Part shown: piece by piece, positions 1-64,000 of the stretch | How the letters are laid out: each line of letters begins with the position of its first letter | Numbering within the stretch: the stretch's first letter is position 1 | DNA from: Rhodovulum euryhalinum | GTDB taxonomy: Bacteria > Pseudomonadota > Alphaproteobacteria > Rhodobacterales > Rhodobacteraceae | Assembly: GCF_004342445.1 (NCBI RefSeq) | Contig: NZ_SLWW01000001.1 | Span: forward strand, 62,001 to 126,000 | Direction of reading: 5' to 3' | Length of the DNA stretch: 64,000 nt | The notes under the pieces: generated by a model | Databases searched by the model: none | What the model was told of the DNA's origin: nothing | Seen by the model: the letters and a program-made list of their open reading frames with translations, nothing else | Translations under genes and position numbers: made by a program

Positions 1-1
1 C

Positions 2-1531
2 CTGATCTTCGACACGACGCTGCGCGATGGCGAGCAAAGCCCCGGCGCGACGATGACCCACGACGAAAAGCTCGAAATCGCCGCGATGCTCGACGAGATG
101 GGCGTCGACATCATCGAGGCGGGATTCCCAATCGCGTCCGAGGGTGATTTCGAGGCGGTGCGCGCCATCGCCAGGCAGGCCCGGACCGCGGTGATCTGCG
201 GGCTGGCACGCGCCAATTTCGCCGATATCGACCGCGCGTGGGAAGCGGTGCAGCATGCGCGCCGTCCGCGTATACACACTTTCATAGGCACCTCGCCCCT
301 GCACCGCGACATCACCAAGCTGACGCAGGACGAGATGGTCGAGAAGATCCAGGCCACCGTCACCCACGCCCGCAACCTCTGCGACAACGTGCAATGGTCG
401 CCGATGGACGCGACACGGACCGAACACGACTACCTGTGCAGGGTGGTGGAGACCGCGATCCGCTGCGGCGCGACCACGATCAACATTCCGGATACGGTGG
501 GCTATACCGCGCCCCGCGAAAGCGCCGACCTGATCCGGATGCTGCTGGAGCGCGTTCCCGGCGCCGACGAGGTGATCTTTGCCACCCATTGCCACAACGA
601 CCTCGGCATGGCGACGGCGAACGCGCTGGCGGCTGTCGAGGCGGGCGCCCGCCAGATCGAATGTACGATTAACGGCCTCGGCGAACGGGCCGGCAACACC
701 GCGCTGGAAGAGGTGGTGATGGCGCTGAAGGTGCGCAACGACATCATGCCGTTCCGCACTGGGATCGACACCACGAGGATCATGGCGATCTCGCGCAAGG
801 TCTCGACCGTGTCGGGCTTTCCGGTGCAGTACAACAAGGCGATCGTCGGCAAGAACGCCTTCGCCCATGAGTCCGGTATCCACCAGGACGGTGTGCTGAA
901 GAACGCCGAAACCTTCGAAATCATGCGCCCCGCCGATATCGGGCTGAACGCCACCAACCTTGTGATGGGCAAACATTCGGGCCGGGCGGCCCTGCGCGCC
1001 AAGCTCAAGGAACTGGGCTACGACCTGGGCGACAACCAGTTGAACGACGTCTTCGTGCGGTTCAAGGCGCTGGCCGACCGCAAGAAAGAGGTCTACGACG
1101 ACGACCTGATCGCGCTGATGCGCGACAGCGACCTCGACGCCGAACACGACCGCATCCAGGTCAAGTTCCTGCGGGTGATCTGCGGCACCGAGGCGCCGCA
1201 ATCGGCCGACCTGATCCTGTCGATCGACGGCATTGAACAGCGGGTCACCTCGCAGGGTGACGGGCCGGTGGACGCCACCTTCAACGCGGTCAAGGAACTG
1301 GTCCACCACCACGCGCATCTGGAGCTTTACCAGGTGCACGCGGTCACGGGGGGCACCGATGCCCAGGCCACGGTCAGCGTTCGGCTGCGCGAGGATGGAT
1401 TCATCGCGACCGGCCAGGCGTCGGACACCGACACCGTCGTGGCCAGCGCCAAGGCCTATGTGAACGCCCTGAATCGCCTGGCGGTACGGCGCGAAAAGAC
1501 CCGGCCGGATGATACCAGGGCGGCCGTCTGA
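2..1531 (+). CDS. leuA: 2-isopropylmalate synthase (5' end outside window)
   Basis: Condenses acetyl-CoA with 2-ketoisovalerate, the committed step of leucine synthesis, in the cytosol. The open frame runs in from before base 1: the bases ahead of the first in-window ATG (53) already encode the DTTLRDGEQSPG motif that opens the catalytic TIM barrel, so the gene is truncated by the window edge and that ATG is internal. HCHNDLG at 195-201 of the ATG-53 numbering is the metal-binding histidine motif, and NGLGERAG follows. The last ~130 residues form the LeuA regulatory domain that normally gives leucine feedback inhibition. A strong hairpin follows the stop. Identification is firm; the true start is not visible. 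Confidence 0.97.
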   Translation: MIFDTTLRDGEQSPGATMTHDEKLEIAAMLDEMGVDIIEAGFPIASEGDFEAVRAIARQARTAVICGLARANFADIDRAWEAVQHARRPRIHTFIGTSPLHRDITKLTQDEMVEKIQATVTHARNLCDNVQWSPMDATRTEHDYLCRVVETAIRCGATTINIPDTVGYTAPRESADLIRMLLERVPGADEVIFATHCHNDLGMATANALAAVEAGARQIECTINGLGERAGNTALEEVVMALKVRNDIMPFRTGIDTTRIMAISRKVSTVSGFPVQYNKAIVGKNAFAHESGIHQDGVLKNAETFEIMRPADIGLNATNLVMGKHSGRAALRAKLKELGYDLGDNQLNDVFVRFKALADRKKEVYDDDLIALMRDSDLDAEHDRIQVKFLRVICGTEAPQSADLILSIDGIEQRVTSQGDGPVDATFNAVKELVHHHAHLELYQVHAVTGGTDAQATVSVRLREDGFIATGQASDTDTVVASAKAYVNALNRLAVRREKTRPDDTRAAV

Positions 1532-1545
1532 GACCGGCAGCCAGG

Positions 1546-1576
1546 TCCGGGGTGGGACGCGACATCCCGCCCCGGA
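1546..1576 (+). terminator. Hairpin terminator after leuA
   Basis: Two 12-nt arms (1546-1557 and 1565-1576) pair with a single G-U, enclosing a 7-nt loop, 14 bases after the leuA stop codon. There is no long U-tract, so it may act as a Rho-assisted or mRNA-end hairpin. It separates leuA from the mreB promoter region. Confidence 0.6.
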
Positions 1577-1628
1577 ACATCAAAAGCAGGAATAGTGATA
1601 GTAAATTTCGGCAGTCAGGCGGCATTGA

Positions 1629-2816
<1,188 letters not shown>

Positions 2817-2851
2817 CCCGGACGGCCGCGCGCGCCGCAAGCGAGGCAGAC

Positions 2852-3769
2852 TTGGCCGCTGATCGCAACGCACAGCTAGACTACGCCCGCCCGATCCGGC
2901 GCATCCTTTTCGGGGGAACGATTCTTTTCCTGATGGCGCTGTTCGCGCTGTGGCGGATCGACAGTCCGCGCGTCGAAAGGTTTCGCGCTGCCCTCGTCGA
3001 CACGGTCATTCCCAGCTTTGACTGGGCACTTGTCCCCGTGACCCGGATGGCCGAACTGATCGAGGGCTTCCAGTCCTACGCGCGCCTTGCCGAACAGAAC
3101 CAGGAATTGCGCCGCGAATTGCGTCAGATGAAGGCCTGGAAGGAAGCCGCCCTGCAACTCGAGCAGGAAAACGCCAAGCTGCTCGACCTGAACAAGGTGC
3201 GGCTGGACCCGAAACTGACCTATGTTACCGGCGTTGTGATGGCCGATTCCGGTTCGCCCTTCCGGCAGTCGGTACTGCTCAACGTCGGTGCGCGGGACGG
3301 CATCCTGGACGGCTGGGCCACGACCGACGGGCTTGGCCTTGTCGGCCGAATCTCGGGGGTCGGACAGAATACGTCGCGGGTGATCCTGCTGACCGATTCC
3401 AACAGCCGTGTGCCCGTCACGATCCAGCCCTCGGGACAGCGCGCGGTGCTGGCCGGCGACAACTCGGCCGCGCCGCCTCTCGATTTCGTCGAGGATCCCG
3501 CGCAGGTCCGGCCCGGCGACCGGGTCGTGTCATCAGGCGATGGCGGGGTATTCCCGGCGGGCCTTTTGGTGGGCCATGTCGCGATGGGCCGTGACGGGCG
3601 GCTGCGGGCGCGGCTGGCTGCCGAGTACGACCGGCTGGAATTCCTGCGCGTGCTCCGAAGCCATGCCAACGAGGTGATCCGCGACCCCGGCGCGCTGGTA
3701 GCCCCGGCCCCGATCGGTCCCGACCCGGTGCCCGGGGCCGCGCTGGGAACGGAGGCGGGGGATGGTTGA
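2852..3769 (+). CDS. mreC: Rod shape-determining protein MreC
   Basis: Periplasmic bitopic scaffold of the elongasome linking MreB to PBP2 and RodA. One transmembrane helix (about residues 18-38) is followed by a coiled coil rich in E, Q and R (about 75-115) and the beta-rich MreC domain. I chose a TTG start at 2852, preceded by a GAGG about 6 bases upstream, because it gives the expected short basic N-terminus before the helix. An ATG at 2741 is in frame but would overlap 76 bases of mreB. The 3' end overlaps mreD by 8 bases. Function is firm; the start is tentative. Confidence 0.9.
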   Translation: MAADRNAQLDYARPIRRILFGGTILFLMALFALWRIDSPRVERFRAALVDTVIPSFDWALVPVTRMAELIEGFQSYARLAEQNQELRRELRQMKAWKEAALQLEQENAKLLDLNKVRLDPKLTYVTGVVMADSGSPFRQSVLLNVGARDGILDGWATTDGLGLVGRISGVGQNTSRVILLTDSNSRVPVTIQPSGQRAVLAGDNSAAPPLDFVEDPAQVRPGDRVVSSGDGGVFPAGLLVGHVAMGRDGRLRARLAAEYDRLEFLRVLRSHANEVIRDPGALVAPAPIGPDPVPGAALGTEAGDG

Positions 3770-4301
3770 TCCGCTGACGCTCGACCGCTGGATCTACCGG
3801 CTGATCTTCGTCGCGGTAGCGGGCGCGGCGGTCTTCATCCAGATCCTGCCGTTGGAGACCCGGGCGGGGCTCTTGCCGGGCCCCGAGTGGATGCTCTGCC
3901 TCACCTTCGCCTGGCTCCAGCGGCGGCCGGACTACCTGCCGCCCTGGCTGATCGCGGGCGTGTTCCTGATGCTGGACATGCTGTTGATGCGGCCGCCGGG
4001 CCTGTTCACGGCGCTTGCCCTGATCGGCGCCGAATTCCTGCGCTCGCGCCAGCAGGTATCGGTCGAGACGCCTTTTGGTCCGGAATGGCTGTTGACCGCG
4101 GGCACGATCGCGGGCGTGTTCTTGGCCGACTGGGCGGTGCTTGCGATCTTTTCCGTACCCGAGGCAAGTTTCGGCCTTCTGGCCGTACAGGCGGTGATGA
4201 CCGTCCTGGCCTACCCGTTGGTGGCGCTGGCCTCGCGTTATCTGTTCCTGGTGCGGCGGGTCACGCCCGGCGATCTGGACCCGAGGGGACTGACCCGATG
4301 A
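3762..4301 (+). CDS. mreD: Rod shape-determining protein MreD
   Basis: Small integral membrane partner of MreC in the elongation complex. The 179 residues are almost wholly hydrophobic, with about five predicted membrane segments and no catalytic motif, as usual for MreD, which diverges strongly between taxa. The call rests on size, hydropathy and position between mreC (8-base overlap) and mrdA (ATGA overlap). These overlaps suggest translational coupling. Confidence 0.88.
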   Translation: MVDPLTLDRWIYRLIFVAVAGAAVFIQILPLETRAGLLPGPEWMLCLTFAWLQRRPDYLPPWLIAGVFLMLDMLLMRPPGLFTALALIGAEFLRSRQQVSVETPFGPEWLLTAGTIAGVFLADWAVLAIFSVPEASFGLLAVQAVMTVLAYPLVALASRYLFLVRRVTPGDLDPRGLTR

Positions 4302-6244
4302 AACGCTCGCCCAGGGATACCGAGGAAAGCGGCCGCCGGATCACCCGGCGCGCTCTGGTTCTCGGCGGCGCGCAGGCGGTGTTCGCCACCGCGCTGGCGC
4401 TGCGGATGCGCCATCTGCAGGTCACCCAGGCCGACGAGTTCCGCATGCTCGCCGAGGAGAACCGGATCAACATCCGCCTGATCCCCCCGGCGCGCGGCCT
4501 GATCTACGACCGGGCGGGCCATATCGTCTCGGAAAACGAGCAGAACTATCGCATCGTCGTGGTGCGCGAGGATGCGGGCGACCCCGAAGAGGCGCTTGCC
4601 CGGCTGACACGTCTCGTGCCGCTCGACCAGGACACGATCGAGAGGGCGCTGAAGGAAATCGAGCGCCACAGCCCCTTCGTGCCCGTGACCATCGCGGACC
4701 GGATGCGCTGGGAGGACGTCGCCCGTGTCGCCGTCAACGCCCCGGTCCTGCCCGGCATAAGCCCCGAGGTGGGGCAGTCGCGGCACTACCCGCTGGGATT
4801 CGATTTCGCCCATGTGGTCGGCTATGTCGGGCCGGTATCGGACTATGACCTTGCGCAGATCGAGGATCCCGATCCGCTGTTGCAGATCCCCCGGTTCCAG
4901 ATCGGCAAGACCGGCGTCGAGGCCAAGTACGAGGAACTGCTGCGCGGCAAGGCGGGCACGCGGCGGATCGAGGTGAACGCCGCCGGACGGGTGATCCGCG
5001 AGATCGACCGGATCGAAGGCGAGCCCGGGGCCGACCTGCAACTGACCGTGGATGCGGGGCTGCAGAACTTCATACAGGCGCGGATGGGTGAGGAAAGCGC
5101 GGCGGCCGTCGTGATGGACCTCGAACAGGGCGATCTGCTGGCGATCGTTTCGTCGCCGAGCTTCGATCCGAACCTGTTCGTCCGCGGCATCTCGGTGGCC
5201 GATTACCGGGCCCTGACCGAGACCCCCTACCGGCCGCTGTCGAACAAGTCCGTGCAGGGCGCCTATCCGCCGGGATCGACCTTCAAGATGATCACCGCGC
5301 TCGCCGCGCTCGAGGACGGGGCGATAACGGCGGACGAAACGGTCTGGTGCCCGGGCTTCCTCAAGCTCGGCACCCGCCGGTTCCATTGCTGGAAACGTGG
5401 TGGTCATGGTCACGTGAACCTGATGGAAAGCCTCCAGCAATCCTGCGACGTCTACTACTACGACATCGGCCAGCGCATCGGGATCGACAAGATCGCAGCG
5501 ATGGCGCGCAAGCTGGGCCTGGGCGAGGCGCAGGACTTGCCGCTGTCGGCGGTCGGCGCGGGGCTGGTGCCCGACCGCGCGTGGAAACGGGCGCGCTACG
5601 GCGAGGAATGGCGGATCGGCGACACGCTGAACGCCGCGATCGGCCAGGGCTACGTGCTGGCCACACCGCTGCAAATGGCGGTGATGAGCGCGCGGATCGC
5701 CACCGGCCGGGCGATCGAACCGCGGCTGGTGAAATCCATCGACGGGGTCGAGCAGCCCGCCCGCCCGGGCGAACCGCTCGACATAAATCCGGCCAACCTT
5801 GCCCGCATCCGCCAGGCGATGGACGCGGTGGTAAACACCCGCCGCGGCACGGCGTTCAACAGCCGCGTGGTTGCCGCCGAGATGGCGATGGCCGGCAAGA
5901 CCGGCACCAGTCAGGTGCGCAACATCACCGCCGCCGAGCGCGCCGCAGGCGTGTTCCGCAACGAGGACCTGCCCTGGGAACGGCGCGACCACGCGCTGTT
6001 CGTCGCCTTCGCCCCGGCCGAGGCGCCGCGGATCGCCGTCGCGGTGGTGGTCGAACATGGCGGCGGCGGGTCGACCGCGGCCGCCCCCATCGCGCGCGAC
6101 ATCACGCTCAGGGCACTTTACGGCGAGGTGCCGCCCCTGTCCGCCTATCCCGAGCGGCAGCGTTGGCAGGTCGACGAGAAATTGCGCAACCTGCCGCTGC
6201 GCGACCCGGGCAGCGCGCCTTCGAGCGGACGGAGCCGCGCGTGA
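4298..6244 (+). CDS. mrdA: Penicillin-binding protein 2 (elongasome transpeptidase)
   Basis: Class B PBP that cross-links peptidoglycan during lateral growth; anchored by one N-terminal helix with the catalytic domain in the periplasm. The 648-residue protein shows the dimerisation domain (PPARGLIYDRAG) followed by the transpeptidase domain: the active serine in PPGSTFK (SxxK), SCD as the second motif, and KTGTS as the third. The ATG at 4298 overlaps the mreD stop (ATGA). The frame is open far upstream but that overlaps mreD. The gene is coupled to rodA by a GTGA overlap, keeping transpeptidase and glycosyltransferase in step. Confidence 0.96.
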   Translation: MKRSPRDTEESGRRITRRALVLGGAQAVFATALALRMRHLQVTQADEFRMLAEENRINIRLIPPARGLIYDRAGHIVSENEQNYRIVVVREDAGDPEEALARLTRLVPLDQDTIERALKEIERHSPFVPVTIADRMRWEDVARVAVNAPVLPGISPEVGQSRHYPLGFDFAHVVGYVGPVSDYDLAQIEDPDPLLQIPRFQIGKTGVEAKYEELLRGKAGTRRIEVNAAGRVIREIDRIEGEPGADLQLTVDAGLQNFIQARMGEESAAAVVMDLEQGDLLAIVSSPSFDPNLFVRGISVADYRALTETPYRPLSNKSVQGAYPPGSTFKMITALAALEDGAITADETVWCPGFLKLGTRRFHCWKRGGHGHVNLMESLQQSCDVYYYDIGQRIGIDKIAAMARKLGLGEAQDLPLSAVGAGLVPDRAWKRARYGEEWRIGDTLNAAIGQGYVLATPLQMAVMSARIATGRAIEPRLVKSIDGVEQPARPGEPLDINPANLARIRQAMDAVVNTRRGTAFNSRVVAAEMAMAGKTGTSQVRNITAAERAAGVFRNEDLPWERRDHALFVAFAPAEAPRIAVAVVVEHGGGGSTAAAPIARDITLRALYGEVPPLSAYPERQRWQVDEKLRNLPLRDPGSAPSSGRSRA

Positions 6245-7386
6245 GCTATCTTGAATATACCGTCAAGCGGGTACCCACGGGCCTGTCCAAGGTACTCTAT
6301 GTCAATTGGGCGCTGGTGCTCTTGCTTTGCGCGGTGGCCGCGGTCGGGTTCCTGATGCTCTACTCGGTCGCAGGCGGCACGCTCGACCGCTGGGCCGAGC
6401 CGCAGATCAAGCGGTTCGCCCTGGGGATGGCGGCGATGTTTCTCGTCGCCTTCGTGCCGATCTGGTTCTGGCGCAATATCGCGGCGCTGGCCTATGCGAT
6501 TTCGGTCCTGCTGCTGCTGGCGGTCGAATTCTTCGGCGAGGTCGGCATGGGCGCCCAGCGCTGGATCGATCTCGGCTTCATGCGGCTGCAGCCATCGGAA
6601 CTGATGAAGATCACGCTCGTTATGATGCTGGCGGCCTATTACGACTGGCTCGACATCAACAAGGTTTCACGCCCGCTCTTCGTGCTGATGCCGGTCCTGC
6701 TGATCCTGACCCCGACCTTCCTGGTGCTGGCGCAGCCCGATCTTGGCACGGCACTCCTGCTGATCGCGGGCGGCGGGATCATGATGTTCCTCGCGGGCGT
6801 CCACTGGCTGTACTTCGCCGTCGTGATCGCGATGGGCGCGGGTCTCGTGAGCGCGGTCTTTCTCGGCCGCGGGACGGGCTGGCAGTTGCTGCGGGACTAC
6901 CAGTACCGCCGGATCGACACGTTCCTCGACCCGGAATCCGACCCGCTGGGGGCGGGCTATCACATCACCCAGTCGAAGATCGCGCTGGGCTCGGGCGGCT
7001 GGTCGGGGCGCGGCTTCATGCAGGGCACGCAGTCGCGGCTGAACTTCCTGCCCGAGAAGCATACCGACTTCATCTTTACAACGCTTGCCGAGGAGTTCGG
7101 CTTTCTCGGCGGCTTTTCGCTGCTGGCACTTTACATCCTGATCATCCTGTTCTGCGTGAGTTCGGCCCTGAAGAACAAGGACCGGTTCTCGTCGCTGCTG
7201 ACGCTGGGGATCGCCGCGACCTTCTTCCTGTTCTTTGCGGTCAACATGTCGATGGTGATGGGCCTCGCCCCGGTGGTGGGCGTACCGCTGCCGCTTGTGT
7301 CCTATGGCGGTTCGGCGATGCTGGTGCTGATGGCGGCCTTCGGGCTGGTGCAGAGCGCCCATATCCATCGGCCGCGGGGGCGCTGA
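6241..7386 (+). CDS. rodA: Rod shape protein RodA (SEDS peptidoglycan glycosyltransferase)
   Basis: Polymerises lipid II into glycan strands as partner of PBP2. The 381-residue polytopic protein has around ten membrane segments and SEDS signatures: GAQRWIDLG, QPSELMKI, and GVPLPLVSYGGSAM near the C-terminus. The GTG start at 6241 overlaps the mrdA stop and gives the normal length. It is the last of the mre genes; the next gene starts one base after its stop, so the reductase downstream is probably read on the same transcript. Confidence 0.96.
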   Translation: MSYLEYTVKRVPTGLSKVLYVNWALVLLLCAVAAVGFLMLYSVAGGTLDRWAEPQIKRFALGMAAMFLVAFVPIWFWRNIAALAYAISVLLLLAVEFFGEVGMGAQRWIDLGFMRLQPSELMKITLVMMLAAYYDWLDINKVSRPLFVLMPVLLILTPTFLVLAQPDLGTALLLIAGGGIMMFLAGVHWLYFAVVIAMGAGLVSAVFLGRGTGWQLLRDYQYRRIDTFLDPESDPLGAGYHITQSKIALGSGGWSGRGFMQGTQSRLNFLPEKHTDFIFTTLAEEFGFLGGFSLLALYILIILFCVSSALKNKDRFSSLLTLGIAATFFLFFAVNMSMVMGLAPVVGVPLPLVSYGGSAMLVLMAAFGLVQSAHIHRPRGR

Positions 7387-7387
7387 T

Positions 7388-8320
7388 ATGCTGACCTTGC
7401 TGTTCTCGGCCCGGGCCGGGCTCTGGCCGAAATATCAGGCGCCATTGGCGCAGGCACTGGACCAGGCCGGGATCAAGGCGCGGATCGTCACCGAAACGGA
7501 TGCGCCCGGGACGGTGGATTACATCGTCTATGCCCCGAATGACCGCCTGTCGGATTTCACGCCCTTCAGCCGGTGCCGCGCGGTGCTCAGCCTCTGGGCG
7601 GGGGTCGAGCGGATCGTGACCAACCGGACGCTGACTCAGCCCTTGTGCCGGATGGTCGATCCCGGTCTCGAGGAAGGCATGGTCGAATGGGTGACCGGGC
7701 ATGTGCTGCGCCATCACCTGGGGATCGACCGGCATGTTCTGCGCCGCGAGCCCGCCTGGGATCCCGTGGTGCCACCGCTTGCGCGCGACCGGCAGGTGGC
7801 GGTGCTGGGGCTCGGCGCGCTGGGGCGGTCCTGCGCGCAGGCACTCTCCGCGCTGCGGTTCCAGACGCTGGGCTGGAGCCGGACGCCACGCACGATCGAA
7901 GGGGTAGCCTGCCACCACGGCCCCGAGGGCCTGCGCCTTGTGCTGGAGCGCGCCGAGATCGTCGTGCTCTTGTTGCCGCTGACCGCCGAGACCGAGGCCC
8001 TGATGAACGTCGAACGGCTATCCTGGCTGCCCGAAGGCGCGGTCCTGCTGAACCCGGGCCGCGGGGCGCTGGTGGACGATGTCGCGCTGCTGGGCGCGCT
8101 GGACGGGGGGCGGCTGGCGCATGCGACGCTGGATGTGTTCCGCATCGAACCCCTGCCCGCCGGTCACCCGTTCTGGGCGCATCCGAACGTGACGATCACC
8201 CCCCATATCGCGGCCGAAACCAGGCCCGAAAGCGCCGCGCGGGTGATCGCCGAGAACATCCGCCGGGGCGAGTCCGGCGCGCCGTTCCTTTTCCTCGTGG
8301 ACCGAGCGCGGGGGTATTGA
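7388..8320 (+). CDS. Glyoxylate/hydroxypyruvate reductase A-type 2-hydroxyacid dehydrogenase
   Basis: NAD(P)H-dependent reductase of small 2-oxoacids such as glyoxylate or hydroxypyruvate. The 310-residue protein has the Rossmann motif GLGALG, and the catalytic Arg-Glu-His set of the D-2-hydroxyacid dehydrogenase family is visible in NPGRGALV, RIEPLP and TPHIAAET. Overall length and N-terminus match the GhrA subgroup rather than SerA or GhrB. It begins one base after rodA but has no obvious link to wall growth. The stop codon abuts an extragenic repeat. Substrate preference is inferred from family only. Confidence 0.88.
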   Translation: MLTLLFSARAGLWPKYQAPLAQALDQAGIKARIVTETDAPGTVDYIVYAPNDRLSDFTPFSRCRAVLSLWAGVERIVTNRTLTQPLCRMVDPGLEEGMVEWVTGHVLRHHLGIDRHVLRREPAWDPVVPPLARDRQVAVLGLGALGRSCAQALSALRFQTLGWSRTPRTIEGVACHHGPEGLRLVLERAEIVVLLLPLTAETEALMNVERLSWLPEGAVLLNPGRGALVDDVALLGALDGGRLAHATLDVFRIEPLPAGHPFWAHPNVTITPHIAAETRPESAARVIAENIRRGESGAPFLFLVDRARGY

Positions 8321-8441
8321 GGGGGCGCTCCCGCCCCCGGCCCGCGCGGGGCTGACGCCCCGCTTGTCCGGCGTTGGGCCGGGCGCGCGGCCGTTGGCCG
8401 CGCGCGCCTCCGGCGGGGGAGTATTTGGACCAAGAAGAAGG
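8321..8441 (+). repeat. Extragenic palindromic repeat, copy 1
   Basis: A GC-rich element of about 120 bases fills the gap between two convergent genes, starting directly after the ghrA-like stop codon. It contains successive inverted repeats, including a 10-bp stem with a 3-base loop (GCGCGCGGCC / GGCCGCGCGC, about 8383-8405), and ends in CCTCCGGCGGGGGAGTATTT and AAGAAGAA. A second copy, about 90% identical, lies on the opposite strand at 56424-56540. Probably acts as a terminator or mRNA 3'-end structure. Confidence 0.85.
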
Positions 8442-8442
8442 C

Positions 8443-9219
8443 TCAGCGGAGCCGCGGGGGGGCGTCTGGGTCGGCCAGCGGTACCGGCCGGGCAGGCTCG
8501 GGGGCGGGCAACTCGATCCGGAGCCCGATGCGGGCAAGGCGCGCGGCAACCGGGTCATCCGCCCTGACGAAGCCGACATCGAGGGCCGCCTCGGCCAACC
8601 CGCAGAACCGGACCGCCTCGCCGATCGCGCGGGCAAGCACGGGCTCGGCGCCGGGCCGTGCATCGACGAAGGCAAGCAGGAGCCCCCGGCCGCCATCCGC
8701 ATGGCAAAGCCCCCCGAGCCAGGCGCCGGACGCCAGCCCCGCCACCCCGGCAAGCCGCGAATCAAGAGCGGCGAGAAGCGGTTCGGAAAGCCCCGGCGGC
8801 GGCGTCACCGCCTCGGCCCGCAGGTTCTGCGCCTCGGGCGCCGGAGCAAGCGCCTCGGCCCACCAGACAACCGCCGAGGCGGGCAGGAGTTCCGCAGCCT
8901 CGGTGCCGAGATTGACCCCAAGTCCAAGCCCCTGCCCGGCCAGCATCCCGGCAAGCGCCCGGCCCGGCAGAGCGGCATAGGGCGCCGGGGCCCCGGTGAA
9001 GTCGGTGAGCCGCGACTCGCGGTCGAAGGCCAGGACGACGGGCCCCTCGTCGAGCGCGAAGACACGGGGGGCAAGGCGGCCTTCTTCCGCCTCGCGCTCG
9101 AGCAGCACAACCAGTTCCGCCGCCGCCAGCGCGCCGTACCAGCGCAGACGCGGGGCGGGGTCATCCGGGGCGGCCGCCAAGGCGCGATGGGCGAGGTCGA
9201 GGGGAGTCGGGTCGGTCAT
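8443..9219 (-). CDS. SseB family protein
   Basis: Role not established; SseB-like proteins are small cytosolic proteins named after an E. coli gene near the rhodanese SseA. The 258-residue product has an N-terminal SseB-type domain (about 1-120, with a VFALDEGPVVLAFD core strand pair) and a C-terminal half resembling the SseB C-terminal domain. The start at 9219 overlaps the upstream glycosylase-like stop (ATGA), indicating a two-gene unit. The frame is open further upstream but would run through that gene. Family call only. Confidence 0.7.
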   Translation of the reverse strand: MTDPTPLDLAHRALAAAPDDPAPRLRWYGALAAAELVVLLEREAEEGRLAPRVFALDEGPVVLAFDRESRLTDFTGAPAPYAALPGRALAGMLAGQGLGLGVNLGTEAAELLPASAVVWWAEALAPAPEAQNLRAEAVTPPPGLSEPLLAALDSRLAGVAGLASGAWLGGLCHADGGRGLLLAFVDARPGAEPVLARAIGEAVRFCGLAEAALDVGFVRADDPVAARLARIGLRIELPAPEPARPVPLADPDAPPRLR

Positions 9220-9818
9220 GGGAGTACCTCTTGCACCCGGGCGCGCAGCGCGGGCAGGAGTTCGTCGTCGAACCAGGGGTTGCGTTTGAGCCAGGCGGAG
9301 TTGCGCCAGGACGGGTGAGGCAGCGGGAAGACCCGGGGCGCGTGGGTCCGCCACCCCGCCACCGTCGCGGTGACGCCACCGCGTGCCGCAGGCCCCAGAT
9401 GCCAGGCCTGGGCATAGCCCCCGATCAGCAGCGTCAGCGGCACCTCGCCCAGCGCGGCCATCACCCGGCCATGCCATACCTCGGCGCAAAGCCGGGGCGG
9501 CGGCAGGTCAGCCCCCCGAGCGTCATAGCCCGGGAAACAGAAAGCCATCGGCAGGACGGCCACGCGGGACAGGTCGTAGAAGCGGTCCGCGTCGATCCCC
9601 ATCCAGTCGCGCAGGCGGTCCCCCGAAGGATCGAAGAACGGCCGCCCCGCCTTGTGGACCCGCATCCCCGGCGCCTGGCCGCAGACGAGGATGCGCGCCC
9701 CGCCCGCGAACCACGGGACCGGCCGCGGCGCATGCGCGGTCTTTGTCGCCGCGAAACGATCCGCGCAGAGGCGGCAGGCGGCGATCTCGTCCCTGAGGCG
9801 ATTTGCGGAGGCACTCAT
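9216..9818 (-). CDS. Uracil-DNA glycosylase-like protein
   Basis: Member of the uracil-DNA-glycosylase-like superfamily, probably acting in base excision or an as yet undefined repair step. The 200-residue protein shows the motif-1 region LVCGQAPGMRVHKAGRPF, a central FCFPGY, and the C-terminal motif HPSWRN. Cysteines at CRLC near the N-terminus recall, but do not match, the four-cysteine Fe-S ligands of family 4 and 5 enzymes, so a cluster is not supported. The first gene of a pair with the SseB-like gene; divergent from arsR. Confidence 0.75.
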   Translation of the reverse strand: MSASANRLRDEIAACRLCADRFAATKTAHAPRPVPWFAGGARILVCGQAPGMRVHKAGRPFFDPSGDRLRDWMGIDADRFYDLSRVAVLPMAFCFPGYDARGADLPPPRLCAEVWHGRVMAALGEVPLTLLIGGYAQAWHLGPAARGGVTATVAGWRTHAPRVFPLPHPSWRNSAWLKRNPWFDDELLPALRARVQEVLP

Positions 9819-9860
9819 TTCCCCGATCTAGGCCGGTTCGGACCGGGGTTCAATTCAGGC

Positions 9861-9898
9861 TTGTTATCATTTCGATATTTCTAGTAAAATACAAATAT
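9861..9898 (+). promoter_or_regulatory. AT-rich promoter and likely ArsR operator
   Basis: An AT-rich island in GC-rich DNA holds TTGTTA (9861-9866) and TAAAAT (9885-9890) spaced by 18 bases. Two nested inverted repeats cover the -10: TATTT/AAATA (9876-9880 with 9887-9891, CTAG near the centre) and ATATTT/AAATAT (9875-9880 with 9893-9898). ArsR-family repressors bind AT-rich dyads over their own promoters, so autoregulation is likely. The -10 lies only 6 bases before the ATG. Confidence 0.5.
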
Positions 9899-10241
9899 GA
9901 ACGAGATTCCACAGGATGACATCACCCTTGCCCGCATGGCCTCGGCCTTTGCTGCGCTGGGATCGGAGCAGCGGATCTCGGTCCTGCGGACTTTGGTCCG
10001 GGCGGGCCCCGAAGGGCTGCCGATCGGCGAGCTTGGGGCGCGGTCGGGGATCACCGGCTCGACGCTGACCCACCACATGAAGATCCTGGCCCAGGCCGGA
10101 CTCGTGCGCCAGACCCGGCAGGGCAGGTCGATCATCTGCGCGGCCGCATCCTATCCCGAGATGCGATCGCTGTCGGAATTCCTGCTGTCGGAATGCTGCG
10201 CCGATGCCGTTCACCCGCACGAGGAGGGACACCATGGCTGA
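9897..10241 (+). CDS. ArsR/SmtB family transcriptional regulator
   Basis: Metal- or metalloid-responsive winged-helix repressor, 114 residues. The helix-turn-helix is visible as GELGARSGITGSTLTHHMKI, followed by the wing (LVRQTRQGRS). The C-terminal tail is ECCADAVHPHEEGHHG, with two adjacent cysteines and four histidines that could form the inducer site. The start is unusual: the ATG is only 6 bases after a good -10 box and has no Shine-Dalgarno sequence, suggesting a leaderless mRNA. The 3' end overlaps the permease start by 8 bases, so the regulator very likely controls that transporter. Confidence 0.88.
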   Translation: MNEIPQDDITLARMASAFAALGSEQRISVLRTLVRAGPEGLPIGELGARSGITGSTLTHHMKILAQAGLVRQTRQGRSIICAAASYPEMRSLSEFLLSECCADAVHPHEEGHHG

Positions 10242-11280
10242 CATTACCGGATCCCCGGGCGGGCTGCCCGGGCTGTGGCGGCGGTCGGACAAGGCGTGGA
10301 TCGCGATCCTGCTGATCCCGCCCCTTGTGGCGGTCGTGGATCCGGCGCAGGCCTGGCCAACGGTGCGCTTCGCTCTGGCGGCGCTGGCGCATACCGCGCC
10401 CTTCATCGTCTTCGCGGTGGTCGCCGTGGCCTATCTCAAGGCCAGCGGGGCCGAGACGCTGCTTGCCCGCGCCTTCGAGGGGCGCACGGCGCGGATGATC
10501 GTTCTGGCCGCCCTGCTGGGCGGGCTTGCCCCTTTCTGCTCGTGCGAGGTGATCCCGTTCATCGCCGCGCTGCTGGCCGTCGGCGCACCGCTTTCGGCGG
10601 TGATGGCCTTCTGGCTGGCCTCGCCGCTGATGGACCCGGCGATGTTCCTGATCACGGCGGGGACGCTGGGCACCGGGTTCGCGGTGGCCAAGACGGTGGC
10701 GGCGGTCTCGATCGGGCTGATGGGCGGCGCGCTGACGCTGGCGCTGGCCAAGAGCCCGATCTTCGTCGACCCGCTGCGGCCGCGAAAGGGCGCGTGCGGT
10801 GCCGGCGGCTGTGGTTGCGGCACCCGGCCCGCGTTCTCGGGTAGGCCGGTCTGGCGGTTCTGGACCGAAGCGCCACGGCGCGCGACCTTCGCCGAGGCCG
10901 CCATGGAAAACGCCCTCTTCCTTGGGAAATGGCTTCTGCTTGCCTACATGATCGAGGCGCTGATGCTGGAATACGTGCCGGCCCAGGCGGTCGCGGCGGT
11001 GCTGGGCGGCGATGGGCTGAAACCGATCCTGATGGGCACGCTGGTGGGCGGGCCGGCCTACCTGAACGGCTATGCCGCGGTGCCGCTGGTCGACAGCCTG
11101 CTGCGCCAGGGGATGAGCGACGGGGCCGCCATGGCCTTCGTGATCGCCGGCGGCGTAAGCTGCATTCCCGCCGCGATTGCCGTCTGGGCGCTGGTCCGGC
11201 CCCGGGTCTTCGCGGCCTATGTCGGCTTCGCCACGATCGGCGCGATACTGGCGGGCCTGGCATGGGACACCATCGCCTGA
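10234..11280 (+). CDS. COG0701-type permease (metal/metalloid efflux candidate)
   Basis: Integral membrane protein of the DUF318/ArsP-like superfamily, 348 residues, with about eight helices. The family hallmark PFCSCEVIPF is present (CSC motif in a membrane helix), and the cytosolic central loop carries a second cysteine cluster, C-x4-C-x-C in KGACGAGGCGCG. The related E-V-I-P and GGPAYLNGYAAVPL segments form the two symmetric halves. The ATG at 10234 has a GAGGAGGG ribosome site. Relatives export trivalent organoarsenicals or Cu/Zn; which applies here cannot be told. Coupling to arsR supports toxic-ion efflux. Confidence 0.8.
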   Translation: MADITGSPGGLPGLWRRSDKAWIAILLIPPLVAVVDPAQAWPTVRFALAALAHTAPFIVFAVVAVAYLKASGAETLLARAFEGRTARMIVLAALLGGLAPFCSCEVIPFIAALLAVGAPLSAVMAFWLASPLMDPAMFLITAGTLGTGFAVAKTVAAVSIGLMGGALTLALAKSPIFVDPLRPRKGACGAGGCGCGTRPAFSGRPVWRFWTEAPRRATFAEAAMENALFLGKWLLLAYMIEALMLEYVPAQAVAAVLGGDGLKPILMGTLVGGPAYLNGYAAVPLVDSLLRQGMSDGAAMAFVIAGGVSCIPAAIAVWALVRPRVFAAYVGFATIGAILAGLAWDTIA

Positions 11281-11320
11281 GCCCGCCCCCGCGCGCGGTT
11301 GCCCCGACTGCCCGGTTCCA

Positions 11321-11341
11321 TTAACCAGCGGTTAACGACTC
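11321..11341. promoter_or_regulatory. CtrA box with adjacent GANTC site
   Basis: TTAA-N7-TTAAC (11321-11336) matches the full CtrA consensus exactly, and the seven central bases complete a palindrome. A GACTC (11337-11341), the CcrM methylation sequence GANTC, follows immediately. The pair lies 22 bases before the nhaA ATG. TTAA is rare in DNA this GC-rich. Sequence match only; binding is not shown. Confidence 0.55.
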
Positions 11342-11362
11342 CCGGCGGAAGGACAACCGAGG

Positions 11363-12640
11363 ATGTACCGCGTCTGGGACTACGTGACGACCTACTCGAT
11401 CCTGTTGATCGGCGGCGCCATTGCCGCGCTGGTCTGGGTCAATCTGGACGCCGCCTCCTACCACGATTTCGTCGAGTTCGTCCTGCTGGACGACGCGCCG
11501 GTCGGCCATGCGCACGAGGTGGACGGCGTGATCCACCGGACGTTGACCCTTCATTTCCTGGTAAACGACGTTCTCATGGCGTTCTTCTTCGCCATTGCCG
11601 CCAAGGAGGTATGGGAAGCGATCATTCTCAGGAATGGCGCGCTCAGGGGCAGGCGGGCCGCGACGCCGCTGATTGCGACCGCCGGGGGCATGCTGGGGCC
11701 CGTGGCGGTCTATCTGGGCCTCGCAACGCTGCTGGGATCGGACATCTACGACGCGGTCGCCAATGGCTGGGCGATCCCGACCGCGACCGACATAGCGTTT
11801 TCCTACGTCGTGGGGCGGATCGTCTTCGGGGCGGGACACCCGGCGGTTCGGTTCCTTCTGTTGCTGGCGATCGCCGACGACGCGGGCGGTCTGCTGATCC
11901 TGGCGCTCTTCTATCCCTCCGGAACCGTCAACCCGGCATGGCTTCTGTTGTCCGTCGGGGCGGCGGGCGCGACCTTCGGTCTGTTCAACTGGCTGCCCCG
12001 CATCCTCGACCGGGGCAATCAGGTGCGCCCCAGATCGACCTGGGTACGGCGCAATCTCGGCCTTTGGCCCTATGCCGCCGCGGGCGCGGCAAGCTGGTTC
12101 GGCTTTCAGCAGGCGGGGCTGCACCCGGCACTTGGGCTCTTGCCAGTGATCCCGGCGATCCCGCATGCCGATCGCGCCTTCGGCATCTTCGCCGAGGCCG
12201 AACGCTATCTGAAGGACCTGTTGAACCATGCCGAGCACCTGCTGAAAGTGCCGGTCGAGATCGTCCTGTTCCTGTTCGGCCTCTGCAACGCGGGAGTCGA
12301 ATTCTCGTCGATCGGCGCGCCCACCTGGCTGGTGCTGGCGGCACTTGTCATCGGCAAGCCGACGGGGGTGTTCCTGTTCGGCTGGATCGCCGCGCGTCCC
12401 ATGGGCCTGGGGCTTCCGCGCGGCATGGGGCTCGGCGATCTGTTCGTTATCGGGTGTGTCGCCGGCACCGGGTTCACCGTCTCGCTTTTCGTGGCCTCGG
12501 TCGCGTTCAACGGCGGGCAGACGCTGGACGGCATCGACGTTCAGGCCGCGGCCAAGATGGGTGCACTGCTCAGCCTTGGCGCGTCTTTCGTGGCAATCCT
12601 TGCCGGACGCGTCGTCCGCATACGGCGACAGACCGCCTGA
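11363..12640 (+). CDS. nhaA: Na+/H+ antiporter NhaA
   Basis: Inner-membrane antiporter exporting sodium in exchange for protons, for pH and salt homeostasis. The 425-residue protein has about twelve membrane segments. Characteristic features are IPTATDIAF in helix IV and the paired aspartates in LLAIADDAGG (helix V), corresponding to the ion-binding D163/D164 of E. coli NhaA, plus GTGFTVSLFVA near the end. The start ATG at 11363 gives a normal N-terminus. A perfect CtrA box lies just upstream, an unusual context for a housekeeping antiporter. It stands alone after the arsR-permease pair. Confidence 0.94.
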   Translation: MYRVWDYVTTYSILLIGGAIAALVWVNLDAASYHDFVEFVLLDDAPVGHAHEVDGVIHRTLTLHFLVNDVLMAFFFAIAAKEVWEAIILRNGALRGRRAATPLIATAGGMLGPVAVYLGLATLLGSDIYDAVANGWAIPTATDIAFSYVVGRIVFGAGHPAVRFLLLLAIADDAGGLLILALFYPSGTVNPAWLLLSVGAAGATFGLFNWLPRILDRGNQVRPRSTWVRRNLGLWPYAAAGAASWFGFQQAGLHPALGLLPVIPAIPHADRAFGIFAEAERYLKDLLNHAEHLLKVPVEIVLFLFGLCNAGVEFSSIGAPTWLVLAALVIGKPTGVFLFGWIAARPMGLGLPRGMGLGDLFVIGCVAGTGFTVSLFVASVAFNGGQTLDGIDVQAAAKMGALLSLGASFVAILAGRVVRIRRQTA

Positions 12641-12788
12641 GCACTAACGCTCCGGTAATGGAAATGGCGCCAAGCGGGCAGACTACACGGCGCGGTTTCA
12701 GAACACGAAACGCTTTCGCGTAGCGCCTTCGTAGCATGGGACATAATATGGCCGCAAAGGCCCGTTAGGTTACGAAACGGAAACAAAC

Positions 12789-12806
12789 GCCCGGGAAAGT
12801 CCGGGC
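12789..12806 (+). other. Hairpin in the kpsT upstream region
   Basis: GCCCGG (12789-12794) and CCGGGC (12801-12806) form a 6-bp stem with a 6-base loop, 26 bases before the kpsT ATG. It could be a weak terminator of nhaA or a leader structure. The rest of the 192-base gap holds a CATAAT -10-like hexamer at 12742-12747 without a convincing -35. Confidence 0.35.
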
Positions 12807-12832
12807 TTCGGGCCGAGGGGCACGAACGACGG

Positions 12833-13492
12833 ATGCTGGAGTTCATCGAGGTCAGCAAAAGCTTCTGGACTGGCAAGCAGCGCAAGGTGATCCTTGACCG
12901 CGTGTCCTTCCGCGTCGAGGTCGGAAACTCGCTGGGCATCCTCGCGCCGAACGGCACCGGCAAGACCACGCTGATCAACATGATGGCGGGGCTCGAAAAG
13001 CCTGATGAGGGCCGCATAAACCGGCTATGCCGCATCTCGTTCCCGCTGGGCTTCATGGGCGGTGTCGTCAACCGGCATACCGGCACAGAGAACGCCCGCT
13101 ACATCGCCCGGCTCTACGGGCTTGACCCCGACTATGTCGAGGCATTCTCGCGCTGGCTTTGCGGGATAGGCGAGTATTACGACATGCCGCTGGGCACCTA
13201 CAGCCAGGGCATGCGGGCGCGTTTCACCTTTTCGCTGATGCTGGCACTCGATTTCGACATCTACCTGATCGACGAGGGCATGCCCTCGACCACCGATGTA
13301 GAGTTCAACCGCAAGGCCGGGGCGATCCTGCGGGAACGGCTGGAAAGCACGACCGTCGTGATCGTCTCGCACCAGCCGGCAACGCTCGAGAAATTCTGCC
13401 GCTCGGCGGCGGTGCTGCATCACGGGCAACTTCATCTGTTCGACAGCCTGGACGAGGCCAAGGTACTTTATGACTACGAAACCCAAGGCTAA
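12833..13492 (+). CDS. kpsT: Capsular polysaccharide export ATPase (KpsT-like)
   Basis: ATP-binding subunit of a type-2 polysaccharide ABC exporter, 219 residues. The signature YSQGMRARF closely follows the KpsT/Wzt form, Walker B is IYLIDE, and the H-loop is VIVSHQ. The Walker A reads APNGTGKTT: the first glycine of GxxxxGKT is alanine, an odd variation that keeps the essential GK(T/S). The gene overlaps kpsE by 23 bases. The membrane partner KpsM and the outer-membrane components are not in the window, so the locus is only part of the export system. Confidence 0.88.
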   Translation: MLEFIEVSKSFWTGKQRKVILDRVSFRVEVGNSLGILAPNGTGKTTLINMMAGLEKPDEGRINRLCRISFPLGFMGGVVNRHTGTENARYIARLYGLDPDYVEAFSRWLCGIGEYYDMPLGTYSQGMRARFTFSLMLALDFDIYLIDEGMPSTTDVEFNRKAGAILRERLESTTVVIVSHQPATLEKFCRSAAVLHHGQLHLFDSLDEAKVLYDYETQG

Positions 13493-15164
13493 GAGGTTCC
13501 GCATACGGCGGAGCGAAACACCGGGCCTGCGTGCCGGAGATCCCGGTGCGCGGGCCGGTGCGCCCGTCGAGGATGGGTTCGGAGATGCGCCCTTTCCGAC
13601 CGCCCGCCCAATCGCGCCCCAAGGCCAGCCCCACCTGCCCGACGCCAGGGGACAAGCCCCGGCAGGCCTTGCCACACCGGCAACCGGTCCGCTCAGCCCC
13701 GATCAGGAAATCGACGCGATCCGGCGCGAGGGCCTGACCGGGCGACAGTTGCGCATGGCGCGGCGCGTCGCGCAAAAGCACGGGCTGGTCCCCGCCTCGG
13801 ATTTCGACGCGGTGCGCCTGCTGCGGCGCCAGGGCATCGACCCGTTTCAGCGCGCAAACATGCTGGAACTGGTACGCAGCGAGGCCAGTGCCGGCGAGGG
13901 TGGCGCAGGCCAGGTTCAGCCTCCGCGAACCATGCCGGAAACCACGCGCAACCTACCCTCGGCGAGGGCCGGGAATGGCGTTCCCGCCGGCACCGCCCCC
14001 CCCCCGCGGGGCGAAAGCCGGATGCGCGAGGTCCGCGAAATCCAGATCGACATCGCCAGGCGCCGCCGCCGCGCCTTCGCCCTGATGATGGCGCGGCTTG
14101 CGGCGTTTGTGCTGCTGCCGACGGCGATCGCGGGCTATTACTATTTCGTGATCGCGACCCCGATGTTCGCGACCAAGTCGGAATTCGTGATCCAGCAGGC
14201 AGATGCCCAGAGCGGTGGCGGCCTTGGCAGTCTGTTCCAGGGCACCGGCCTTGCGATGCAGCAGGATTCCATCGCGGTGCAAAGCTATCTGCAATCCCGC
14301 GACGCGATGCTCCGCCTCAACGAAGATCTCGGTTTCCGCAGCCATTTCAGCCAGGATTTCATCGATCTGGTCCGGCGTCTGCCGCCGGAGGCCAGCAACG
14401 AATCCGCCTACAAGCTCTATCAGAAGACCGTCAAGATCGGCTACGATTCGACCGAGGGCATCCTCAAGATGGAGGTGATCGCCGCCGATCCAGACACCAG
14501 CGCCGCCTTTTCCGAAGCGCTGATCTCTTATGCCGAAGAGCGGGTGGACGGGCTGACACAGCGCCTGCGCGGCGACCAGATGGCCGGCGCCCGTGAAAGT
14601 TATGACACCGCCGAGGCGCGGGTCGCCGAGGCGCAGCAGAAGGTACTCGACCTGCAGGAGAAGCTGGGGGTGCTCGATCCGGCCAGCGAGACCAGCGCGC
14701 TGATGAGCCAGATCGCCACGTTCGAGATCCAGCTCCGCGAGAAGCGGCTGGCCCTTCAGCAGTTGCTGGACAACCCACGTCCCAGCCAGGCCCGCGTCGA
14801 CGGGGTCGAGGGCGATATCAGGCGGCTCGAGGACCTCGTGACGGACCTGCGCTCATCGATGACCGAAAGCGGCCGGCGGGGCGACTCGCTTGCCCGCGTT
14901 TCCGCAGAACTCAGGATCGCCGAGGCCGATCTCGCGAACCGCCAGCTCTTGCTGCAACAGGCGCTCCAGCAGATGGAAACCGCGCGGATCGAGGCCAACC
15001 GACAGGTGCGCTACCTGTCGCTCGGGGTCAGCCCCGTGGCGCCCGACGAGGCCACATATCCGCGCGCCTTCGAGAACACGGCCCTTGCGTTCCTGATCTT
15101 CGGGGGTATCTACCTGATGATCTCGCTTACCGTGTCCATCCTTCGCGAACAGGTATCTGCCTGA
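13470..15164 (+). CDS. kpsE: Capsule export inner-membrane protein (KpsE-like, PCP family)
   Basis: Periplasm-spanning polysaccharide co-polymerase of the KpsE/BexC type, 564 residues, linking the ABC exporter to the outer membrane. Two helices flank the periplasmic part (about 202-227 and 537-557), with a long coiled coil between (about 365-510). Before the first helix lies a 200-residue cytosolic extension: Pro/Ala/Gly-rich stretches (20-75 and 140-180) around a helical segment (76-135). E. coli KpsE lacks this. The ATG at 13470 overlaps kpsT by 23 bases. kdsA starts two bases after its stop. Confidence 0.85.
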   Translation: MTTKPKAKRFRIRRSETPGLRAGDPGARAGAPVEDGFGDAPFPTARPIAPQGQPHLPDARGQAPAGLATPATGPLSPDQEIDAIRREGLTGRQLRMARRVAQKHGLVPASDFDAVRLLRRQGIDPFQRANMLELVRSEASAGEGGAGQVQPPRTMPETTRNLPSARAGNGVPAGTAPPPRGESRMREVREIQIDIARRRRRAFALMMARLAAFVLLPTAIAGYYYFVIATPMFATKSEFVIQQADAQSGGGLGSLFQGTGLAMQQDSIAVQSYLQSRDAMLRLNEDLGFRSHFSQDFIDLVRRLPPEASNESAYKLYQKTVKIGYDSTEGILKMEVIAADPDTSAAFSEALISYAEERVDGLTQRLRGDQMAGARESYDTAEARVAEAQQKVLDLQEKLGVLDPASETSALMSQIATFEIQLREKRLALQQLLDNPRPSQARVDGVEGDIRRLEDLVTDLRSSMTESGRRGDSLARVSAELRIAEADLANRQLLLQQALQQMETARIEANRQVRYLSLGVSPVAPDEATYPRAFENTALAFLIFGGIYLMISLTVSILREQVSA

Positions 15165-15165
15165 C

Positions 15166-15999
15166 ATGAACAACGTCACCATCGGCGGGCTGACCGTCGG
15201 CAACGACTGCCCTCTGACCGTCATTGCTGGCCCCTGCCAACTGGAAAGCCTCGACCACGCACTGATGATCGGGCACGCGATGCAAGCCGCCTGCGCGGCG
15301 GCCGGGGCAGGATTTGTGTTCAAGGCAAGCTTCGACAAGGCGAACCGCACGTCGCTTTCGGGCAGACGGGGGGTCGGCATGGCGGCGGGGCTCGCGATCC
15401 TCGCCGAACTGCGCGAAACCCTGGGCGTGCCGGTCCTGACCGACGTGCATGCCCCCGCGCAATGCGCACCCGCCGCCGAGGCGGTGGACATCCTGCAGAT
15501 CCCGGCGTTCCTGTGCCGCCAAACCGACCTGCTGCTTGCCGCGGGCGAGACCGGCGCTGCGGTCAATGTCAAGAAGGGCCAATTCCTCGCCCCCTGGGAC
15601 ATGGCGAACGTGGTTGCCAAGATCGAATCGACAGGCAACCGGCGCATCCTGCTGACCGAACGCGGCACCTCCTTTGGCTACAATACGCTGGTTGCAGACA
15701 TGCGCGCGCTGCCGATCATGGCGCGCACCGGATATCCGGTGGTGATGGATGCGACCCATTCGGTGCAACAGCCCGGCGGTCTTGGCGGGGCGTCTGGCGG
15801 CCAGCGTGAATTCGCCCCGGTGATGGCGCGGGCGGCAGTGGCGCTGGGCGTCGCCGCGGTTTTCATCGAGACCCACGAAGATCCCGACCGCGCGCCCTCG
15901 GACGGACCCAACATGATCCCGCTCGCCGAGATGCCCACACTGGTCGACACGCTTATGGCCTTCGACCAGCTGGCCAAGGCACATCCCCTGCGGATTTGA
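15166..15999 (+). CDS. kdsA: 3-deoxy-8-phosphooctulonate synthase
   Basis: Condenses arabinose-5-phosphate with phosphoenolpyruvate to give Kdo-8-phosphate, precursor of Kdo for lipopolysaccharide and capsule linkers. The 277-residue protein has the hallmark GPCQLES, FKASFDKANRTS, TDVHAP and the VNVKKGQF region. The Q of GPCQLES marks KdsA rather than the aromatic DAHP synthases. It starts two bases after kpsE, so Kdo supply is probably co-transcribed with capsule export, consistent with a poly-Kdo-linked capsule. Confidence 0.96.
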   Translation: MNNVTIGGLTVGNDCPLTVIAGPCQLESLDHALMIGHAMQAACAAAGAGFVFKASFDKANRTSLSGRRGVGMAAGLAILAELRETLGVPVLTDVHAPAQCAPAAEAVDILQIPAFLCRQTDLLLAAGETGAAVNVKKGQFLAPWDMANVVAKIESTGNRRILLTERGTSFGYNTLVADMRALPIMARTGYPVVMDATHSVQQPGGLGGASGGQREFAPVMARAAVALGVAAVFIETHEDPDRAPSDGPNMIPLAEMPTLVDTLMAFDQLAKAHPLRI

Positions 16000-16088
16000 C
16001 CAGCACCCCGGGCAGACAACCCCATGCATTTTTTGCAGAATGGGGGCTTGCGGCGCCCGCGCGACCGGCGTATCTAGCCGCCCAGCAT

Positions 16089-16163
16089 TGGGGAGTGGCG
16101 CAACGGTAGCGCAACGGTTTTTGGTACCGCAGGTTGCAGGTTCGAATCCTGCCTCCCCAGCCA
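16089..16163 (+). tRNA. tRNA-Gln (anticodon TTG)
   Basis: A full cloverleaf of 75 bases including the encoded CCA: 7-bp acceptor (TGGGGAG with CTCCCCA, U1-A72 as is usual in tRNA-Gln), 4-bp D stem GCGC/GCGC, anticodon loop TTTTGGT, and T arm GCAGG-TTCGAAT-CCTGC. The anticodon stem is ACGGT/ACCGC, with an A-C mismatch at its top pair. The following 200 bases contain no gene. Confidence 0.96.
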
Positions 16164-16367
16164 TATTTCACTCTTCGCTGAATTCGCCTGACTTCTGGCG
16201 ACTGCACGCACTTCAATGACACGCGTTTGATTGTGTTTCAGCGCATGGTGCAGGAATGCCGACCCTCGGAGTCGTCCGAGTTCGATCAGGTAGCCCAGCG
16301 ATCACGCCGGGCTGCCGCGATGAATCCCTTCAGTCCCTGATTGTGGAAAAGCGCCCGTCGTAACGGA

Positions 16368-17465
16368 TCACGTGTTGAACAGGAAATGCATCACGTCGCC
16401 GTCCTGGACGACATAGCCCTTGCCCTCGGACCGCATCTTGCCGGCATCCTTGGCCCCCTGCTCGCCACCGAAGGCCACGTAGTCGTCAAAGGCGATGGTC
16501 TCGGCACGGATGAAGCCGCGCTCGAAATCGCCGTGGATGACGCCCGCGGCCCTGGGCGCAGGCGTGGCCTTGGGAATCGTCCAGGCCCGCGCCTCCTTGG
16601 GGCCGACCGTGAAATAGGTCTGAAGGCCAAGCAGCGTGTAGCCCGCCTTGATCAGCCGATCCAACCCCGCCTCGGCCAGACCAAGCTCTGCCAGGAACAT
16701 CTGTGCCTCCTCGGCGTCAAGCTGGCTGATCTCTTCCTCGATCCGGGCCGAGATCACCACGCTGGCCGCCCCCTGTTCGGCCGCCATCCGCGCCACTGCC
16801 TCGGAATGGGCGTTGCCGGTCGCGGCCTCGGCCTCGGCGACGTTGCAGACATAGAGCACGGGCTTGGCGGTCAGCAGTTGCAGCATCCCCCACGCCCTGC
16901 GGTCGTCCTCGGCCACGTCGACAGAGCGCGCGGGACGCCCCGCCTCCAGCGCGACAAGCGCGGTCTTCAGCAGGCGCTCCTGCTGGATCGCCTCCTTGTC
17001 GCCGCCCTTGACCTTGCGCACGAGGTTCTGAAGCCGCTTCTCGATCGACTCCATGTCGGCGATCATCAACTCGGTCTCGATCACCTCGGCATCGGCGACC
17101 GGGTCCACCCTTCCCTCGACATGGGTCACGTCGCCATCCTCGAAGCAGCGCAGCACATGGGCGATGGCGTCACATTCGCGGATGTTGGCCAGGAACTGGT
17201 TGCCCAGCCCCTCGCCCTTTGACGCGCCCTTCACCAGGCCCGCGATGTCGACGAAGGTCATCCGCGTGGGGATGATCTGTTTCGACCCGGCAATCGCCGC
17301 CAGCTTGTCGAGCCGCGCATCGGGCACCGCAACCTCGCCCACATTGGGCTCGATCGTGCAGAAGGGGAAGTTGGCCGCCTGCGCCGCCGCGGTGCGGGTC
17401 AGCGCGTTGAAGAGGGTCGACTTGCCCACATTGGGCAGCCCCACGATTCCGGTCTTGAAGCCCAT
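16368..17465 (-). CDS. ychF: Redox-regulated ATPase YchF (OLA1 family)
   Basis: Obg-related P-loop protein that binds ribosomes and hydrolyses ATP rather than GTP. The 365-residue protein has GLPNVGKST at residues 9-17, the switch [10 protein letters not shown], the family's altered NVAE in place of the GTP-specific NKxD, a coiled-coil insertion (about 130-170) and a C-terminal TGS domain ([15 protein letters not shown]). The start at 17465 gives the standard [10 protein letters not shown]-terminus; the open frame upstream is not conserved-looking. Divergent from trpA. Confidence 0.96.
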
Positions 17466-17607
17466 CTGCCGTCTCTCCCGCCGAGGTCCGCGCGCATGTA
17501 GGGGGCGGCGGAGGCCGCCGTCAAGCGACGCGGCGGCCAAAGCGCCCATTGATTTTCCCCGCCCGGTGCCGCAAACCGCATCTGCCACGCTCCGGGGGAG
17601 GACCGAC

Positions 17608-18399
17608 ATGACCCGCATCGATGCCAAGTTCGCCGCGCTGCGCGCCGAGAACCGCAAGGCCTTCGTCGCCTATGTGATGGCGGGCGATCCGGATTACGCG
17701 ACCTCGCTCGAGATCGTCAGGGGATTGCCGGGTGCCGGCGTCGACATCATCGAACTGGGCATGCCGTTCACCGACCCGATGGCGGACGGCCCGACGATCC
17801 AGCTGGCCGGGCAGCGCGCGCTGGAAGGCGGGCAGACCCTGCAGAAGACGCTGGACATGGCGCGCGCCTTCCGCGAGGGCGACGACACCACCCCGATCGT
17901 GATGATGGGCTACTACAACCCGATCTACAATCGCGGGGTAGAGCGGTTCCTGAAGGACGCGCAAGAGGCCGGAATCGACGGGCTGATCGTCGTGGACCTG
18001 CCCCCCGAGGAAGACGAGGAGTTGTGCATTCCCGCGCAGGCGGCCGGGCTGAACTTCATCCGGCTGGCCACGCCGACGACCGATGACAAGCGCCTGCCCA
18101 AGGTGCTGCAGAACACCAGCGGGTTCGTCTATTACGTCTCGATCACCGGGATCACCGGGGCGGCGGCGGCCGAGGCGGCCGATGTCGGCCCCGAGGTCGC
18201 GCGGATCAAGGCGCAGACCGCGTTGCCGGTGATCGTGGGCTTCGGCATCCGCACCCCCGAAACAGCCCAGGCCATCGCGGGCGTGGCCGATGGCGCCGTG
18301 GTGGGGTCGGCCATCGTCAAGCTGGTCGAAGACCGCCGCCCGGTGCCCGAGATCCTGTCCTATGTCGCGGGACTCGCCGCGGGGGCCCACCGGGCGTAA
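17608..18399 (+). CDS. trpA: Tryptophan synthase alpha chain
   Basis: Cleaves indole-3-glycerol phosphate to indole and glyceraldehyde-3-phosphate; indole passes to TrpB. The 263-residue TIM barrel shows the catalytic glutamate in IIELGMPF, the aspartate in [10 protein letters not shown], and the phosphate site GFGIRTPE. The ATG at 17608 follows a GGGGGAGGA ribosome site. trpB is not adjacent: the next gene is a convergent ABC permease 4 bases away, so trpA is separated from its partner, at least on this side. Confidence 0.96.
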
Positions 18400-18403
18400 G
18401 GCG

Positions 18404-19231
18404 TCACGCCTTCATCCGGTAGCCCGTCCTGAGCCAGTACCAGCACAGCGCCATCACCGCGGCGGTACTCGCAGAACAGACCGCCAGCCCCTGCCAGGGC
18501 GAGCTGTCCGATTGGCCGATGATGCCGTGGCGCACCCCGTCGATCAGATAGAAGACCGGATTGAAATGGGTGATCGTCTGCATCGCGGGCGGCAGCCGCT
18601 CGATCGAATAGAAGGTGCCCGACAGGAAACTCAGCGGCGTCACGATGAAATTCGTGATCGCGGCCATCTGGTCGAACTTGTTGGCGAAAACCGCCGCGAC
18701 GATCCCCAGCGCCGACAGGAAGGCCGAACCGAGCAGCACGAAGGCCAGCGCCCAAAGCGGATGCGCCACCCCCATTCCCAGCACCAGGATCATCAGCGCC
18801 CCGATGGTCAGCGCCACCAGCAGCCCCCGCGCCACGCCACCCGCCATATAGCCGATCAGCAACTCGGCCGCGGACAGGGGCGGCATCAGCGTGTCGACGA
18901 TATTGCCCTGCACCTTGGAGATCAGGATCGAGGACGAGGTATTCGCGAACGCGTTCTGGATCACCGTCATCATCAGGATGCCCGGCGCAAGGAACTGGAT
19001 GAAGGGCACGCCCATCACCGCGCCGCGGTCGGGCCCGATGGCCAGCGCGAAGACCCCCAGGAACAGCGCCGCGGTCGCCAGCGGCGCGGCCAGTGTCTGG
19101 GTCCAGACCGCCATGAACCGCTGGATCTCGCGCGCGGTCAGCGTGTAGAGCCCCAGCCAGTTGACCCGGCCGAACCGGCGCACCCCCATCGCGGCAGCCC
19201 CCTGTCCATTGCGGATACCTGTTGCGTCCAT
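18404..19231 (-). CDS. ABC-2 type transporter permease
   Basis: Membrane subunit of an exporter, 275 residues with six predicted helices and the ABC-2 signature near FLSGTFYSIERLPPAMQ. It resembles the NodJ/YadH group. No ATPase gene lies next to it, so its partner must be encoded elsewhere. The start at 19231 is set by a clear AGGAGG eight bases upstream. It is convergent with trpA and divergent from gcrA. Substrate unknown. Confidence 0.85.
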   Translation of the reverse strand: MDATGIRNGQGAAAMGVRRFGRVNWLGLYTLTAREIQRFMAVWTQTLAAPLATAALFLGVFALAIGPDRGAVMGVPFIQFLAPGILMMTVIQNAFANTSSSILISKVQGNIVDTLMPPLSAAELLIGYMAGGVARGLLVALTIGALMILVLGMGVAHPLWALAFVLLGSAFLSALGIVAAVFANKFDQMAAITNFIVTPLSFLSGTFYSIERLPPAMQTITHFNPVFYLIDGVRHGIIGQSDSSPWQGLAVCSASTAAVMALCWYWLRTGYRMKA

Positions 19232-19379
19232 CTGAGCTGCCTCCTGTCTCCGGCTTGCGCTTGTATCCCCGAAGCGCCCCGGATTAGAATAGGGCCTTGA
19301 TCGAATTCTCCCAACCGGCGGGCAGCCGGGGCGCCCGGCGCGCCCCCGCCCTGAACCGGACAATGCCCAAGGAAACGCC

Positions 19380-19985
19380 ATGTCCTGGACCGAAGAACGC
19401 GTCGAGACGCTGAAACGCATGTGGGCCGAGGGCCAGTCGGCGAGCCAGATCGCCAAGGAACTTGGCGGCGTCACCCGCAACGCGGTGATCGGCAAGGTGC
19501 ATCGCCTTGGCCTGTCGAACCGTGCCGGCGGCGCCGCGGCGCCGGTGAAGCCTGCCCCCGTCAAGGAAAAGTCGGCCAAGCCCGAGGCGCCTGCCGTCCG
19601 GGCCGAGCCGCCCGCGCCCGAGAAGAAACCCGCCGAACGGCCGGCGGCCGCCCCGTCGCCCCAGCCGGTGGTCGCCGCCACCGCCCCCGTGCCCGCCACG
19701 CGCAAGCCGGTTGTGGTGCCCGCGGGCCAGCCGCTGCCGCCGCAGCCCTCGGCCAACGAGATCAGCCCCGAGACGCTGGCCTCGGTGCGCGAGGTCGAGA
19801 AGACGGCAAAGCGCCTGACGTTGATGGAATTGACCGAACGGACCTGCAAATGGCCGATCGGCGACCCGGCGACCGATGATTTCTGGTTCTGCGGCCTGCC
19901 GGTGCAGCAGGGCAAGCCCTATTGCGAGGCTCATGTGTCGGTTGCCTTCCAGCCGATGAGCGCACGGCGCGACCGCAAGCGGTAG
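19380..19985 (+). CDS. gcrA: Cell-cycle regulator GcrA
   Basis: Sigma-70-associated transcription factor that activates promoters carrying methylated GANTC in Alphaproteobacteria. The 201-residue protein has the N-terminal DNA-binding domain (MSWTEERVETLKRMW, then SQIAKELGGVTRNAVIGKVH), a Pro/Ala-rich linker (about 50-130), and the C-terminal sigma-contact domain with cysteines and histidine in TCKWPIGDP, FWFCGLP and PYCEAH. It is monocistronic. A TAGAAT -10-like hexamer at 19285-19290 may be its promoter. Its presence matches the CtrA/GANTC site seen before nhaA. Confidence 0.95.
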   Translation: MSWTEERVETLKRMWAEGQSASQIAKELGGVTRNAVIGKVHRLGLSNRAGGAAAPVKPAPVKEKSAKPEAPAVRAEPPAPEKKPAERPAAAPSPQPVVAATAPVPATRKPVVVPAGQPLPPQPSANEISPETLASVREVEKTAKRLTLMELTERTCKWPIGDPATDDFWFCGLPVQQGKPYCEAHVSVAFQPMSARRDRKR

Positions 19986-20027
19986 GCCGCGCGCGGGCCT
20001 GCCCGATGCGGCGGGGCGACCCGAGGT

Positions 20028-21989
20028 TCAGTCCCCGCCGAAGAGCTTTCTCAGCCCCTTGCGCGCCTCCTCCTCGAGCTTGCGTTTGGCCGCGTCTTCC
20101 AGGCTTTCGCCTTCCTCGCCCTGGACGCCCAGTTCCTCGGCGACGCGCGCCTTCGCCCGCTCTTCGAGCGCCTTGCGTTCGTCCTTCAGTTCCTGGTCCG
20201 CCAGCGCCTCGAGGTCGAGCCGGAATCGGGGGGCTGCCCAGGGGCCGGTGATCGTCAACGGCACCCGAACCCCTCCCTTGCCGTCGCCGCCCGGCAACGC
20301 GGCCGGCACCACGCGGTAGTCGAGCGTCCGCGTCCCGACCCCAACCGTGCCCGCGCCGGTCGCGGTCAGCAGCGGCGCGCGCAGGGCCAAGTCGTCATTG
20401 CGCAGCACCCCGCCCTCGATGACAAAACTTGCCGTGATGGCATCGAAAATGGTCTTGGCTCCCTCGCCCATGAAGGAGGTGTCGAGCGTCCGCAGCATCC
20501 CCACAAGGTCAAGACCGCGCAACTCGCCCTTGCCGAAGCTGACCGAGCCCGAGCCCGAAAGGTTTTGCATGATCGCGGCCATGGACCTGCCCGAACCCAG
20601 GAATTTCAGCCGCAGATCGCCCGTGGCGATCAGCCGGTCATAGTCCGCCAGCGCGCTCAGCAGGGCCTGCATCGCAACGCCCGACGCGGCCAGATCGCCG
20701 CCCACCGACAGGCCGCCGCGGCCGTTGACCACGAAATTTCCGGTGAGCCGTCCACCATAGCCCTGCACGTCGTGCAGATCGACCACGAGGCGGCGGTCGG
20801 TCAGCGTGGCAACCGCCCGCGTGGGCCCGAGCGACACCGTGCCGAGGTCGATGCTCTCGGCCGCAAGCGCGATCTCGGCGTCAAGCGCACCCAGCGCAGA
20901 CACGTCGATGGGCGCGGTGGACCAGCCCCCTGCCCCCGCGCTGTCGCCCACGGACCTCGAGGCCCCGTCACCGCCGCCAGCGGTAAGGGCCGAGAGGTCC
21001 AGCGCCCCGGCAGTAAACTGCCCGGCCAGCCGCGGCCGGTCGCCGAAGGTCAGGTCGGCCGCACCGCGCAGCACATTTTCGTCCTGCCGAATCGTCGCCT
21101 CGCGCAGGTGAACCGACCCCTCGGGCGCATAGGTCACCTTACCGGCGACGCCAAGGCGCCGGCCGATGACCTCAGGCAGGTCGGGCGCGGGCTGGCCCAG
21201 CGCGGCGAAAAACCCCGCGAGGTCGGACAGATCGGCGTCGAGCGCGCCATCGGCGGCGAGGGGCGACAGCCCCGCCCGGCCGTCGAACAAAAGCCGCGCG
21301 CCGCCAAGCGCCGCCTCGACCGTAACACCCGAAACCCCGCCACCCAGGGCATCGGCAAAGCGGGCAACCCTTGCCGCCGCCGTCAGACGCTGCCCGTTCA
21401 GCGTGGCCGACAGGCTCAGGTCGGCGGGGCCGTCATGGGCGGGCAGTGCAACCGTTGCATCAAGCCCGGCAAGCTCGGTCCGTGTGCCCGTGGCGTGGTC
21501 GATATAGGATACGGTGCCGTCCGAGATGCGGCCCAGATCCAGCGTGACGGCGCGGGCGGACCTGTCCTTGCCCGCCGCAGCCGCCCCCCCGGGCGCAGGC
21601 GCCTCGCCCGCGAACACCCAGTTCGCCTGCCCATCCGCCGCCCGCTCCAGCACGATCCGCGGCGATTGGGCGACGATCTCGCGGATCGCGATGTCTCCGC
21701 CGATCAGCGCCTTGATGTCGATCCCGATCGACAGCCCCTCGGCCGACAGCATCGGCCCCGCATCGGACCAATCGGCGTTCGACAGGGTCACCGGCCCGGT
21801 CGCGACCCCGATCTCGGGCCAGAGCGATGGGGTCAGCCGCCCCGACATGGTCAGTTCGCGTCCCGTCGCAGCGCGCACCTGGTCCTGCACCAGAGCGGCA
21901 ACCTTGTCGGCGGGCAGCAGGAATACCCCGCCGACCATCAGTCCGGCCAGCACCAGAACCGCAAGAACCAGACGGATGATCCAGCGCAT
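20028..21989 (-). CDS. AsmA family protein
   Basis: Inner-membrane-anchored periplasmic protein of the AsmA/TamB-related bridge-like lipid transport superfamily, 653 residues. One N-terminal helix (about 5-26) is followed by repeated beta-rich segments; the AsmA C-terminal region is recognisable around GSGSVSFGKGELRGLDL and TLDYRVVPAALPG. The tail (about 595-650) is a charged E/K/R helix, an extension not found in all relatives. It may affect outer-membrane lipid homeostasis. Convergent with gcrA and divergent from rimO. Confidence 0.88.
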   Translation of the reverse strand: MRWIIRLVLAVLVLAGLMVGGVFLLPADKVAALVQDQVRAATGRELTMSGRLTPSLWPEIGVATGPVTLSNADWSDAGPMLSAEGLSIGIDIKALIGGDIAIREIVAQSPRIVLERAADGQANWVFAGEAPAPGGAAAAGKDRSARAVTLDLGRISDGTVSYIDHATGTRTELAGLDATVALPAHDGPADLSLSATLNGQRLTAAARVARFADALGGGVSGVTVEAALGGARLLFDGRAGLSPLAADGALDADLSDLAGFFAALGQPAPDLPEVIGRRLGVAGKVTYAPEGSVHLREATIRQDENVLRGAADLTFGDRPRLAGQFTAGALDLSALTAGGGDGASRSVGDSAGAGGWSTAPIDVSALGALDAEIALAAESIDLGTVSLGPTRAVATLTDRRLVVDLHDVQGYGGRLTGNFVVNGRGGLSVGGDLAASGVAMQALLSALADYDRLIATGDLRLKFLGSGRSMAAIMQNLSGSGSVSFGKGELRGLDLVGMLRTLDTSFMGEGAKTIFDAITASFVIEGGVLRNDDLALRAPLLTATGAGTVGVGTRTLDYRVVPAALPGGDGKGGVRVPLTITGPWAAPRFRLDLEALADQELKDERKALEERAKARVAEELGVQGEEGESLEDAAKRKLEEEARKGLRKLFGGD

Positions 21990-22094
21990 GGCGCACCTCC
22001 GGGTTGAGCTGGCCCGAGTCTAGGCGCTACCGCAACGCGGGGGCAAGCGCGGGTTCCGCTTTCCCGCCGCCATCCGCGCCGCTATATGCGGCCC

Positions 22095-23468
22095 ATGGTG
22101 ACGAACCCGCCCCAGTTGCGCCCGGACCTGGCGCCCCGCGCCCGGATCGCGGACATCCCCCGCCCAGGCCAGCCGACCATCGGCATGGTATCCTTGGGCT
22201 GTCCCAAGGCGCTGGTGGACAGCGAACGGATTCTCACCCGGCTCAGGGCCGAGGGCTATGCAATCTCGTCCGACTACGCGGGCGCGGACGCGGTGATCGT
22301 GAACACCTGCGGGTTCCTCGATTCGGCCAAGGCCGAAAGCCTGGAGGCGATCGGCGAGGCGCTGAAGGAAAACGGCCGGGTGATCGTGACCGGCTGCCTG
22401 GGGGCGGAGCCGGGTTACATCACCGGCGCACACCCGACCGTGCTGGCCGTCACCGGACCGCACCAGTACGAACAGGTGCTCGATGCCGTCCACGCCGCGG
22501 TGCCGCCCGATCCCGACCCGTTCGTGGACCTTCTGCCCGCCTCGGGCGTCCGGCTGACGCCGCGGCATTACAGCTATCTCAAGATCTCCGAGGGCTGCAA
22601 TCACGCCTGCCGGTTCTGCATCATCCCCGACATGCGCGGGCGGCTGGTCTCACGCCCGGCGCATGCCGTGATCCGGGAAGCGGAAAAGCTGGTCGAGGCA
22701 GGCGTGCGGGAGTTGCTGGTCATCAGCCAGGACACATCGGCCTATGGGCTGGACCTGAAACATGCCACCGACAAGGGGCACCGCGCCCATATCACCGATC
22801 TGGCCCGCGATCTGGGCTCGCTCGGGGCCTGGGTGCGGCTGCACTACGTCTATCCCTACCCGCATGTGCGCGAGCTGATCCCGCTGATGGCCGAGGGGCT
22901 GATCCTGCCCTACCTCGACATCCCATTCCAGCACGCCCATCCCGACACGCTCAAGCGCATGGCCCGCCCTGCCGCGGCCGCCCGGACGCTGGACGAGATC
23001 GCGGCCTGGCGCGGCATCTGCCCCGACATCGCGATCCGGTCCACCTTCATCGTGGGCTTCCCCGGCGAGACCGAAGCGGAATTCCAGACGCTGCTGGACT
23101 GGCTGGACGAGGCGCAGCTCGACCGGGTGGGCTGCTTCCAGTACGAGAACGTCGCGGGCGCCCGGTCGAACGCCCTGCCCGGCCACGTCCCCGACGAGGT
23201 CAAGCAGGACCGCTGGCACCGCTTCATGGAAAAGGCCCAGGGCATTTCCGAGGCGAAGCTGGCGGCGAAGGTGGGACAGCGGCTGCAGGTGATCGTGGAC
23301 GAGGTGGATGCGGATGGCATCGCCACCTGCCGGACGAAGGCCGACGCGCCCGAGATCGACGGCTGCCTGTTCATCGACGAGGGCACCGAGGGGTTGGCGC
23401 CGGGGGACATCCTCACGGTCGAGGTCGACGAGGCTGCCGATTACGACCTCTGGGGGCAGCTCGCGTGA
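22095..23468 (+). CDS. rimO: Ribosomal protein S12 methylthiotransferase RimO
   Basis: Radical SAM enzyme that adds a methylthio group to the conserved aspartate of S12. The N-terminal cluster cysteines sit in [22 protein letters not shown] and TGCLGAEP; the radical SAM CxxxCxxC is CNHACRFC; a TRAM domain ends the protein. I chose the ATG at 22095 (457 residues), because [18 protein letters not shown] matches remembered homologues; an ATG at 22086 is also in frame and neither has a good ribosome site. The stop overlaps the GTG start of a restriction endonuclease gene (GTGA). Confidence 0.95.
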
Positions 23469-24052
23469 CGGCCTCGGACCGCGTCGGCGATTTCATTCGC
23501 GCGCATTACGAGGTCCACGAATGGAAGCACGCCAGCGCGATCCTGAAACATGACTTCCCCGCGGAATGGGCCGACATGATCGCCATGCTCGAGGCGTTCC
23601 GGCTGCGCCGCGAATGGATCGAGGTGGGCGGCGGCAGCAAGTCGCGGGTGGCGGCCTTCATCGACGGGTTCCTGCACGCGCGCGGCTGGCGCGAGAAGGA
23701 ATTCGCGACCGGCATGATCGTGGATGGCCAGACCTTCGACTCGCCCACCCACAAGGTCGATTGCGTCAAGAACCGCATCGCGCTCGAGATCGAATGGAAC
23801 AACAAGGATCCGTTTTTCGACCGTGATCTGAACAACTTCCGCCTGCTGTTCGACCTGCGCGCGATCAGCGTGGGCGTGATCGTCACCCGCGCCGACGAGC
23901 TTCAGGACATTTTTAACGACCTGGGGCGAAAAGGCTCCTACGGTGCGTCGACGACACATATGTCAAAGCTGTTGCCACGCATTGAGGGTGGCGGCGGGGC
24001 CGGTTGTCCACTATTGGTATTCGGTATCACGAAGAAACTATATGTAGCCTAG
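23465..24052 (+). CDS. BglII/BstYI-like type II restriction endonuclease
   Basis: Predicted to cleave unmethylated DNA as the nuclease of a type II system. In the 195-residue protein, D99, E108 and E110 reproduce the spacing of the BglII active residues D84, E93 and Q95, with glutamate in place of Gln95; the context [20 protein letters not shown] is the most conserved part of this PD-(D/E)XK family. The GTG start overlaps the rimO stop (GTGA), implying translational coupling. The last ~140 bases are visibly AT-richer than their surroundings. The adjacent methyltransferase supports the call. Recognition sequence is inferred (GATC-centred) and unproven. Confidence 0.82.
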
Positions 24053-24061
24053 GAGGCGGGC

Positions 24062-24703
24062 ATGTCAGAGGCGGCGGACGATCTGCTGAGATCGCTTGGC
24101 GGCACCCGCTTCGGCACGATTCTGGCCGACCCGCCCTGGCAGTTCCAGAACCGCACCGGCAAGATGGCGCCCGAGCACAAGCGGCTGAGCCGCTATCCCA
24201 CCATGACGCTGGACGAGATCTGCGACCTTCCGGTCGAGGCCATCGCGGCAGAACGCGCCCATCTCTACCTCTGGGTGCCGAACGCGCTTCTGCCCGAGGG
24301 GCTGAAGGTGATGGAGCACTGGGGCTTCAAGTACAAGAGCAATCTGGTCTGGTACAAGGTGCGCAAGGATGGCGGCCCCGACCGGCGGGGGGTCGGCTTC
24401 TACTTCCGCAATGTGACCGAGATCCTGCTGTTCGGCGTGCGCGGCAAGGATGTGCGGACGCTCTCGCCCGGCCGATCGCAGGAAAACATCATCTCGTCCC
24501 AGAAACGCGAACACAGCCGCAAGCCGGACGAACAGTACGAGATCATCGAAAGATGCAGCTGGGGCCCCCGGCTCGAGATTTTCGCGCGCGGGCCCCGGGA
24601 CGGCTGGACGGTCTGGGGCAACCAGGCCGACGCGTACAGCCCGGACTGGGCGACCTATTCGAATCATTCGCAGGCAAACGTCGTCAAGATGAAACGGGCA
24701 TAG
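24062..24703 (+). CDS. MT-A70 family DNA adenine N6-methyltransferase
   Basis: Predicted to protect DNA by N6-adenine methylation. The 213-residue protein has the catalytic DPPW at residues 23-26, the LYLWVPN and HWGFKYKSNLVWYK core strands, and the SAM-binding NVTEILLFGVRG segment typical of MT-A70 enzymes. An AGGAGG sits 5 bases before its ATG, and it lies 9 bases after the endonuclease gene. An MT-A70 enzyme could alternatively be a solitary methylase, but the adjacency makes a restriction-modification pair more likely. Confidence 0.88.
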   Translation: MSEAADDLLRSLGGTRFGTILADPPWQFQNRTGKMAPEHKRLSRYPTMTLDEICDLPVEAIAAERAHLYLWVPNALLPEGLKVMEHWGFKYKSNLVWYKVRKDGGPDRRGVGFYFRNVTEILLFGVRGKDVRTLSPGRSQENIISSQKREHSRKPDEQYEIIERCSWGPRLEIFARGPRDGWTVWGNQADAYSPDWATYSNHSQANVVKMKRA

Positions 24704-24713
24704 GACCGCGCCG

Positions 24714-25025
24714 ATGATCCACGTCTCGACCACCTGCCCCGACCTCGACACCGCCCGGTCGCTGGCACAGGCCGCGTTGGCCGAGCGGCTGGCCGCCTGC
24801 GCCAACATCACGCCCGGCATCCTCAGCCTGTTTCACTGGCAGGACGACATATCGGAGGACGAGGAGGTACAGATCACCTTCAAGACCACCGAGGCCGCGC
24901 GCGCGGAACTGGTCAAGCTGATCGAGATCGAACACCCTTACGAACTGCCCGTCATCACCTGGGAAACCGTCGGCGCGACCCGCGAGGCCGAGGACTGGCT
25001 GGCCTGGGAAACCCGCCGCCCCTGA
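24714..25025 (+). CDS. cutA: Divalent-cation tolerance protein CutA
   Basis: Small trimeric protein with a ferredoxin-like fold, historically tied to copper tolerance but of unsettled function. The 103 residues show the family pattern: ERLAACANITPG after the first helix, a HWQDDISEDEEVQITFKT strand pair, and HPYELPVI near the end. It starts 10 bases after the methyltransferase stop, so it may share the rimO/restriction transcript. The Cys of AACANI aligns with the conserved cysteine. Confidence 0.92.
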   Translation: MIHVSTTCPDLDTARSLAQAALAERLAACANITPGILSLFHWQDDISEDEEVQITFKTTEAARAELVKLIEIEHPYELPVITWETVGATREAEDWLAWETRRP

Positions 25026-25107
25026 CAGGATGTCGCAGCCGCGACGGGCGCGGCCGGGCGCGCCGTATCACGCCTCGACACTCACAAGGCAGATCGAGGT
25101 TTTTCCC

Positions 25108-25617
25108 ATGTCCACCCAGGCCACACTCCGCAAATTCGCCACACCGCTGACCATCGGCGCGTCGCTCCTTCTGGGCGTCACCGGCATCCTGATGTTCTTC
25201 CACGCAAATTCCGGGCTGAACAAGCTGGCACATGAATGGGTCGGACTGGCCTTCGTCGCCATCGTGGGGCTGCATGTCGCGGTGAACTGGCGTCCCTTCA
25301 CCGCGCATCTGAAACGCCCCGTGGGCCAGGCCGCCGCGCTTGCCTTCGCGGCGCTGCTGGCGCTGTCCTTCCTGCCGCTCGGCGGGGCCAAGGGCGGTGG
25401 GCGCCCCGATTTCGCGCTTCTGCAGGAGATTCAGGCCGCCCCGCTCGACGCGCTGGCGGTGGTACTGAACGAAAGCCCCGAGGGTCTGGCCGAACGGCTG
25501 CGCGGCGCGGGGTTTTCAGCCGCCGATCTCGACAGTTCGATCGTCTCGCTCACGGGCGGCGACCGGCAGGCCGAGATGGAGCTTATCAAGGTGATCGTCG
25601 CCGCGCCGCAGGGGTGA
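25108..25617 (+). CDS. DUF4405 membrane protein, possible b-type cytochrome
   Basis: Integral membrane protein of 169 residues. Three helices occupy roughly residues 11-31, 42-61 and 75-94, with a soluble tail. Histidines H32, H42, H56 and H67 sit at helix ends in the arrangement typical of DUF4405, a family related to di-heme cytochromes b, so heme binding is possible but not shown. The helical tail resembles a small substrate- or partner-binding segment. Convergent with a DUF6455 gene, with a bidirectional hairpin between. Confidence 0.72.
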   Translation: MSTQATLRKFATPLTIGASLLLGVTGILMFFHANSGLNKLAHEWVGLAFVAIVGLHVAVNWRPFTAHLKRPVGQAAALAFAALLALSFLPLGGAKGGGRPDFALLQEIQAAPLDALAVVLNESPEGLAERLRGAGFSAADLDSSIVSLTGGDRQAEMELIKVIVAAPQG

Positions 25618-25630
25618 CGGCGCCTCCTGC

Positions 25631-25648
25631 CCCGCCCCTCCGGGCGGG
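25631..25648. terminator. Bidirectional hairpin between convergent genes
   Basis: CCCGCCC (25631-25637) pairs perfectly with GGGCGGG (25642-25648) around a 4-base loop, filling the 31-base gap between the convergent DUF4405 and DUF6455 genes. No U-tract on either side. Confidence 0.6.
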
Positions 25649-25909
25649 TCAGGCCGGTTCCTTCAGCGCCTCCAGCCGGGCCTTGAGCGGGCACCAGTCC
25701 GGCACCCCCTCGGCCCCGGCGCCTTGCCGGGCAAGCCAGGGGATACAGCGTTCCGTCCGGTCGCAATGGCAGCATGTCGCCACCAATTCGGCGAATTCGC
25801 CGCGGCCCAGATTGCCGGCCCTCAGCGCCTCGTTCACGTTGACGCCTATGGTCCGCGCCATCCCCTGGGTCAGCCAGAAATGTTTCGAAAGCCTGCCCTG
25901 GTCTTCCAT
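25649..25909 (-). CDS. DUF6455 protein (second of tandem pair)
   Basis: Unknown function; small soluble protein of 86 residues. Four cysteines follow the pattern C-x2-C-x5-C-x17-C (CCHCDRTERC ... PDWC), identical in spacing to the neighbouring paralogue. This suggests a shared metal or Fe-S site rather than chance. Six bases separate it from the upstream DUF6455 gene, so the two are co-transcribed. The Fnr-type box further upstream points to induction at low oxygen. Confidence 0.75.
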   Translation of the reverse strand: MEDQGRLSKHFWLTQGMARTIGVNVNEALRAGNLGRGEFAELVATCCHCDRTERCIPWLARQGAGAEGVPDWCPLKARLEALKEPA

Positions 25910-25915
25910 CGCGCG

Positions 25916-26185
25916 TCAGGCGGACACAAGCCGTGTCCGCATCGCCTCCAGCAGATCCTTGTTGCGGCAATAGCCGGGGGCATGCGCGGCGTCTTCCTGC
26001 TGATCCTCAAGCCAGCCCTTGCAATGGGCCGGATCGGTGCAGCCAAGGCAGCGCGACACGGTCGCCTGCATGTCCTCCGGCGTCCAGTTGCCGGCCATCG
26101 CCTCTTCGGTCAGATCGACACCCAGCACCGCCGCCATCTTCTCCACCAGTTCCGTATGTTCGTCGTACTTGCTCTGGCCGGACAT
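25916..26185 (-). CDS. DUF6455 protein (first of tandem pair)
   Basis: Unknown function; 89 residues from the ATG at 26185 (the frame is open 66 bases further but that would run over the intergenic control region). The cysteine pattern C-x2-C-x5-C-x17-C (CLGCTDPAHC ... PGYC) repeats that of the following gene although the rest has diverged, implying an old duplication with a conserved metal site. An Fnr-type palindrome lies 60 bases upstream. Confidence 0.78.
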   Translation of the reverse strand: MSGQSKYDEHTELVEKMAAVLGVDLTEEAMAGNWTPEDMQATVSRCLGCTDPAHCKGWLEDQQEDAAHAPGYCRNKDLLEAMRTRLVSA

Positions 26186-26244
26186 CGCGGTCTCCCGTAG
26201 CCTCGTGATGAGGACCACTAAACCGCAAGGCGCACGAGCCCACC

Positions 26245-26258
26245 TTGACACGTGTCAA
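26245..26258. promoter_or_regulatory. Fnr/Dnr-type box upstream of the DUF6455 pair
   Basis: TTGACACGTGTCAA is a perfect 14-bp palindrome of the form TTGAC-N4-GTCAA, matching the consensus of Crp/Fnr-family regulators (FnrL, Dnr, NnrR). It lies 60 bases before the DUF6455 start (reverse strand) and 81 bases before the divergent small gene. Motif match only. Confidence 0.65.
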
Positions 26259-26338
26259 ATCGCCACCCGGCGCTTGCCCGGACGGCCGCAGTTGTTCGGG
26301 CGCTTCACAACGGGCGCGGCGGCGGCTAGCCTGACCCC

Positions 26339-26578
26339 ATGTTCACCATCGAGCACGAGTTCGACGCCACCGTGATCACCCTCGTCGACGAGGGACCGCG
26401 CCCCTTGCAGGAGGACGTGACGATCACCGCCTTCGAGGATTGCGTGACGATCGAGCAACTGGATCCGCGCACCGACCGGGTGCAGAAGATCACCCTGTCG
26501 CTGGCCCAGCTGCACGAACTGGGCGCGGCGCTCGATCTGCCCGAAGGCGTCTACCGCATCCGGCTGGACCGGGAGTAG
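26339..26578 (+). CDS. Small acidic protein of unknown function
   Basis: Not recognised. The 79-residue product is acidic (many Asp/Glu) and looks beta-rich, without signal peptide, membrane segment or cysteine pattern (one Cys). It reads like a genuine gene: codon use matches neighbours and the N-terminus is preceded by a purine-poor but usable region. It is divergent from the DUF6455 pair across the Fnr-type box and convergent with the deaminase gene. It could be oxygen-regulated from the same box. Confidence 0.6.
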   Translation: MFTIEHEFDATVITLVDEGPRPLQEDVTITAFEDCVTIEQLDPRTDRVQKITLSLAQLHELGAALDLPEGVYRIRLDRE

Positions 26579-26587
26579 GCGGCGCCC

Positions 26588-27874
26588 CTATTCGCCCGCC
26601 CGGTGCCGCCGCCGCACGCGCGCGGGTCGCCCGTCCAGCGACAGGTGGCTGTCGTTGCGCGCCTTCTCGGCGACCACCCGGCCCTTCGCGATCACCGCCA
26701 GCCGGTCGGGGCGCAGGCGGATCGCCTCGACCGGGTCGCCCGCGTCGAGGATCACCAGCGAGGCCAGCGCGCCCTCGTGCAGCCCGTAATCCGGGAGGTG
26801 CAGGATCGCCGCGTTCTCGACCGTCACCATGTCGAAACAGCGCCGCATCTCCTCGGGCGAGGTCATCTGCGCCACGTGCAGCCCCATGAAGGCCACGTCC
26901 AGCATGTCGGCGGTGCCGAGCGAATACCACGGGTCGCGCACGCAATCCTGCCCCCAGCCGACCCGGATTCCGTGCGCCTGCATCTCCTTGACCCGCGTCA
27001 GCCCGCGCCGCTTCGGGTAGCTGTCGTGCCGCCCCTGCAACACGATGTTGATCAGCGGGTTCGGGATCGCCGCCAGCCCCGCCTCCGCCATCAGCGGCAA
27101 CAGCTTGGAGACGTAGTAATTGTCCATCGAGTGCATCGAGGTCAGGTGGCTGCCCGCCACGCGCCCCTGCAGGCCCAGCCGCTGGGTTTCATAGGCCAGC
27201 GTCTCGACATGGCGCGACAGCGGATCGTCGGTCTCGTCGCAATGCATGTCGACCAGCAGGCCGCGGTCGGCCGCGATCTCGCAGAGCGCCCGGACGGACG
27301 CGCGGCCATCCTCCATCGTGCGTTCGAAATGCGGGATGCCGCCGACCACGTCCACGCCCATGTCCAGCGCGCGCAGCGTGTTCGCCCGCGCGGTCGGGTC
27401 GCGGAAGAATCCGTCCTGCGGGAAGGCCACCAATTGCAGGTCGAGATAGGGTTTCACCCGCTCGCGGACGTGCAACAGCGCCTCGACCCCCTTCAGCGTG
27501 TCGTCGCAGGTATCGACATGGCTGCGGATTGCCAGAAGCCCCATGCTCACCGCCCAGTCGCAATAGGCCAGCGCGCGGTCGACCATCTCGTCGACCGTGG
27601 TCTGGGCCTTCAACTCGCCCCACAGCGCGATGCCTTCCAGCAGGGTTCCGGAAGCGTTGATCCGCGGCGTGCCGTAGCTGAGCGTCGCGTCGAGGTGGAA
27701 ATGCGGATCGACGAAGGGCGGGCTGACGAGGTCGCCCGTGGCGTCGATCACGCGGCCCGCGGTGGACCCGCCGAGGTCGCCCACCGCCGCGATCCGGTCG
27801 CCGCGGATGCCGATATCGGCCACCCGCCCGTCCGGAAGGGTGCCGCCCGTCACGATCAGGTCGAACTCGGCCAT
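26588..27874 (-). CDS. Cytosine deaminase-like amidohydrolase
   Basis: Metal-dependent amidohydrolase of 428 residues resembling CodA. The first metal motif is DPHFHLDATLSYG; SHVDTCD, DMHCDETDD and the H of GSHLTSMHSMDNYY follow; the last aspartate is in GWGQDCVRDPW. This HxH...H...D set fits a CodA-type mononuclear site. It begins one base after the permease stop of a nucleoside-type ABC importer, so it probably deaminates the imported base (cytosine or a related pyrimidine/purine). Exact substrate is unknown. Confidence 0.82.
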   Translation of the reverse strand: MAEFDLIVTGGTLPDGRVADIGIRGDRIAAVGDLGGSTAGRVIDATGDLVSPPFVDPHFHLDATLSYGTPRINASGTLLEGIALWGELKAQTTVDEMVDRALAYCDWAVSMGLLAIRSHVDTCDDTLKGVEALLHVRERVKPYLDLQLVAFPQDGFFRDPTARANTLRALDMGVDVVGGIPHFERTMEDGRASVRALCEIAADRGLLVDMHCDETDDPLSRHVETLAYETQRLGLQGRVAGSHLTSMHSMDNYYVSKLLPLMAEAGLAAIPNPLINIVLQGRHDSYPKRRGLTRVKEMQAHGIRVGWGQDCVRDPWYSLGTADMLDVAFMGLHVAQMTSPEEMRRCFDMVTVENAAILHLPDYGLHEGALASLVILDAGDPVEAIRLRPDRLAVIAKGRVVAEKARNDSHLSLDGRPARVRRRHRAGE

Positions 27875-28819
27875 TCAGCGTTCTCCGCGATTGTAGGGCA
27901 CCATCAGCGCGGCCGGCACCTCAGCCCGGCGCGACATCAGCACCAGCGCCAGGATCGACAGCACGTAGGGCACCATCAGGAACACCTGGTAGGGGATCTC
28001 GGCGCCGAGCGGCGTCTGCTGCATGCGGATCTGCAAGGCGTCGAACGCGGCGAACAAGAGCGCGCCGAGCAGCGCCTTGCCCGGCATCCACGCGCCGAAG
28101 ACGACCAGCGCGATGCAGATCCAGCCGCGCCCGTTCACCATCTCGAAGAAAAAGGACGAAAACGCCGACATGGTCAGGAACGCCCCGCCCACCGCCATCA
28201 GGCCCGACCCCACCATTACCGCCCCCATGCGGATCGCGGTGACCGAAAGCCCCTGCGCCTCGACCGCCGAGGGGTTCTCGCCCGCCGCCCGCAGCGCAAG
28301 GCCCAGCGGCGTCCGGTACAGCACCAGCGCCACGATCAGGACGGTGGCAAAGGCCAGGTAGGTCAGCGCGGTCTGGGAGAAGATCGCCTCGCCGAGGAAG
28401 GGGATATCCGACAGGACGGGGATATCCAGCGGCTGAAACGGCTCGATCCGCGGCGGGCTGGTGACCTCGGGCAGCGCCAGCCGATAGGCGTAATAGGCCG
28501 AAGACGTCGCCAGAAGCGTCACCCCCAGCCCCACCACATGCTGCGACAACCCGAAGGGCACCGTCAGCGTGGCATGCGCCAGCCCGAACAGCGCGCCCGA
28601 GGCAAAGGCCACCAGCACGCCGGGCCAAAGCCCCAGCCCCGCGTAAACCGCCATCCAGCCCGCGAAGGCGCCGAACACCATGATCCCCTCGATGCCAAGG
28701 TTCAGCACGCCCGCCCGTTCGCAGATCAACTCGCCCATCGTGGCAAAGATCAGCGGCGAGGCGATGCGCAGCACCGCGGCCCAGAAGCTGGCCGAGACGA
28801 GGATATCGAAAATCTCCAT
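27875..28819 (-). CDS. Nucleoside-type ABC importer permease 2
   Basis: Membrane subunit of a BMP-dependent ABC importer (NupQ/YufQ type), 314 residues with about eight helices and the coupling-loop region GENPSAVEAQGLSV typical of this branch of branched-chain-like permeases. It overlaps the upstream permease gene by one base and is followed directly by the deaminase gene. It works as a heterodimer with the product of 28819-29865. Confidence 0.88.
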   Translation of the reverse strand: MEIFDILVSASFWAAVLRIASPLIFATMGELICERAGVLNLGIEGIMVFGAFAGWMAVYAGLGLWPGVLVAFASGALFGLAHATLTVPFGLSQHVVGLGVTLLATSSAYYAYRLALPEVTSPPRIEPFQPLDIPVLSDIPFLGEAIFSQTALTYLAFATVLIVALVLYRTPLGLALRAAGENPSAVEAQGLSVTAIRMGAVMVGSGLMAVGGAFLTMSAFSSFFFEMVNGRGWICIALVVFGAWMPGKALLGALLFAAFDALQIRMQQTPLGAEIPYQVFLMVPYVLSILALVLMSRRAEVPAALMVPYNRGER

Positions 28820-29865
28820 CAGCCCCTCACCACGCGGAACCGGGTCAGCAGGATCGCCAGCACCATGAACAACAGCGCCGTGGCGACCGAGATATCGGCG
28901 ATATAGGTGGGCACCTCGGCGGCGCGGCTCATGGAATCGGCGCCCACGAAGATGCCCGCAACGAACAGCGCCGAGACGACGACGCCCAGGGGGTGCAACA
29001 GCGCCAGCATCGCCACCACGATGCCCGTGTAGCCAAAGCCGGGCGACAGATCGAGCGTCAGGTTGCCCTTCAGCCCCGCCACCTCGGAAAAGCCCGCAAG
29101 TGCCGCCAGCCCCCCCGACAGAAGCGCCGTCTTGACCATGACACGCCCCACCGGGATACTCGCGAACCGCGCGGCCTGCGGGTTCTGCCCGACCGCGCGG
29201 ATTTCATAGCCCAGCGTCGTTTTCACCTGGATCACCCAGACCACCACCGCCGAGATCAGCGCCAGGCCAAAGCCCCAATGCAGGCGCAGCCCGTCGACGA
29301 TGCGGGGCAGGCGGGCGTCCCGCGGGATCGCCTCGGATTTCGGCCAGCCCATGCCCATCGGGTCCTTCAGCGGGCCTTCCAGCAGCATCGAGATGAACAG
29401 CAGCATGATGAAGTTGAACAAAAGCGTGGTGACCACCTCGTCGACGCCCAGCCGCACCTTCAACAGCACCGGCCCCAGCAGCACCAGCGCGCCGGCCAGC
29501 ACCGCGGCAATCGCCATCGCCGGAATCGCGACCGGCCCGGGCAGGCCCATCTGCGTGCCGATCAGCACGGTCATCAAGGCACCCGCGTAAAGCTGCGCCT
29601 CGGCGCCAATGTTCCACAGCTTGGCGCGAAAGGCGACGGCCACCGCCAGCCCGGTAAAGATCAGCGGCGTCGCGCGGTTCAGCGTTTCCAGGGCCGCGAA
29701 TTTCGACCCCGCCGCGCCCTTGACGATCAGCCCCAGCGTGGCGAAGGGGTTGGCGCCTGCCAGCATCGCCAGCGCCGAGGCCACGACCACCGTCGCCGCG
29801 ATGGCCAGCGCCGGCAGGCCCAGCGTCCGGGCCAGCCCCGGGGCGGCAACGGGTTCAAGCCGCAT
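28819..29865 (-). CDS. Nucleoside-type ABC importer permease 1
   Basis: Partner membrane subunit (NupP/YufP type), 348 residues. The segments TPLIFTGLAVAVAFRAKLWNIGAEAQL and the coupling loop GQNPQAARFASI are characteristic. It overlaps the ATPase gene by 11 bases and the next permease by one base, consistent with strict co-translation. Confidence 0.9.
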   Translation of the reverse strand: MRLEPVAAPGLARTLGLPALAIAATVVVASALAMLAGANPFATLGLIVKGAAGSKFAALETLNRATPLIFTGLAVAVAFRAKLWNIGAEAQLYAGALMTVLIGTQMGLPGPVAIPAMAIAAVLAGALVLLGPVLLKVRLGVDEVVTTLLFNFIMLLFISMLLEGPLKDPMGMGWPKSEAIPRDARLPRIVDGLRLHWGFGLALISAVVVWVIQVKTTLGYEIRAVGQNPQAARFASIPVGRVMVKTALLSGGLAALAGFSEVAGLKGNLTLDLSPGFGYTGIVVAMLALLHPLGVVVSALFVAGIFVGADSMSRAAEVPTYIADISVATALLFMVLAILLTRFRVVRG

Positions 29866-31381
29866 CGGAAAACCCCTGTCCGGCCATCCACTGCCCCAGT
29901 TCCGCGGGCGTCTTGCTGCCGCGCGGGAATTCCGGCGACAGGCGGCCCTCGCTCATCACGTGGATCACGTCCGACAGCGCGCGGATTTCATCCAGGTCTT
30001 CCGAGATCAGCAACACCGCCGCGCCCGCGTCCCGCGCCGCGATCAGGCACTCCTGCACATAGGTCAGCGCGCCGATATCCAGGCCGCGCACCGGCTGGTT
30101 GGCCAGGATGATCTTCGGCCCCGCCTCCAGCGCGCGGCCCAGGATCAGTTTCTGCATGTTGCCCCCCGACAGCAGGCGAATGCGCGCCTCGGGCCCCGGG
30201 CAGCGCACGTCGTATTTTTCAATGATTCCCTCGGCATGGGCGCGCGCGCGGGTCCAGTCCATCCAGCCCGCGCGGCTGAAGGGCGGGCGGGCATAGCCTT
30301 CCAGCACCGCGTTCTCGGTCAGGGTGAAATCGGCGATCGACCCGGTGGCATGCCGGTCCTCGGGGATGCGGCCGACACCTGCGGCCAGTGCCGCCCGGGG
30401 GGACCATCCGGCGACGGTTTGGCCCGCCACGCGCAATTCCCCGCTGTCCGGCGCGATCAGCCCCGACACCAGGTCGGCCAGCGCCCCCTGCCCGTTGCCC
30501 GACACCCCCGCCAGCCCGGTGATCTGCCCGGCCTTCAGCGACAGGGTCACGCGGCGCAGGCCCGTCCGGTTGCCCTCGGGCGGGGTGGAGACGTCACGCA
30601 GCTCCATCAGCGCCGCGCCGGGCGTGCCCAGCGCGGGGTGGGGCAGGGCGACCTCGGCGCCGACCATCATCTCGGCGATCCGGTGGCGGTCGGTCTGGTC
30701 CGTCGCGACCTCGCCCACGACGCGCCCGTGGCGCAGCACGATCACCCGGTCGCTGACCGCCGTCACCTCGTGCAGCTTGTGCGAGATGAAGATGATCGAC
30801 AGCCCCTGCGCCACCGCCTTTTTCAGCGTCTCGAACAGCGCGTCGCTTTCCTGCGGCGTCAGCACCGCGGTGGGTTCGTCCAGGATCAGGATGCGCGCGT
30901 CGCGATACAGTGCCTTGAGGATCTCCACCCGCTGGCGTTCGCCCACCGACAGCGTCTTGACCTTGGCATCCGGGTGGACCGCCAGCCCGAAATCGCGGGA
31001 CAGCTGTTCCACCCGCGCCCGCGCCGCCGCCCGCCCCAGGCCAGGGGCCAACAGGGGCCGCGTGCCCAAAAGGATGTTCTCCAGCACCGTCATGTTGCCC
31101 GCCAGCGTGAAATGCTGGTGCACCATGCCCACGCCCGCGGCCAGCGCCGCGCCGGGCGCCCCGGGCGGCAGGGCCTGCCCGAACACCTCGACCGTGCCCG
31201 CATCGGCCGTGTAATGGCCGAACAGGATGTTCATCAGCGTCGTCTTGCCCGCGCCGTTTTCCCCAAGCAGGGCAAGGACTTCGCCCCTGTGCAGGGCGAA
31301 GCCGACATCATCGTTGGCGGTAAGCTTCCCGAACCTCTTGGTGATCCCCTCAAGGCGCAGGACGACCTCGCGCGCCCCCAT
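29855..31381 (-). CDS. Nucleoside-type ABC importer ATP-binding protein
   Basis: Duplicated ATPase of 508 residues energising the importer (NupO/YufO type). The first domain has Walker A GENGAGKTT, signature LSVGERQRVEI and Walker B ILILDEPTAVL. The second domain is degenerate as usual for the family: GVSGNGQGALADL replaces Walker A and LSGGNMQKLILGRAL is the signature, followed by IILANQPVRGLD. The ATG at 31381 shares its first base with the stop of the binding-protein gene. Confidence 0.92.
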   Translation of the reverse strand: MGAREVVLRLEGITKRFGKLTANDDVGFALHRGEVLALLGENGAGKTTLMNILFGHYTADAGTVEVFGQALPPGAPGAALAAGVGMVHQHFTLAGNMTVLENILLGTRPLLAPGLGRAAARARVEQLSRDFGLAVHPDAKVKTLSVGERQRVEILKALYRDARILILDEPTAVLTPQESDALFETLKKAVAQGLSIIFISHKLHEVTAVSDRVIVLRHGRVVGEVATDQTDRHRIAEMMVGAEVALPHPALGTPGAALMELRDVSTPPEGNRTGLRRVTLSLKAGQITGLAGVSGNGQGALADLVSGLIAPDSGELRVAGQTVAGWSPRAALAAGVGRIPEDRHATGSIADFTLTENAVLEGYARPPFSRAGWMDWTRARAHAEGIIEKYDVRCPGPEARIRLLSGGNMQKLILGRALEAGPKIILANQPVRGLDIGALTYVQECLIAARDAGAAVLLISEDLDEIRALSDVIHVMSEGRLSPEFPRGSKTPAELGQWMAGQGFSDAA

Positions 31382-32412
31382 CAGGAGGATTTGGGTTCTT
31401 CGTCGTTGATCTCGACGGTGAACGCACCCGCCTTGATCGCGGCCTCCTTCTCCGCCACCATGTCCAGCGCCGCTTGCGGGACCTTGCCTTCGAAGGTGCC
31501 CAAGGGGGCCAGCGAACAGCCGCCTTCCTTCATGAAGGAATACAGGCCGTAATTGTCGGCCTTGAAGCTGCCATCGGCGACCCGGGCCAGCGCCGCCTGA
31601 AGCGTCGGTTCGAAATGCCAGATCGCCGAGGCGACCACCGTGTCGGGATAGTCCGACTGCGTGTCGATCACGTTGCCGATCGCCAGCACGCCCCGTTCCT
31701 GCGCCGCGTCCGACACGCCGAACCGTTCCGCATACAGCAGGTCGGCGCCGTTCTCGATCATGGCAAAGGCGGTTTCCTTGGCCTTGGGCGGATCGAACCA
31801 CGACCCGATAAAGCTGACTTGGAAGATGGCGTCGGGCCGCGTCTCGCGCACCCCCGCCATGAAGGCATGCATCAGGCGGTTGACCTCGGGGATCGGAAAG
31901 CCTCCGACCATGCCGATATTGCCGGTCTGCGTCATCGCGCCCGCGATGATGCCCGACAGGTAGCTGGCATCCTGGATGTAGTTGTCGAACACCGCGAGGT
32001 TCGGATAGGCCGGGTCCGGCAGGAACGACGAGCCCAAGAGGAACGCGGTCCCGGGATAGTCGAGCACCACCTCGCGCGCCTCCTGTTCCACCCCGAAGAT
32101 CTCGCCCACGATCAGCTTGACGCCGCTTTCGGCATATTCGCGCATCACGCGGGGGTAATCGGTGTTCGAGGTGTTCTCGGAGAAGGTGTAGGTGACCTGC
32201 CCGGCCGCCTTGGCGGCCTCGGCGGCGACGTGGATGCGGCTGACCCATTGCTGCTCGACCGGCACGGTGTAGATGCCTGCGACGCTGATCGGCGCCTGCG
32301 CGAACAGCCGCCCCGGCGCAAGGCCCAGCCCCGCGGCGGCGGCCGCGCCCGCCGAGCCCAGCAGGAGCCCGCGGCGCGTGATGTCGAAGGGATGGGTTCT
32401 GTTGGCAGACAT
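31381..32412 (-). CDS. BMP family substrate-binding protein
   Basis: Periplasmic receptor of the nucleoside/nucleobase ABC importer, 343 residues. A twin-arginine signal (ITRRGLLLGSAGAAAAAG) precedes the mature domain, which shows the BMP/Med fold features (IVGEIFGVEQEAREV, FLLGSSFLPDPAYPNLAVFDNY, GNIGMVGGFPIPEVNR). It is the first gene of the five-gene operon reading toward the deaminase. The start at 32412 follows AGGGGGAAAA. The Tat signal is noteworthy because most ABC receptors use Sec. Confidence 0.9.
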   Translation of the reverse strand: MSANRTHPFDITRRGLLLGSAGAAAAAGLGLAPGRLFAQAPISVAGIYTVPVEQQWVSRIHVAAEAAKAAGQVTYTFSENTSNTDYPRVMREYAESGVKLIVGEIFGVEQEAREVVLDYPGTAFLLGSSFLPDPAYPNLAVFDNYIQDASYLSGIIAGAMTQTGNIGMVGGFPIPEVNRLMHAFMAGVRETRPDAIFQVSFIGSWFDPPKAKETAFAMIENGADLLYAERFGVSDAAQERGVLAIGNVIDTQSDYPDTVVASAIWHFEPTLQAALARVADGSFKADNYGLYSFMKEGGCSLAPLGTFEGKVPQAALDMVAEKEAAIKAGAFTVEINDEEPKSS

Positions 32413-32531
32413 GGTCGTTTTCCCCCTGGTGTCTCCGTGATCGTCGGCCCCGATAGGAAACCATTCGCCCGGAATTTGGAACGCCGCGAGAGTGGCATGG
32501 CCGCGGGCCGAAGGGAAGATTGCTTGTTCGT

Positions 32532-32557
32532 CGGGCAGATCGCCTGCGGGCTGCCCG
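32532..32557 (-). terminator. Hairpin after the racemase-like gene
   Basis: CGGGCAG (32532-32538) pairs with CTGCCCG (32551-32557), 22 bases past the stop of the racemase-like gene and before the BMP operon. A terminator or leader structure; no U-tract. Confidence 0.4.
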
Positions 32558-32578
32558 TCTAACGCGCAGGAAGCGGTG

Positions 32579-33286
32579 TCACGGGGCGGGGTGGCGGGTC
32601 GGGCAAAGTCCCGCCCGGAACCAGCAGACGAAGTCGTAGATCGAGTAGACCGGCAGCCCCGTGGCCGCGCGGATGTCGGCGGCATGGGGCGTCATGTTCG
32701 TGCATTCCAGGACGATGGCGCCGAGGTCGGGGTGGGCGGCGGCCAGCGCGCGGGCGGCGTTCACGGTGTCGGCGCGGGCCAGGTCCACGTCCATCTCGGG
32801 CAGGTCGTTGAGGATCACGCGGCTGAACTCGCCCCCGGCCTCGGTGGTGCCGATGGGCGTGCCCTTGGGCACGCGGGCCGCCGCCAGGTGGGCCGGGGTC
32901 AGGCTCGCGGCCGATATCGTCAGGATCCCGGCGCGGCGCCCCTGCGGCAGGACCCGGTTGACCAGCTCCACCTGCATCAGCGACGAGGTCGCGACCGGCA
33001 CGCCGACGGCGGTGGCCAGCGCGTCCTGGTAGAGCGACAGGAACCCGCAGGTCGTGGTGATCCCGACCGCACCCTCGGCGACCAGCTCCCGCGCCGCCGC
33101 GACGAAGGCGTCCAGCGTGTCGCCCCCGCCCTCGCACACGACCCGCCGGGGCGAGGCGCCGGGGACCACGCGGACCAGCACCGGGAAGGGCCAGGTCGCC
33201 GGATGGCCCATGTCGCCCGGAATGCGGGGAAAGCGCGACTCCAGCATCAGGATGCCGATCGGTGCGGTCATGCCGTTCAGTTCCAT
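32579..33286 (-). CDS. Asp/Glu/hydantoin racemase family protein
   Basis: Probable cofactor-independent racemase or isomerase of 235 residues. The two catalytic cysteines of the superfamily are present: C80 in GITTTCGF and C195 in VLECTNMTP. The start at 33286 is set by GGAGG eight bases upstream. It is divergent from a TRAP transporter operon (183 bases between starts), so it may convert the imported acid. The substrate could be aspartate, glutamate, hydantoin or a maleate-like acid; sequence alone does not decide. Confidence 0.78.
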   Translation of the reverse strand: MELNGMTAPIGILMLESRFPRIPGDMGHPATWPFPVLVRVVPGASPRRVVCEGGGDTLDAFVAAARELVAEGAVGITTTCGFLSLYQDALATAVGVPVATSSLMQVELVNRVLPQGRRAGILTISAASLTPAHLAAARVPKGTPIGTTEAGGEFSRVILNDLPEMDVDLARADTVNAARALAAAHPDLGAIVLECTNMTPHAADIRAATGLPVYSIYDFVCWFRAGLCPTRHPAP

Positions 33287-33469
33287 CCCCCTGCCTCCGG
33301 TGCCCCTCACGCCTCGGTGGCACGGGCGGCGCGTCCGTGCAAGCGCCCCGCGCGGGACGGGCAGGGCGCGGCCGCGGGGCGGAGGGCCGCCCGAACATTG
33401 ACCTTGCGCCGCCGGGCCCGACGCGGTTTCAATGATCGTCAACAAGAACCACACCACAGGGAGAGACGG

Positions 33470-34444
33470 ATGAAGACCCCCGCAACGCTTCTGGCGGCCA
33501 CCGCGCTTGCCACCCTCGCCACCGCCGCCTCGGCCGAGAAATGGGACATGCCCCTGGCCTATGCGGCGACCAACTTCCATTCCGAGGTCGCCGCCGGCTT
33601 CGCCCAGTGCGTGACCGAGGGCACCGGCGGCGCGCTGGAAGTCGTCACGCACCCCTCGGGCTCGCTCTTCGGCGGCAACGAGATCAAGCGCGCGGTGCAG
33701 ACCGGCCAGGCCAATATCGGCGAGCGTCTGCTCTCGGCGCACCAGAACGAGAACCCGCTTTACGGCGTCGACTCGATCCCGTTCCTTGTCTCGTCTTTCG
33801 ACGAACACGAGAAACTGTGGTCGATCGCCGAACCGGCGGTGTCCGAGGCGCTGGCCGAGGACAACCTGCATTACCTCTATTCCGTGCCGTGGCCGCCGCA
33901 GGGCCTCTACATGAACAAGGCGGTGGAAACGGTCGAGGACCTGAAGGGCGTCAAGTTCCGCTCCTATTCCGCCGCCACCGCGCGGATGGCCGAACTGACC
34001 GGCATGATCCCGGTGCAGGTCGAGGCCGCCGAACTCAGCCAGGCGCTGGCCACGGGCGTGGCCGAAAGCTTCGTGTCGTCGGGGGCCACCGGCTATGACC
34101 GCAAGGTGTGGGAGCATCTCAGCCACTTCTACGAGGTGGACGCCTGGCTGCCCCGCAACGCGGTCTTCGCGAACATGGACGCCTGGAACGGGCTCGACGA
34201 CGCGACGAAGGCCGTGATGACCGATTGCGCCGCCAAGGCCGCGGCCGAGGGGCTGCAGCGGTCCATGGATTATACCCAGTTCACGCTGGACGGGCTGAAG
34301 GAAGGCGGCATGACCGTCGGCCGTGCCCCCGATGCGCTAGTCGAGGGGCTGAAGGCCATCGGCGAGACGATGACGCAGGAATGGCTGGACCAGGCCGGCG
34401 ACGCGGGCCGCGCCATCGTCGAGCAATACAAGAGCAGCATGTAG
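33470..34444 (+). CDS. dctP: TRAP transporter substrate-binding protein (DctP)
   Basis: Periplasmic receptor of a tripartite ATP-independent importer, 324 residues with a Sec signal ending at ASA-E (residues 1-22). The DctP core is visible (LEVVTHPSGSLFGGNEIKRAVQTGQANIGE, and LKGVKFRSYSAATARMAELTG with the ligand-contacting arginine). Start at 33470 with a GGGAGAG site. A strong hairpin separates it from dctQ. Typical ligands are small carboxylates; the divergent racemase suggests an amino or dicarboxylic acid. Confidence 0.92.
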   Translation: MKTPATLLAATALATLATAASAEKWDMPLAYAATNFHSEVAAGFAQCVTEGTGGALEVVTHPSGSLFGGNEIKRAVQTGQANIGERLLSAHQNENPLYGVDSIPFLVSSFDEHEKLWSIAEPAVSEALAEDNLHYLYSVPWPPQGLYMNKAVETVEDLKGVKFRSYSAATARMAELTGMIPVQVEAAELSQALATGVAESFVSSGATGYDRKVWEHLSHFYEVDAWLPRNAVFANMDAWNGLDDATKAVMTDCAAKAAAEGLQRSMDYTQFTLDGLKEGGMTVGRAPDALVEGLKAIGETMTQEWLDQAGDAGRAIVEQYKSSM

Positions 34445-34451
34445 GCGAAGG

Positions 34452-34480
34452 GGCGGGCCGGGGGCGATCTCCGGCCCGCC
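34452..34480 (+). terminator. Intercistronic hairpin dctP-dctQ
   Basis: A perfect 10-bp stem (GGCGGGCCGG with CCGGCCCGCC, loop of 9) lies 7 bases after the dctP stop. Placed like this it would attenuate read-through or protect the dctP mRNA 3' end, giving excess receptor over the membrane subunits. Confidence 0.6.
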
Positions 34481-34505
34481 CTGCGCCTTGGGCGGGGGGC
34501 AGGCG

Positions 34506-35036
34506 ATGGCGGCGGCGCGCGCGCTCAGGCGCATCCTCGATGGTGTCTATCTTGCGGGCGGCGTGATCGCGGCAGGTTTCATGCTGGCGATCCTCGGCAT
34601 CATCGTGCTGCAGATGCTGGCGCGCTGGACCGGACAGGTCTTCCCCGGCGCCACCGACTACGCGGGCTACTGCATGGCGGGCGCCTCGTTCTTTGCGCTG
34701 GCCTACGCGCTGAACCACGGCGCGCATATCCGGGTGTCGCTGATGCTGTCCGCGCTGGGCCGCTTTCGCTGGTGGGGCGAGCTGTGGTGCTTTGGCATCG
34801 GCGCGGTCACCGCCACCTTCTTCGCCCGCTACGCGATCAAGGGCACCTACTGGTCGTGGAAGCTGAACGAGATCAGCCAGGGCCTCGACAAGACGCCGGT
34901 CTGGATCCCGCAACTGTCGATGGCGGCGGGCGCGGTGCTGCTGGCGGTCTGCTTCTGGGATCACCTGATCCGGCTGATCGTGACCGGCGACCACGGCATC
35001 CGCCGCGACCTCGTCGACCAGAGCCGCGGGGAATAG
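34506..35036 (+). CDS. dctQ: TRAP transporter small permease (DctQ)
   Basis: Four-helix membrane subunit of 176 residues. ALNHGAHIRVSLML is the usual DctQ motif. I chose the ATG at 34506, preceded by a GGGGGG-rich site; an in-frame TTG at 34488 is possible. Followed by dctM after three bases. Confidence 0.88.
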   Translation: MAAARALRRILDGVYLAGGVIAAGFMLAILGIIVLQMLARWTGQVFPGATDYAGYCMAGASFFALAYALNHGAHIRVSLMLSALGRFRWWGELWCFGIGAVTATFFARYAIKGTYWSWKLNEISQGLDKTPVWIPQLSMAAGAVLLAVCFWDHLIRLIVTGDHGIRRDLVDQSRGE

Positions 35037-35039
35037 CCG

Positions 35040-36353
35040 ATGGAACAGCTCGCCCCGATCGCGATCTTCCTCTTCGTGCTGTTCCTGCTGCTGGGCTCGG
35101 GCGTCTGGGTGGGCCTTGCGCTGATGGGCGTGGCCTACGTGGGGATGGAGCTTTTCACCTCGCGCCCCGCGGGCGACGCGATGATCACCAAGATCTGGTC
35201 CTCGTCCTCGTCCTGGACGCTGACCGCGCTGCCGCTCTTCATCTGGATGGGCGAGATCCTCTACCGCACCCGGTTGTCCGAGGACATGTTCAAGGGCCTC
35301 AGCCCCTGGATGGCGCGGCTGCCCGGCGGCCTCGTGCATACCAACATCGTCGGCTGCACCGTCTTCGCCGCCGTGTCGGGCTCGTCCGCGGCGACGCTGA
35401 CCACGGTCGGCAAGATGTCGATCCCGGAACTGAGGCGCCGCAACTACCCCGAGACGATGGTGATCGGCACGCTGGCGGGCGCCGCCACGCTGGGGCTGAT
35501 GATCCCGCCCTCGCTGACGCTGATCGTCTATGGCGTCACGATCAACGAGAGCATCACCAAGCTGTTCATGGCGGGCGTGCTGCCGGGGCTGGTGCTGGCG
35601 GGGATGTTCATGGCCTATGTCGCCATCGCCGCGACGCTGTCGAAGGATTTCGACCCGACGCCCGAGCCGCCGATGCGCCTGGCCGACAAGCTGCGGAACT
35701 CGCGCTTCCTGATCCCGGTCATCAGCCTGATCCTGGTGGTGATCGGCTCGATGTATCTGGGCTATGCCACCGCGACCGAGGCCGCGGCCTTCGGGGTGAT
35801 CGGCGCGCTGGTGCTGGCGGCGGCGCAGGGCTCGCTGACGCGGGCCACCTTCGGCGAAAGCCTGATGGGCGCGGTGCGCACGACCGCGATGATCATGCTG
35901 ATCCTCGCGGGCGCATCCTTCCTGTCGCTGTCGATGGGCTTCACCGGGCTGCCGCGGGGGCTGGCGGACCTGATCGCGGGGTTCGAACTGACGCGCTTCG
36001 AACTGCTGATGGCGCTTCTGGTCTTCTACATCGTGCTGGGCTGCTTTCTCGACGGGATCTCGTCTGTGGTGCTGACCATGGCGGTGGTCGAGCCGATGAT
36101 CCGGCAGGCGGGCATCGACATCATCTGGTTCGGGATCTTCATCGTCGTCGTGGTGGAGATGGCGCAGATCACGCCGCCGATCGGGTTCAACCTGTTCGTG
36201 CTGCAGGGCATGACCCGGCACGAGATGACCTTCATCGCCCGGGCCGCGATCCCGATGTTCCTGATCATGGTGGTGATGGTCTTCGTGCTGATCGCCTTCC
36301 CCGAGCTTGCCACCTGGCTGCCCGAGAACATCCGCCAGCGCCCGGGCGGCTGA
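35040..36353 (+). CDS. dctM: TRAP transporter large permease (DctM)
   Basis: Sodium-coupled transport subunit of 437 residues with about twelve helices. AVSGSSAATLTTVGKMSIPEL and the second-half counterparts mark the DctM substrate/Na+ site region; GAATLGLMIPPSLTLIVYG is another hallmark. It is co-transcribed with dctQ and probably with the TauE-like gene, whose start lies 7 bases after the stop. Confidence 0.93.
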   Translation: MEQLAPIAIFLFVLFLLLGSGVWVGLALMGVAYVGMELFTSRPAGDAMITKIWSSSSSWTLTALPLFIWMGEILYRTRLSEDMFKGLSPWMARLPGGLVHTNIVGCTVFAAVSGSSAATLTTVGKMSIPELRRRNYPETMVIGTLAGAATLGLMIPPSLTLIVYGVTINESITKLFMAGVLPGLVLAGMFMAYVAIAATLSKDFDPTPEPPMRLADKLRNSRFLIPVISLILVVIGSMYLGYATATEAAAFGVIGALVLAAAQGSLTRATFGESLMGAVRTTAMIMLILAGASFLSLSMGFTGLPRGLADLIAGFELTRFELLMALLVFYIVLGCFLDGISSVVLTMAVVEPMIRQAGIDIIWFGIFIVVVVEMAQITPPIGFNLFVLQGMTRHEMTFIARAAIPMFLIMVVMVFVLIAFPELATWLPENIRQRPGG

Positions 36354-36360
36354 GGCCGCG

Positions 36361-37104
36361 ATGGACGACGCCGTGCTTCACCTGGTGTCCTCGCCGCTGC
36401 TGCTGGTGGCGCTGCTGGTGATCGTCTTCGCGGCCAGCATCGTGCAGGTGGGGCTTGGCCTCGGCTTCGGACTGGTGGCAGCACCCTTGCTGGCGTTGCT
36501 GGACCCTGCCCTGGTGCCGGTGCCCACGCTGATCGTCGGGCTTGCCACGGCATCGGCGGCGGCGCTGCGCGAGCGCGCGGGCATCGACTGGGCCGAGGTC
36601 TGGACCGGCCTGTGGGGCCGGGTCGCGGGCGTCGCCGTAGCCAGCCTGCTGCTGGCGCGGCTGGCCGACCCTGATACCTTCGCGCTGGTCTTCGGGGCGA
36701 TGATCGGGCTGGCCGTGGCGCTGTCGGCGCTGGGGCTCGGGATGCGGTTGACCCGGAGGCGCCTTGTGGGCATGGCGGCGCTGTCGGGACTGATGGGCAC
36801 CATCACCTCGGTCGGCGCGCCGCCCATGGCGATCGTCTACCAGAACCGGCCGGGGGCGCAGGCGCGCCCCACGCTGTCGGCCTTCTTCGCGCTGGGCACG
36901 GCGATGTCGCTGGGTGGGCTCTGGGCCGCGGGATGGGCGGGGGCCGAGGACCTTGTCCTCGCCGCGATCATGGCGCCGGGCATGGTCGCGGGCGTCCTAG
37001 TTTCGGGCCGCCTGAGGGGCCGGTTCGATGCGCGGTACCGGGCGGCGCTTCTGGCGGTCAGCGGACTTGCCGCCCTGGTGCTGATCCTGAGGGGCCTTTT
37101 GTGA
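36361..37104 (+). CDS. TauE/SafE family sulfite/anion exporter
   Basis: Polytopic membrane protein of 247 residues with seven to eight helices. The duplicated family motif appears as QVGLGLGFGLVAAPLLALLDPALVPVP-like N-terminal segment and a second MGTITSVGAPPMAIVYQ half. Relatives export sulfite, sulfoacetate or other organic anions. It follows dctM by 7 bases and overlaps the next carrier gene (GTGA), so an uptake system and two other carriers form one run. Substrate unknown. Confidence 0.82.
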   Translation: MDDAVLHLVSSPLLLVALLVIVFAASIVQVGLGLGFGLVAAPLLALLDPALVPVPTLIVGLATASAAALRERAGIDWAEVWTGLWGRVAGVAVASLLLARLADPDTFALVFGAMIGLAVALSALGLGMRLTRRRLVGMAALSGLMGTITSVGAPPMAIVYQNRPGAQARPTLSAFFALGTAMSLGGLWAAGWAGAEDLVLAAIMAPGMVAGVLVSGRLRGRFDARYRAALLAVSGLAALVLILRGLL

Positions 37105-38027
37105 AACCGGCGGTGTGCGTTCTCGGGTTGGCCGCGCGGCACGGGCGGCTGTTGCTGGTAGCGGGGCTGTTGACCGGGCTCTTGCTGCCCGCGCTTGCCC
37201 AGGCGATGCGGCCCTGGCTGCCGGAACTGGTGGCGGGGCTGATGTTCGTGGCCGCGCTGCGGATCGGGCCGCGGCAGGCGCTGGGCGCGGTGCGCGAACT
37301 GCCCGCGGTTGTCGGGCTGGTCCTGGTCTATCAACTGGCGCTGCCGCTGGCGCTGGCAGGTGCGTTCTGGGCGGCGGGGCTCGGGGGGACGGCGGTGGCG
37401 ACGGCGCTGGTCCTGATGACCGCCGCCTCGCCGATCTCGGGGGCGCCCAATCTGGCGGTGCTGACCGGTGGCGACCCGGCGCCCGCGCTGCGGCTTCTGA
37501 TCGTGGCGACCGTGCTTCTGCCCCTGACCGTTCTGCCGGTCTTTCTGGTGGCCGAGGGGCTTGGCGGTGCCGGGGCCGTCCTTGCCGCGGCGGGGCGGCT
37601 GCTGATGGTGATCCTGTTGGCGGCGAGCGCGGCCTTTGCGCTGCGCCATCTGGCGCTGAAGGCCCCCCAGCCCCCGACCATCGCCGCGCTCGACGGGCTG
37701 TCGGCACTGGCCATGTCCATCGTGGTGATCGGCCTGATGTCCGAGGCGGGGCCGACGCTGGTGGCGCGGCCAGCGGAGTTCGCGGGCTGGCTGGCGCTGG
37801 CCTGCACCGCCAATCTGGGCGCGCAGGTCGCGGCCGCGCTGCTGCTGAAACGCACCCGGTTCGACGACCAGAGGATCGGCCTGTCGATCGCCGCGGGGAA
37901 CCGCAACATCGCGCTGTTTCTCGTGGCGCTGCCGCCCGAGATCACCACGCCGCTGCTGGTATTCATCGGCTGCTATCAGGTGCCGATGTACCTGACGCCG
38001 CTGATCCTGCGGCGGTTCCACGCCTGA
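37101..38027 (+). CDS. BASS-like (bile acid:Na+ symporter family) transporter
   Basis: Membrane carrier of 308 residues with nine to ten helices resembling the bile-acid/arsenite permease superfamily (TAASPISGAPNLAVLTGGDPAPALRLLIV and SIAAGNRNIALFLVALP are the two crossover-like regions). The GTG start at 37101 overlaps the TauE-like stop. Last gene of the dctPQM run; convergent with carB across 20 bases. A transport direction or substrate cannot be assigned. Confidence 0.7.
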   Translation: MKPAVCVLGLAARHGRLLLVAGLLTGLLLPALAQAMRPWLPELVAGLMFVAALRIGPRQALGAVRELPAVVGLVLVYQLALPLALAGAFWAAGLGGTAVATALVLMTAASPISGAPNLAVLTGGDPAPALRLLIVATVLLPLTVLPVFLVAEGLGGAGAVLAAAGRLLMVILLAASAAFALRHLALKAPQPPTIAALDGLSALAMSIVVIGLMSEAGPTLVARPAEFAGWLALACTANLGAQVAAALLLKRTRFDDQRIGLSIAAGNRNIALFLVALPPEITTPLLVFIGCYQVPMYLTPLILRRFHA

Positions 38028-38047
38028 CCGCCCCGCGGGCGGCGGCG

Positions 38048-41000
38048 CTATTCCTGAAGGCTTGCCACCTCGATCTCGCCTTCCTCGCGCGACTTCATGG
38101 CCAGCGCCGCGGCATGGCTGCCCGCCGCCGTGGTGTAATAGGGGATGCGGTCCATCAGCGCGACGGTGCGCATCGAGCGGCTGTCCTCGACCGCCTGCGC
38201 GCCCTCGGTGGTGTTCATCACCAGATGCACCAGCCCGTCCTTCATCACGTCGACGATGGTGCGCCCGCCCTCGTAGCCCTTGTTGACGATCTGCGCCTCG
38301 ATCCCGTGCCCGGCCAGGAATTTTGCCGTGCCGCGCGTGGCGAGGATGGAAAAGCCCAGATCGGTCAGGATGCGCGCGGTCTCGATCAGGTCGGGCGTCT
38401 TGTCCGAATCCTTGATCGACAGGAACACCGTACCTTCGTGCGGCAGATGCGTGCCCGCCCCCATCTGCGCCTTGAGGAAGGCGCGGGGGAAGCTGCGGTC
38501 ATACCCCATCACCTCGCCGGTCGAGCGCATTTCGGGGCCGAGAAGCGTGTCGACGCCGGGGAAGCGGGCAAAGGGCAGCACCGCCTCCTTGACCGCGAAC
38601 CCCTCGATCTGCGGATCGACGAGGTCGAAATCGGCCAGCTTCTCGCCCGCCATGATGCGGGCGGCGATCGACGCGATAGGCGAGTTGACCGCCTTGGCCA
38701 CGAAGGGCACGGTGCGCGACGCACGCGGGTTCACCTCGATCAGGTAGATCTCGCCATCCTTGACCGCGAACTGCACGTTCATCAGACCCACGACACCCAG
38801 TTCAAGCGCGAGCGCCCGGGTCTGCCGTTTCAGTTCCCCGACGATCTCGGCCGACAGCGAATAGGGCGGCAGCGAACAGGCGCTGTCGCCGGAATGGACG
38901 CCTGCCTCCTCGATATGCTGCATGATGCCGGCGACGTGCACATCGGTCCCGTCGCAGATCGCATCGACGTCCACCTCGGTCGCCCCCGAGAGATAGCTGT
39001 CCAGAAGCACCGGCGACTTGCCGGAGACCACCACCGCCTCCTTGATATAGCGTTCCAGATGCGCGGTATCGCGCACGATCTCCATCGCGCGGCCGCCCAG
39101 AACGTAAGAGGGGCGGATCACCAACGGATAGCCGATATCCTCGGCGGCGCGCATGGCAGCCTCGGCCGAGGCGGCGATAGCGTTGTGCGGCTGTTTCAGC
39201 CCCAGCCGGGTGACCAGCGCCTGGAACCGTTCGCGATCTTCGGCCAGGTCGATGGCGTCGGGCGTGGTGCCGAGGATCGGGATGCCCTCGGATTGCAGCG
39301 CATCGGCCAGTTTCAACGGAGTCTGCCCGCCGAACTGCACGATCACGCCATGCAGCGTGCCGCGTTCCTGCTCGACGCGCAGGATTTCCATGACATGCTC
39401 GAAGGTCAGCGGCTCGAAATACAGCCGGTCCGAGGTGTCGTAGTCAGTGGAGACGGTCTCGGGGTTGCAGTTGACCATGATGGTCTCGTAGCCCGCATCG
39501 GTCAGCGCGAAACAGGCATGGCAGCAGCAATAGTCGAACTCGATCCCCTGTCCGATCCGGTTGGGGCCGCCGCCCAGGATCACGACCTTTTTCCGGGTGG
39601 AGGGGCGGGCTTCACATTCGACCTCGCCCATCACCGGAGTTTCATAGGTGGAATACATGTAGGGCGTCTGCGCCTCGAACTCGGCGGCGCAGGTGTCGAT
39701 CCGCTTGAACACGGCGGTGACGCCCAGGTTCTGGCGCGCGCGGCGCACCTGCGCTTCGTCCCGGCCGGTCAGCGCCGCAAGCCGCGCATCGGTAAAGCCC
39801 ATCATCTTGAGCTGCCGCAGGCCCTGCTCGGTCACGGGCAGCCCGTCACGGCGGATCCGGTCCTCGGTCTCGACGATCTCGCGGATGCGGGCGATGAACC
39901 AGGGATCGAAGCTGGTGACCGCCTGGATGTCGTCATCCGACAGCCCGTGCCGCATCGCCTGCGCGATCAACCGCAGCCGGTCCGGTGTGGCCTTGGACAG
40001 GGCGGCGATGATCACGGCGCGGTCTGGCGCGCCCTCGATCTCGATCTCGTCGAAGCCGGTCAGCCCGGTTTCCAGCGAGGCCAGCGCCTTTTGCAGCGAT
40101 TCATGGATGGTGCGGCCGATCGCCATCGCCTCGCCCACCGACTTCATCGCCGTGGTCAGTTCCGCCTTGGCGCCGGGGAATTTCTCGAAGGCAAAGCGCG
40201 GGATCTTGGTCACGACATAGTCGATGGTCGGCTCGAAGCTGGCCGGCGTCACCTTGGTGATGTCGTTGTCCAGTTCGTCCAGCGTGTAGCCCACGGCGAG
40301 CTTCGCCGCGATCTTGGCGATGGGGAACCCGGTGGCCTTGGACGCCAGCGCAGACGACCGCGACACCCGCGGGTTCATCTCGATCACCACCATCCGGCCG
40401 TCCTCGGGGTTGATCGCCCATTGCACGTTCGACCCGCCGGTTTCCACACCGATCTCGCGCAGCACGGCGATAGAGCCGTTGCGCATGATCTGGTATTCCT
40501 TGTCGGTCAGTGTCAGCGCAGGCGCCACGGTGATGGAGTCGCCCGTGTGCACGCCCATCGGGTCGACGTTCTCGATGGCGCAGACGATGATGGCGTTGTC
40601 CGCGCGGTCGCGGACCACCTCCATCTCGAATTCCTTCCAGCCCAGCAAGCTTTCGTCGATCAGGATTTGCTTGACCGGCGAGGCATCGAGACCGGTCTTG
40701 CAGTAATGCACGAACTCCTCGCGGTTGTAGGCCACCCCGCCGCCGGTGCCACCCAGGGTGAAGGCCGGGCGGATGATCGCGGGCAGGCCGACATGGTCCA
40801 GCGCGGCCATGCATTCGTCCATGGTGTTGGCGATGGTGGCCTTGGGATTTTCCAGCCCGATCCGGTCCATTGCCTCGCGGAACAGCTTGCGGTCCTCGGC
40901 CATCTCGATGGCGGCACGGTTCGCGCCGATCAGTTCCACCCCGTACTTGTGCAGCACGCCCATGTCGGCCAGCTTCAGCGAGGTGTTCAGCCCGGTCTGC

Positions 41001-41275
41001 CCGCCCATCGTGGGCAGCAGCGCGTCGGGGCGTTCCTTCTCGATGATCTTGGCCACCACCTCGGGGGTGATCGGCTCGATATAGGTGGCGTCGGCCAATC
41101 CCGGGTCGGTCATGATCGTGGCGGGGTTGGAGTTGACCAGGATCACCCGGTAGCCCTCTTCCCGCAGCGCCTTGCAGGCCTGGGCGCCGGAATAGTCGAA
41201 CTCGCAGGCCTGCCCGATCACGATGGGGCCCGCGCCGATGATCATGATGGACTTGATATCGGTTCTCTTCGGCAT
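38048..41275 (-). CDS. carB: Carbamoyl-phosphate synthase large subunit
   Basis: Makes carbamoyl phosphate for arginine and pyrimidine synthesis from bicarbonate, ammonia (delivered by CarA) and two ATP. The 1075-residue protein has two homologous halves, each with an ATP-grasp domain ([10 protein letters not shown] in the first, [11 protein letters not shown] in the second), an oligomerisation domain between, and a C-terminal MGS-like regulatory domain (about 935-1075). Length is normal. The start at 41275 gives [21 protein letters not shown]. carA is not in the window. It supplies substrate for argF 15 kb away. Confidence 0.97.
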
Positions 41276-41309
41276 GCGCCCGTCCCCCGGATTGGCAAAT
41301 TGTTGGGGG

Positions 41310-42680
41310 TTATAGAGAAGCCTCGTTCGGACGCAAGGGCCCGGGCGCGGGCCAGTGTCCTCGTGCCGCCCGCCCCGCCACGACACTCACCGCCAGCCCG
41401 ACAGCAAAAAGCGTCAGCGCCGCGGCCGAGGCACAGGTGAACCCGGGGTCTGGCCACATGTTCATTCGTACGACGGTCAGAACACTGCCGCCGAGCACAA
41501 CGGCAAAGCCCGCGCCAAACCGCACGGCGCGCCCCGCAAGAGCCAGAAGCACCGGCGCGAGGAGGACCTGCACCAGGAAGTAGTGCCCCCAGCTGAACGG
41601 CCCGAAGAGCCCGGCGAAAAGCGTGAGCTGGAACAACATATAGGGCAGGCGCCACGCCTCGGACAGTCTGCGGCCAGCATGCCAGGCCACCAGCAGCACC
41701 GCAGCCAGCAACACCTTCGACAGCAGCGTGATCGACACCGGCGGACCATGGATCACGGTGTTCTTGATCTCGCCGGAGAGAGGCGCGACCAGACCCAACT
41801 GATACCAGAGAGCGTACAGCGTCGAGGAAATCGAGAAGTTCGGGCAGGTGAGCACCATCACGCCACGGATGCGCGAGGTATTCTCGAGGAATGCCGCGTG
41901 CAGGTCGCCCCCCGCGACCGCCAGGCCGACGGCCAGCAACGCGGCGGCGGACAGCAGGAAGGCCGCAAGCGCATGCCAGCGCCGTTCGAGAAGGAAGATC
42001 ACCACCAGCACCGCAGGCGTCAGCTTGATCGCGGCCGCGACAGCCAACGCCACGCCGGCGGCCACGTTGCGGCCATGGGCGAGCCGCTCTACGGAGAGAA
42101 TGCAGAGGATGGTCACGGCGATCTGCGGCTGCATCAACTCCAGCGCAAAGGCCGGAACAAAGCCCGTCTGGAGCAGCAGCCCCGAGAATCCGGCCCAGGC
42201 CCAGAAGGGGATGCGCGCGGCACGACCGGCCAGCCGCCAGGCGAGCCAGACGCCGAGAACCATCAGCGAAACCTGCGCCACCGCGAAGAGATCGTTGAAC
42301 CCCCGCGGACCGAGCCAGCCGGTCAGCGGCGCCACCAGCACGGCCCATAGCGGCGGGTAGATATAGGGAAAGGCCGTCAGCCCACCGACCCCGAGCCGCG
42401 CCATTTCCGGCAGCCAGGCCTCGGGAACCGAATTGACGAAGTTTTCGGCGGAAACAAGGTAAACCAGCTCGGGCTTTCCGATGCGGATCATGTGACCGGC
42501 CATGTAGAGCGCGGCCAGATCCTCGCCCCAATCACCCCAGACGCGCCGCAGGGCGACCGCGGCCCACAGGCCGAGCATCAGGAAGCCCAGAAAGTACGAA
42601 CGCTTCGCTGACAAGACCCGGCCCTTATTGCCCGTCGGGCTGGCGTCGCGCCCGAACACACCAATACAAACATGCGCCAT
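41310..42680 (-). CDS. GT87 (DUF2029) family membrane glycosyltransferase
   Basis: Polytopic protein of about 456 residues with ten or more helices, resembling polyprenol-phosphate-dependent mannosyltransferases of the GT-C fold. An acidic motif follows the first helix ([14 protein letters not shown]), where the GT-C catalytic aspartate is expected. FAYIYPPLW-type sequence ([15 protein letters not shown]) is typical of DUF2029. The start is uncertain: I give the ATG at 42680, but the frame is open to 42725 and a later TTG is possible. Its acceptor is unknown. Confidence 0.75.
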
Positions 42681-43085
42681 ACCGGATCTGCCCCGGAGCA
42701 TATGCACGATCCCGGCGCAGTTCACACGAGGTGCATTACCAAGCCCTTAAGCGCCGAAATCCGGATACTTGCCGGCGGCGGCCGAAGGTCGAATCTCTGC
42801 AGATCCGCGTCACCGCCCCGCCCGCCGCAGACATCAGGATACTCTTCGCCGCACTCCCTTCGCCTGCACACCGTTGCCGGCAACTGCGCAAAGGCGTGCC
42901 GGGACCATGGCCCTGCCCCCGGAATCGCCTTCGCCCGGGATCACGCGGCTCGGCCGAATCTCCCCATTACGGTGGCCCCGAACAGGGTGACGGGCTGGGC
43001 CACGATCACCGCAGCTTCAGGAATATTGTTTACTTACAGATACCTGAGATGCTCAACTTGGCAAATGCGCAAACCTGACACTGAT

Positions 43086-43099
43086 TTGACTTGTGTCAA
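43086..43099. promoter_or_regulatory. Fnr-type box upstream of bchE
   Basis: TTGACTTGTGTCAA has the form TTGAC-N4-GTCAA, a perfect Fnr/Crp-type dyad centred 62 bases before the bchE ATG. FnrL activation of bch genes under low oxygen is established in Rhodobacter. Part of a longer series of TGACA/TGTCA half-sites from 43076 to 43123. Confidence 0.65.
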
Positions 43100-43111
43100 T
43101 TAGAGTTGACA
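43094..43111. promoter_or_regulatory. PpsR/CrtJ-type site upstream of bchE
   Basis: TGT-N12-ACA, the PpsR/CrtJ repressor consensus, occurs exactly at 43094-43111, and its arms TGTCAA/TTGACA form a 6-bp perfect dyad. It overlaps the Fnr-type box by six bases. A poorer TGT-N11-ACA lies at 43124-43140. Overlap implies competition between redox repressor and oxygen-responsive activator. Confidence 0.65.
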
Positions 43112-43154
43112 GCGGATGTGTCATGTTGTCCCGCGAAACACGGGGAGTCGATCC

Positions 43155-44798
43155 ATGCGCATTGTCTTTGTCCATCCCAACTACAGGTCCGGTGGCGCCG
43201 AGATCGCGGGCAACTGGCCGCCAGCCTGGGTGGCCTACCTGACCGGTTCGCTGCGAACCGCGGGATATGACGACATCATATTCGTCGACGCGATGACCAA
43301 CAACCTCAGCGAGGACGCTGTCCGCGCCGAGTTCCGGCGGCTGAAGCCCGACGTGGTGGCGTCGACCTCGATCACGCCGTCGATCTATGCCGCCGAACGG
43401 TTGTTGCAGATCGCACAGGAAGAGGTGCCGAACGCGGTGCGTGTTCTGGGCGGCATCCACGCCACCTTCATGTTCAAGCAGGTGCTGTCCGAGGCGCCGT
43501 GGGTCGACGTGATCGTCCGCGGCGAGGGCGAGGAAATCGTCGTCGAACTGATGAACGCGATCCGCGATGGCAAATGGCCGGAAAGCCGCCGTGACATCAA
43601 GGGCCTGGCCTTCCTCGACGGTGACGAGATCGTGGCGACCGCCGCCGCGCCCACCATCAAGGATCTCGACGCGATCAAGCCCGACTGGGACATCCTTGAG
43701 TGGGAAAAGTACATCTACATCCCGCTGAACTGCAAGGTCGCGATCCCCAACATGGCGCGCGGCTGCCCGTTCACCTGCTCGTTCTGCTCGCAGTGGAAGT
43801 TCTGGCGCGACTACCGCATCCGCGACCCGAAACTCGTCGTCGACGAGATTGAGGAGCTGGTGAACAAGCACGGCGTCGGCTTCTTCATCCTTGCGGACGA
43901 GGAACCCACGATCAACCGCAAGAAGTTCATCGCCTTCTGTCAGGAACTGATCGACCGCGGCCTGCCCGACAAGGTCAAGTGGGGCATCAACACCCGCGTC
44001 ACCGACATCCTGCGCGACGAGGAACTGCTGCCCTTCTACCGCAAGGCCGGTCTCGTCCATATCAGCCTCGGCACCGAGGCCGCGGCGCAGTTGAAGCTTG
44101 ACCAGTTCAACAAGGAAACCCGCGTCGAGGACAACAAGCGCGCAATCCAGTTGCTGCGCGATGCCGACATCCTGACCGAGGCGCAGTTCATCGTGGGGCT
44201 CGACAACGAGACCCCCGAGACGCTGGAAGAGACCTTCCAGATGGCCTGGGACTGGCAGCCCGACCTGGCGAACTGGGCGATGTATACGCCCTGGCCGTTC
44301 ACGCCGCTGTTCCAGGAACTGCACAACAAGGTCGAGGTGTTCGACTACTCGCGCTACAACTTCGTGAACCCGATCATGAAGCCCGAGGCGATGGACCGTG
44401 CGGAACTGCTGGACCGGGTGATGAACAACTATCGCCGGTTCTACATGCGCAAGGCGCTGTTCCACTATCCGTGGCGCGGCACCGGGTTCCGCCGCCGGTA
44501 TCTGCTGGGCTGCCTCAAGGCGTTCCTCAAGGCAGGCGTCGGGCGGACCTTCTACGATCTCGGCAAAAACAACTACTGGGGGCCGCAGTCCAAGGACAAG
44601 GTCAAGTTCGAGTTCGACATGACCCGCCAGCCCGCCCAGGCCCAGATCGCGGATTGGGAATCCGCCGCCGACCGCGCTGCACAGGCGCGCGCCAGGCGGC
44701 AATCGGCTGACAACTCGTTCAAGATGCCCGCCGAGGGCAATGCCGCAGAGGTCAAGGTCTGCGGTGGCGGCGACCAGCAACTGGAAGACGCAAGATGA
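43155..44798 (+). CDS. bchE: Anaerobic Mg-protoporphyrin IX monomethyl ester cyclase
   Basis: Oxygen-independent enzyme that forms the isocyclic (E) ring of bacteriochlorophyll using water as oxygen source, with B12 and radical SAM chemistry. The 547-residue protein has an N-terminal cobalamin-binding domain (about 1-140) and the radical SAM CxxxCxxC at C204, C208, C211 ([10 protein letters not shown]). The N-terminus [25 protein letters not shown] is close to known BchE. The ATG at 43155 has a GGGGAG site; an upstream in-frame ATG at 43116 sits in the promoter. It is coupled to bchJ (ATGA). Confidence 0.95.
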
Positions 44799-45391
44799 AG
44801 GATACCCTGTCCGGCCATTCGGGCCGGATCGGACCGAATGCCGTCCTCCAGTTGCTCCCTGTGCTGGAGACGGCGGGCGGCGGGGCGCTTCGCGACGAGA
44901 TGCTAGAGGCGGCGGGCCTGTCGGAACCCCCGTCGGACACCGGCCTTATGGACGAGGGACCGGCCGCCGCCATGCATCGCGCCCTGCGCCGCCGCCTGCC
45001 CGGCCGCGCGCCCGACCTCCTGCGGGAGGCGGGCGCGCGGACCGGGGACTATATCCTTGCCCATCGCATCCCGGCCGCGGCCCAGAAGGTGCTGAAGGTG
45101 CTACCCGCCGCACTGTCCGCGCCGATGCTGGCCAAGGCCATCGCCAAGCACAGCTGGACCTTCGCGGGCTCGGGCCAGTTCCGCATCGTCTCGACCCGGC
45201 CGCTGGTGTTCGAACTGACCGACAACCCGCTGATCCGGGGCGAACATGCGCCGCACCCGATCTGCGGCTGGCACGAGGCGGTGTTCGACCGGCTGTTCCA
45301 GACGCTGGTGGACCCGCGCCTGCGCACGCGCGAGACGAAATGCACCGCAAGCGGCGCCTCGGTCTGCCGCTTCGAAATCACCCGCGGCTAG
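44795..45391 (+). CDS. bchJ: BchJ, V4R-domain protein of bacteriochlorophyll synthesis
   Basis: Small protein of 198 residues annotated historically as the 4-vinyl reductase; later work assigns the main 8-vinyl reduction to BciA/BciB or COR, and BchJ may be an accessory that carries or channels intermediates. The V4R domain is recognisable by its C-terminal [13 protein letters not shown]. The ATG overlaps the bchE stop. A 12-bp hairpin after the stop ends the two-gene unit. Confidence 0.9.
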
Positions 45392-45395
45392 CCTC

Positions 45396-45421
45396 GGGCG
45401 CCCCGGCAGGCCGGGGCGCCC
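45396..45421 (+). terminator. Hairpin terminator after bchJ
   Basis: GGGCGCCCCGGC (45396-45407) and its exact complement (45410-45421) form a 12-bp stem 5 bases after the bchJ stop, followed by CTT. It isolates bchEJ from aspS. Confidence 0.7.
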
Positions 45422-45422
45422 C

Positions 45423-45451
45423 TTGACTTCCCCCGCCATCGGGGGTGTATC
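45423..45451 (+). promoter_or_regulatory. Candidate aspS promoter
   Basis: TTGACT (45423-45428) and TGTATC (45446-45451) are spaced by 17 bases, 37 bases before the aspS ATG. The -35 is strong and the -10 weak. The spacer holds a CCCCCG/CGGGGG dyad. Confidence 0.4.
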
Positions 45452-45487
45452 GGCGCGGACCTGCCGTTATCCTTGAGGACCCGCCCC

Positions 45488-47473
45488 ATGCATCCCTTCC
45501 GCAGCCATACCTGCGCCGAGCTGACCAAAGCGAACGTGGGCGAGAATGTGCGCCTCTCGGGCTGGGTGCATCGCGTGCGCGACCACGGCGGCGTCCTGTT
45601 CATCGACCTGCGCGACCATTACGGCGTGACCCAGGTGCTGGCCGACAGCGACAGCCCGGCCTTTGCCGCGGTGGAAAAGGTGCGCAGCGAGTGGTGCATC
45701 CGCATCGACGGCGAGGTGAAGGCCCGCGAGGAAAGCCTGATCAACCCCAAGCTGCCCACCGGCGAGATCGAGGTCTTCATCCGCGACGTCGAGGTGCTGG
45801 GAAGCGCCGAGGAACTGCCGCTGATGGTCTTCGGCGATCAGGACTACCCCGAGGAAACGCGGCTGCGCTATCGCTACCTCGACCTGCGCCGCGAGGGGAT
45901 GCAGGAGAACATGAAGCTGCGGTCCGACGTGGTGGCCAGCATCCGGCGGCGGATGTGGGACAAGGGGTTCCGCGAATACCAGACGCCGATCATCACCGCC
46001 TCCAGCCCCGAGGGCGCGCGCGACTTCCTGGTGCCCTCGCGGCTGCATCCGGGACGCTTCTACGCGCTGCCGCAGGCGCCGCAAATCTTCAAGCAGCTGA
46101 TCATGGTCTCGGGCTTCGACCGCTATTTCCAGATCGCGCCCTGCTTCCGCGACGAAGACCCCCGCGCCGACCGCAGCCCCACCGATTTCTACCAGCTCGA
46201 CATGGAGATGAGCTTCGTGTCGCAACAGGACGTGTTCGACACGATCCAGCCGGTGATCGCGGGCGTGTTCGAGGAATTCGGCCGCGGCCACAAGGTCGAC
46301 CAGCACTGGCCCCAGATCTCCTATGCCGACGCCGCGAAATGGTATGGCACCGACAAGCCCGACCTGCGCAACCCGATCAAGATGCAGGACGTGTCCGAGC
46401 ATTTCCGCGGCTCGGGCTTCGCCATCTTCGCCAAGCTGCTGGAGCAGGACGGCACCGAGATCCGCGCGATCCCCGCGCCCGGCGGCGGCTCGCGCAAGTT
46501 CTGCGACCGGATGAACGCCTTTGCCCAGAAGGAAGGGCTGCCGGGGATGGGGTATATCTTCTGGCGCGACGTCCCAGGGCCGTTCCACGGAGATCAGATT
46601 TGGAGCAAGATTCGGCTCTGGATGAATGGGAAACTCACAGACAAGGAACTTGTTGAGCGCGGTCTTATTCAGACGAGTCCTGAACAGTGGAACCGGCTAG
46701 ACGAGCTTATGGCAGAGTTCCATGCTGAAGATCCAATCGGAAAAGAAAAAGTTAGAGAGAAGATAGTTCGAGACTTTGGGCCTTCGAGGATGGAGGCAGC
46801 GGGGCCGCTCGCCAAGAACATCGGCGAGGACCGCACCGAGGCGATCCGCCAGCAACTGGGCCTCGGCAAGGGCGACGCCGCGTTCTTCCTCGGCGGCAAG
46901 CCCGCGGCCTTCGAATCCGTCGCGGGCCGCGCGCGCAACGTCATCGGCGAGGAACTGGGCCTGACCGAGAAGGACCGCTTTGCCTTCTGCTGGATCGTCG
47001 ATTTCCCGATGTACGAGAAGGACCCGGAAACCGGCGCCATCGACTTCAGCCACAACCCCTTCTCGATGCCGCAGGGCGGCATGGCGGCGCTGGAGGGCGA
47101 CCCGCTGGAGGTGCTGGGCTATCAGTACGACCTGGCCTGCAACGGCTATGAACTGATCTCGGGCGCGATCCGCAACCATCGCCTCGACGTGATGTTCAAG
47201 GCGTTCGCGCTGGCCGGCTATGCCGAGGACGAGGTGCGCGCCCGCTTCCCCAGCCTTGTCAACGCCTTCCGCTTCGGCCCGCCGCCGCACGGCGGCTGTG
47301 CTGCGGGGATCGACCGGATCGTGATGCTGCTGGCCGACGAGGCGAACATCCGCGAGGTCATCATGTTCCCGATGAACCAGCGCGCCGAGGACCTGATGAT
47401 GGGCGCGCCCACGCTGCCCACGAACGAGCAACTGCGCGAATTGCGGCTGAGAGTGATCCCCGAAGAGGAGTGA
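45488..47473 (+). CDS. aspS: Aspartyl-tRNA synthetase with a 73-residue foreign insert
   Basis: Charges tRNA-Asp (and possibly tRNA-Asn, if an amidotransferase is present). The protein has the anticodon-binding OB fold (about 1-110), class II motif 2 ([23 protein letters not shown]), the bacterial GAD insertion domain, and motif 3 ([14 protein letters not shown]). It is 661 residues, against about 590 in relatives I recall. The excess is residues 362-434, between GYIFWRD and [10 protein letters not shown] inside the GAD region. That stretch is about 50% GC with codons rare here, while both flanks are typical. The reading frame is intact, so the enzyme is probably still made. Start at 45488, MHPFRSHTC. 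Confidence 0.95.
46571..46789 (+). other. In-frame low-GC insertion within aspS
   Basis: 219 bases (73 codons) absent from the usual AspRS sequence. By hand count 109 of 219 bases are G or C, and about 47% in the last 199, against about 72% in the 60 bases after it. Codons such as AGA, ATA, GTT and CTT occur here but hardly in the flanks. The encoded segment is charged and helical ([20 protein letters not shown] and what follows). GGGCCGTTC near the left edge and GGGCCTTC near the right edge might be an imperfect direct repeat. I do not recognise the peptide. Confidence 0.8.
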
Positions 47474-47501
47474 TCCGCCCGGGCGCGGCGGGGGCGGGGA
47501 A

Positions 47502-47603
47502 TCAGACCGTCAGAAGGGTGCCGATGACCGAAACCGCGAAGGACGAGACCCCGCCCCAGAACAGCGTGCGGTCGAACAGGCTTTTCAAGGTTTCGGTCGG
47601 CAT
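47502..47603 (-). CDS. Possible small membrane protein (33 residues)
   Basis: A short open frame on the reverse strand after aspS encodes MPTETLKSLFDRTLFWGGVS followed by a hydrophobic stretch ending GTLLTV: an amphipathic N-terminus and one membrane helix. A GAGGA lies nine bases before its ATG, and codon use looks natural. No homologue is recognised, and the frame may be fortuitous. Confidence 0.4.
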   Translation of the reverse strand: MPTETLKSLFDRTLFWGGVSSFAVSVIGTLLTV

Positions 47604-47725
47604 GGCGTCATTTCCTCATCTGCGTTCCGCTCAGGGGTGCCAAGCGAATCGGGCAGGAATTCGACGCTGTTGGCGCGGAACCGGGGCGCTTTCCAGGCCC
47701 TTGCCGGACGGACGGAGGCCGCCCC

Positions 47726-48475
47726 ATGACTGATGATCTGCCCCTCGGCGCCGCCCTGCCGGACTGGACGCCGCCGCCCCGCCCGCCACGCGCGCCGATG
47801 GACGGCCGCTACGCCCTCCTGGAACCGCTCGATGCGTCCCGCCACGCCGCCGACCTCCATGCCGCCTTCGCCCCCGATCCGGCGATCTGGACCTACCTGC
47901 CCTATGGCCCGTTTCCCTCCGAGGCGGCCTATCGCGGCTGGATCGAGGACAAGGCCCCGGGCGCGGACCCGCTGTTCTTTGCGGTCCGCAGCACCGCGAC
48001 GGGCCGGGTGGCGGGCGTGCTGTCCTACCTGCGGATCGCGCCCGAGGCAGGCTCGATCGAGATCGGCCATGTCTGCCTTGCGCCCGCGCTGCAACGGACG
48101 GCCGCCGCGACCGAGGCCGTGACGCTGATGATCGGCCGGGCCTTCGACGCCGGCTACCGGCGGGTCGAGTGGAAATGCAACGCGCTGAACCTTGCCTCGC
48201 GGCGGGCGGCCGAACGCCTGGGCTTCAGCTACGAAGGCCTGTTCCGCCAGGCCGGCGTGGTCAAGGGACGCAACCGCGACACCGCCTGGTTCGCCGCGAT
48301 CGATTCGGACTGGCCGACGCTGCGCGCCGCCTACGCGCGCTGGCTCGACCCGGCGAATTTCAGCGCCGACGGTCGCCAGTTGGCCGCGCTGTCCGACCTG
48401 ACCCGGCCGCTGCTCGCCGCCCGCGACCCGGTCCTTGCCCCTGGGGCTTGCGCTGCGCCGCGGCAGGGCGGATAA
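47726..48475 (+). CDS. GNAT family N-acetyltransferase
   Basis: Acetyl-CoA-dependent acyltransferase of 249 residues in the RimJ/RimL-like branch. The acetyl-CoA region is around SIEIGHVCLAPALQRTAAATEAVTL, and WKCNALNLASRRAAERLGFSYEG is the typical second motif. The N-terminal 30 residues are Pro-rich and the last ~25 are extra to the fold. Acceptor unknown (amino acid, peptide or protein N-terminus). It precedes the epimerase gene by 32 bases. Confidence 0.85.
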   Translation: MTDDLPLGAALPDWTPPPRPPRAPMDGRYALLEPLDASRHAADLHAAFAPDPAIWTYLPYGPFPSEAAYRGWIEDKAPGADPLFFAVRSTATGRVAGVLSYLRIAPEAGSIEIGHVCLAPALQRTAAATEAVTLMIGRAFDAGYRRVEWKCNALNLASRRAAERLGFSYEGLFRQAGVVKGRNRDTAWFAAIDSDWPTLRAAYARWLDPANFSADGRQLAALSDLTRPLLAARDPVLAPGACAAPRQGG

Positions 48476-48507
48476 ACGCGCGCAAACCCGAACGAGGAGA
48501 CCCGCGC

Positions 48508-48912
48508 ATGATCGGCCGCCTGAACCATGTCGCCATCGCCGTCCCGGACCTTGAGGCCGCGGCGGCGCAATATTCCGACACTCTGGGCGCCAGGGTCGGC
48601 GCACCCCAGGACGAGCCCGACCACGGGGTGACGGTGATCTTCATCGAACTGCCGAACACCAAGATCGAACTCTTGTATCCGCTGGGCGACGAAAGCCCGA
48701 TCAAGGGGTTCCTCGAAAAGAACCCTTCGGGCGGGATCCACCACATCTGCTACGAGGTCGAGGACATCCTGGCCGCCCGCGACCGTCTCAAGGCGCAGGG
48801 CGCCCGCGTGCTGGGCACGGGCGAACCCAAGATCGGCGCGCATGGCAAGCCCGTGCTGTTCCTGCATCCCAAGGATTTCAACGGCACGCTGATCGAGCTG
48901 GAGCAGGTCTGA
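48508..48912 (+). CDS. mce: Methylmalonyl-CoA epimerase
   Basis: Interconverts (R)- and (S)-methylmalonyl-CoA (and ethylmalonyl-CoA) in propionate and ethylmalonyl-CoA metabolism. The 134-residue VOC-fold protein has metal ligands in LNHVAIAV (His), the GIHHICYEVED pair, and the glutamate of TLIELEQV. Start at 48508 with a GAGGAGA site. meaB, which protects the B12 mutase acting next in the pathway, is 4 kb away. Confidence 0.94.
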   Translation: MIGRLNHVAIAVPDLEAAAAQYSDTLGARVGAPQDEPDHGVTVIFIELPNTKIELLYPLGDESPIKGFLEKNPSGGIHHICYEVEDILAARDRLKAQGARVLGTGEPKIGAHGKPVLFLHPKDFNGTLIELEQV

Positions 48913-48925
48913 GCCGACCCTTGCC

Positions 48926-49627
48926 TCAGGCCGCCGGGGCCTGGGGCGCCAGCCGGTTCACCAGATGCGTGAACACCGCCGCGCCCAGGATCGGGATCAC
49001 CAGGTTCACCAGCGGCAGCGACAGCGGCACCGCCATCAGCAGACCGGCGGCAAAGACCATCAGCCCGTGGCGCTTGCGCAGTGCCACGGCACCCTTGCGC
49101 CCAAGCCTGCGCATCGCCGCCATCTGGAAATATTCGCGGCCCAGCAGGAACCCGTTCACCGCCCAGAACAGGATCGGCGCGAAGGGACCAACCAGGAAAT
49201 AGGCCACCAGCGCCACAAGGTTCACGGCCACCACCACCCCGAAGAACCCGACCGCATCGCGGATCTGGTCCAGGACCGGGATCGGCGCGACCTTGGGCAA
49301 ATCCGGATAGTGCCGCGCCTCGACCGCCTCGGCGACATCGTCGAGAAAGATCCCGATGAAGGCCGAGGCGACCGGCACCATCAGGAAGATCGAAAGCACC
49401 AGCATCAGCACCAGCGAGGCGCCCGACGCCAGATCGTCGACCCACTGCACCTCGCCGATCCACGGCAGCGTGAAGCTGTCGGGCAAAAGCCAGCCGATCA
49501 GCAGGAAAACGGCCGCGTAGACAAGCGCCAGCAGCAGCACCGACAGCCCGATACCGAGCAGCAGAACCTTGCGGAAGGCACGGTCGCCAAACTGGCCAAG
49601 CGTCTTGAGAAAAGCGGTCAGGATCAT
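48926..49627 (-). CDS. EI24/CysZ-like membrane protein
   Basis: Polytopic protein of 233 residues with four to six helices in the EI24 domain family, which includes the sulfate permease CysZ. Recognisable segments are FGVVVAVNLVALVAYFLVGPFAPILFWAVNGFLLGREYFQMAA. The start at 49627 overlaps the nitroreductase stop (ATGA). Whether it carries sulfate is unproven; no cys genes are nearby. Confidence 0.8.
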   Translation of the reverse strand: MILTAFLKTLGQFGDRAFRKVLLLGIGLSVLLLALVYAAVFLLIGWLLPDSFTLPWIGEVQWVDDLASGASLVLMLVLSIFLMVPVASAFIGIFLDDVAEAVEARHYPDLPKVAPIPVLDQIRDAVGFFGVVVAVNLVALVAYFLVGPFAPILFWAVNGFLLGREYFQMAAMRRLGRKGAVALRKRHGLMVFAAGLLMAVPLSLPLVNLVIPILGAAVFTHLVNRLAPQAPAA

Positions 49628-50202
49628 TCGGACACCCATGTGGTGATCGTGTCGAGATCGGGGCGCGGGCGATCCGGCGGCGCGGCGGTCTCGGTCCCGA
49701 TATGGATCACGCCCGCCACCCGTTCATGGGCGGCCAGGCCCAGCCCCTCGCCCGCGAATCCGGCGTCATGGGCGGGCCAGCCCGACAGCCAGTTCGCCCC
49801 CCAGCCCGACGCAAGCGCCGCGTTCAGCAGCGCAAGGCAGACGGCCCCCGCGGAATAGACCTGTTCGATCTCGGGGATCTTGTCGGATGGTTTCGGGGCC
49901 GAGATCACCGCGACCGCAAGGGGGCTGTCCTCGTAGGCCGACGCGGCCTTGTCGATCGCCTCCCGGGTCTGGCCCAGTGCCGCGCCGCGCTGGCGAACCA
50001 GCGCCGCAAGGCGCCGCAGCGCGGGCGCCTCCAGCACGATGAACCGCCAGGGTTCCAGCTTGCCGTGGTCGGGGCTGCGGGCGGCGGCGGTCAGGATCGG
50101 GATCAGCGCCTCGCGCGTGGGTGCGGGCGGGCGCAGAGTCTTGGCCGGACGCGAGCGGCGGGTCAGCAGGAAATCGAGCACGTCGGGGCGCGGGGCGGGC
50201 AT
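49624..50202 (-). CDS. Nitroreductase family protein (YdjA-like)
   Basis: FMN-dependent NAD(P)H oxidoreductase of 192 residues. FMN contacts are suggested by LTRRSRPAK at the N-terminus, ARSPDHGKLEPWRF, and SGWGANWLSG. It lacks the longer helices of classic NfsB and matches the minimal YdjA type. The start at 50202 has AAGGAG six bases upstream; an ATG two codons earlier overlaps that site. Coupled to the EI24-like gene. Confidence 0.86.
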   Translation of the reverse strand: MPAPRPDVLDFLLTRRSRPAKTLRPPAPTREALIPILTAAARSPDHGKLEPWRFIVLEAPALRRLAALVRQRGAALGQTREAIDKAASAYEDSPLAVAVISAPKPSDKIPEIEQVYSAGAVCLALLNAALASGWGANWLSGWPAHDAGFAGEGLGLAAHERVAGVIHIGTETAAPPDRPRPDLDTITTWVSE

Positions 50203-50297
50203 CGGCATCTCCTTGGTCCTGCCCTTCATGTCGGCCATTGCCGCCGCGGGTTCAAGCCCGCTTGACGGACCCCGCGCGATGGGCCAGCAAGTTGCCC

Positions 50298-50546
50298 ATG
50301 GACCTGACGCATCTTTCTGCGCCCGGCACCGAGATCGCGCTGCGCGTGACCCCCAAGGCGTCGCGCGACCGGATCACGCTGGAGGCCGGCGTTCTGCGCG
50401 TCTATGTCACCTCGGTGCCCGAGGACGGCAAGGCGAACGCGGCGGTGCTGAGACTGCTGGCCAAGGCGGTGGGCGTGCCGAAATCACGGCTCGAGATCGT
50501 GCGCGGACAGAGTTCGCGCGACAAGCTTGTGCGCGTGCTGGGCTGA
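50298..50546 (+). CDS. DUF167 (YggU) family protein
   Basis: Function unknown; 82 residues with the family's conserved core ALRVTPKASRDRI, VTSVPEDGKANAAVLRLLAKAVGVPKSRLEIVRGQSSRDKLV. The start at 50298 fits the usual length. Small alpha/beta fold found widely; no partner is evident here. Followed by an 11-bp hairpin. Confidence 0.88.
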   Translation: MDLTHLSAPGTEIALRVTPKASRDRITLEAGVLRVYVTSVPEDGKANAAVLRLLAKAVGVPKSRLEIVRGQSSRDKLVRVLG

Positions 50547-50577
50547 GGGCGCGGGGCAAGGCCCCCTGTCGCCCGTC

Positions 50578-50611
50578 GGGTTTCGCCCCGGCAACAGCAA
50601 GGGCGAAACCC
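50578..50611. terminator. Bidirectional terminator between DUF167 and copper chaperone genes
   Basis: GGGTTTCGCCC (50578-50588) and GGGCGAAACCC (50601-50611) form a perfect 11-bp stem with a 12-base loop in the gap between convergent genes. Confidence 0.75.
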
Positions 50612-50626
50612 TGACATGCCCGGCTG

Positions 50627-51097
50627 TCAGTTCCCCATCTTCATCTGGCCACCCATCGCGTCGCGGGTCAGGTCGACGGGTATCTCTACCACCATCTCGC
50701 CCGCCTTCTCGAAGGTAAGCGTGACCGTGACCAGATCGCCCTGCGCCAGCGGCCGGGTAAGGCCCAGGAACATCACGTGGTCACCGCCACGTTCAAGCGC
50801 GCGGTTGCCACCGGCCGGGATCGGGAATCCTTCCTCGACCTCGACCATCTTCATCACGCCATTCGCGTCGGCCAAGTGGGTGTGCAACTCGACCTTCTCG
50901 GCGACGTCCGACGCCGCAGCGACCAGGCGGTCGTCGGCGGTGCCGGAATTGACGATGGTCATGAAAGCCGCCCCCGATTTCGACATCATCGTCGATGCCC
51001 GGGCATAGGGGGCCTGGATGGAGATGTCGCCGGCCAGCGCCGGCAGGGCGGGAACGAGCGCGAGAACGCCCGCGAAAAGTTTGGATTTCAGGGACAT
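50627..51097 (-). CDS. PCu(A)C-type periplasmic copper chaperone
   Basis: Delivers Cu(I) in the periplasm, usually to cytochrome oxidase CuA or for copper homeostasis. The 156-residue protein has a Sec signal (about 1-22, cleavage after ALA) and the conserved ligands: H and M in HTHLADANGVMKM, then HVM in GGDHVMFLGL. It follows a DUF2946-like gene by 45 bases, a pairing common in copper loci. Confidence 0.9.
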   Translation of the reverse strand: MSLKSKLFAGVLALVPALPALAGDISIQAPYARASTMMSKSGAAFMTIVNSGTADDRLVAAASDVAEKVELHTHLADANGVMKMVEVEEGFPIPAGGNRALERGGDHVMFLGLTRPLAQGDLVTVTLTFEKAGEMVVEIPVDLTRDAMGGQMKMGN

Positions 51098-51142
51098 GAT
51101 GTCCTTCCTTCGGGTGAAAGCCGGTTGGTCGGTGCGAAACGG

Positions 51143-51493
51143 TCAGGCCGCGCGCCACGGCGGGCCGCGCGCCCGGGGCGCCAGGGCCGTTCGGCCCGTC
51201 CGGCACGTTGCGGTGCGCGGTGGCTCCACGCCGGTCCAGCTTTCTGCCGGGCCGGGTAGCACCTGCCGGTCCAGCGCCAACACGGCCAGCGCTGCCAGCC
51301 CATCGGGACAGGGATGGGGCGGTCCGACCGGGTTACCCTCGGCATCGACCGCGATCGTCTGAAGCCCCATCCCGGTACAGACCACCACGACGCCCGCGGG
51401 CCCGGCCTCGCCGCGCGCGGCCGCAAGGCCCAGCGAAGCGACCGCGAGACCGAGCGCAAGGCTCAGGGCAAGGACAAGGCGCACATGTCGCAT
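51143..51493 (-). CDS. DUF2946-like secreted protein
   Basis: Small exported or membrane-anchored protein of 116 residues with a signal peptide (MRHVRLVLALSLALGLAVAS) and the DUF2946-type pattern VCTGMG...TIAVDAEGNP...HPCPDG. The second cysteine of the usual HxCPDC is glycine here, so any metal site would be altered. It precedes the copper chaperone gene, with which it is probably co-transcribed. The C-terminal 40 residues are Arg/Pro/Ala-rich and look non-conserved. Confidence 0.65.
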   Translation of the reverse strand: MRHVRLVLALSLALGLAVASLGLAAARGEAGPAGVVVVCTGMGLQTIAVDAEGNPVGPPHPCPDGLAALAVLALDRQVLPGPAESWTGVEPPRTATCRTGRTALAPRARGPPWRAA

Positions 51494-51560
51494 CGTCCTT
51501 GTTCTAGGGCCAGGATCGCCCAATGGGCAAACGGAAATCACGCCCGACCAGAAATGGCAG

Positions 51561-51594
51561 AAACGCGAAAGGCCCCGCGCGCATGCGCGGGGCC
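51561..51594 (-). terminator. Rho-independent terminator of rpmB
   Basis: GGCCCCGCGC/GCGCGGGGCC (51571-51580 with 51585-51594, 4-base loop) followed on the reverse strand by TTTCGCGTTT, 25 bases past the rpmB stop. Confidence 0.8.
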
Positions 51595-51619
51595 GTCATG
51601 GGATCGGAAAAGGCAGCGG

Positions 51620-51907
51620 TCAGGCGGTTGCCTGGGCCTTTTCGATATCTTTCTTGATCTTCAGCGCCTTGGGCGACAGTTCGGCATCAGCCGCCTTGGC
51701 GAGGAAGGCGTCAAGCCCGCCGCGGTGGTCGACAGTCCGCAGCGCCGCGGCCGACACGCGCAGCTTGAACGACCGGCCCAGCGCGTCGGAAATCATCGTG
51801 ACGTCGTTCAGGTTCGGCAGGAACCGGCGCCTGGTCTTGTTGTTGGCGTGGCTGACATTGTTGCCGACCATCGGACCTTTTCCGGTCAGTTCACAGAGGC
51901 GCGACAT
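51620..51907 (-). CDS. rpmB: 50S ribosomal protein L28
   Basis: Large-subunit protein of 95 residues with the L28 start [29 protein letters not shown] and conserved [12 protein letters not shown]. Start at 51907 after an AAGGAA site. It is monocistronic with its own promoter and terminator. One cysteine near the N-terminus only, so the zinc-independent form is likely. Confidence 0.97.
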
Positions 51908-51954
51908 GGGCGTGTTTCCTTGTCTCGAATAAAGCAATCGGCGCCGCATGCGCA

Positions 51955-52005
51955 GCACCGCGAATTCCGTCGCGGTGCAATACGGGCAATCCCGGGGGGC
52001 GTCAA
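51955..52005 (-). promoter_or_regulatory. rpmB promoter and leader hairpin
   Basis: On the reverse strand TTGACG (52005-52000) and TATTGC (51982-51977) are spaced by 17 bases. The predicted leader begins with an 8-bp stem (GCACCGCG/CGCGGTGC at 51955-51962 and 51971-51978). The hairpin overlaps the -10, so it may be partly outside the transcript. Confidence 0.5.
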
Positions 52006-52027
52006 GCAATTCATGGACCGCGGCGGC

Positions 52028-52768
52028 TCAGTCGCGGGCATAGCGCGCCACAAAGCGGTCCAGGATCGTCTCGGGCACATGCACATCCTCGGCCCGGCAC
52101 ATCGCGACCAGATCGGCGGCGGTTTCCGGTGGAAAATAGCCCCGGTCCTTGTAGATGCGGATGCGAAGCTCGAATCCCGCGCTGTCGGCCTCCGGGTGAA
52201 ACTGGGTGGCGTAGACGTTCCGCCCGTGCCGGATCATCTGGAACGGGCACGGATCGGACGCCAGCAGGTGCACACAGCCCGGCGGCAGGTCCTGCACCGC
52301 CTCCTTGTGGCCGACGAAGGCACGGAACGTGCCGGGCAGGCCCGCCAGCAGCGGGTCGGCGCGGCCGGCCTCGGTCAGGCGGCAGGTCGTGGCGCCGACG
52401 GGTTCGCCATAGCGGCGCTTGCTGACCTCGGCGCCCAGGTGATGGGCGAGGATACCGATGCCGTAGCAGCAGCCCATGAAGGGCACGTCGCGGGCGGTGA
52501 TCTCGGGCATGAGGCCCATAACCGCGGCCTCGATCCGCTTTTCGACGGGGGATTTCGCGTCCTCGGAGTCCGACACGCAGCCCGGGCCACCGCCCACGAT
52601 CACCCCCGAAAAGGTATCGAGGTCAAGCCCCGACGGCAGGCCCTCGCGGTCGAGGCGAATCCGCAGAACCTGATCCGCACCCAGCCCGCCCTTGCGCAGG
52701 ATCGCGGCGAATTCATCGTCGGAGGCCTCGGCCTCGGGGCGAAGCTGGAGGACCAAAAACGGCCTCAA
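52028..52768 (-). CDS. Class I glutamine amidotransferase-like protein
   Basis: Predicted amidotransferase or peptidase-type protein of 246 residues. Class I features are GGGPGCVSD, the nucleophile cysteine in [10 protein letters not shown] and the histidine/glutamate of QFHPEADS. It resembles the GMP-synthase-type GATases of unknown role. The start is a TTG at 52768 overlapping the meaB stop (TTGA), the only start that keeps the expected N-terminus [12 protein letters not shown]. Acceptor unknown. Confidence 0.82.
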
Positions 52769-53748
52769 GGCGCCGTCCCCAGCAGCGCCAGCATCTCGGC
52801 CGCGGCACGGGCAACGGGAATCTCGCCCGCCGCCACCGCGTCGCCCATACGCGCCATCCGCGTGCGCATCGCGGCGTCGTGGTCCAGACGGGCGAGCAGG
52901 CCGCGGCGCACCTCTTCGGCGAACCAGTAGCGCGCCTGTTCCGCCCGGCGGGCGTCGAAATGCCCGGTCTCCCGGCGCCAGGCAGCCAGCGCCTGCATCT
53001 CGCGCCACGCCTCGGCGAGCCCCGCCTCTTGCAGCGCCGAGACGCAGATCGCCTTGGGAAACCCGTCGGGATCCTGCGGGCGGCGGCGCAGCAGTTTCAG
53101 CGCGCCCGCGTAATCTGCCCGGGTGCGTTCGGCGGCGGGTTTCAGGTCGCCATCGGCCTTGTTGACGAGGATCAGGTCGGCCATCTCCATGATGCCACGC
53201 TTGACCCCCTGCAACTCGTCGCCGCCGCCGGGCGCCATCAGCAGGATGAAAAGGTCGGTCATCTCGGCGACCATGGTTTCCGACTGGCCCACGCCCACCG
53301 TCTCGATCAGCACGATGTCGAACCCGGCCGCCTCGCACAGTGTCACCGCCTCGCGGGTGCGCCGCGCGACGCCGCCCAGTGCCGACTGGCTGGGCGAGGG
53401 GCGGATGAAGGCGGCCGGATCGCGGGACAGCCGCTCCATCCGGGTCTTGTCGCCGAGGATCGAGCCGCCCGAGCGCGCCGATGAGGGGTCCACCGCCAGC
53501 ACGGCAACCTTGTGACCCTGCCCGGTCAGCATCGTGCCAAAGCTTTCGACAAAGGTCGACTTGCCCACCCCCGGCGTGCCCGAGAGCCCGATGCGCAGCG
53601 CCGACCCGGGCGTGGCCGCCAGCGCATCCAGCAGCGCCTGCGCCTGCGCCCGGTGATCGGCGCGGCCGCTCTCGATCAGGGTGATCGCGCGGGCCAGCGC
53701 CCGGCGTTCGCCGGCGCGGATGCGCGCTGCAAGCTCGTCGGTCTCCAT
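52765..53748 (-). CDS. meaB: Methylmalonyl-CoA mutase-associated GTPase MeaB
   Basis: G3E-type GTPase that protects and reloads B12-dependent acyl-CoA mutases. The 327-residue protein has Walker [10 protein letters not shown], the [18 protein letters not shown] region, ETVGVGQSE (switch/Walker B) and the NKAD guanine motif. The start at 53748 gives [27 protein letters not shown] as in homologues. It belongs functionally with mce (48508) in the methylmalonyl/ethylmalonyl-CoA route. The GATase gene is coupled to its 3' end. Confidence 0.95.
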
Positions 53749-53869
53749 CGGCGGCTCCAGGTTGTGGGCGGGCCTGTCATGCCGCGTGCGGACGGGGCTG
53801 TCCACCCCTTTGCCACCCCCTTCCCCACCCCTCTGGCAGGTGCTCGCGAATTCGCGCATAACCCGGGCC

Positions 53870-56311
53870 ATGATCCCCTTGCCCATCGACGACGCCCTGC
53901 CCGACCTGATCGCGGCGCTTGCCCGCGACCGGCGCGCCGTGCTGCAGGCCCCCCCGGGGGCGGGCAAGACGACGCGGGTACCGCTGGCGCTGCTGGATGC
54001 CGGGCTGACCGCGGGCCGGATCGTGATGCTGGAACCCCGCCGGCTGGCCGCGCGGGCCGCCGCCGAACGGATGGCCGAGACGCTGGGCGAAGAGGTCGGC
54101 CAGACCGTCGGCTACCGCATCCGCGGCGAAAGCCGGGTGGGCCGCGCGACCCGGATCGAGGTGGTGACCGAGGGAATCCTGACCCGGATGATCCAGTCCG
54201 ATCCCGGCCTCGACGGTATCGGCGCGGTGATCTTCGACGAATTCCACGAACGCTCGCTGACCGCCGATCTGGGCCTGGCGCTGGTCTGGGAGGTGCGGGG
54301 CGCGCTGCGCGAGGATCTGATCCTGCTGGTCATGTCCGCGACGCTGGACGCCGCCCCGGTCGCGGCGATGATGGACGATGCGCCGGTGGTGACATCGCAG
54401 GGGGTCAGCTTTCCGGTAGACACCCGCTGGATCGGGAAACCCTTGGCCAAGGGCATGCGGATCCCCGAGGCAACCGCCAACCTGGTCGTGCAGGCGGTAA
54501 CCGAAACCGAAGGCGGCGTGCTGGTCTTCCTGCCCGGCGAAGGCGAGATTCGCCGCTGTGCCGCGGCGCTTGCGGGCCGCCTGCCGGCCGACTGTCACAT
54601 CCGCCCCCTGTACGGCGCCCTGCCCTTTGCCGAGCAGCGCGCGGCGATCCGGCCGGCGGGAACCGGGCGCAAGATCGTGCTCGCCACCTCGATCGCGGAA
54701 ACCTCGCTGACCATCGAGGATGTCCGGGTGGTGGTTGATGCGGGCCGCGCCCGGCGGTCGCGATTCGACCCCAACTCTGGCATGGCGCGCCTGATGACCG
54801 AGCGCGTCACCCGCGCCGAGGCCGACCAGCGCCGCGGCCGCGCGGGCCGGGTCGCGCCGGGGATCTGCTACCGGCTCTGGACCCGCGGCGAAGAGGGGGG
54901 GCTTGCCCCCTATCCGCCGCCCGAGATCGAGGCGGGCGACCTTGCTGGGCTCGCCCTGGACCTGGCCGCCTGGGGCACCGACGATCCCGGCGCTTTGGCT
55001 TTCCTGACACCGCCGAACCCCGGCGCCTTCGACGAGGCGCGCACCTTGCTGGCCGGGCTTGGCGCGCTGGACGGGCGGGGGCGGATCACCGGTCACGGCC
55101 GCGCGCTGGCCGCGCTGCCCGTGCACCCGCGGCTTGGCCACATGCTGCTGGCAGCGGGCCGGCAGGCCGCTCCCCTCGCCGCGCTGCTGGAAGAGCGCGA
55201 TCCGCTAAGGTGTGCGGGCAGCGACGTCGCGCTGCGGCTGCGGGCGCTGGAAGGACGGCGGGCCGATCTGCCGGTTCCGCCCGACCACGGCACCTTGGCC
55301 CGTATCCGTGCCGAGGCGCAGCGCCTGGCCGCCCGCGCCCCGGAAAGCCCCCGCGTCATGGGCCCGGGCGAGATGGCCGCGCTGGCCTATCCCGACCGGG
55401 TGGGCCTGCGGCGCAAGGGCGAGGCGCCCCGCTACATCTTGTCGGGCGGCAAGGGGGCGGTGCTCGACGAAACCGATCCGCTCGCCGGCCAACGCCTGAT
55501 CGTGGCACTCGACCTCGACGGCGACGCGCGCGAGGCAAAGGTGCGGCTGGCTGCCGCCCTGACCGAGGCCGAGTTGCGCGCGGTGCATGGGGCCGCGATC
55601 GCCTGGCACGAGGTTTGCGACTGGTCGCGCCGCGAGAACCGGGTCGTGGCGCGCCGCCAGGAACGGTTCGGCGCCCTGGTGCTGGAGGACCGCGCCTGGC
55701 CGGACGCGCCGCCCGAGGCGCTGGCCCGCGCGGCGCTCGACGGCATCCGGGCACGCGGCCTGCCCTGGACCGAGCCTGCCCGCCGCTTCCAGGCAAGGGT
55801 GGAATTGTTGCGCGCAGAGGGGACGGACCTGCCAGACATGTCGGATGCGGGTCTGATGGCGCAGATCGGGGACTGGCTCCTGCCCCATCTCGACGGCGCC
55901 CGGACGGCCGAGGACCTGCGCCGCCTCGACCTCCTGCCCGCGCTCGGCGCCCGCCTGACCTGGGACCAGCAACAGACGCTCGACCGGCTCGCCCCGGCAC
56001 ATTTCGAGACACCTCTGGGCCGCAGGCTCGCCATCGACTATTCCGGCGAGGCCCCGTCCATCGCGCTGCGCCTGCAGGAACTCTTCGGAATGACAGACCA
56101 CCCCACGGTGGGGCCAAGGCGCCTGCCGCTGCGCATCACCCTGCTGTCACCCGCCGGTCGGCCGGTGCAGGTGACCCAGGACCTGCCGGGCTTCTGGGCC
56201 AACTCCTATGCCGATGTGCGCAAGGACATGCGCGGGCGCTATCCGAAACACCCCTGGCCCGAGGATCCGACAGCGGCCGATCCGACCCTCCGGGCCCGGC
56301 GCCGGACCTGA
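53870..56311 (+). CDS. hrpB: ATP-dependent helicase HrpB
   Basis: DEAH-type superfamily 2 helicase, 813 residues. Motif I is APPGAGKTT, motif II is DEFH, motif III is MSAT, and motif VI is QRRGRAGR. The HrpB-specific C-terminal domain follows ([22 protein letters not shown] at the end). The ATG at 53870 places [17 protein letters not shown] at the N-terminus; the longer open frame overlaps meaB. Its biological role is unclear in most bacteria. Stops 112 bases before the second extragenic repeat. Confidence 0.95.
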
Positions 56312-56423
56312 CCGCCGACCATCCGACTGCGCGCCTGCGGTGCAAGCCCTTCCTCTCGGGCCCGGCCCCGCCGGCCGGTCCCTCGGGCGGGCGCGGGCGG
56401 TGCCGGTCCGCGCCGTCCGTCCG

Positions 56424-56540
56424 TTCTTCTTGGCCAAAATACTCCCGCCGGAGGCACGCGCGGCCCTTTGGCCGCGCGCCACGCCCAACGCCGGACAAGC
56501 GGGGCGTCAGTCCCGCGCGGGCCGGGGGCGGGAGCGCGCC
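56424..56540 (-). repeat. Extragenic palindromic repeat, copy 2
   Basis: Reverse-strand copy of the element at 8321-8441, about 90% identical over its whole length by hand alignment, including an unchanged 20-base core CTGACGCCCCGCTTGTCCGG. It starts immediately after the argF stop codon, as copy 1 starts immediately after the ghrA-like stop. The loop of the internal stem differs (AAAG against GTT) while the stem is kept. The 112 bases between hrpB and this copy hold nothing I recognise. Confidence 0.85.
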
Positions 56541-57467
56541 CTACACCCCCAGGCACCAGCGCAGGATCGCCTTCTGCGCGTGCAGCCGGTTCTCGGCTTC
56601 GTCGAAGATCACCGAATGGGGCCCGTCCATGACCGCGCTCGTCGCCTCGTCCTCGCGATGGGCGGGCAGGCAATGCATGAACAGCGCATCGGGTTTCGCC
56701 GCCGCCATCAGCCGCTCGGTCACCTGGTAGGGGCGCAGCTGGTTGTGCCGCCGCTCGCGCGCCGATTGCGGATCGTGCATGCTGACCCAGGTATCCGTCA
56801 CCACCAGATCAGCCCCGGCGACGGCGCGCAGCGGGTCGCGGTCGATCTCGACGGTCACGCCCCTGGCGCGCGCCTCCGCGACGAACACCGCCTCGGGATC
56901 GAGCGTCGGCGGGCCGGTGAAGGTGAAGTCGAAGCCGAACTGCCCGGCGGCATGGATGAAGGACGCGCAGACGTTGTTGCCGTCGCCCGACCAGACCACC
57001 TTGCGGCCCCGGATCGGGCCGCGGTGCTCCTCGTAGGTCAGGATGTCGGCCATGATCTGGCAGGGATGGGTGCGGTTGGTCAGCCCGTTGATCACCGGCA
57101 CCGTGGCGTGCTCGGCCATCTCGTGCAGGGTGGCCTCCTCGAAGGTCCGGATCATGATCAGATCGACGTAACGCGACAGCACGCGCGCGGTATCGGCGAT
57201 CGTCTCGCCATGGCCAAGCTGCATGTCCTGGCCCGACAGCACCATGGTCTGGCCCCCCATCTGGCGCACGCCCACGTCAAAGCTGATCCGCGTCCGGGTC
57301 GAGGGTTTTTCGAAGATCAGCGCCACCATCCGGCCGACCAGCGGCTGCGCGTCATCGGGCGCGCCGCGGGGGCGGCCGGCGCGGGCCTCTTTCATGCTGC
57401 GCGCCTGGTCGATCATTGCCCGCAAATCGCCCGCGTCGGTCCCGTTGATGTCCAGGAAATGGCTCAT
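56541..57467 (-). CDS. argF: Ornithine carbamoyltransferase
   Basis: Transfers the carbamoyl group to ornithine giving citrulline in arginine synthesis. The 308-residue protein has the carbamoyl-phosphate loop [19 protein letters not shown], the ornithine loop DTWVSMHD and the HCLPAHR motif. The start at 57467 overlaps the argD stop (ATGA). Both genes lie behind the arginine leader and are predicted to be attenuated by arginine supply. Confidence 0.97.
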
Positions 57468-58654
57468 GCCCCCGCCTCCTTCCGCGTCACGGCGGCGGCC
57501 GCCGCGTCCAGCCGGGCCACGGCCTCGGCAATCTCGTCCTCGGTGATGTTCAGGGGCGGCAACAGACGCACCACGTTGTCCGCCGCGGGCACGGTCAACA
57601 GCCGCTCGGCATAGCCCGCCTGCACGAGGTCGGTATTCGGCACCCGGCATTTCAGCCCCAGCATCAGCCCGACACCGCGCACGAGGTCGAAAACGTCCGG
57701 GTGGCTAGCCACCAGCCCTTCCAGCCTCTGGCGCAACAGCCCCGCCTTGCGGTTCACCTCGTCAAGGAAGGCTGGGGCGCCGACAATCTCCAGCACCGCC
57801 TTGCCCACCGCGCAGGCCAGCGGGTTGCCGCCATAGGTGGACCCATGCGTGCCCGCGGTCATGCCGCTGGCCGCCCCCTCGGTCGCCAGCACCGCGCCCA
57901 GCGGAAAGCCGCCGCCGATCCCCTTGGCGATCATCATGATGTCGGGCGCCACACCCGCCCATTCATGGGCGAAAAGCCGTCCCGTCCGTCCCATGCCGCA
58001 TTGCACCTCATCGAAGATCAACAGCGTACCGGTCTGGTCGCACAACTCACGCAGGCCCTTCAGGCAGGGATCGGGCAGCGGCCGGATGCCGCCCTCGCCC
58101 TGCACGGGTTCCACCAGGATCGCCGCCACCGTGTCGTCGATGGCGTTGCTCAGCACCGCGTCATGGGCGGCGAAGGGCAGGTGAACGAACCCGGGCAGCA
58201 GCGGCCCGAAGCCCTTGGTCATCTTCTCGGACCCGGCCGCCGCGATCGCGGCCGAGGACCGGCCATGGAACGCGCCCGAAAAGGTGACGATGTTCACCCG
58301 GTCGGGCTGGCCCTTGTCGTACCAGTACTTCCGGGCCATCTTGACCGCCAGTTCGCAGCTTTCGGTGCCCGAATTGGTGAAGAACACCGTATCGGCAAAG
58401 GTCTTCTCCACCAGCGCGTCGGCCAGCGCCTGCTGTTCGGGAATCCGGTAGAGGTTCGACAGGTGCCAGAGCTTGCCCGCCTGCGCGCCCAGCGCGGCCA
58501 CCAGCGCCGGATGCGCGTGGCCCAGCGCATTAACGCCGATGCCGGCCCCCATGTCCAGGTATCGGCTGCCGTCCGTCGCGATCAGCCATGTGCCTTCGCC
58601 CCGCTCGAATTCCAGCGGGGCACGGTTGTAGGTGGGCAGGACGGACGGGATCAT
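57464..58654 (-). CDS. argD: Acetylornithine aminotransferase
   Basis: PLP-dependent transaminase making N-acetylornithine; may also serve lysine synthesis. The 396-residue class III enzyme shows [16 protein letters not shown], the FSGAFHGRS loop, [14 protein letters not shown] and the Schiff-base lysine in [15 protein letters not shown]. Its ribosome site (AAGAGGA) is the 3' arm of a terminator-like hairpin, so translation and transcription starts are both likely controlled there. Confidence 0.96.
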
Positions 58655-58657
58655 CTG

Positions 58658-58770
58658 AAAAAATCCTCTTGGGAAGAGGCCATAGGGGTGCCCCAGGCCA
58701 TCGGTCGAGTCAACGATGTGAGAGAGAGGCGCGTTGGCGCACGCGCGAGCGGCCGTCGGTCAGAGACGGC
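58658..58770 (-). promoter_or_regulatory. Arginine attenuator of argDF
   Basis: Between the leader peptide and argD the transcript can form: H1 (58770-58752, GCCGTC/GACGGC, spanning the leader stop), H2 (58746-58729, GCGCGT/ACGCGC), a GGCC-GGGG/CCCC-GGCC stem (58699-58678), and a terminator CCUCUU-CCC-AAGAGG followed by six U (58679-58658). The terminator shares bases 58678-58679 with the preceding stem, so the two exclude each other, and its 3' arm is the argD ribosome site. A CU-rich tract (58729-58720) is also complementary to that arm. Confidence 0.7.
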
Positions 58771-58810
58771 GGCGGCGTCGGCGCGCGGGGATATGGGCGA
58801 ACGGCGTCAT
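58760..58810 (-). CDS. Arginine leader peptide
   Basis: A 16-residue frame encodes MTPFAHIPARRRRRRL: six consecutive arginine codons (CGC, CGA, CGC, CGC, CGC, CGT) directly before the last leucine and stop. An AAGGG sits about ten bases before the ATG. It lies upstream of argD-argF and its stop falls inside hairpin H1, the layout of a classical amino-acid attenuator leader: ribosome stalling at the arginine run would signal low charged tRNA-Arg. Confidence 0.75.
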   Translation of the reverse strand: MTPFAHIPARRRRRRL

Positions 58811-58859
58811 GGAATGTGCCCTTAGCGTGCTTCGCCGCACCTGTCCAGCGGCAAGGCGC

Positions 58860-59771
58860 TCAGGACACCGGGGCCACGAGCGCGCCGTATTCCTCGGGGC
58901 GGCGGTGCTGCTTGAAGTCGAAGATGTTGCGCCGGATCTCGGCGCAGCGGTCCAGATCAATGGTCGCCGTGATGACCTCGTCGCCCAGTGTCGCGGCGCG
59001 GGCAAGAATCTCGCCCGTGGGCGCGACGATCAGGCTGCCGCCGATCAGGTCGCACCCTTCCTCGCGCCCGGCCTTGGCCACGGCGACAGCCCAGAGCCCG
59101 TTCTGGTAGGCCCCCGCCTGCACCGACAGCTCGTTGTGGAAATATTGCAGGTGGTCATGTTCGGGCGCAGGCGGATAGTGCAGCGGCGTGTTGTAGCCCA
59201 GCACCACCAGTTCCGCCCCGCCCAGCCCCAGCATCCGCCAGGTCTCGGGCCAGCGGCGGTCGTTGCAGATGCACATGCCCAGCTTGCCGCCCAGCGCATC
59301 GAAGACCGGAAAGCCAAGGTCGCCCTTCTCGAAATAGCGCTTTTCCAGGTGCTGGAACGGCCGCCAGGGTTCGTGCTCGGGGTGGCCCGGCAGATGAACC
59401 TTGCGATACTTGCCGACGATGGCACCGGTTTCATCCACCAGGATCGCGGTGTTGAAGAAACGGCCCTCGGGGGTCAGTTCGGCATAGCCCAGATGAAAGG
59501 CGACCCCCAGCCGCGCCGCCTCGTCAAACAGCGGGCGGGTGTCGGACGACGGCATCTCGGTCTCGAACCAGCGGGCAAGCTCGGCCCGGTCCTCGATGAA
59601 CCAGCGCGGAAAGAACGAGGTGAGCGCGAGTTCCGGGAAGACGACAAGGCGGGCACCGCGCGCGTGGGCCTCGCGCATCAGCGCAATCATGCGCGCGACC
59701 GCCGAGGCGCGGGATTCGTCGGCGGCGATGGGGCCCATCTGGGCAGCGGCGACGATGAATCTGCGGCTCAT
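58860..59771 (-). CDS. N-carbamoyl-D-amino acid hydrolase-like amidase
   Basis: Carbon-nitrogen hydrolase of 303 residues; releases amino acid, CO2 and ammonia from N-carbamoyl amino acids. The nitrilase triad is E47 (FPELAL), K124 (KYRKVHLPG) and C169 (ICNDRRWPE), closely matching the Agrobacterium D-carbamoylase residues E46, K126, C171. Coupled to the diaminopropionate lyase gene by ATGA. Chirality preference is inferred only; a beta-ureidopropionase-like role is possible. Confidence 0.85.
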   Translation of the reverse strand: MSRRFIVAAAQMGPIAADESRASAVARMIALMREAHARGARLVVFPELALTSFFPRWFIEDRAELARWFETEMPSSDTRPLFDEAARLGVAFHLGYAELTPEGRFFNTAILVDETGAIVGKYRKVHLPGHPEHEPWRPFQHLEKRYFEKGDLGFPVFDALGGKLGMCICNDRRWPETWRMLGLGGAELVVLGYNTPLHYPPAPEHDHLQYFHNELSVQAGAYQNGLWAVAVAKAGREEGCDLIGGSLIVAPTGEILARAATLGDEVITATIDLDRCAEIRRNIFDFKQHRRPEEYGALVAPVS

Positions 59772-61030
59772 TCAGGGGCTCTCCGGTGGGGTTGGCGCGC
59801 GCGGACGGTGGCGGCGTCGGCACCGACCAGTTCGGCGTAAAGGGCAGGATCGGTGTCACCCTCTGTGCCGAAGACGAGCACCCGGGCGGCGGACGTCAGG
59901 CAGAGTGCCGCGCGGGCCTCTGCGTCGTCCATCGCGGCGAACAGCGCGGCGAGGCCCGCCACAGCGGATTCCCCGGCGACAAGCGGCGGATCGGCCGCGA
60001 CGGGGTCGGCCAGCCGGCGCATCATCTCGACGGCGGCCGCGTCGGGCACCGCCATCGCGGCATCGCCATGGGTGGAAAGGATCTGCCAGGCCAGCGCCGA
60101 GACCTCGCCGCAGGCCAGCCCCGCCATCAGCGTGTCGAGATCGCCGTGAACGGGCGTGGGCGCGCCCGCCCGGTAGCTGTCGACCCAACAGGCGGACTGA
60201 TCGGGGTCGGCCAGAACGATCACCGGGCGCCCCTCGCCCCAGCGCCGCTTGGCCTGGGCCGCGACGGCTGCGGCCATGCCGCCCACGCCGGTCTGCAGGA
60301 AGACGTGGGTGGGCGGCTCGGACAGCGCCTCGAACGCTTCGGCGGCCATCAGTTCATAGCCCTGCATCACGTCCTTGGGGATCTCCATGTAGCCCGGGTA
60401 GGAGGTGTCGGAGACGACGAACCAGCCCTCGCGGCTGGCGGTCTGCTGCGCCTCGCGCACGCTGTCGTCGTAATTGCCCGCGCAGCGGCGGACCTCGGCG
60501 CCGTAGGCCGCGATCGCGGCCTTGCGGCCCTCGGAAACGGTGGCGTGGATGAAAATCACGCAAGCACAGCCAAAGGTCTGCGCGCCCCAGGCGACCGACC
60601 GGCCATGGTTGCCGTCCGTCGCACAGCAGACGGTAATGCCCGCGACCAGATCGGCATGGGCGCCGGTCACGATCTCGGCCATCGGCACCGGGTGGCCCAT
60701 GGCGGTTTCCACCTCGCGCTGCAACAGCCGCGCCACGGCATAGGCACCGCCCAGCGCCTTGAAACTGCCGAGGCCAAAGCGGCCGGATTCGTCCTTGTAA
60801 TGGATCGAGGCCACGCCCGCCGCGCGCGCCAGCCCCGGCAGCGCGACCAGCGGCGTGGGCGCATAACCCGGCCATGACGAGATCGTCGCGCGCGCGGCGC
60901 TGAAGGCCGCGTCGCCGAGGATCGCGTTCTGGTCGGCGGTCCACGGCGCCTTGTGCAAGGCCGTGGGGTTCTTCACCAGCGTGAAGGGCCGTGCGACGCC
61001 CGGGCCGCGCCGTGAGATTTCGACTGTCAT
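59768..61030 (-). CDS. dpaL: Diaminopropionate ammonia-lyase
   Basis: PLP-dependent lyase converting 2,3-diaminopropionate to pyruvate and two ammonia; some act on D-serine. The 420-residue fold type II enzyme has the Schiff-base lysine in GLGSFKALGGAYAV, the phosphate-type loop ATDGNHGRSVAW, and LQTGVGGMAAAV. The start at 61030 has GAGGG five bases upstream (an ATG at 61045 is also in frame). It follows a TRAP receptor gene after a 10-bp hairpin. Confidence 0.88.
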   Translation of the reverse strand: MTVEISRRGPGVARPFTLVKNPTALHKAPWTADQNAILGDAAFSAARATISSWPGYAPTPLVALPGLARAAGVASIHYKDESGRFGLGSFKALGGAYAVARLLQREVETAMGHPVPMAEIVTGAHADLVAGITVCCATDGNHGRSVAWGAQTFGCACVIFIHATVSEGRKAAIAAYGAEVRRCAGNYDDSVREAQQTASREGWFVVSDTSYPGYMEIPKDVMQGYELMAAEAFEALSEPPTHVFLQTGVGGMAAAVAAQAKRRWGEGRPVIVLADPDQSACWVDSYRAGAPTPVHGDLDTLMAGLACGEVSALAWQILSTHGDAAMAVPDAAAVEMMRRLADPVAADPPLVAGESAVAGLAALFAAMDDAEARAALCLTSAARVLVFGTEGDTDPALYAELVGADAATVRARQPHRRAPE

Positions 61031-61047
61031 TGCGTCCCTCGTCATGC

Positions 61048-61072
61048 GGCCGGGGGCAACTCGCCCCCGGCC
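61048..61072 (-). terminator. Intercistronic hairpin dctP-dpaL
   Basis: A perfect 10-bp stem (GGCCGGGGGC with GCCCCCGGCC, loop AACTC) between the TRAP receptor gene and dpaL. It is positioned like the dctP-dctQ hairpin at 34452, suggesting differential expression of the receptor. Confidence 0.6.
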
Positions 61073-61106
61073 CTTGTGGTTCCGCACAAGACCCCGCACA
61101 AGGGGA

Positions 61107-62144
61107 TCAGAACGCGCCCTTCTCTTCCTCGATCGAGGCCAGCAGCGCCTCCAGCATCGCGATGCCCTCGGCGCCGTACTGCTTTTCGATCAGCGCGCGG
61201 ACGGCGGGTTGTGCAGCCTCGGCGAACCGCGCCTGCTCCTCGGGGCCGAGGACGTTCACCTCCATCTTCTGGGCCAGGGCGGGCAGCCCGCGGTCCGAGG
61301 CCTCGATCACCCGGCTCATCGCACGGCCCGACTCGGTCGCCACCTCGGCCGCCCAGTTCACCAGCGTGCGATGCTCGTCGGACAGGCCGTTGTAGAAGTC
61401 GGCGTTCATCGACCAGATGTAGGGCGTGATCACGTGGTTGGTGATCGAAAGGTATTTCTGCACCTCGTCGAACTTGGCAAAGGCGATGATCGGCACCGGG
61501 TTCATCTGCCCGTCGGCAACGCCGGTCTGCAGCGCCGTGTAGACCTCGGCCCAGGGCAGCGGCGTGGGCTGGCCGCCCAGCGACGAGACGATCGCCTCAT
61601 GCGTCGGCAGGGTCATGGTGCGGATGCGCAGCCCCTCCATGTCGGCCACGCTTTCGATCGGCTTCTTCGAATTGGTGAAGGCGAAGAAACCGCCCGAGTC
61701 GATCAGGCCCAGGACCTTGAGCCCGGTCTTGCCCTCGAGATCGGCGATGAACTTCTGCCCGAAACTCGAGTCCTTGCTGATCACGCGGCTGGCCACACCG
61801 ATATTCGGAAAGGCAAAGGGGATGTCGAACACACCCACCAGGTTGTAATGCGTGGCGATACCACCCGCCGACGAGATCGTGCTTTCCACGAGCCCGGTGC
61901 GCACCTGCTCGATCACCTCGTCATCCTTGCCAAGCTGACCGTTGGGGAAAAGCTGCACCTCGATCGCGCCGTTAGAGTTCGACTCGACAAGGCTCTTGAA
62001 CACGGCGGCCATGGTGCCCGAATGGCTCTGGAACGGGTCTTCGGGGTTGAGGTGGGCAAGCCGGATCGTCACGTCGGCGGCAAGGGCCTGGCCCGCCACC
62101 AGAACAGCGGCGAGCGTTACGCCCATGGTATTGAAAATATTCAT
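61107..62144 (-). CDS. dctP: TRAP transporter substrate-binding protein (DctP)
   Basis: Periplasmic receptor of 345 residues with a Sec signal (cleavage after ALA, about residue 22). The DctP core is clear: IEVQLFPNGQLGKDDEVIEQVRTGLVE and GLRIRTMTLPTHEAIVSSLGGQPTPLPWAEVYTALQTGVADGQ. The start at 62144 has GGGAG six bases upstream. Gene order is Q-M-P, unlike the P-Q-M operon at 33.5 kb, so the two systems are not recent duplicates. Likely ligand: an amino acid or derivative, judging by the downstream lyase and carbamoylase. Confidence 0.92.
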   Translation of the reverse strand: MNIFNTMGVTLAAVLVAGQALAADVTIRLAHLNPEDPFQSHSGTMAAVFKSLVESNSNGAIEVQLFPNGQLGKDDEVIEQVRTGLVESTISSAGGIATHYNLVGVFDIPFAFPNIGVASRVISKDSSFGQKFIADLEGKTGLKVLGLIDSGGFFAFTNSKKPIESVADMEGLRIRTMTLPTHEAIVSSLGGQPTPLPWAEVYTALQTGVADGQMNPVPIIAFAKFDEVQKYLSITNHVITPYIWSMNADFYNGLSDEHRTLVNWAAEVATESGRAMSRVIEASDRGLPALAQKMEVNVLGPEEQARFAEAAQPAVRALIEKQYGAEGIAMLEALLASIEEEKGAF

Positions 62145-62176
62145 CTTTATCTCCCTGCTGGTTGGATTTGGGCCGC

Positions 62177-63460
62177 TCAGAGTCCGAACAGCCGTGGAAC
62201 GAAAAGCGTGAGGCCGGGCCAGAACGCGATCAGCAAGAGGATCGCAACCTCGGCCAGGATGAAGGGCCAAAGCTCGCGGGTGATCGCCTCGATCCGTTCA
62301 CCGGTGACCGAGGACAGCACGAACAGGCAGGCGCCCACCGGTGGTGTCATCAGCGAGATGTTCAGCGCCAGGATTATCATGATGCCCGCATGCACCGGAT
62401 CCATCCCGATGCCGAGTGTCAGGGGCGCCAGGACAGGGGCCAGGATGATCAGCGTCGCGTTGATATCCATCACCAGCCCGATCGCCAGCAATAGCAGGAC
62501 GATCAGCCCGATGATGACCTGCGGGTTGTCCGAGATCGCCAGAAGCCCCTCGGCGATGGCCTGGGGCACGCGGTTGAAGGTCATCCACCAGCCAAGGATC
62601 GTCGCGGATGCGATGATCAGGAAGATCACGCCGGTGATCCGCGTGGTGCGCACCGCGACCTCGTACAGATCGCGCCAACTGAGCGCGCGGTAGACCACAC
62701 CACCCACGAACAGCGCATAGGCGACCGCGATGGCCGCCGCCTCGGTGGGTGTTGCGATGCCCAGCAGGATCGAGCCGAGGATGAAGACCGGCAGAACAGC
62801 CGCGAGAAATCCCTCGCGCAACGCGTCGATGACCCCGCGAAAGCTTGGCCGCCCCTCGCCCTTGGGCAGGCCCTTGCGTTTCGCGGTCAGCGCGATCACC
62901 GCCATGCAGATGGCGCAGATCAACAACCCCGGCAGGATGCCCGCCGCGAACAGCCCCGCGATCGAGACACCCATGATCGAGCCGTAGATGATGGCGAGGG
63001 TGGACGGCGGGATCGTCGGCCCGATGATCGAACCCGCCGCGGTGACCGCGCAGGCATAGGACCGCGAATAGCCCGCCTTCTGCATCGCGGGGACCAGCGT
63101 GTTGCCGAAGGCCGCGGCGTCGGCGGTGGCCGATCCGGTGATGCCGGCGAACATCACGCTTGCCACCATGTTGGAATGGGCCATCCCGCCCCGCATCCAG
63201 CCGACCAGCGCATCGGCCAGCTTGACCAGCCCCGCGGTGATGCCCGACCGGTTCATGATCTCGCCCGCCAGAATGAAGAAGGGCATCGCAAGGAACGGGA
63301 AGAGGTCGAGCCCGGCAAAGACCCGGTCGGGCGCCATCGCCATGAACCTGGGCCCCATGTCGAGGATGCCGACCATTCCCGCGACGCCGATGGAAATGCC
63401 GACCGGCATGCCCAGCGCCATCAGGCCGAAGAACGCGATCGGAACGAGGTAGAAACCCAT
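62177..63460 (-). CDS. dctM: TRAP transporter large permease (DctM)
   Basis: Sodium-coupled membrane subunit of 427 residues with about twelve helices. FAGITGSATADAAAFGNTLVPAM and GSIIGPTIPPSTLAIIYGSIMG are the family's substrate and Na+ site regions. It shares one base with the dctQ gene upstream and lies 32 bases before dctP. Confidence 0.93.
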   Translation of the reverse strand: MGFYLVPIAFFGLMALGMPVGISIGVAGMVGILDMGPRFMAMAPDRVFAGLDLFPFLAMPFFILAGEIMNRSGITAGLVKLADALVGWMRGGMAHSNMVASVMFAGITGSATADAAAFGNTLVPAMQKAGYSRSYACAVTAAGSIIGPTIPPSTLAIIYGSIMGVSIAGLFAAGILPGLLICAICMAVIALTAKRKGLPKGEGRPSFRGVIDALREGFLAAVLPVFILGSILLGIATPTEAAAIAVAYALFVGGVVYRALSWRDLYEVAVRTTRITGVIFLIIASATILGWWMTFNRVPQAIAEGLLAISDNPQVIIGLIVLLLLAIGLVMDINATLIILAPVLAPLTLGIGMDPVHAGIMIILALNISLMTPPVGACLFVLSSVTGERIEAITRELWPFILAEVAILLLIAFWPGLTLFVPRLFGL

Positions 63461-63993
63461 CAGCCGACCCTCGCATCGGGGGTGGGCGCGCTGACCGCCT
63501 CGGGCACATCGCGGGCAAAGAAGTCGTGAAGTCCGATCAATGCCAACTGGACGCAGGCCATCGCCGCGGCCAGCGGCACGCCCGCGAAGGCATAGCCCTT
63601 GGGCATGGCGTAGATCATCGTCAGCCGCGAAAAACCGCGCTCGGCAAAGCCGAGCCCGTACCAGAACAGCGCGAAGAAGAAGGCAAACCCGATCACGTCG
63701 AAGCCGACCGCAAGCCAGCGCCGTGCCGCCGCAGGCAACCGCTCGAACACGAAGGCCACGCCGATATGCTCGCGATGGGCGATACCGCTCGAAACCGCCA
63801 GCAGCGCCATCCAGATCATCAGGTAGCGCGCCAGTTCCTCGGTAAAGGTCAGGGGCAGCGGGATCACGTAGCGGACCAGAACCCCCAGCCAGACATCCAG
63901 CACCAGAAGCACCAGAAGCGCCACGCAGATCCGTTCCACCAGCCAGTTCACGCGCCGGCTCAGACGTTTGGCGGTGGTGGCGATGTCACCCAT
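63460..63993 (-). CDS. dctQ: TRAP transporter small permease (DctQ)
   Basis: Four-helix subunit of 177 residues; TEELARYLMIWMALLAVSSGIAHREHIGV is the DctQ signature. It appears complete, with its ATG at 63993, but only seven bases of sequence follow to the window edge, so an upstream start cannot be excluded. First visible gene of the Q-M-P-dpaL-carbamoylase operon. Confidence 0.88.
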   Translation of the reverse strand: MGDIATTAKRLSRRVNWLVERICVALLVLLVLDVWLGVLVRYVIPLPLTFTEELARYLMIWMALLAVSSGIAHREHIGVAFVFERLPAAARRWLAVGFDVIGFAFFFALFWYGLGFAERGFSRLTMIYAMPKGYAFAGVPLAAAMACVQLALIGLHDFFARDVPEAVSAPTPDARVG

Positions 63994-64000
63994 CCAGGGC

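Follow-up and report, generated by a model that had tools for sequence, protein, structure and literature searches.

A hypervariable insert slot in the GAD domain of Rhodobacteraceae aspartyl-tRNA synthetase, with fillings apparently exchanged between relatives

The window, a stretch of 64,000 nucleotides from Rhodovulum euryhalinum, contains an aspartyl-tRNA synthetase (AspRS) gene, aspS, which is interrupted in frame by a long additional coding segment. The following features of this locus are referred to throughout.

45488..47473, forward strand: aspS, aspartyl-tRNA synthetase of 661 amino acids, an open reading frame with its ATG at 45488 and its stop at 47471-47473.
46541..46570, forward strand: upstream anchor of the slot, ending in ten conserved-flank residues, defined by alignment and GC3.
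46571..46789, forward strand: hypervariable insert of 73 codons (V362-R434), which replaces the four-residue GAD loop of 12 of the 16 genomes of the genus.
46679..46777, forward strand: predicted C-terminal helical hairpin (residues 398-411 and 416-430), from AlphaFold2, with a local pLDDT of about 60-80.
46790..46819, forward strand: downstream anchor of the slot, beginning with ten conserved-flank residues, defined by alignment and pair comparisons.

The aspS product has the composition of a bacterial AspRS, with an OB-fold anticodon domain, a class II core and a GAD domain (Pfam matches OB-fold, E=2.1e-15; tRNA-synt_2, E=3e-108; GAD, E=6.2e-5), and aspS is the sole match of this protein in the genome at E<=0.001. 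Alignments to the AspRS structures 4wj3, 1eqr and 1c0a in the Protein Data Bank (PDB) flank the insert on both sides, and in E. coli AspRS the slot corresponds, by sequence alignment, to the interval from chain position 353 to 366. No asnS gene was found in the genome, in which the asnS model matches aspS only, below its cut-off. Since no AsnRS was found, AspRS presumably serves both Asp and Asn codons; it is probably non-discriminating and feeds both decoding pathways via GatCAB, the known route by which a single AspRS can supply Asp as well as Asn. Putative photosynthesis genes adjoin aspS: the open reading frames upstream (window 43116-45391) encode what we take, by their look, to be a radical-SAM protein of the BchE type and a V4R protein of the BchJ type.

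The insert comprises 219 nt, is free of stops and sits between GYIFWRD and a ten-residue stretch of the downstream anchor. The first-pass annotation, made from the sequence alone, had described 73 extra in-frame residues in the GAD region of an AspRS that is ordinary on both sides, about four residues at the same place in relatives, low G+C and scarce codons, and this picture of a foreign-looking segment in an essential gene is supported in all these points. Its borders, V362 and R434, are exact, and the net gain is 69 residues compared with a 592-residue congener that has no insert. G+C is 0.50 in the insert and 0.67 in the flanks, and GC3 is 0.53 compared with 0.92 upstream (three border codons counted in); of the 76 insert codons, again including the three at the border, 29 are of kinds that occur no more than twice among the other 585 codons of aspS. 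Across carriers, GC3 of the upstream anchor is host-like right up to the slot border. In a GC3 scan of the coding-like reading frames of the window, the insert is among the lowest patches (0.40 over 40 codons); two other frames reach 0.40-0.42 near open-frame starts, where the true gene start may differ, and a few contain shallower internal dips of 0.53-0.62.

The imperfect repeat that had been proposed at the edges of the insert could not be substantiated. The longest word common to both junctions is 6 nt, no more than expected by chance, and over 70 distinct inserts the shared word averages 4.86 nt, compared with 4.90 nt for mismatched junctions. Direct or inverted repeats of 10 nt or more are absent from 46541-46819. 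Junction comparison and repeat search together rule out target-site repeats. An assembly chimera, which had also been considered, is unlikely because many independent assemblies have inserts at the same site.

Comparison of 16 Rhodovulum genomes showed that 12 have a four-residue loop at this position (GENG, KDGE, TDGQ and alike) and an AspRS of 591-592 amino acids, while four, including that of the window, carry an insert. These four carriers are R. euryhalinum (L003), R. tesquicola (L004), R. strictum (L005) and R. steppense (L006), with inserts at one and the same codon, of 73 residues in the window and of 68, 61 and 50 residues among the other three. The flanking protein sequences of these sister species are 95-97% identical, whereas the inserts are four different pieces with only 18-34% identity.

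We then surveyed the family, with one genome per species and a 181-residue region from a congener without insert as the query; 382 of the 394 genomes searched were matched. The slot is filled in at least 95 of these 382 genomes (94 loci and the window), a lower bound that counts the window and the 94 genomes in which the match splits in two at the slot, which were fetched. Forty-four of the filled slots contain a conserved insert of 29-30 residues, 50 contain a hypervariable insert of 35-92 residues with low GC3, and one is masked by N. Among the matches listed, those crossing the slot in one piece leave no room for an insert, and those of two genomes (G350 and G311) stop at or before it. The conserved piece ('...ADAVAQELGITVKEAQAKLKSGEVEGG...'; L062-L155, L162-L241) is found in many genera, and on the tree its carriers are interspersed with empty and hypervariable slots. 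In one genus (that of G376), an insert is present in one of ten matched genomes (11 searched). Outside the family, 135 of 140 genomes of a class sample were matched, and one match was split at the slot: this sole case, from another family (G431:C149:2815-3438), has an AspRS with roughly 30 additional residues at this site. One genome contains two partial aspS genes at contig ends, one crossing the slot without an insert and the other with a long insert (G197:C24:5-451 and G197:C38:15-785, respectively), which may be a pair of alleles, the sign of a second strain or a product of the assembly. Across the family there is one GAD-domain slot, at a fixed site and with a hypervariable filling, and the window's insert is one example of it.

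The hypervariable inserts differ from each other far more than the genes that carry them. Pairwise identity among 69 distinct, fully flanked inserts has a median of 0.23, compared with 0.83 in the flanks, and insert and flank similarity are uncorrelated (Mantel r=0.0007 and p=0.49 over 2000 permutations, or r 0.06 and p 0.11 when local scores are used). For not one of the 69 carriers does the closest relative by gene also supply the best-matching insert. Among copies of the conserved piece of 29-30 residues, median identity is 0.81 and r is 0.22 (82 rows; pairs among the first 60).

Clustering of 73 inserts with phmmer (single linkage, E<1e-3) yielded a superfamily of 46, five small groups and 16 singletons, one of which is the window's insert; shuffled inserts gave zero matches below 1e-3 in 5329 comparisons. 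Much of the insert diversity therefore shares ancestry. The best-supported type, F1, is characterized by the C-terminal motif 'A.FL.NAYFG..E'. The inserts of R. tesquicola and R. strictum are distant members of this type and are recovered by leave-out F1 profiles at 4.4e-13 and 4.1e-12, respectively; the other two Rhodovulum inserts are singletons, and the F1 profile (A2) has no match in the window's genome at E<=1. Placement of the window's insert in a second type, F2 ('...SGDPLD..A...FGP'), was not upheld by a leave-one-out test: a profile built without it scores it at E=1.2 and 7.3 bits, below the best shuffle (13.7 bits), and the F2-type profile that includes the window's own insert is circular for that insert. 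Among single inserts, L146 comes closest to it, at E=0.003 compared with 0.014 for the best shuffle. Judged by these comparisons, the window's insert appears to be nearly an orphan, with no secure type placement.

Codon composition separates the two kinds of filling as well. GC3 of the hypervariable inserts is 0.50 compared with 0.83 in the flanks and is the lower of the two in 70 of 70 cases; its dependence on the host's GC3 is weak (r 0.28, slope 0.24), in contrast to that of the conserved insert, which tracks its host (r 0.66, slope 0.88). The first-pass annotation had named the same segment, with host-like composition and in many relatives, as the mark of an old lineage-specific domain. 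The window's segment is not of this kind, but the description does fit another insert, the conserved piece of 29-30 residues that other genera of the family have at this site. The hypervariable domains seem confined to aspS genes of high GC3, yet keep their own GC3 at about 0.50. This low GC3 could stem from unsampled low-GC donors or could itself be maintained.

Because the window's insert has no close relative, protein-level selection was measured on other inserts. Twelve pairs of related inserts (791 codons, the window's insert excluded) differ by 0.33, 0.24 and 0.64 at codon positions 1, 2 and 3; pS is 0.68-0.94, which is near saturation, and pN is 0.17-0.38. The neighbouring 100 codons are under tighter constraint (pN 0.05-0.19). 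By this pattern of substitution, related inserts are coding and evolve under protein-level selection.

Their composition is acidic (Glu 13.9%, Asp 7.7%), and the insert is probably a small helical domain, a structural lead that comes from modelling. AlphaFold2 models from 16 and 13 sequences are poor overall (mean pLDDT 47.8 and 47.1, pTM 0.30 and 0.34), with the GAD and insert region of both at a pLDDT of about 60-80 and the inserts drawn as helices between two strands. A hairpin similar to that predicted for the window's insert is predicted in the insert of L207, which is of another type. Foldseek with the second model returned AspRS chains at TM-scores near 0.2 and was uninformative on the insert.

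The first-pass annotation had likened the segment to the dispersed coding elements of Rickettsia or to a small mobile, spliced or bypassed element, and none of these suggestions found support. The insert has a single copy in its genome, with the next match at E=0.52, and neither insert profile finds anything outside aspS in the 16 Rhodovulum genomes at E=0.05. The F1 profile matched eight of 198 family genomes, all at the aspS slot; these eight are among the profile's own rows, and the informative part is the zero matches elsewhere at E<=0.001. No convincing relative was found in phage records for the window's insert and two others (best E=0.09), in IMG/VR for six single inserts, or in plasmids for the window's insert. 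Taken together, the genome, Rhodovulum, family, phage-record and plasmid searches rule out a dispersed or mobile element, and a phage origin of the inserts was rejected on the searches of phage records (three inserts) and IMG/VR (six).

Signs of splicing or of a structured RNA are likewise absent from the sequences searched. None of 70 inserts has HN in its last six residues, as an intein end would, and none begins with Cys or Ser, the first residue being Glu or Lys in 51 of 70. A group I or II intron is not indicated by any Rfam match up to E=1 in 46300-47100, and predicted RNA folding of the insert does not exceed that of shuffles (z 0.20), so that an RNA element was ruled out. The protein-level conservation of related inserts (the window's excluded) speaks against splicing, and it also argues against ribosomal bypassing.

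Database searches for known families were equally unproductive. For the window's insert, neither Pfam and PHROGs (up to E=1) nor NCBIfam (up to 0.1) gave a match. Searches of PDB sequences gave a best E of 0.097 for the A1 profile and of 0.0078, to a designed protein, for the A2 profile, and PADLOC, run on 22 F1-type members only, gave one match, in one member, at E=0.012. Overall, Pfam, PHROGs, NCBIfam, PADLOC and PDB sequences contained nothing convincing for the inserts tried, with scattered best values of E=0.004-0.01 from single members or to the designed protein. As F1 has no match outside aspS and none elsewhere is convincing, the pool of insert versions may circulate as aspS alleles. 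In the portions of the open PMC literature covered by our search, no description of an AspRS GAD slot was found.

A FastTree phylogeny of AspRS without the insert, calculated for 196 rows enriched for carriers, unites the four Rhodovulum carriers in one clade with a support of 100, and at least 35 changes between empty, conserved and hypervariable slot states are needed on this tree. The clearest trace of exchange comes from R. tesquicola and R. steppense (L004/L006), whose aspS genes are 97-99% identical except around the insert (far-flank identity 0.985 and 0.988). Downstream, 31 differences fall in the first 240 nt and four in the next 360 (Fisher p=1.2e-9); upstream, 20 of 300 nt differ compared with nine of 600 (p=7.8e-5), the bin limits having been chosen after the profile was seen. 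Over the 240-nt downstream tract, the insert-free congener L007 is closer to R. tesquicola (0.883) than is its sister R. steppense (0.871). This divergence peak fits homologous exchange of aspS alleles.

In several close carrier pairs, the 120-240 nt after the slot border are more divergent than the remaining flank. Near-downstream identity in eight carrier-carrier pairs is 0.844 compared with 0.923 and 0.934 farther away; in seven insert-free pairs it is 0.931 compared with 0.932 and 0.922, and six carrier/non-carrier pairs have a slight dip only (0.869 compared with 0.905 and 0.884). The compared pairs share species and are not independent of each other. The dip is not unique to hypervariable inserts, since three conserved-insert pairs have it too (0.856 compared with 0.921 and 0.939). 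For the window's own pairs it is uneven: near identity is 0.808 with R. tesquicola, 0.842 with R. strictum and 0.900 with R. steppense, in which last pair it compares with 0.911 and 0.933 far from the slot. The simplest reading of these tracts is that the insert was imported with part of its flanks by homologous recombination, and inserts are apparently exchanged between relatives in this way. Among the surveyed genomes, no two distant species turned out to share a near-identical insert; the donors are therefore unsampled, and transfer is inferred from the tracts and from the incongruence between insert and gene.

With moderate confidence, we favour the following overall explanation. In Rhodobacteraceae AspRS, one GAD loop would serve as the slot for an additional small domain, probably helical and made as part of the enzyme, and homologous recombination in the highly conserved flanks would exchange the whole coding segment of this domain between species. 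Such replacement would leave close relatives with very different versions or with none, and the window's 73 codons would be one such exchanged version. The exchange would proceed by allelic recombination in general, and gene transfer agents or a similar uptake of DNA might carry it. RcGTA of Rhodobacter capsulatus moves random genomic DNA, which integrates by allelic replacement (PMC9690577), and PMC9836097 cites a GTA-like particle from Rhodovulum sulfidophilum. The window's genome contains two strong matches to GTA_TIM (PF13547; G000:C21:30594-31490 and G000:C8:153263-154150), which perhaps mark two gene-transfer-agent-like clusters.

That the inserts are exchanged has good support; what keeps them diverse is less sure. 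A first guess is that rare versions of the insert are favoured by some variable partner or antagonist, such as an AspRS-binding protein of a phage or competitor. AspRS would be a rewarding target for an antagonist since it presumably serves both Asp and Asn codons. In the searches made, no partner or antagonist of the insert was seen. Only tentatively do we extend this to the idea that the GAD loop is an 'antigen-like' hypervariable site, a cassette exchanged among aspS alleles, perhaps via gene transfer agents, and diversified by phage or competitor proteins that attack AspRS.

The strongest rival, which does without an arms race, is a tolerant loop, an account that is possible but that we do not hold to be probable. 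Here the GAD loop would accept extra helices, the inserts would drift and be exchanged by ordinary recombination and would persist only through the rarity of a clean in-frame deletion, and low GC3 would reflect relaxed codon selection. Non-carriers do have a variable four-residue loop at the site, 12 of 16 genomes of the genus manage without an insert, and low GC3 is uniform over the inserts. Against drift in a tolerant loop stand the preservation of protein sequence within types, where pN is well below pS, the C-terminal motif retained by F1, and the fact that at least 50 of 382 genomes carry 35-92 extra residues in this essential enzyme.

An old domain that was inherited vertically, evolved very fast and was lost many times, all without transfer, is unlikely. 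It would account for the union of 46 of 73 inserts in one superfamily (single linkage, E<1e-3) and for the single clade formed by the Rhodovulum carriers. It is at odds with the Mantel r of 0.0007 and the 0 of 69 carriers whose best insert match is also their closest relative by gene, as well as with the divergence peak around the slot between R. tesquicola and R. steppense. Furthermore, GENG-type loops are alike in non-carriers of different genera, and independent deletions would hardly restore such loops.

We give similarly little credence to an embedded immunity- or antitoxin-like domain, which would be small, helical, diverse, specific for a partner toxin and riding in an essential protein. 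The size, diversity and acidic composition of the inserts and the different versions in sister species are what such a domain would lead one to expect; against it stand the lone PADLOC match and the searches made, in which neither a stand-alone relative nor a partner was seen. A selfish or spliced in-frame element (a Rickettsia-type palindromic element, an intein, an intron or a bypassed segment), suggested by the in-frame position and foreign composition in an essential gene, is very improbable given a single copy without inverted repeats, intein ends or an Rfam match, different sequences at one site instead of one sequence at many, and the protein-level selection in related inserts.

In returning to the favoured reading, an exchanged GAD-domain filling, we compared it with known systems. 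Rickettsia palindromic elements are likewise short in-frame inserts in conserved bacterial genes, but there one repeated palindromic sequence is inserted in many genes, whereas here many sequences occupy one aspS slot, with no palindromes and a single copy. Conserved signature indels are a known class of in-frame insertions, and the 29-30-residue insert resembles them and lies in the same loop as the hypervariable inserts; its sequence is conserved (median identity 0.81) and its codon use follows that of the host, neither of which holds for the hypervariable inserts. Closest in behaviour are recombining hypervariable cassettes such as HsdS target-recognition domains and the loops of outer-membrane proteins, in which a variable segment is exchanged via conserved flanks and close relatives are very different. 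Those cassettes belong to surface, restriction or secreted proteins, in contrast to an essential cytoplasmic translation enzyme. Among synthetases, the CAAD domain is a conserved membrane-anchoring domain common to several enzymes, unlike the aspS insert, which is hypervariable and found only in AspRS. The two are alike in being lineage-specific extra synthetase domains, CAAD in the cyanobacterial aminoacyl-tRNA synthetases (PMC4893482).

With its dozens of small domains in a single host protein, the slot amounts to a natural library, and it gives reason to look in Rhodobacteraceae for phage or competitor proteins directed at AspRS. Aminoacyl-tRNA synthetases are usually seen as slowly evolving cores of translation, and a hypervariable, apparently swapped piece is unexpected inside so conserved an enzyme as AspRS. 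If a slot that differs almost completely between sister species is indeed exchanged, this would mean either a strong and variable pressure on AspRS or a far greater tolerance of domain shuffling in essential enzymes than is assumed; and if the antagonist-driven reading is true, there would be a molecular arms race within a translation enzyme.
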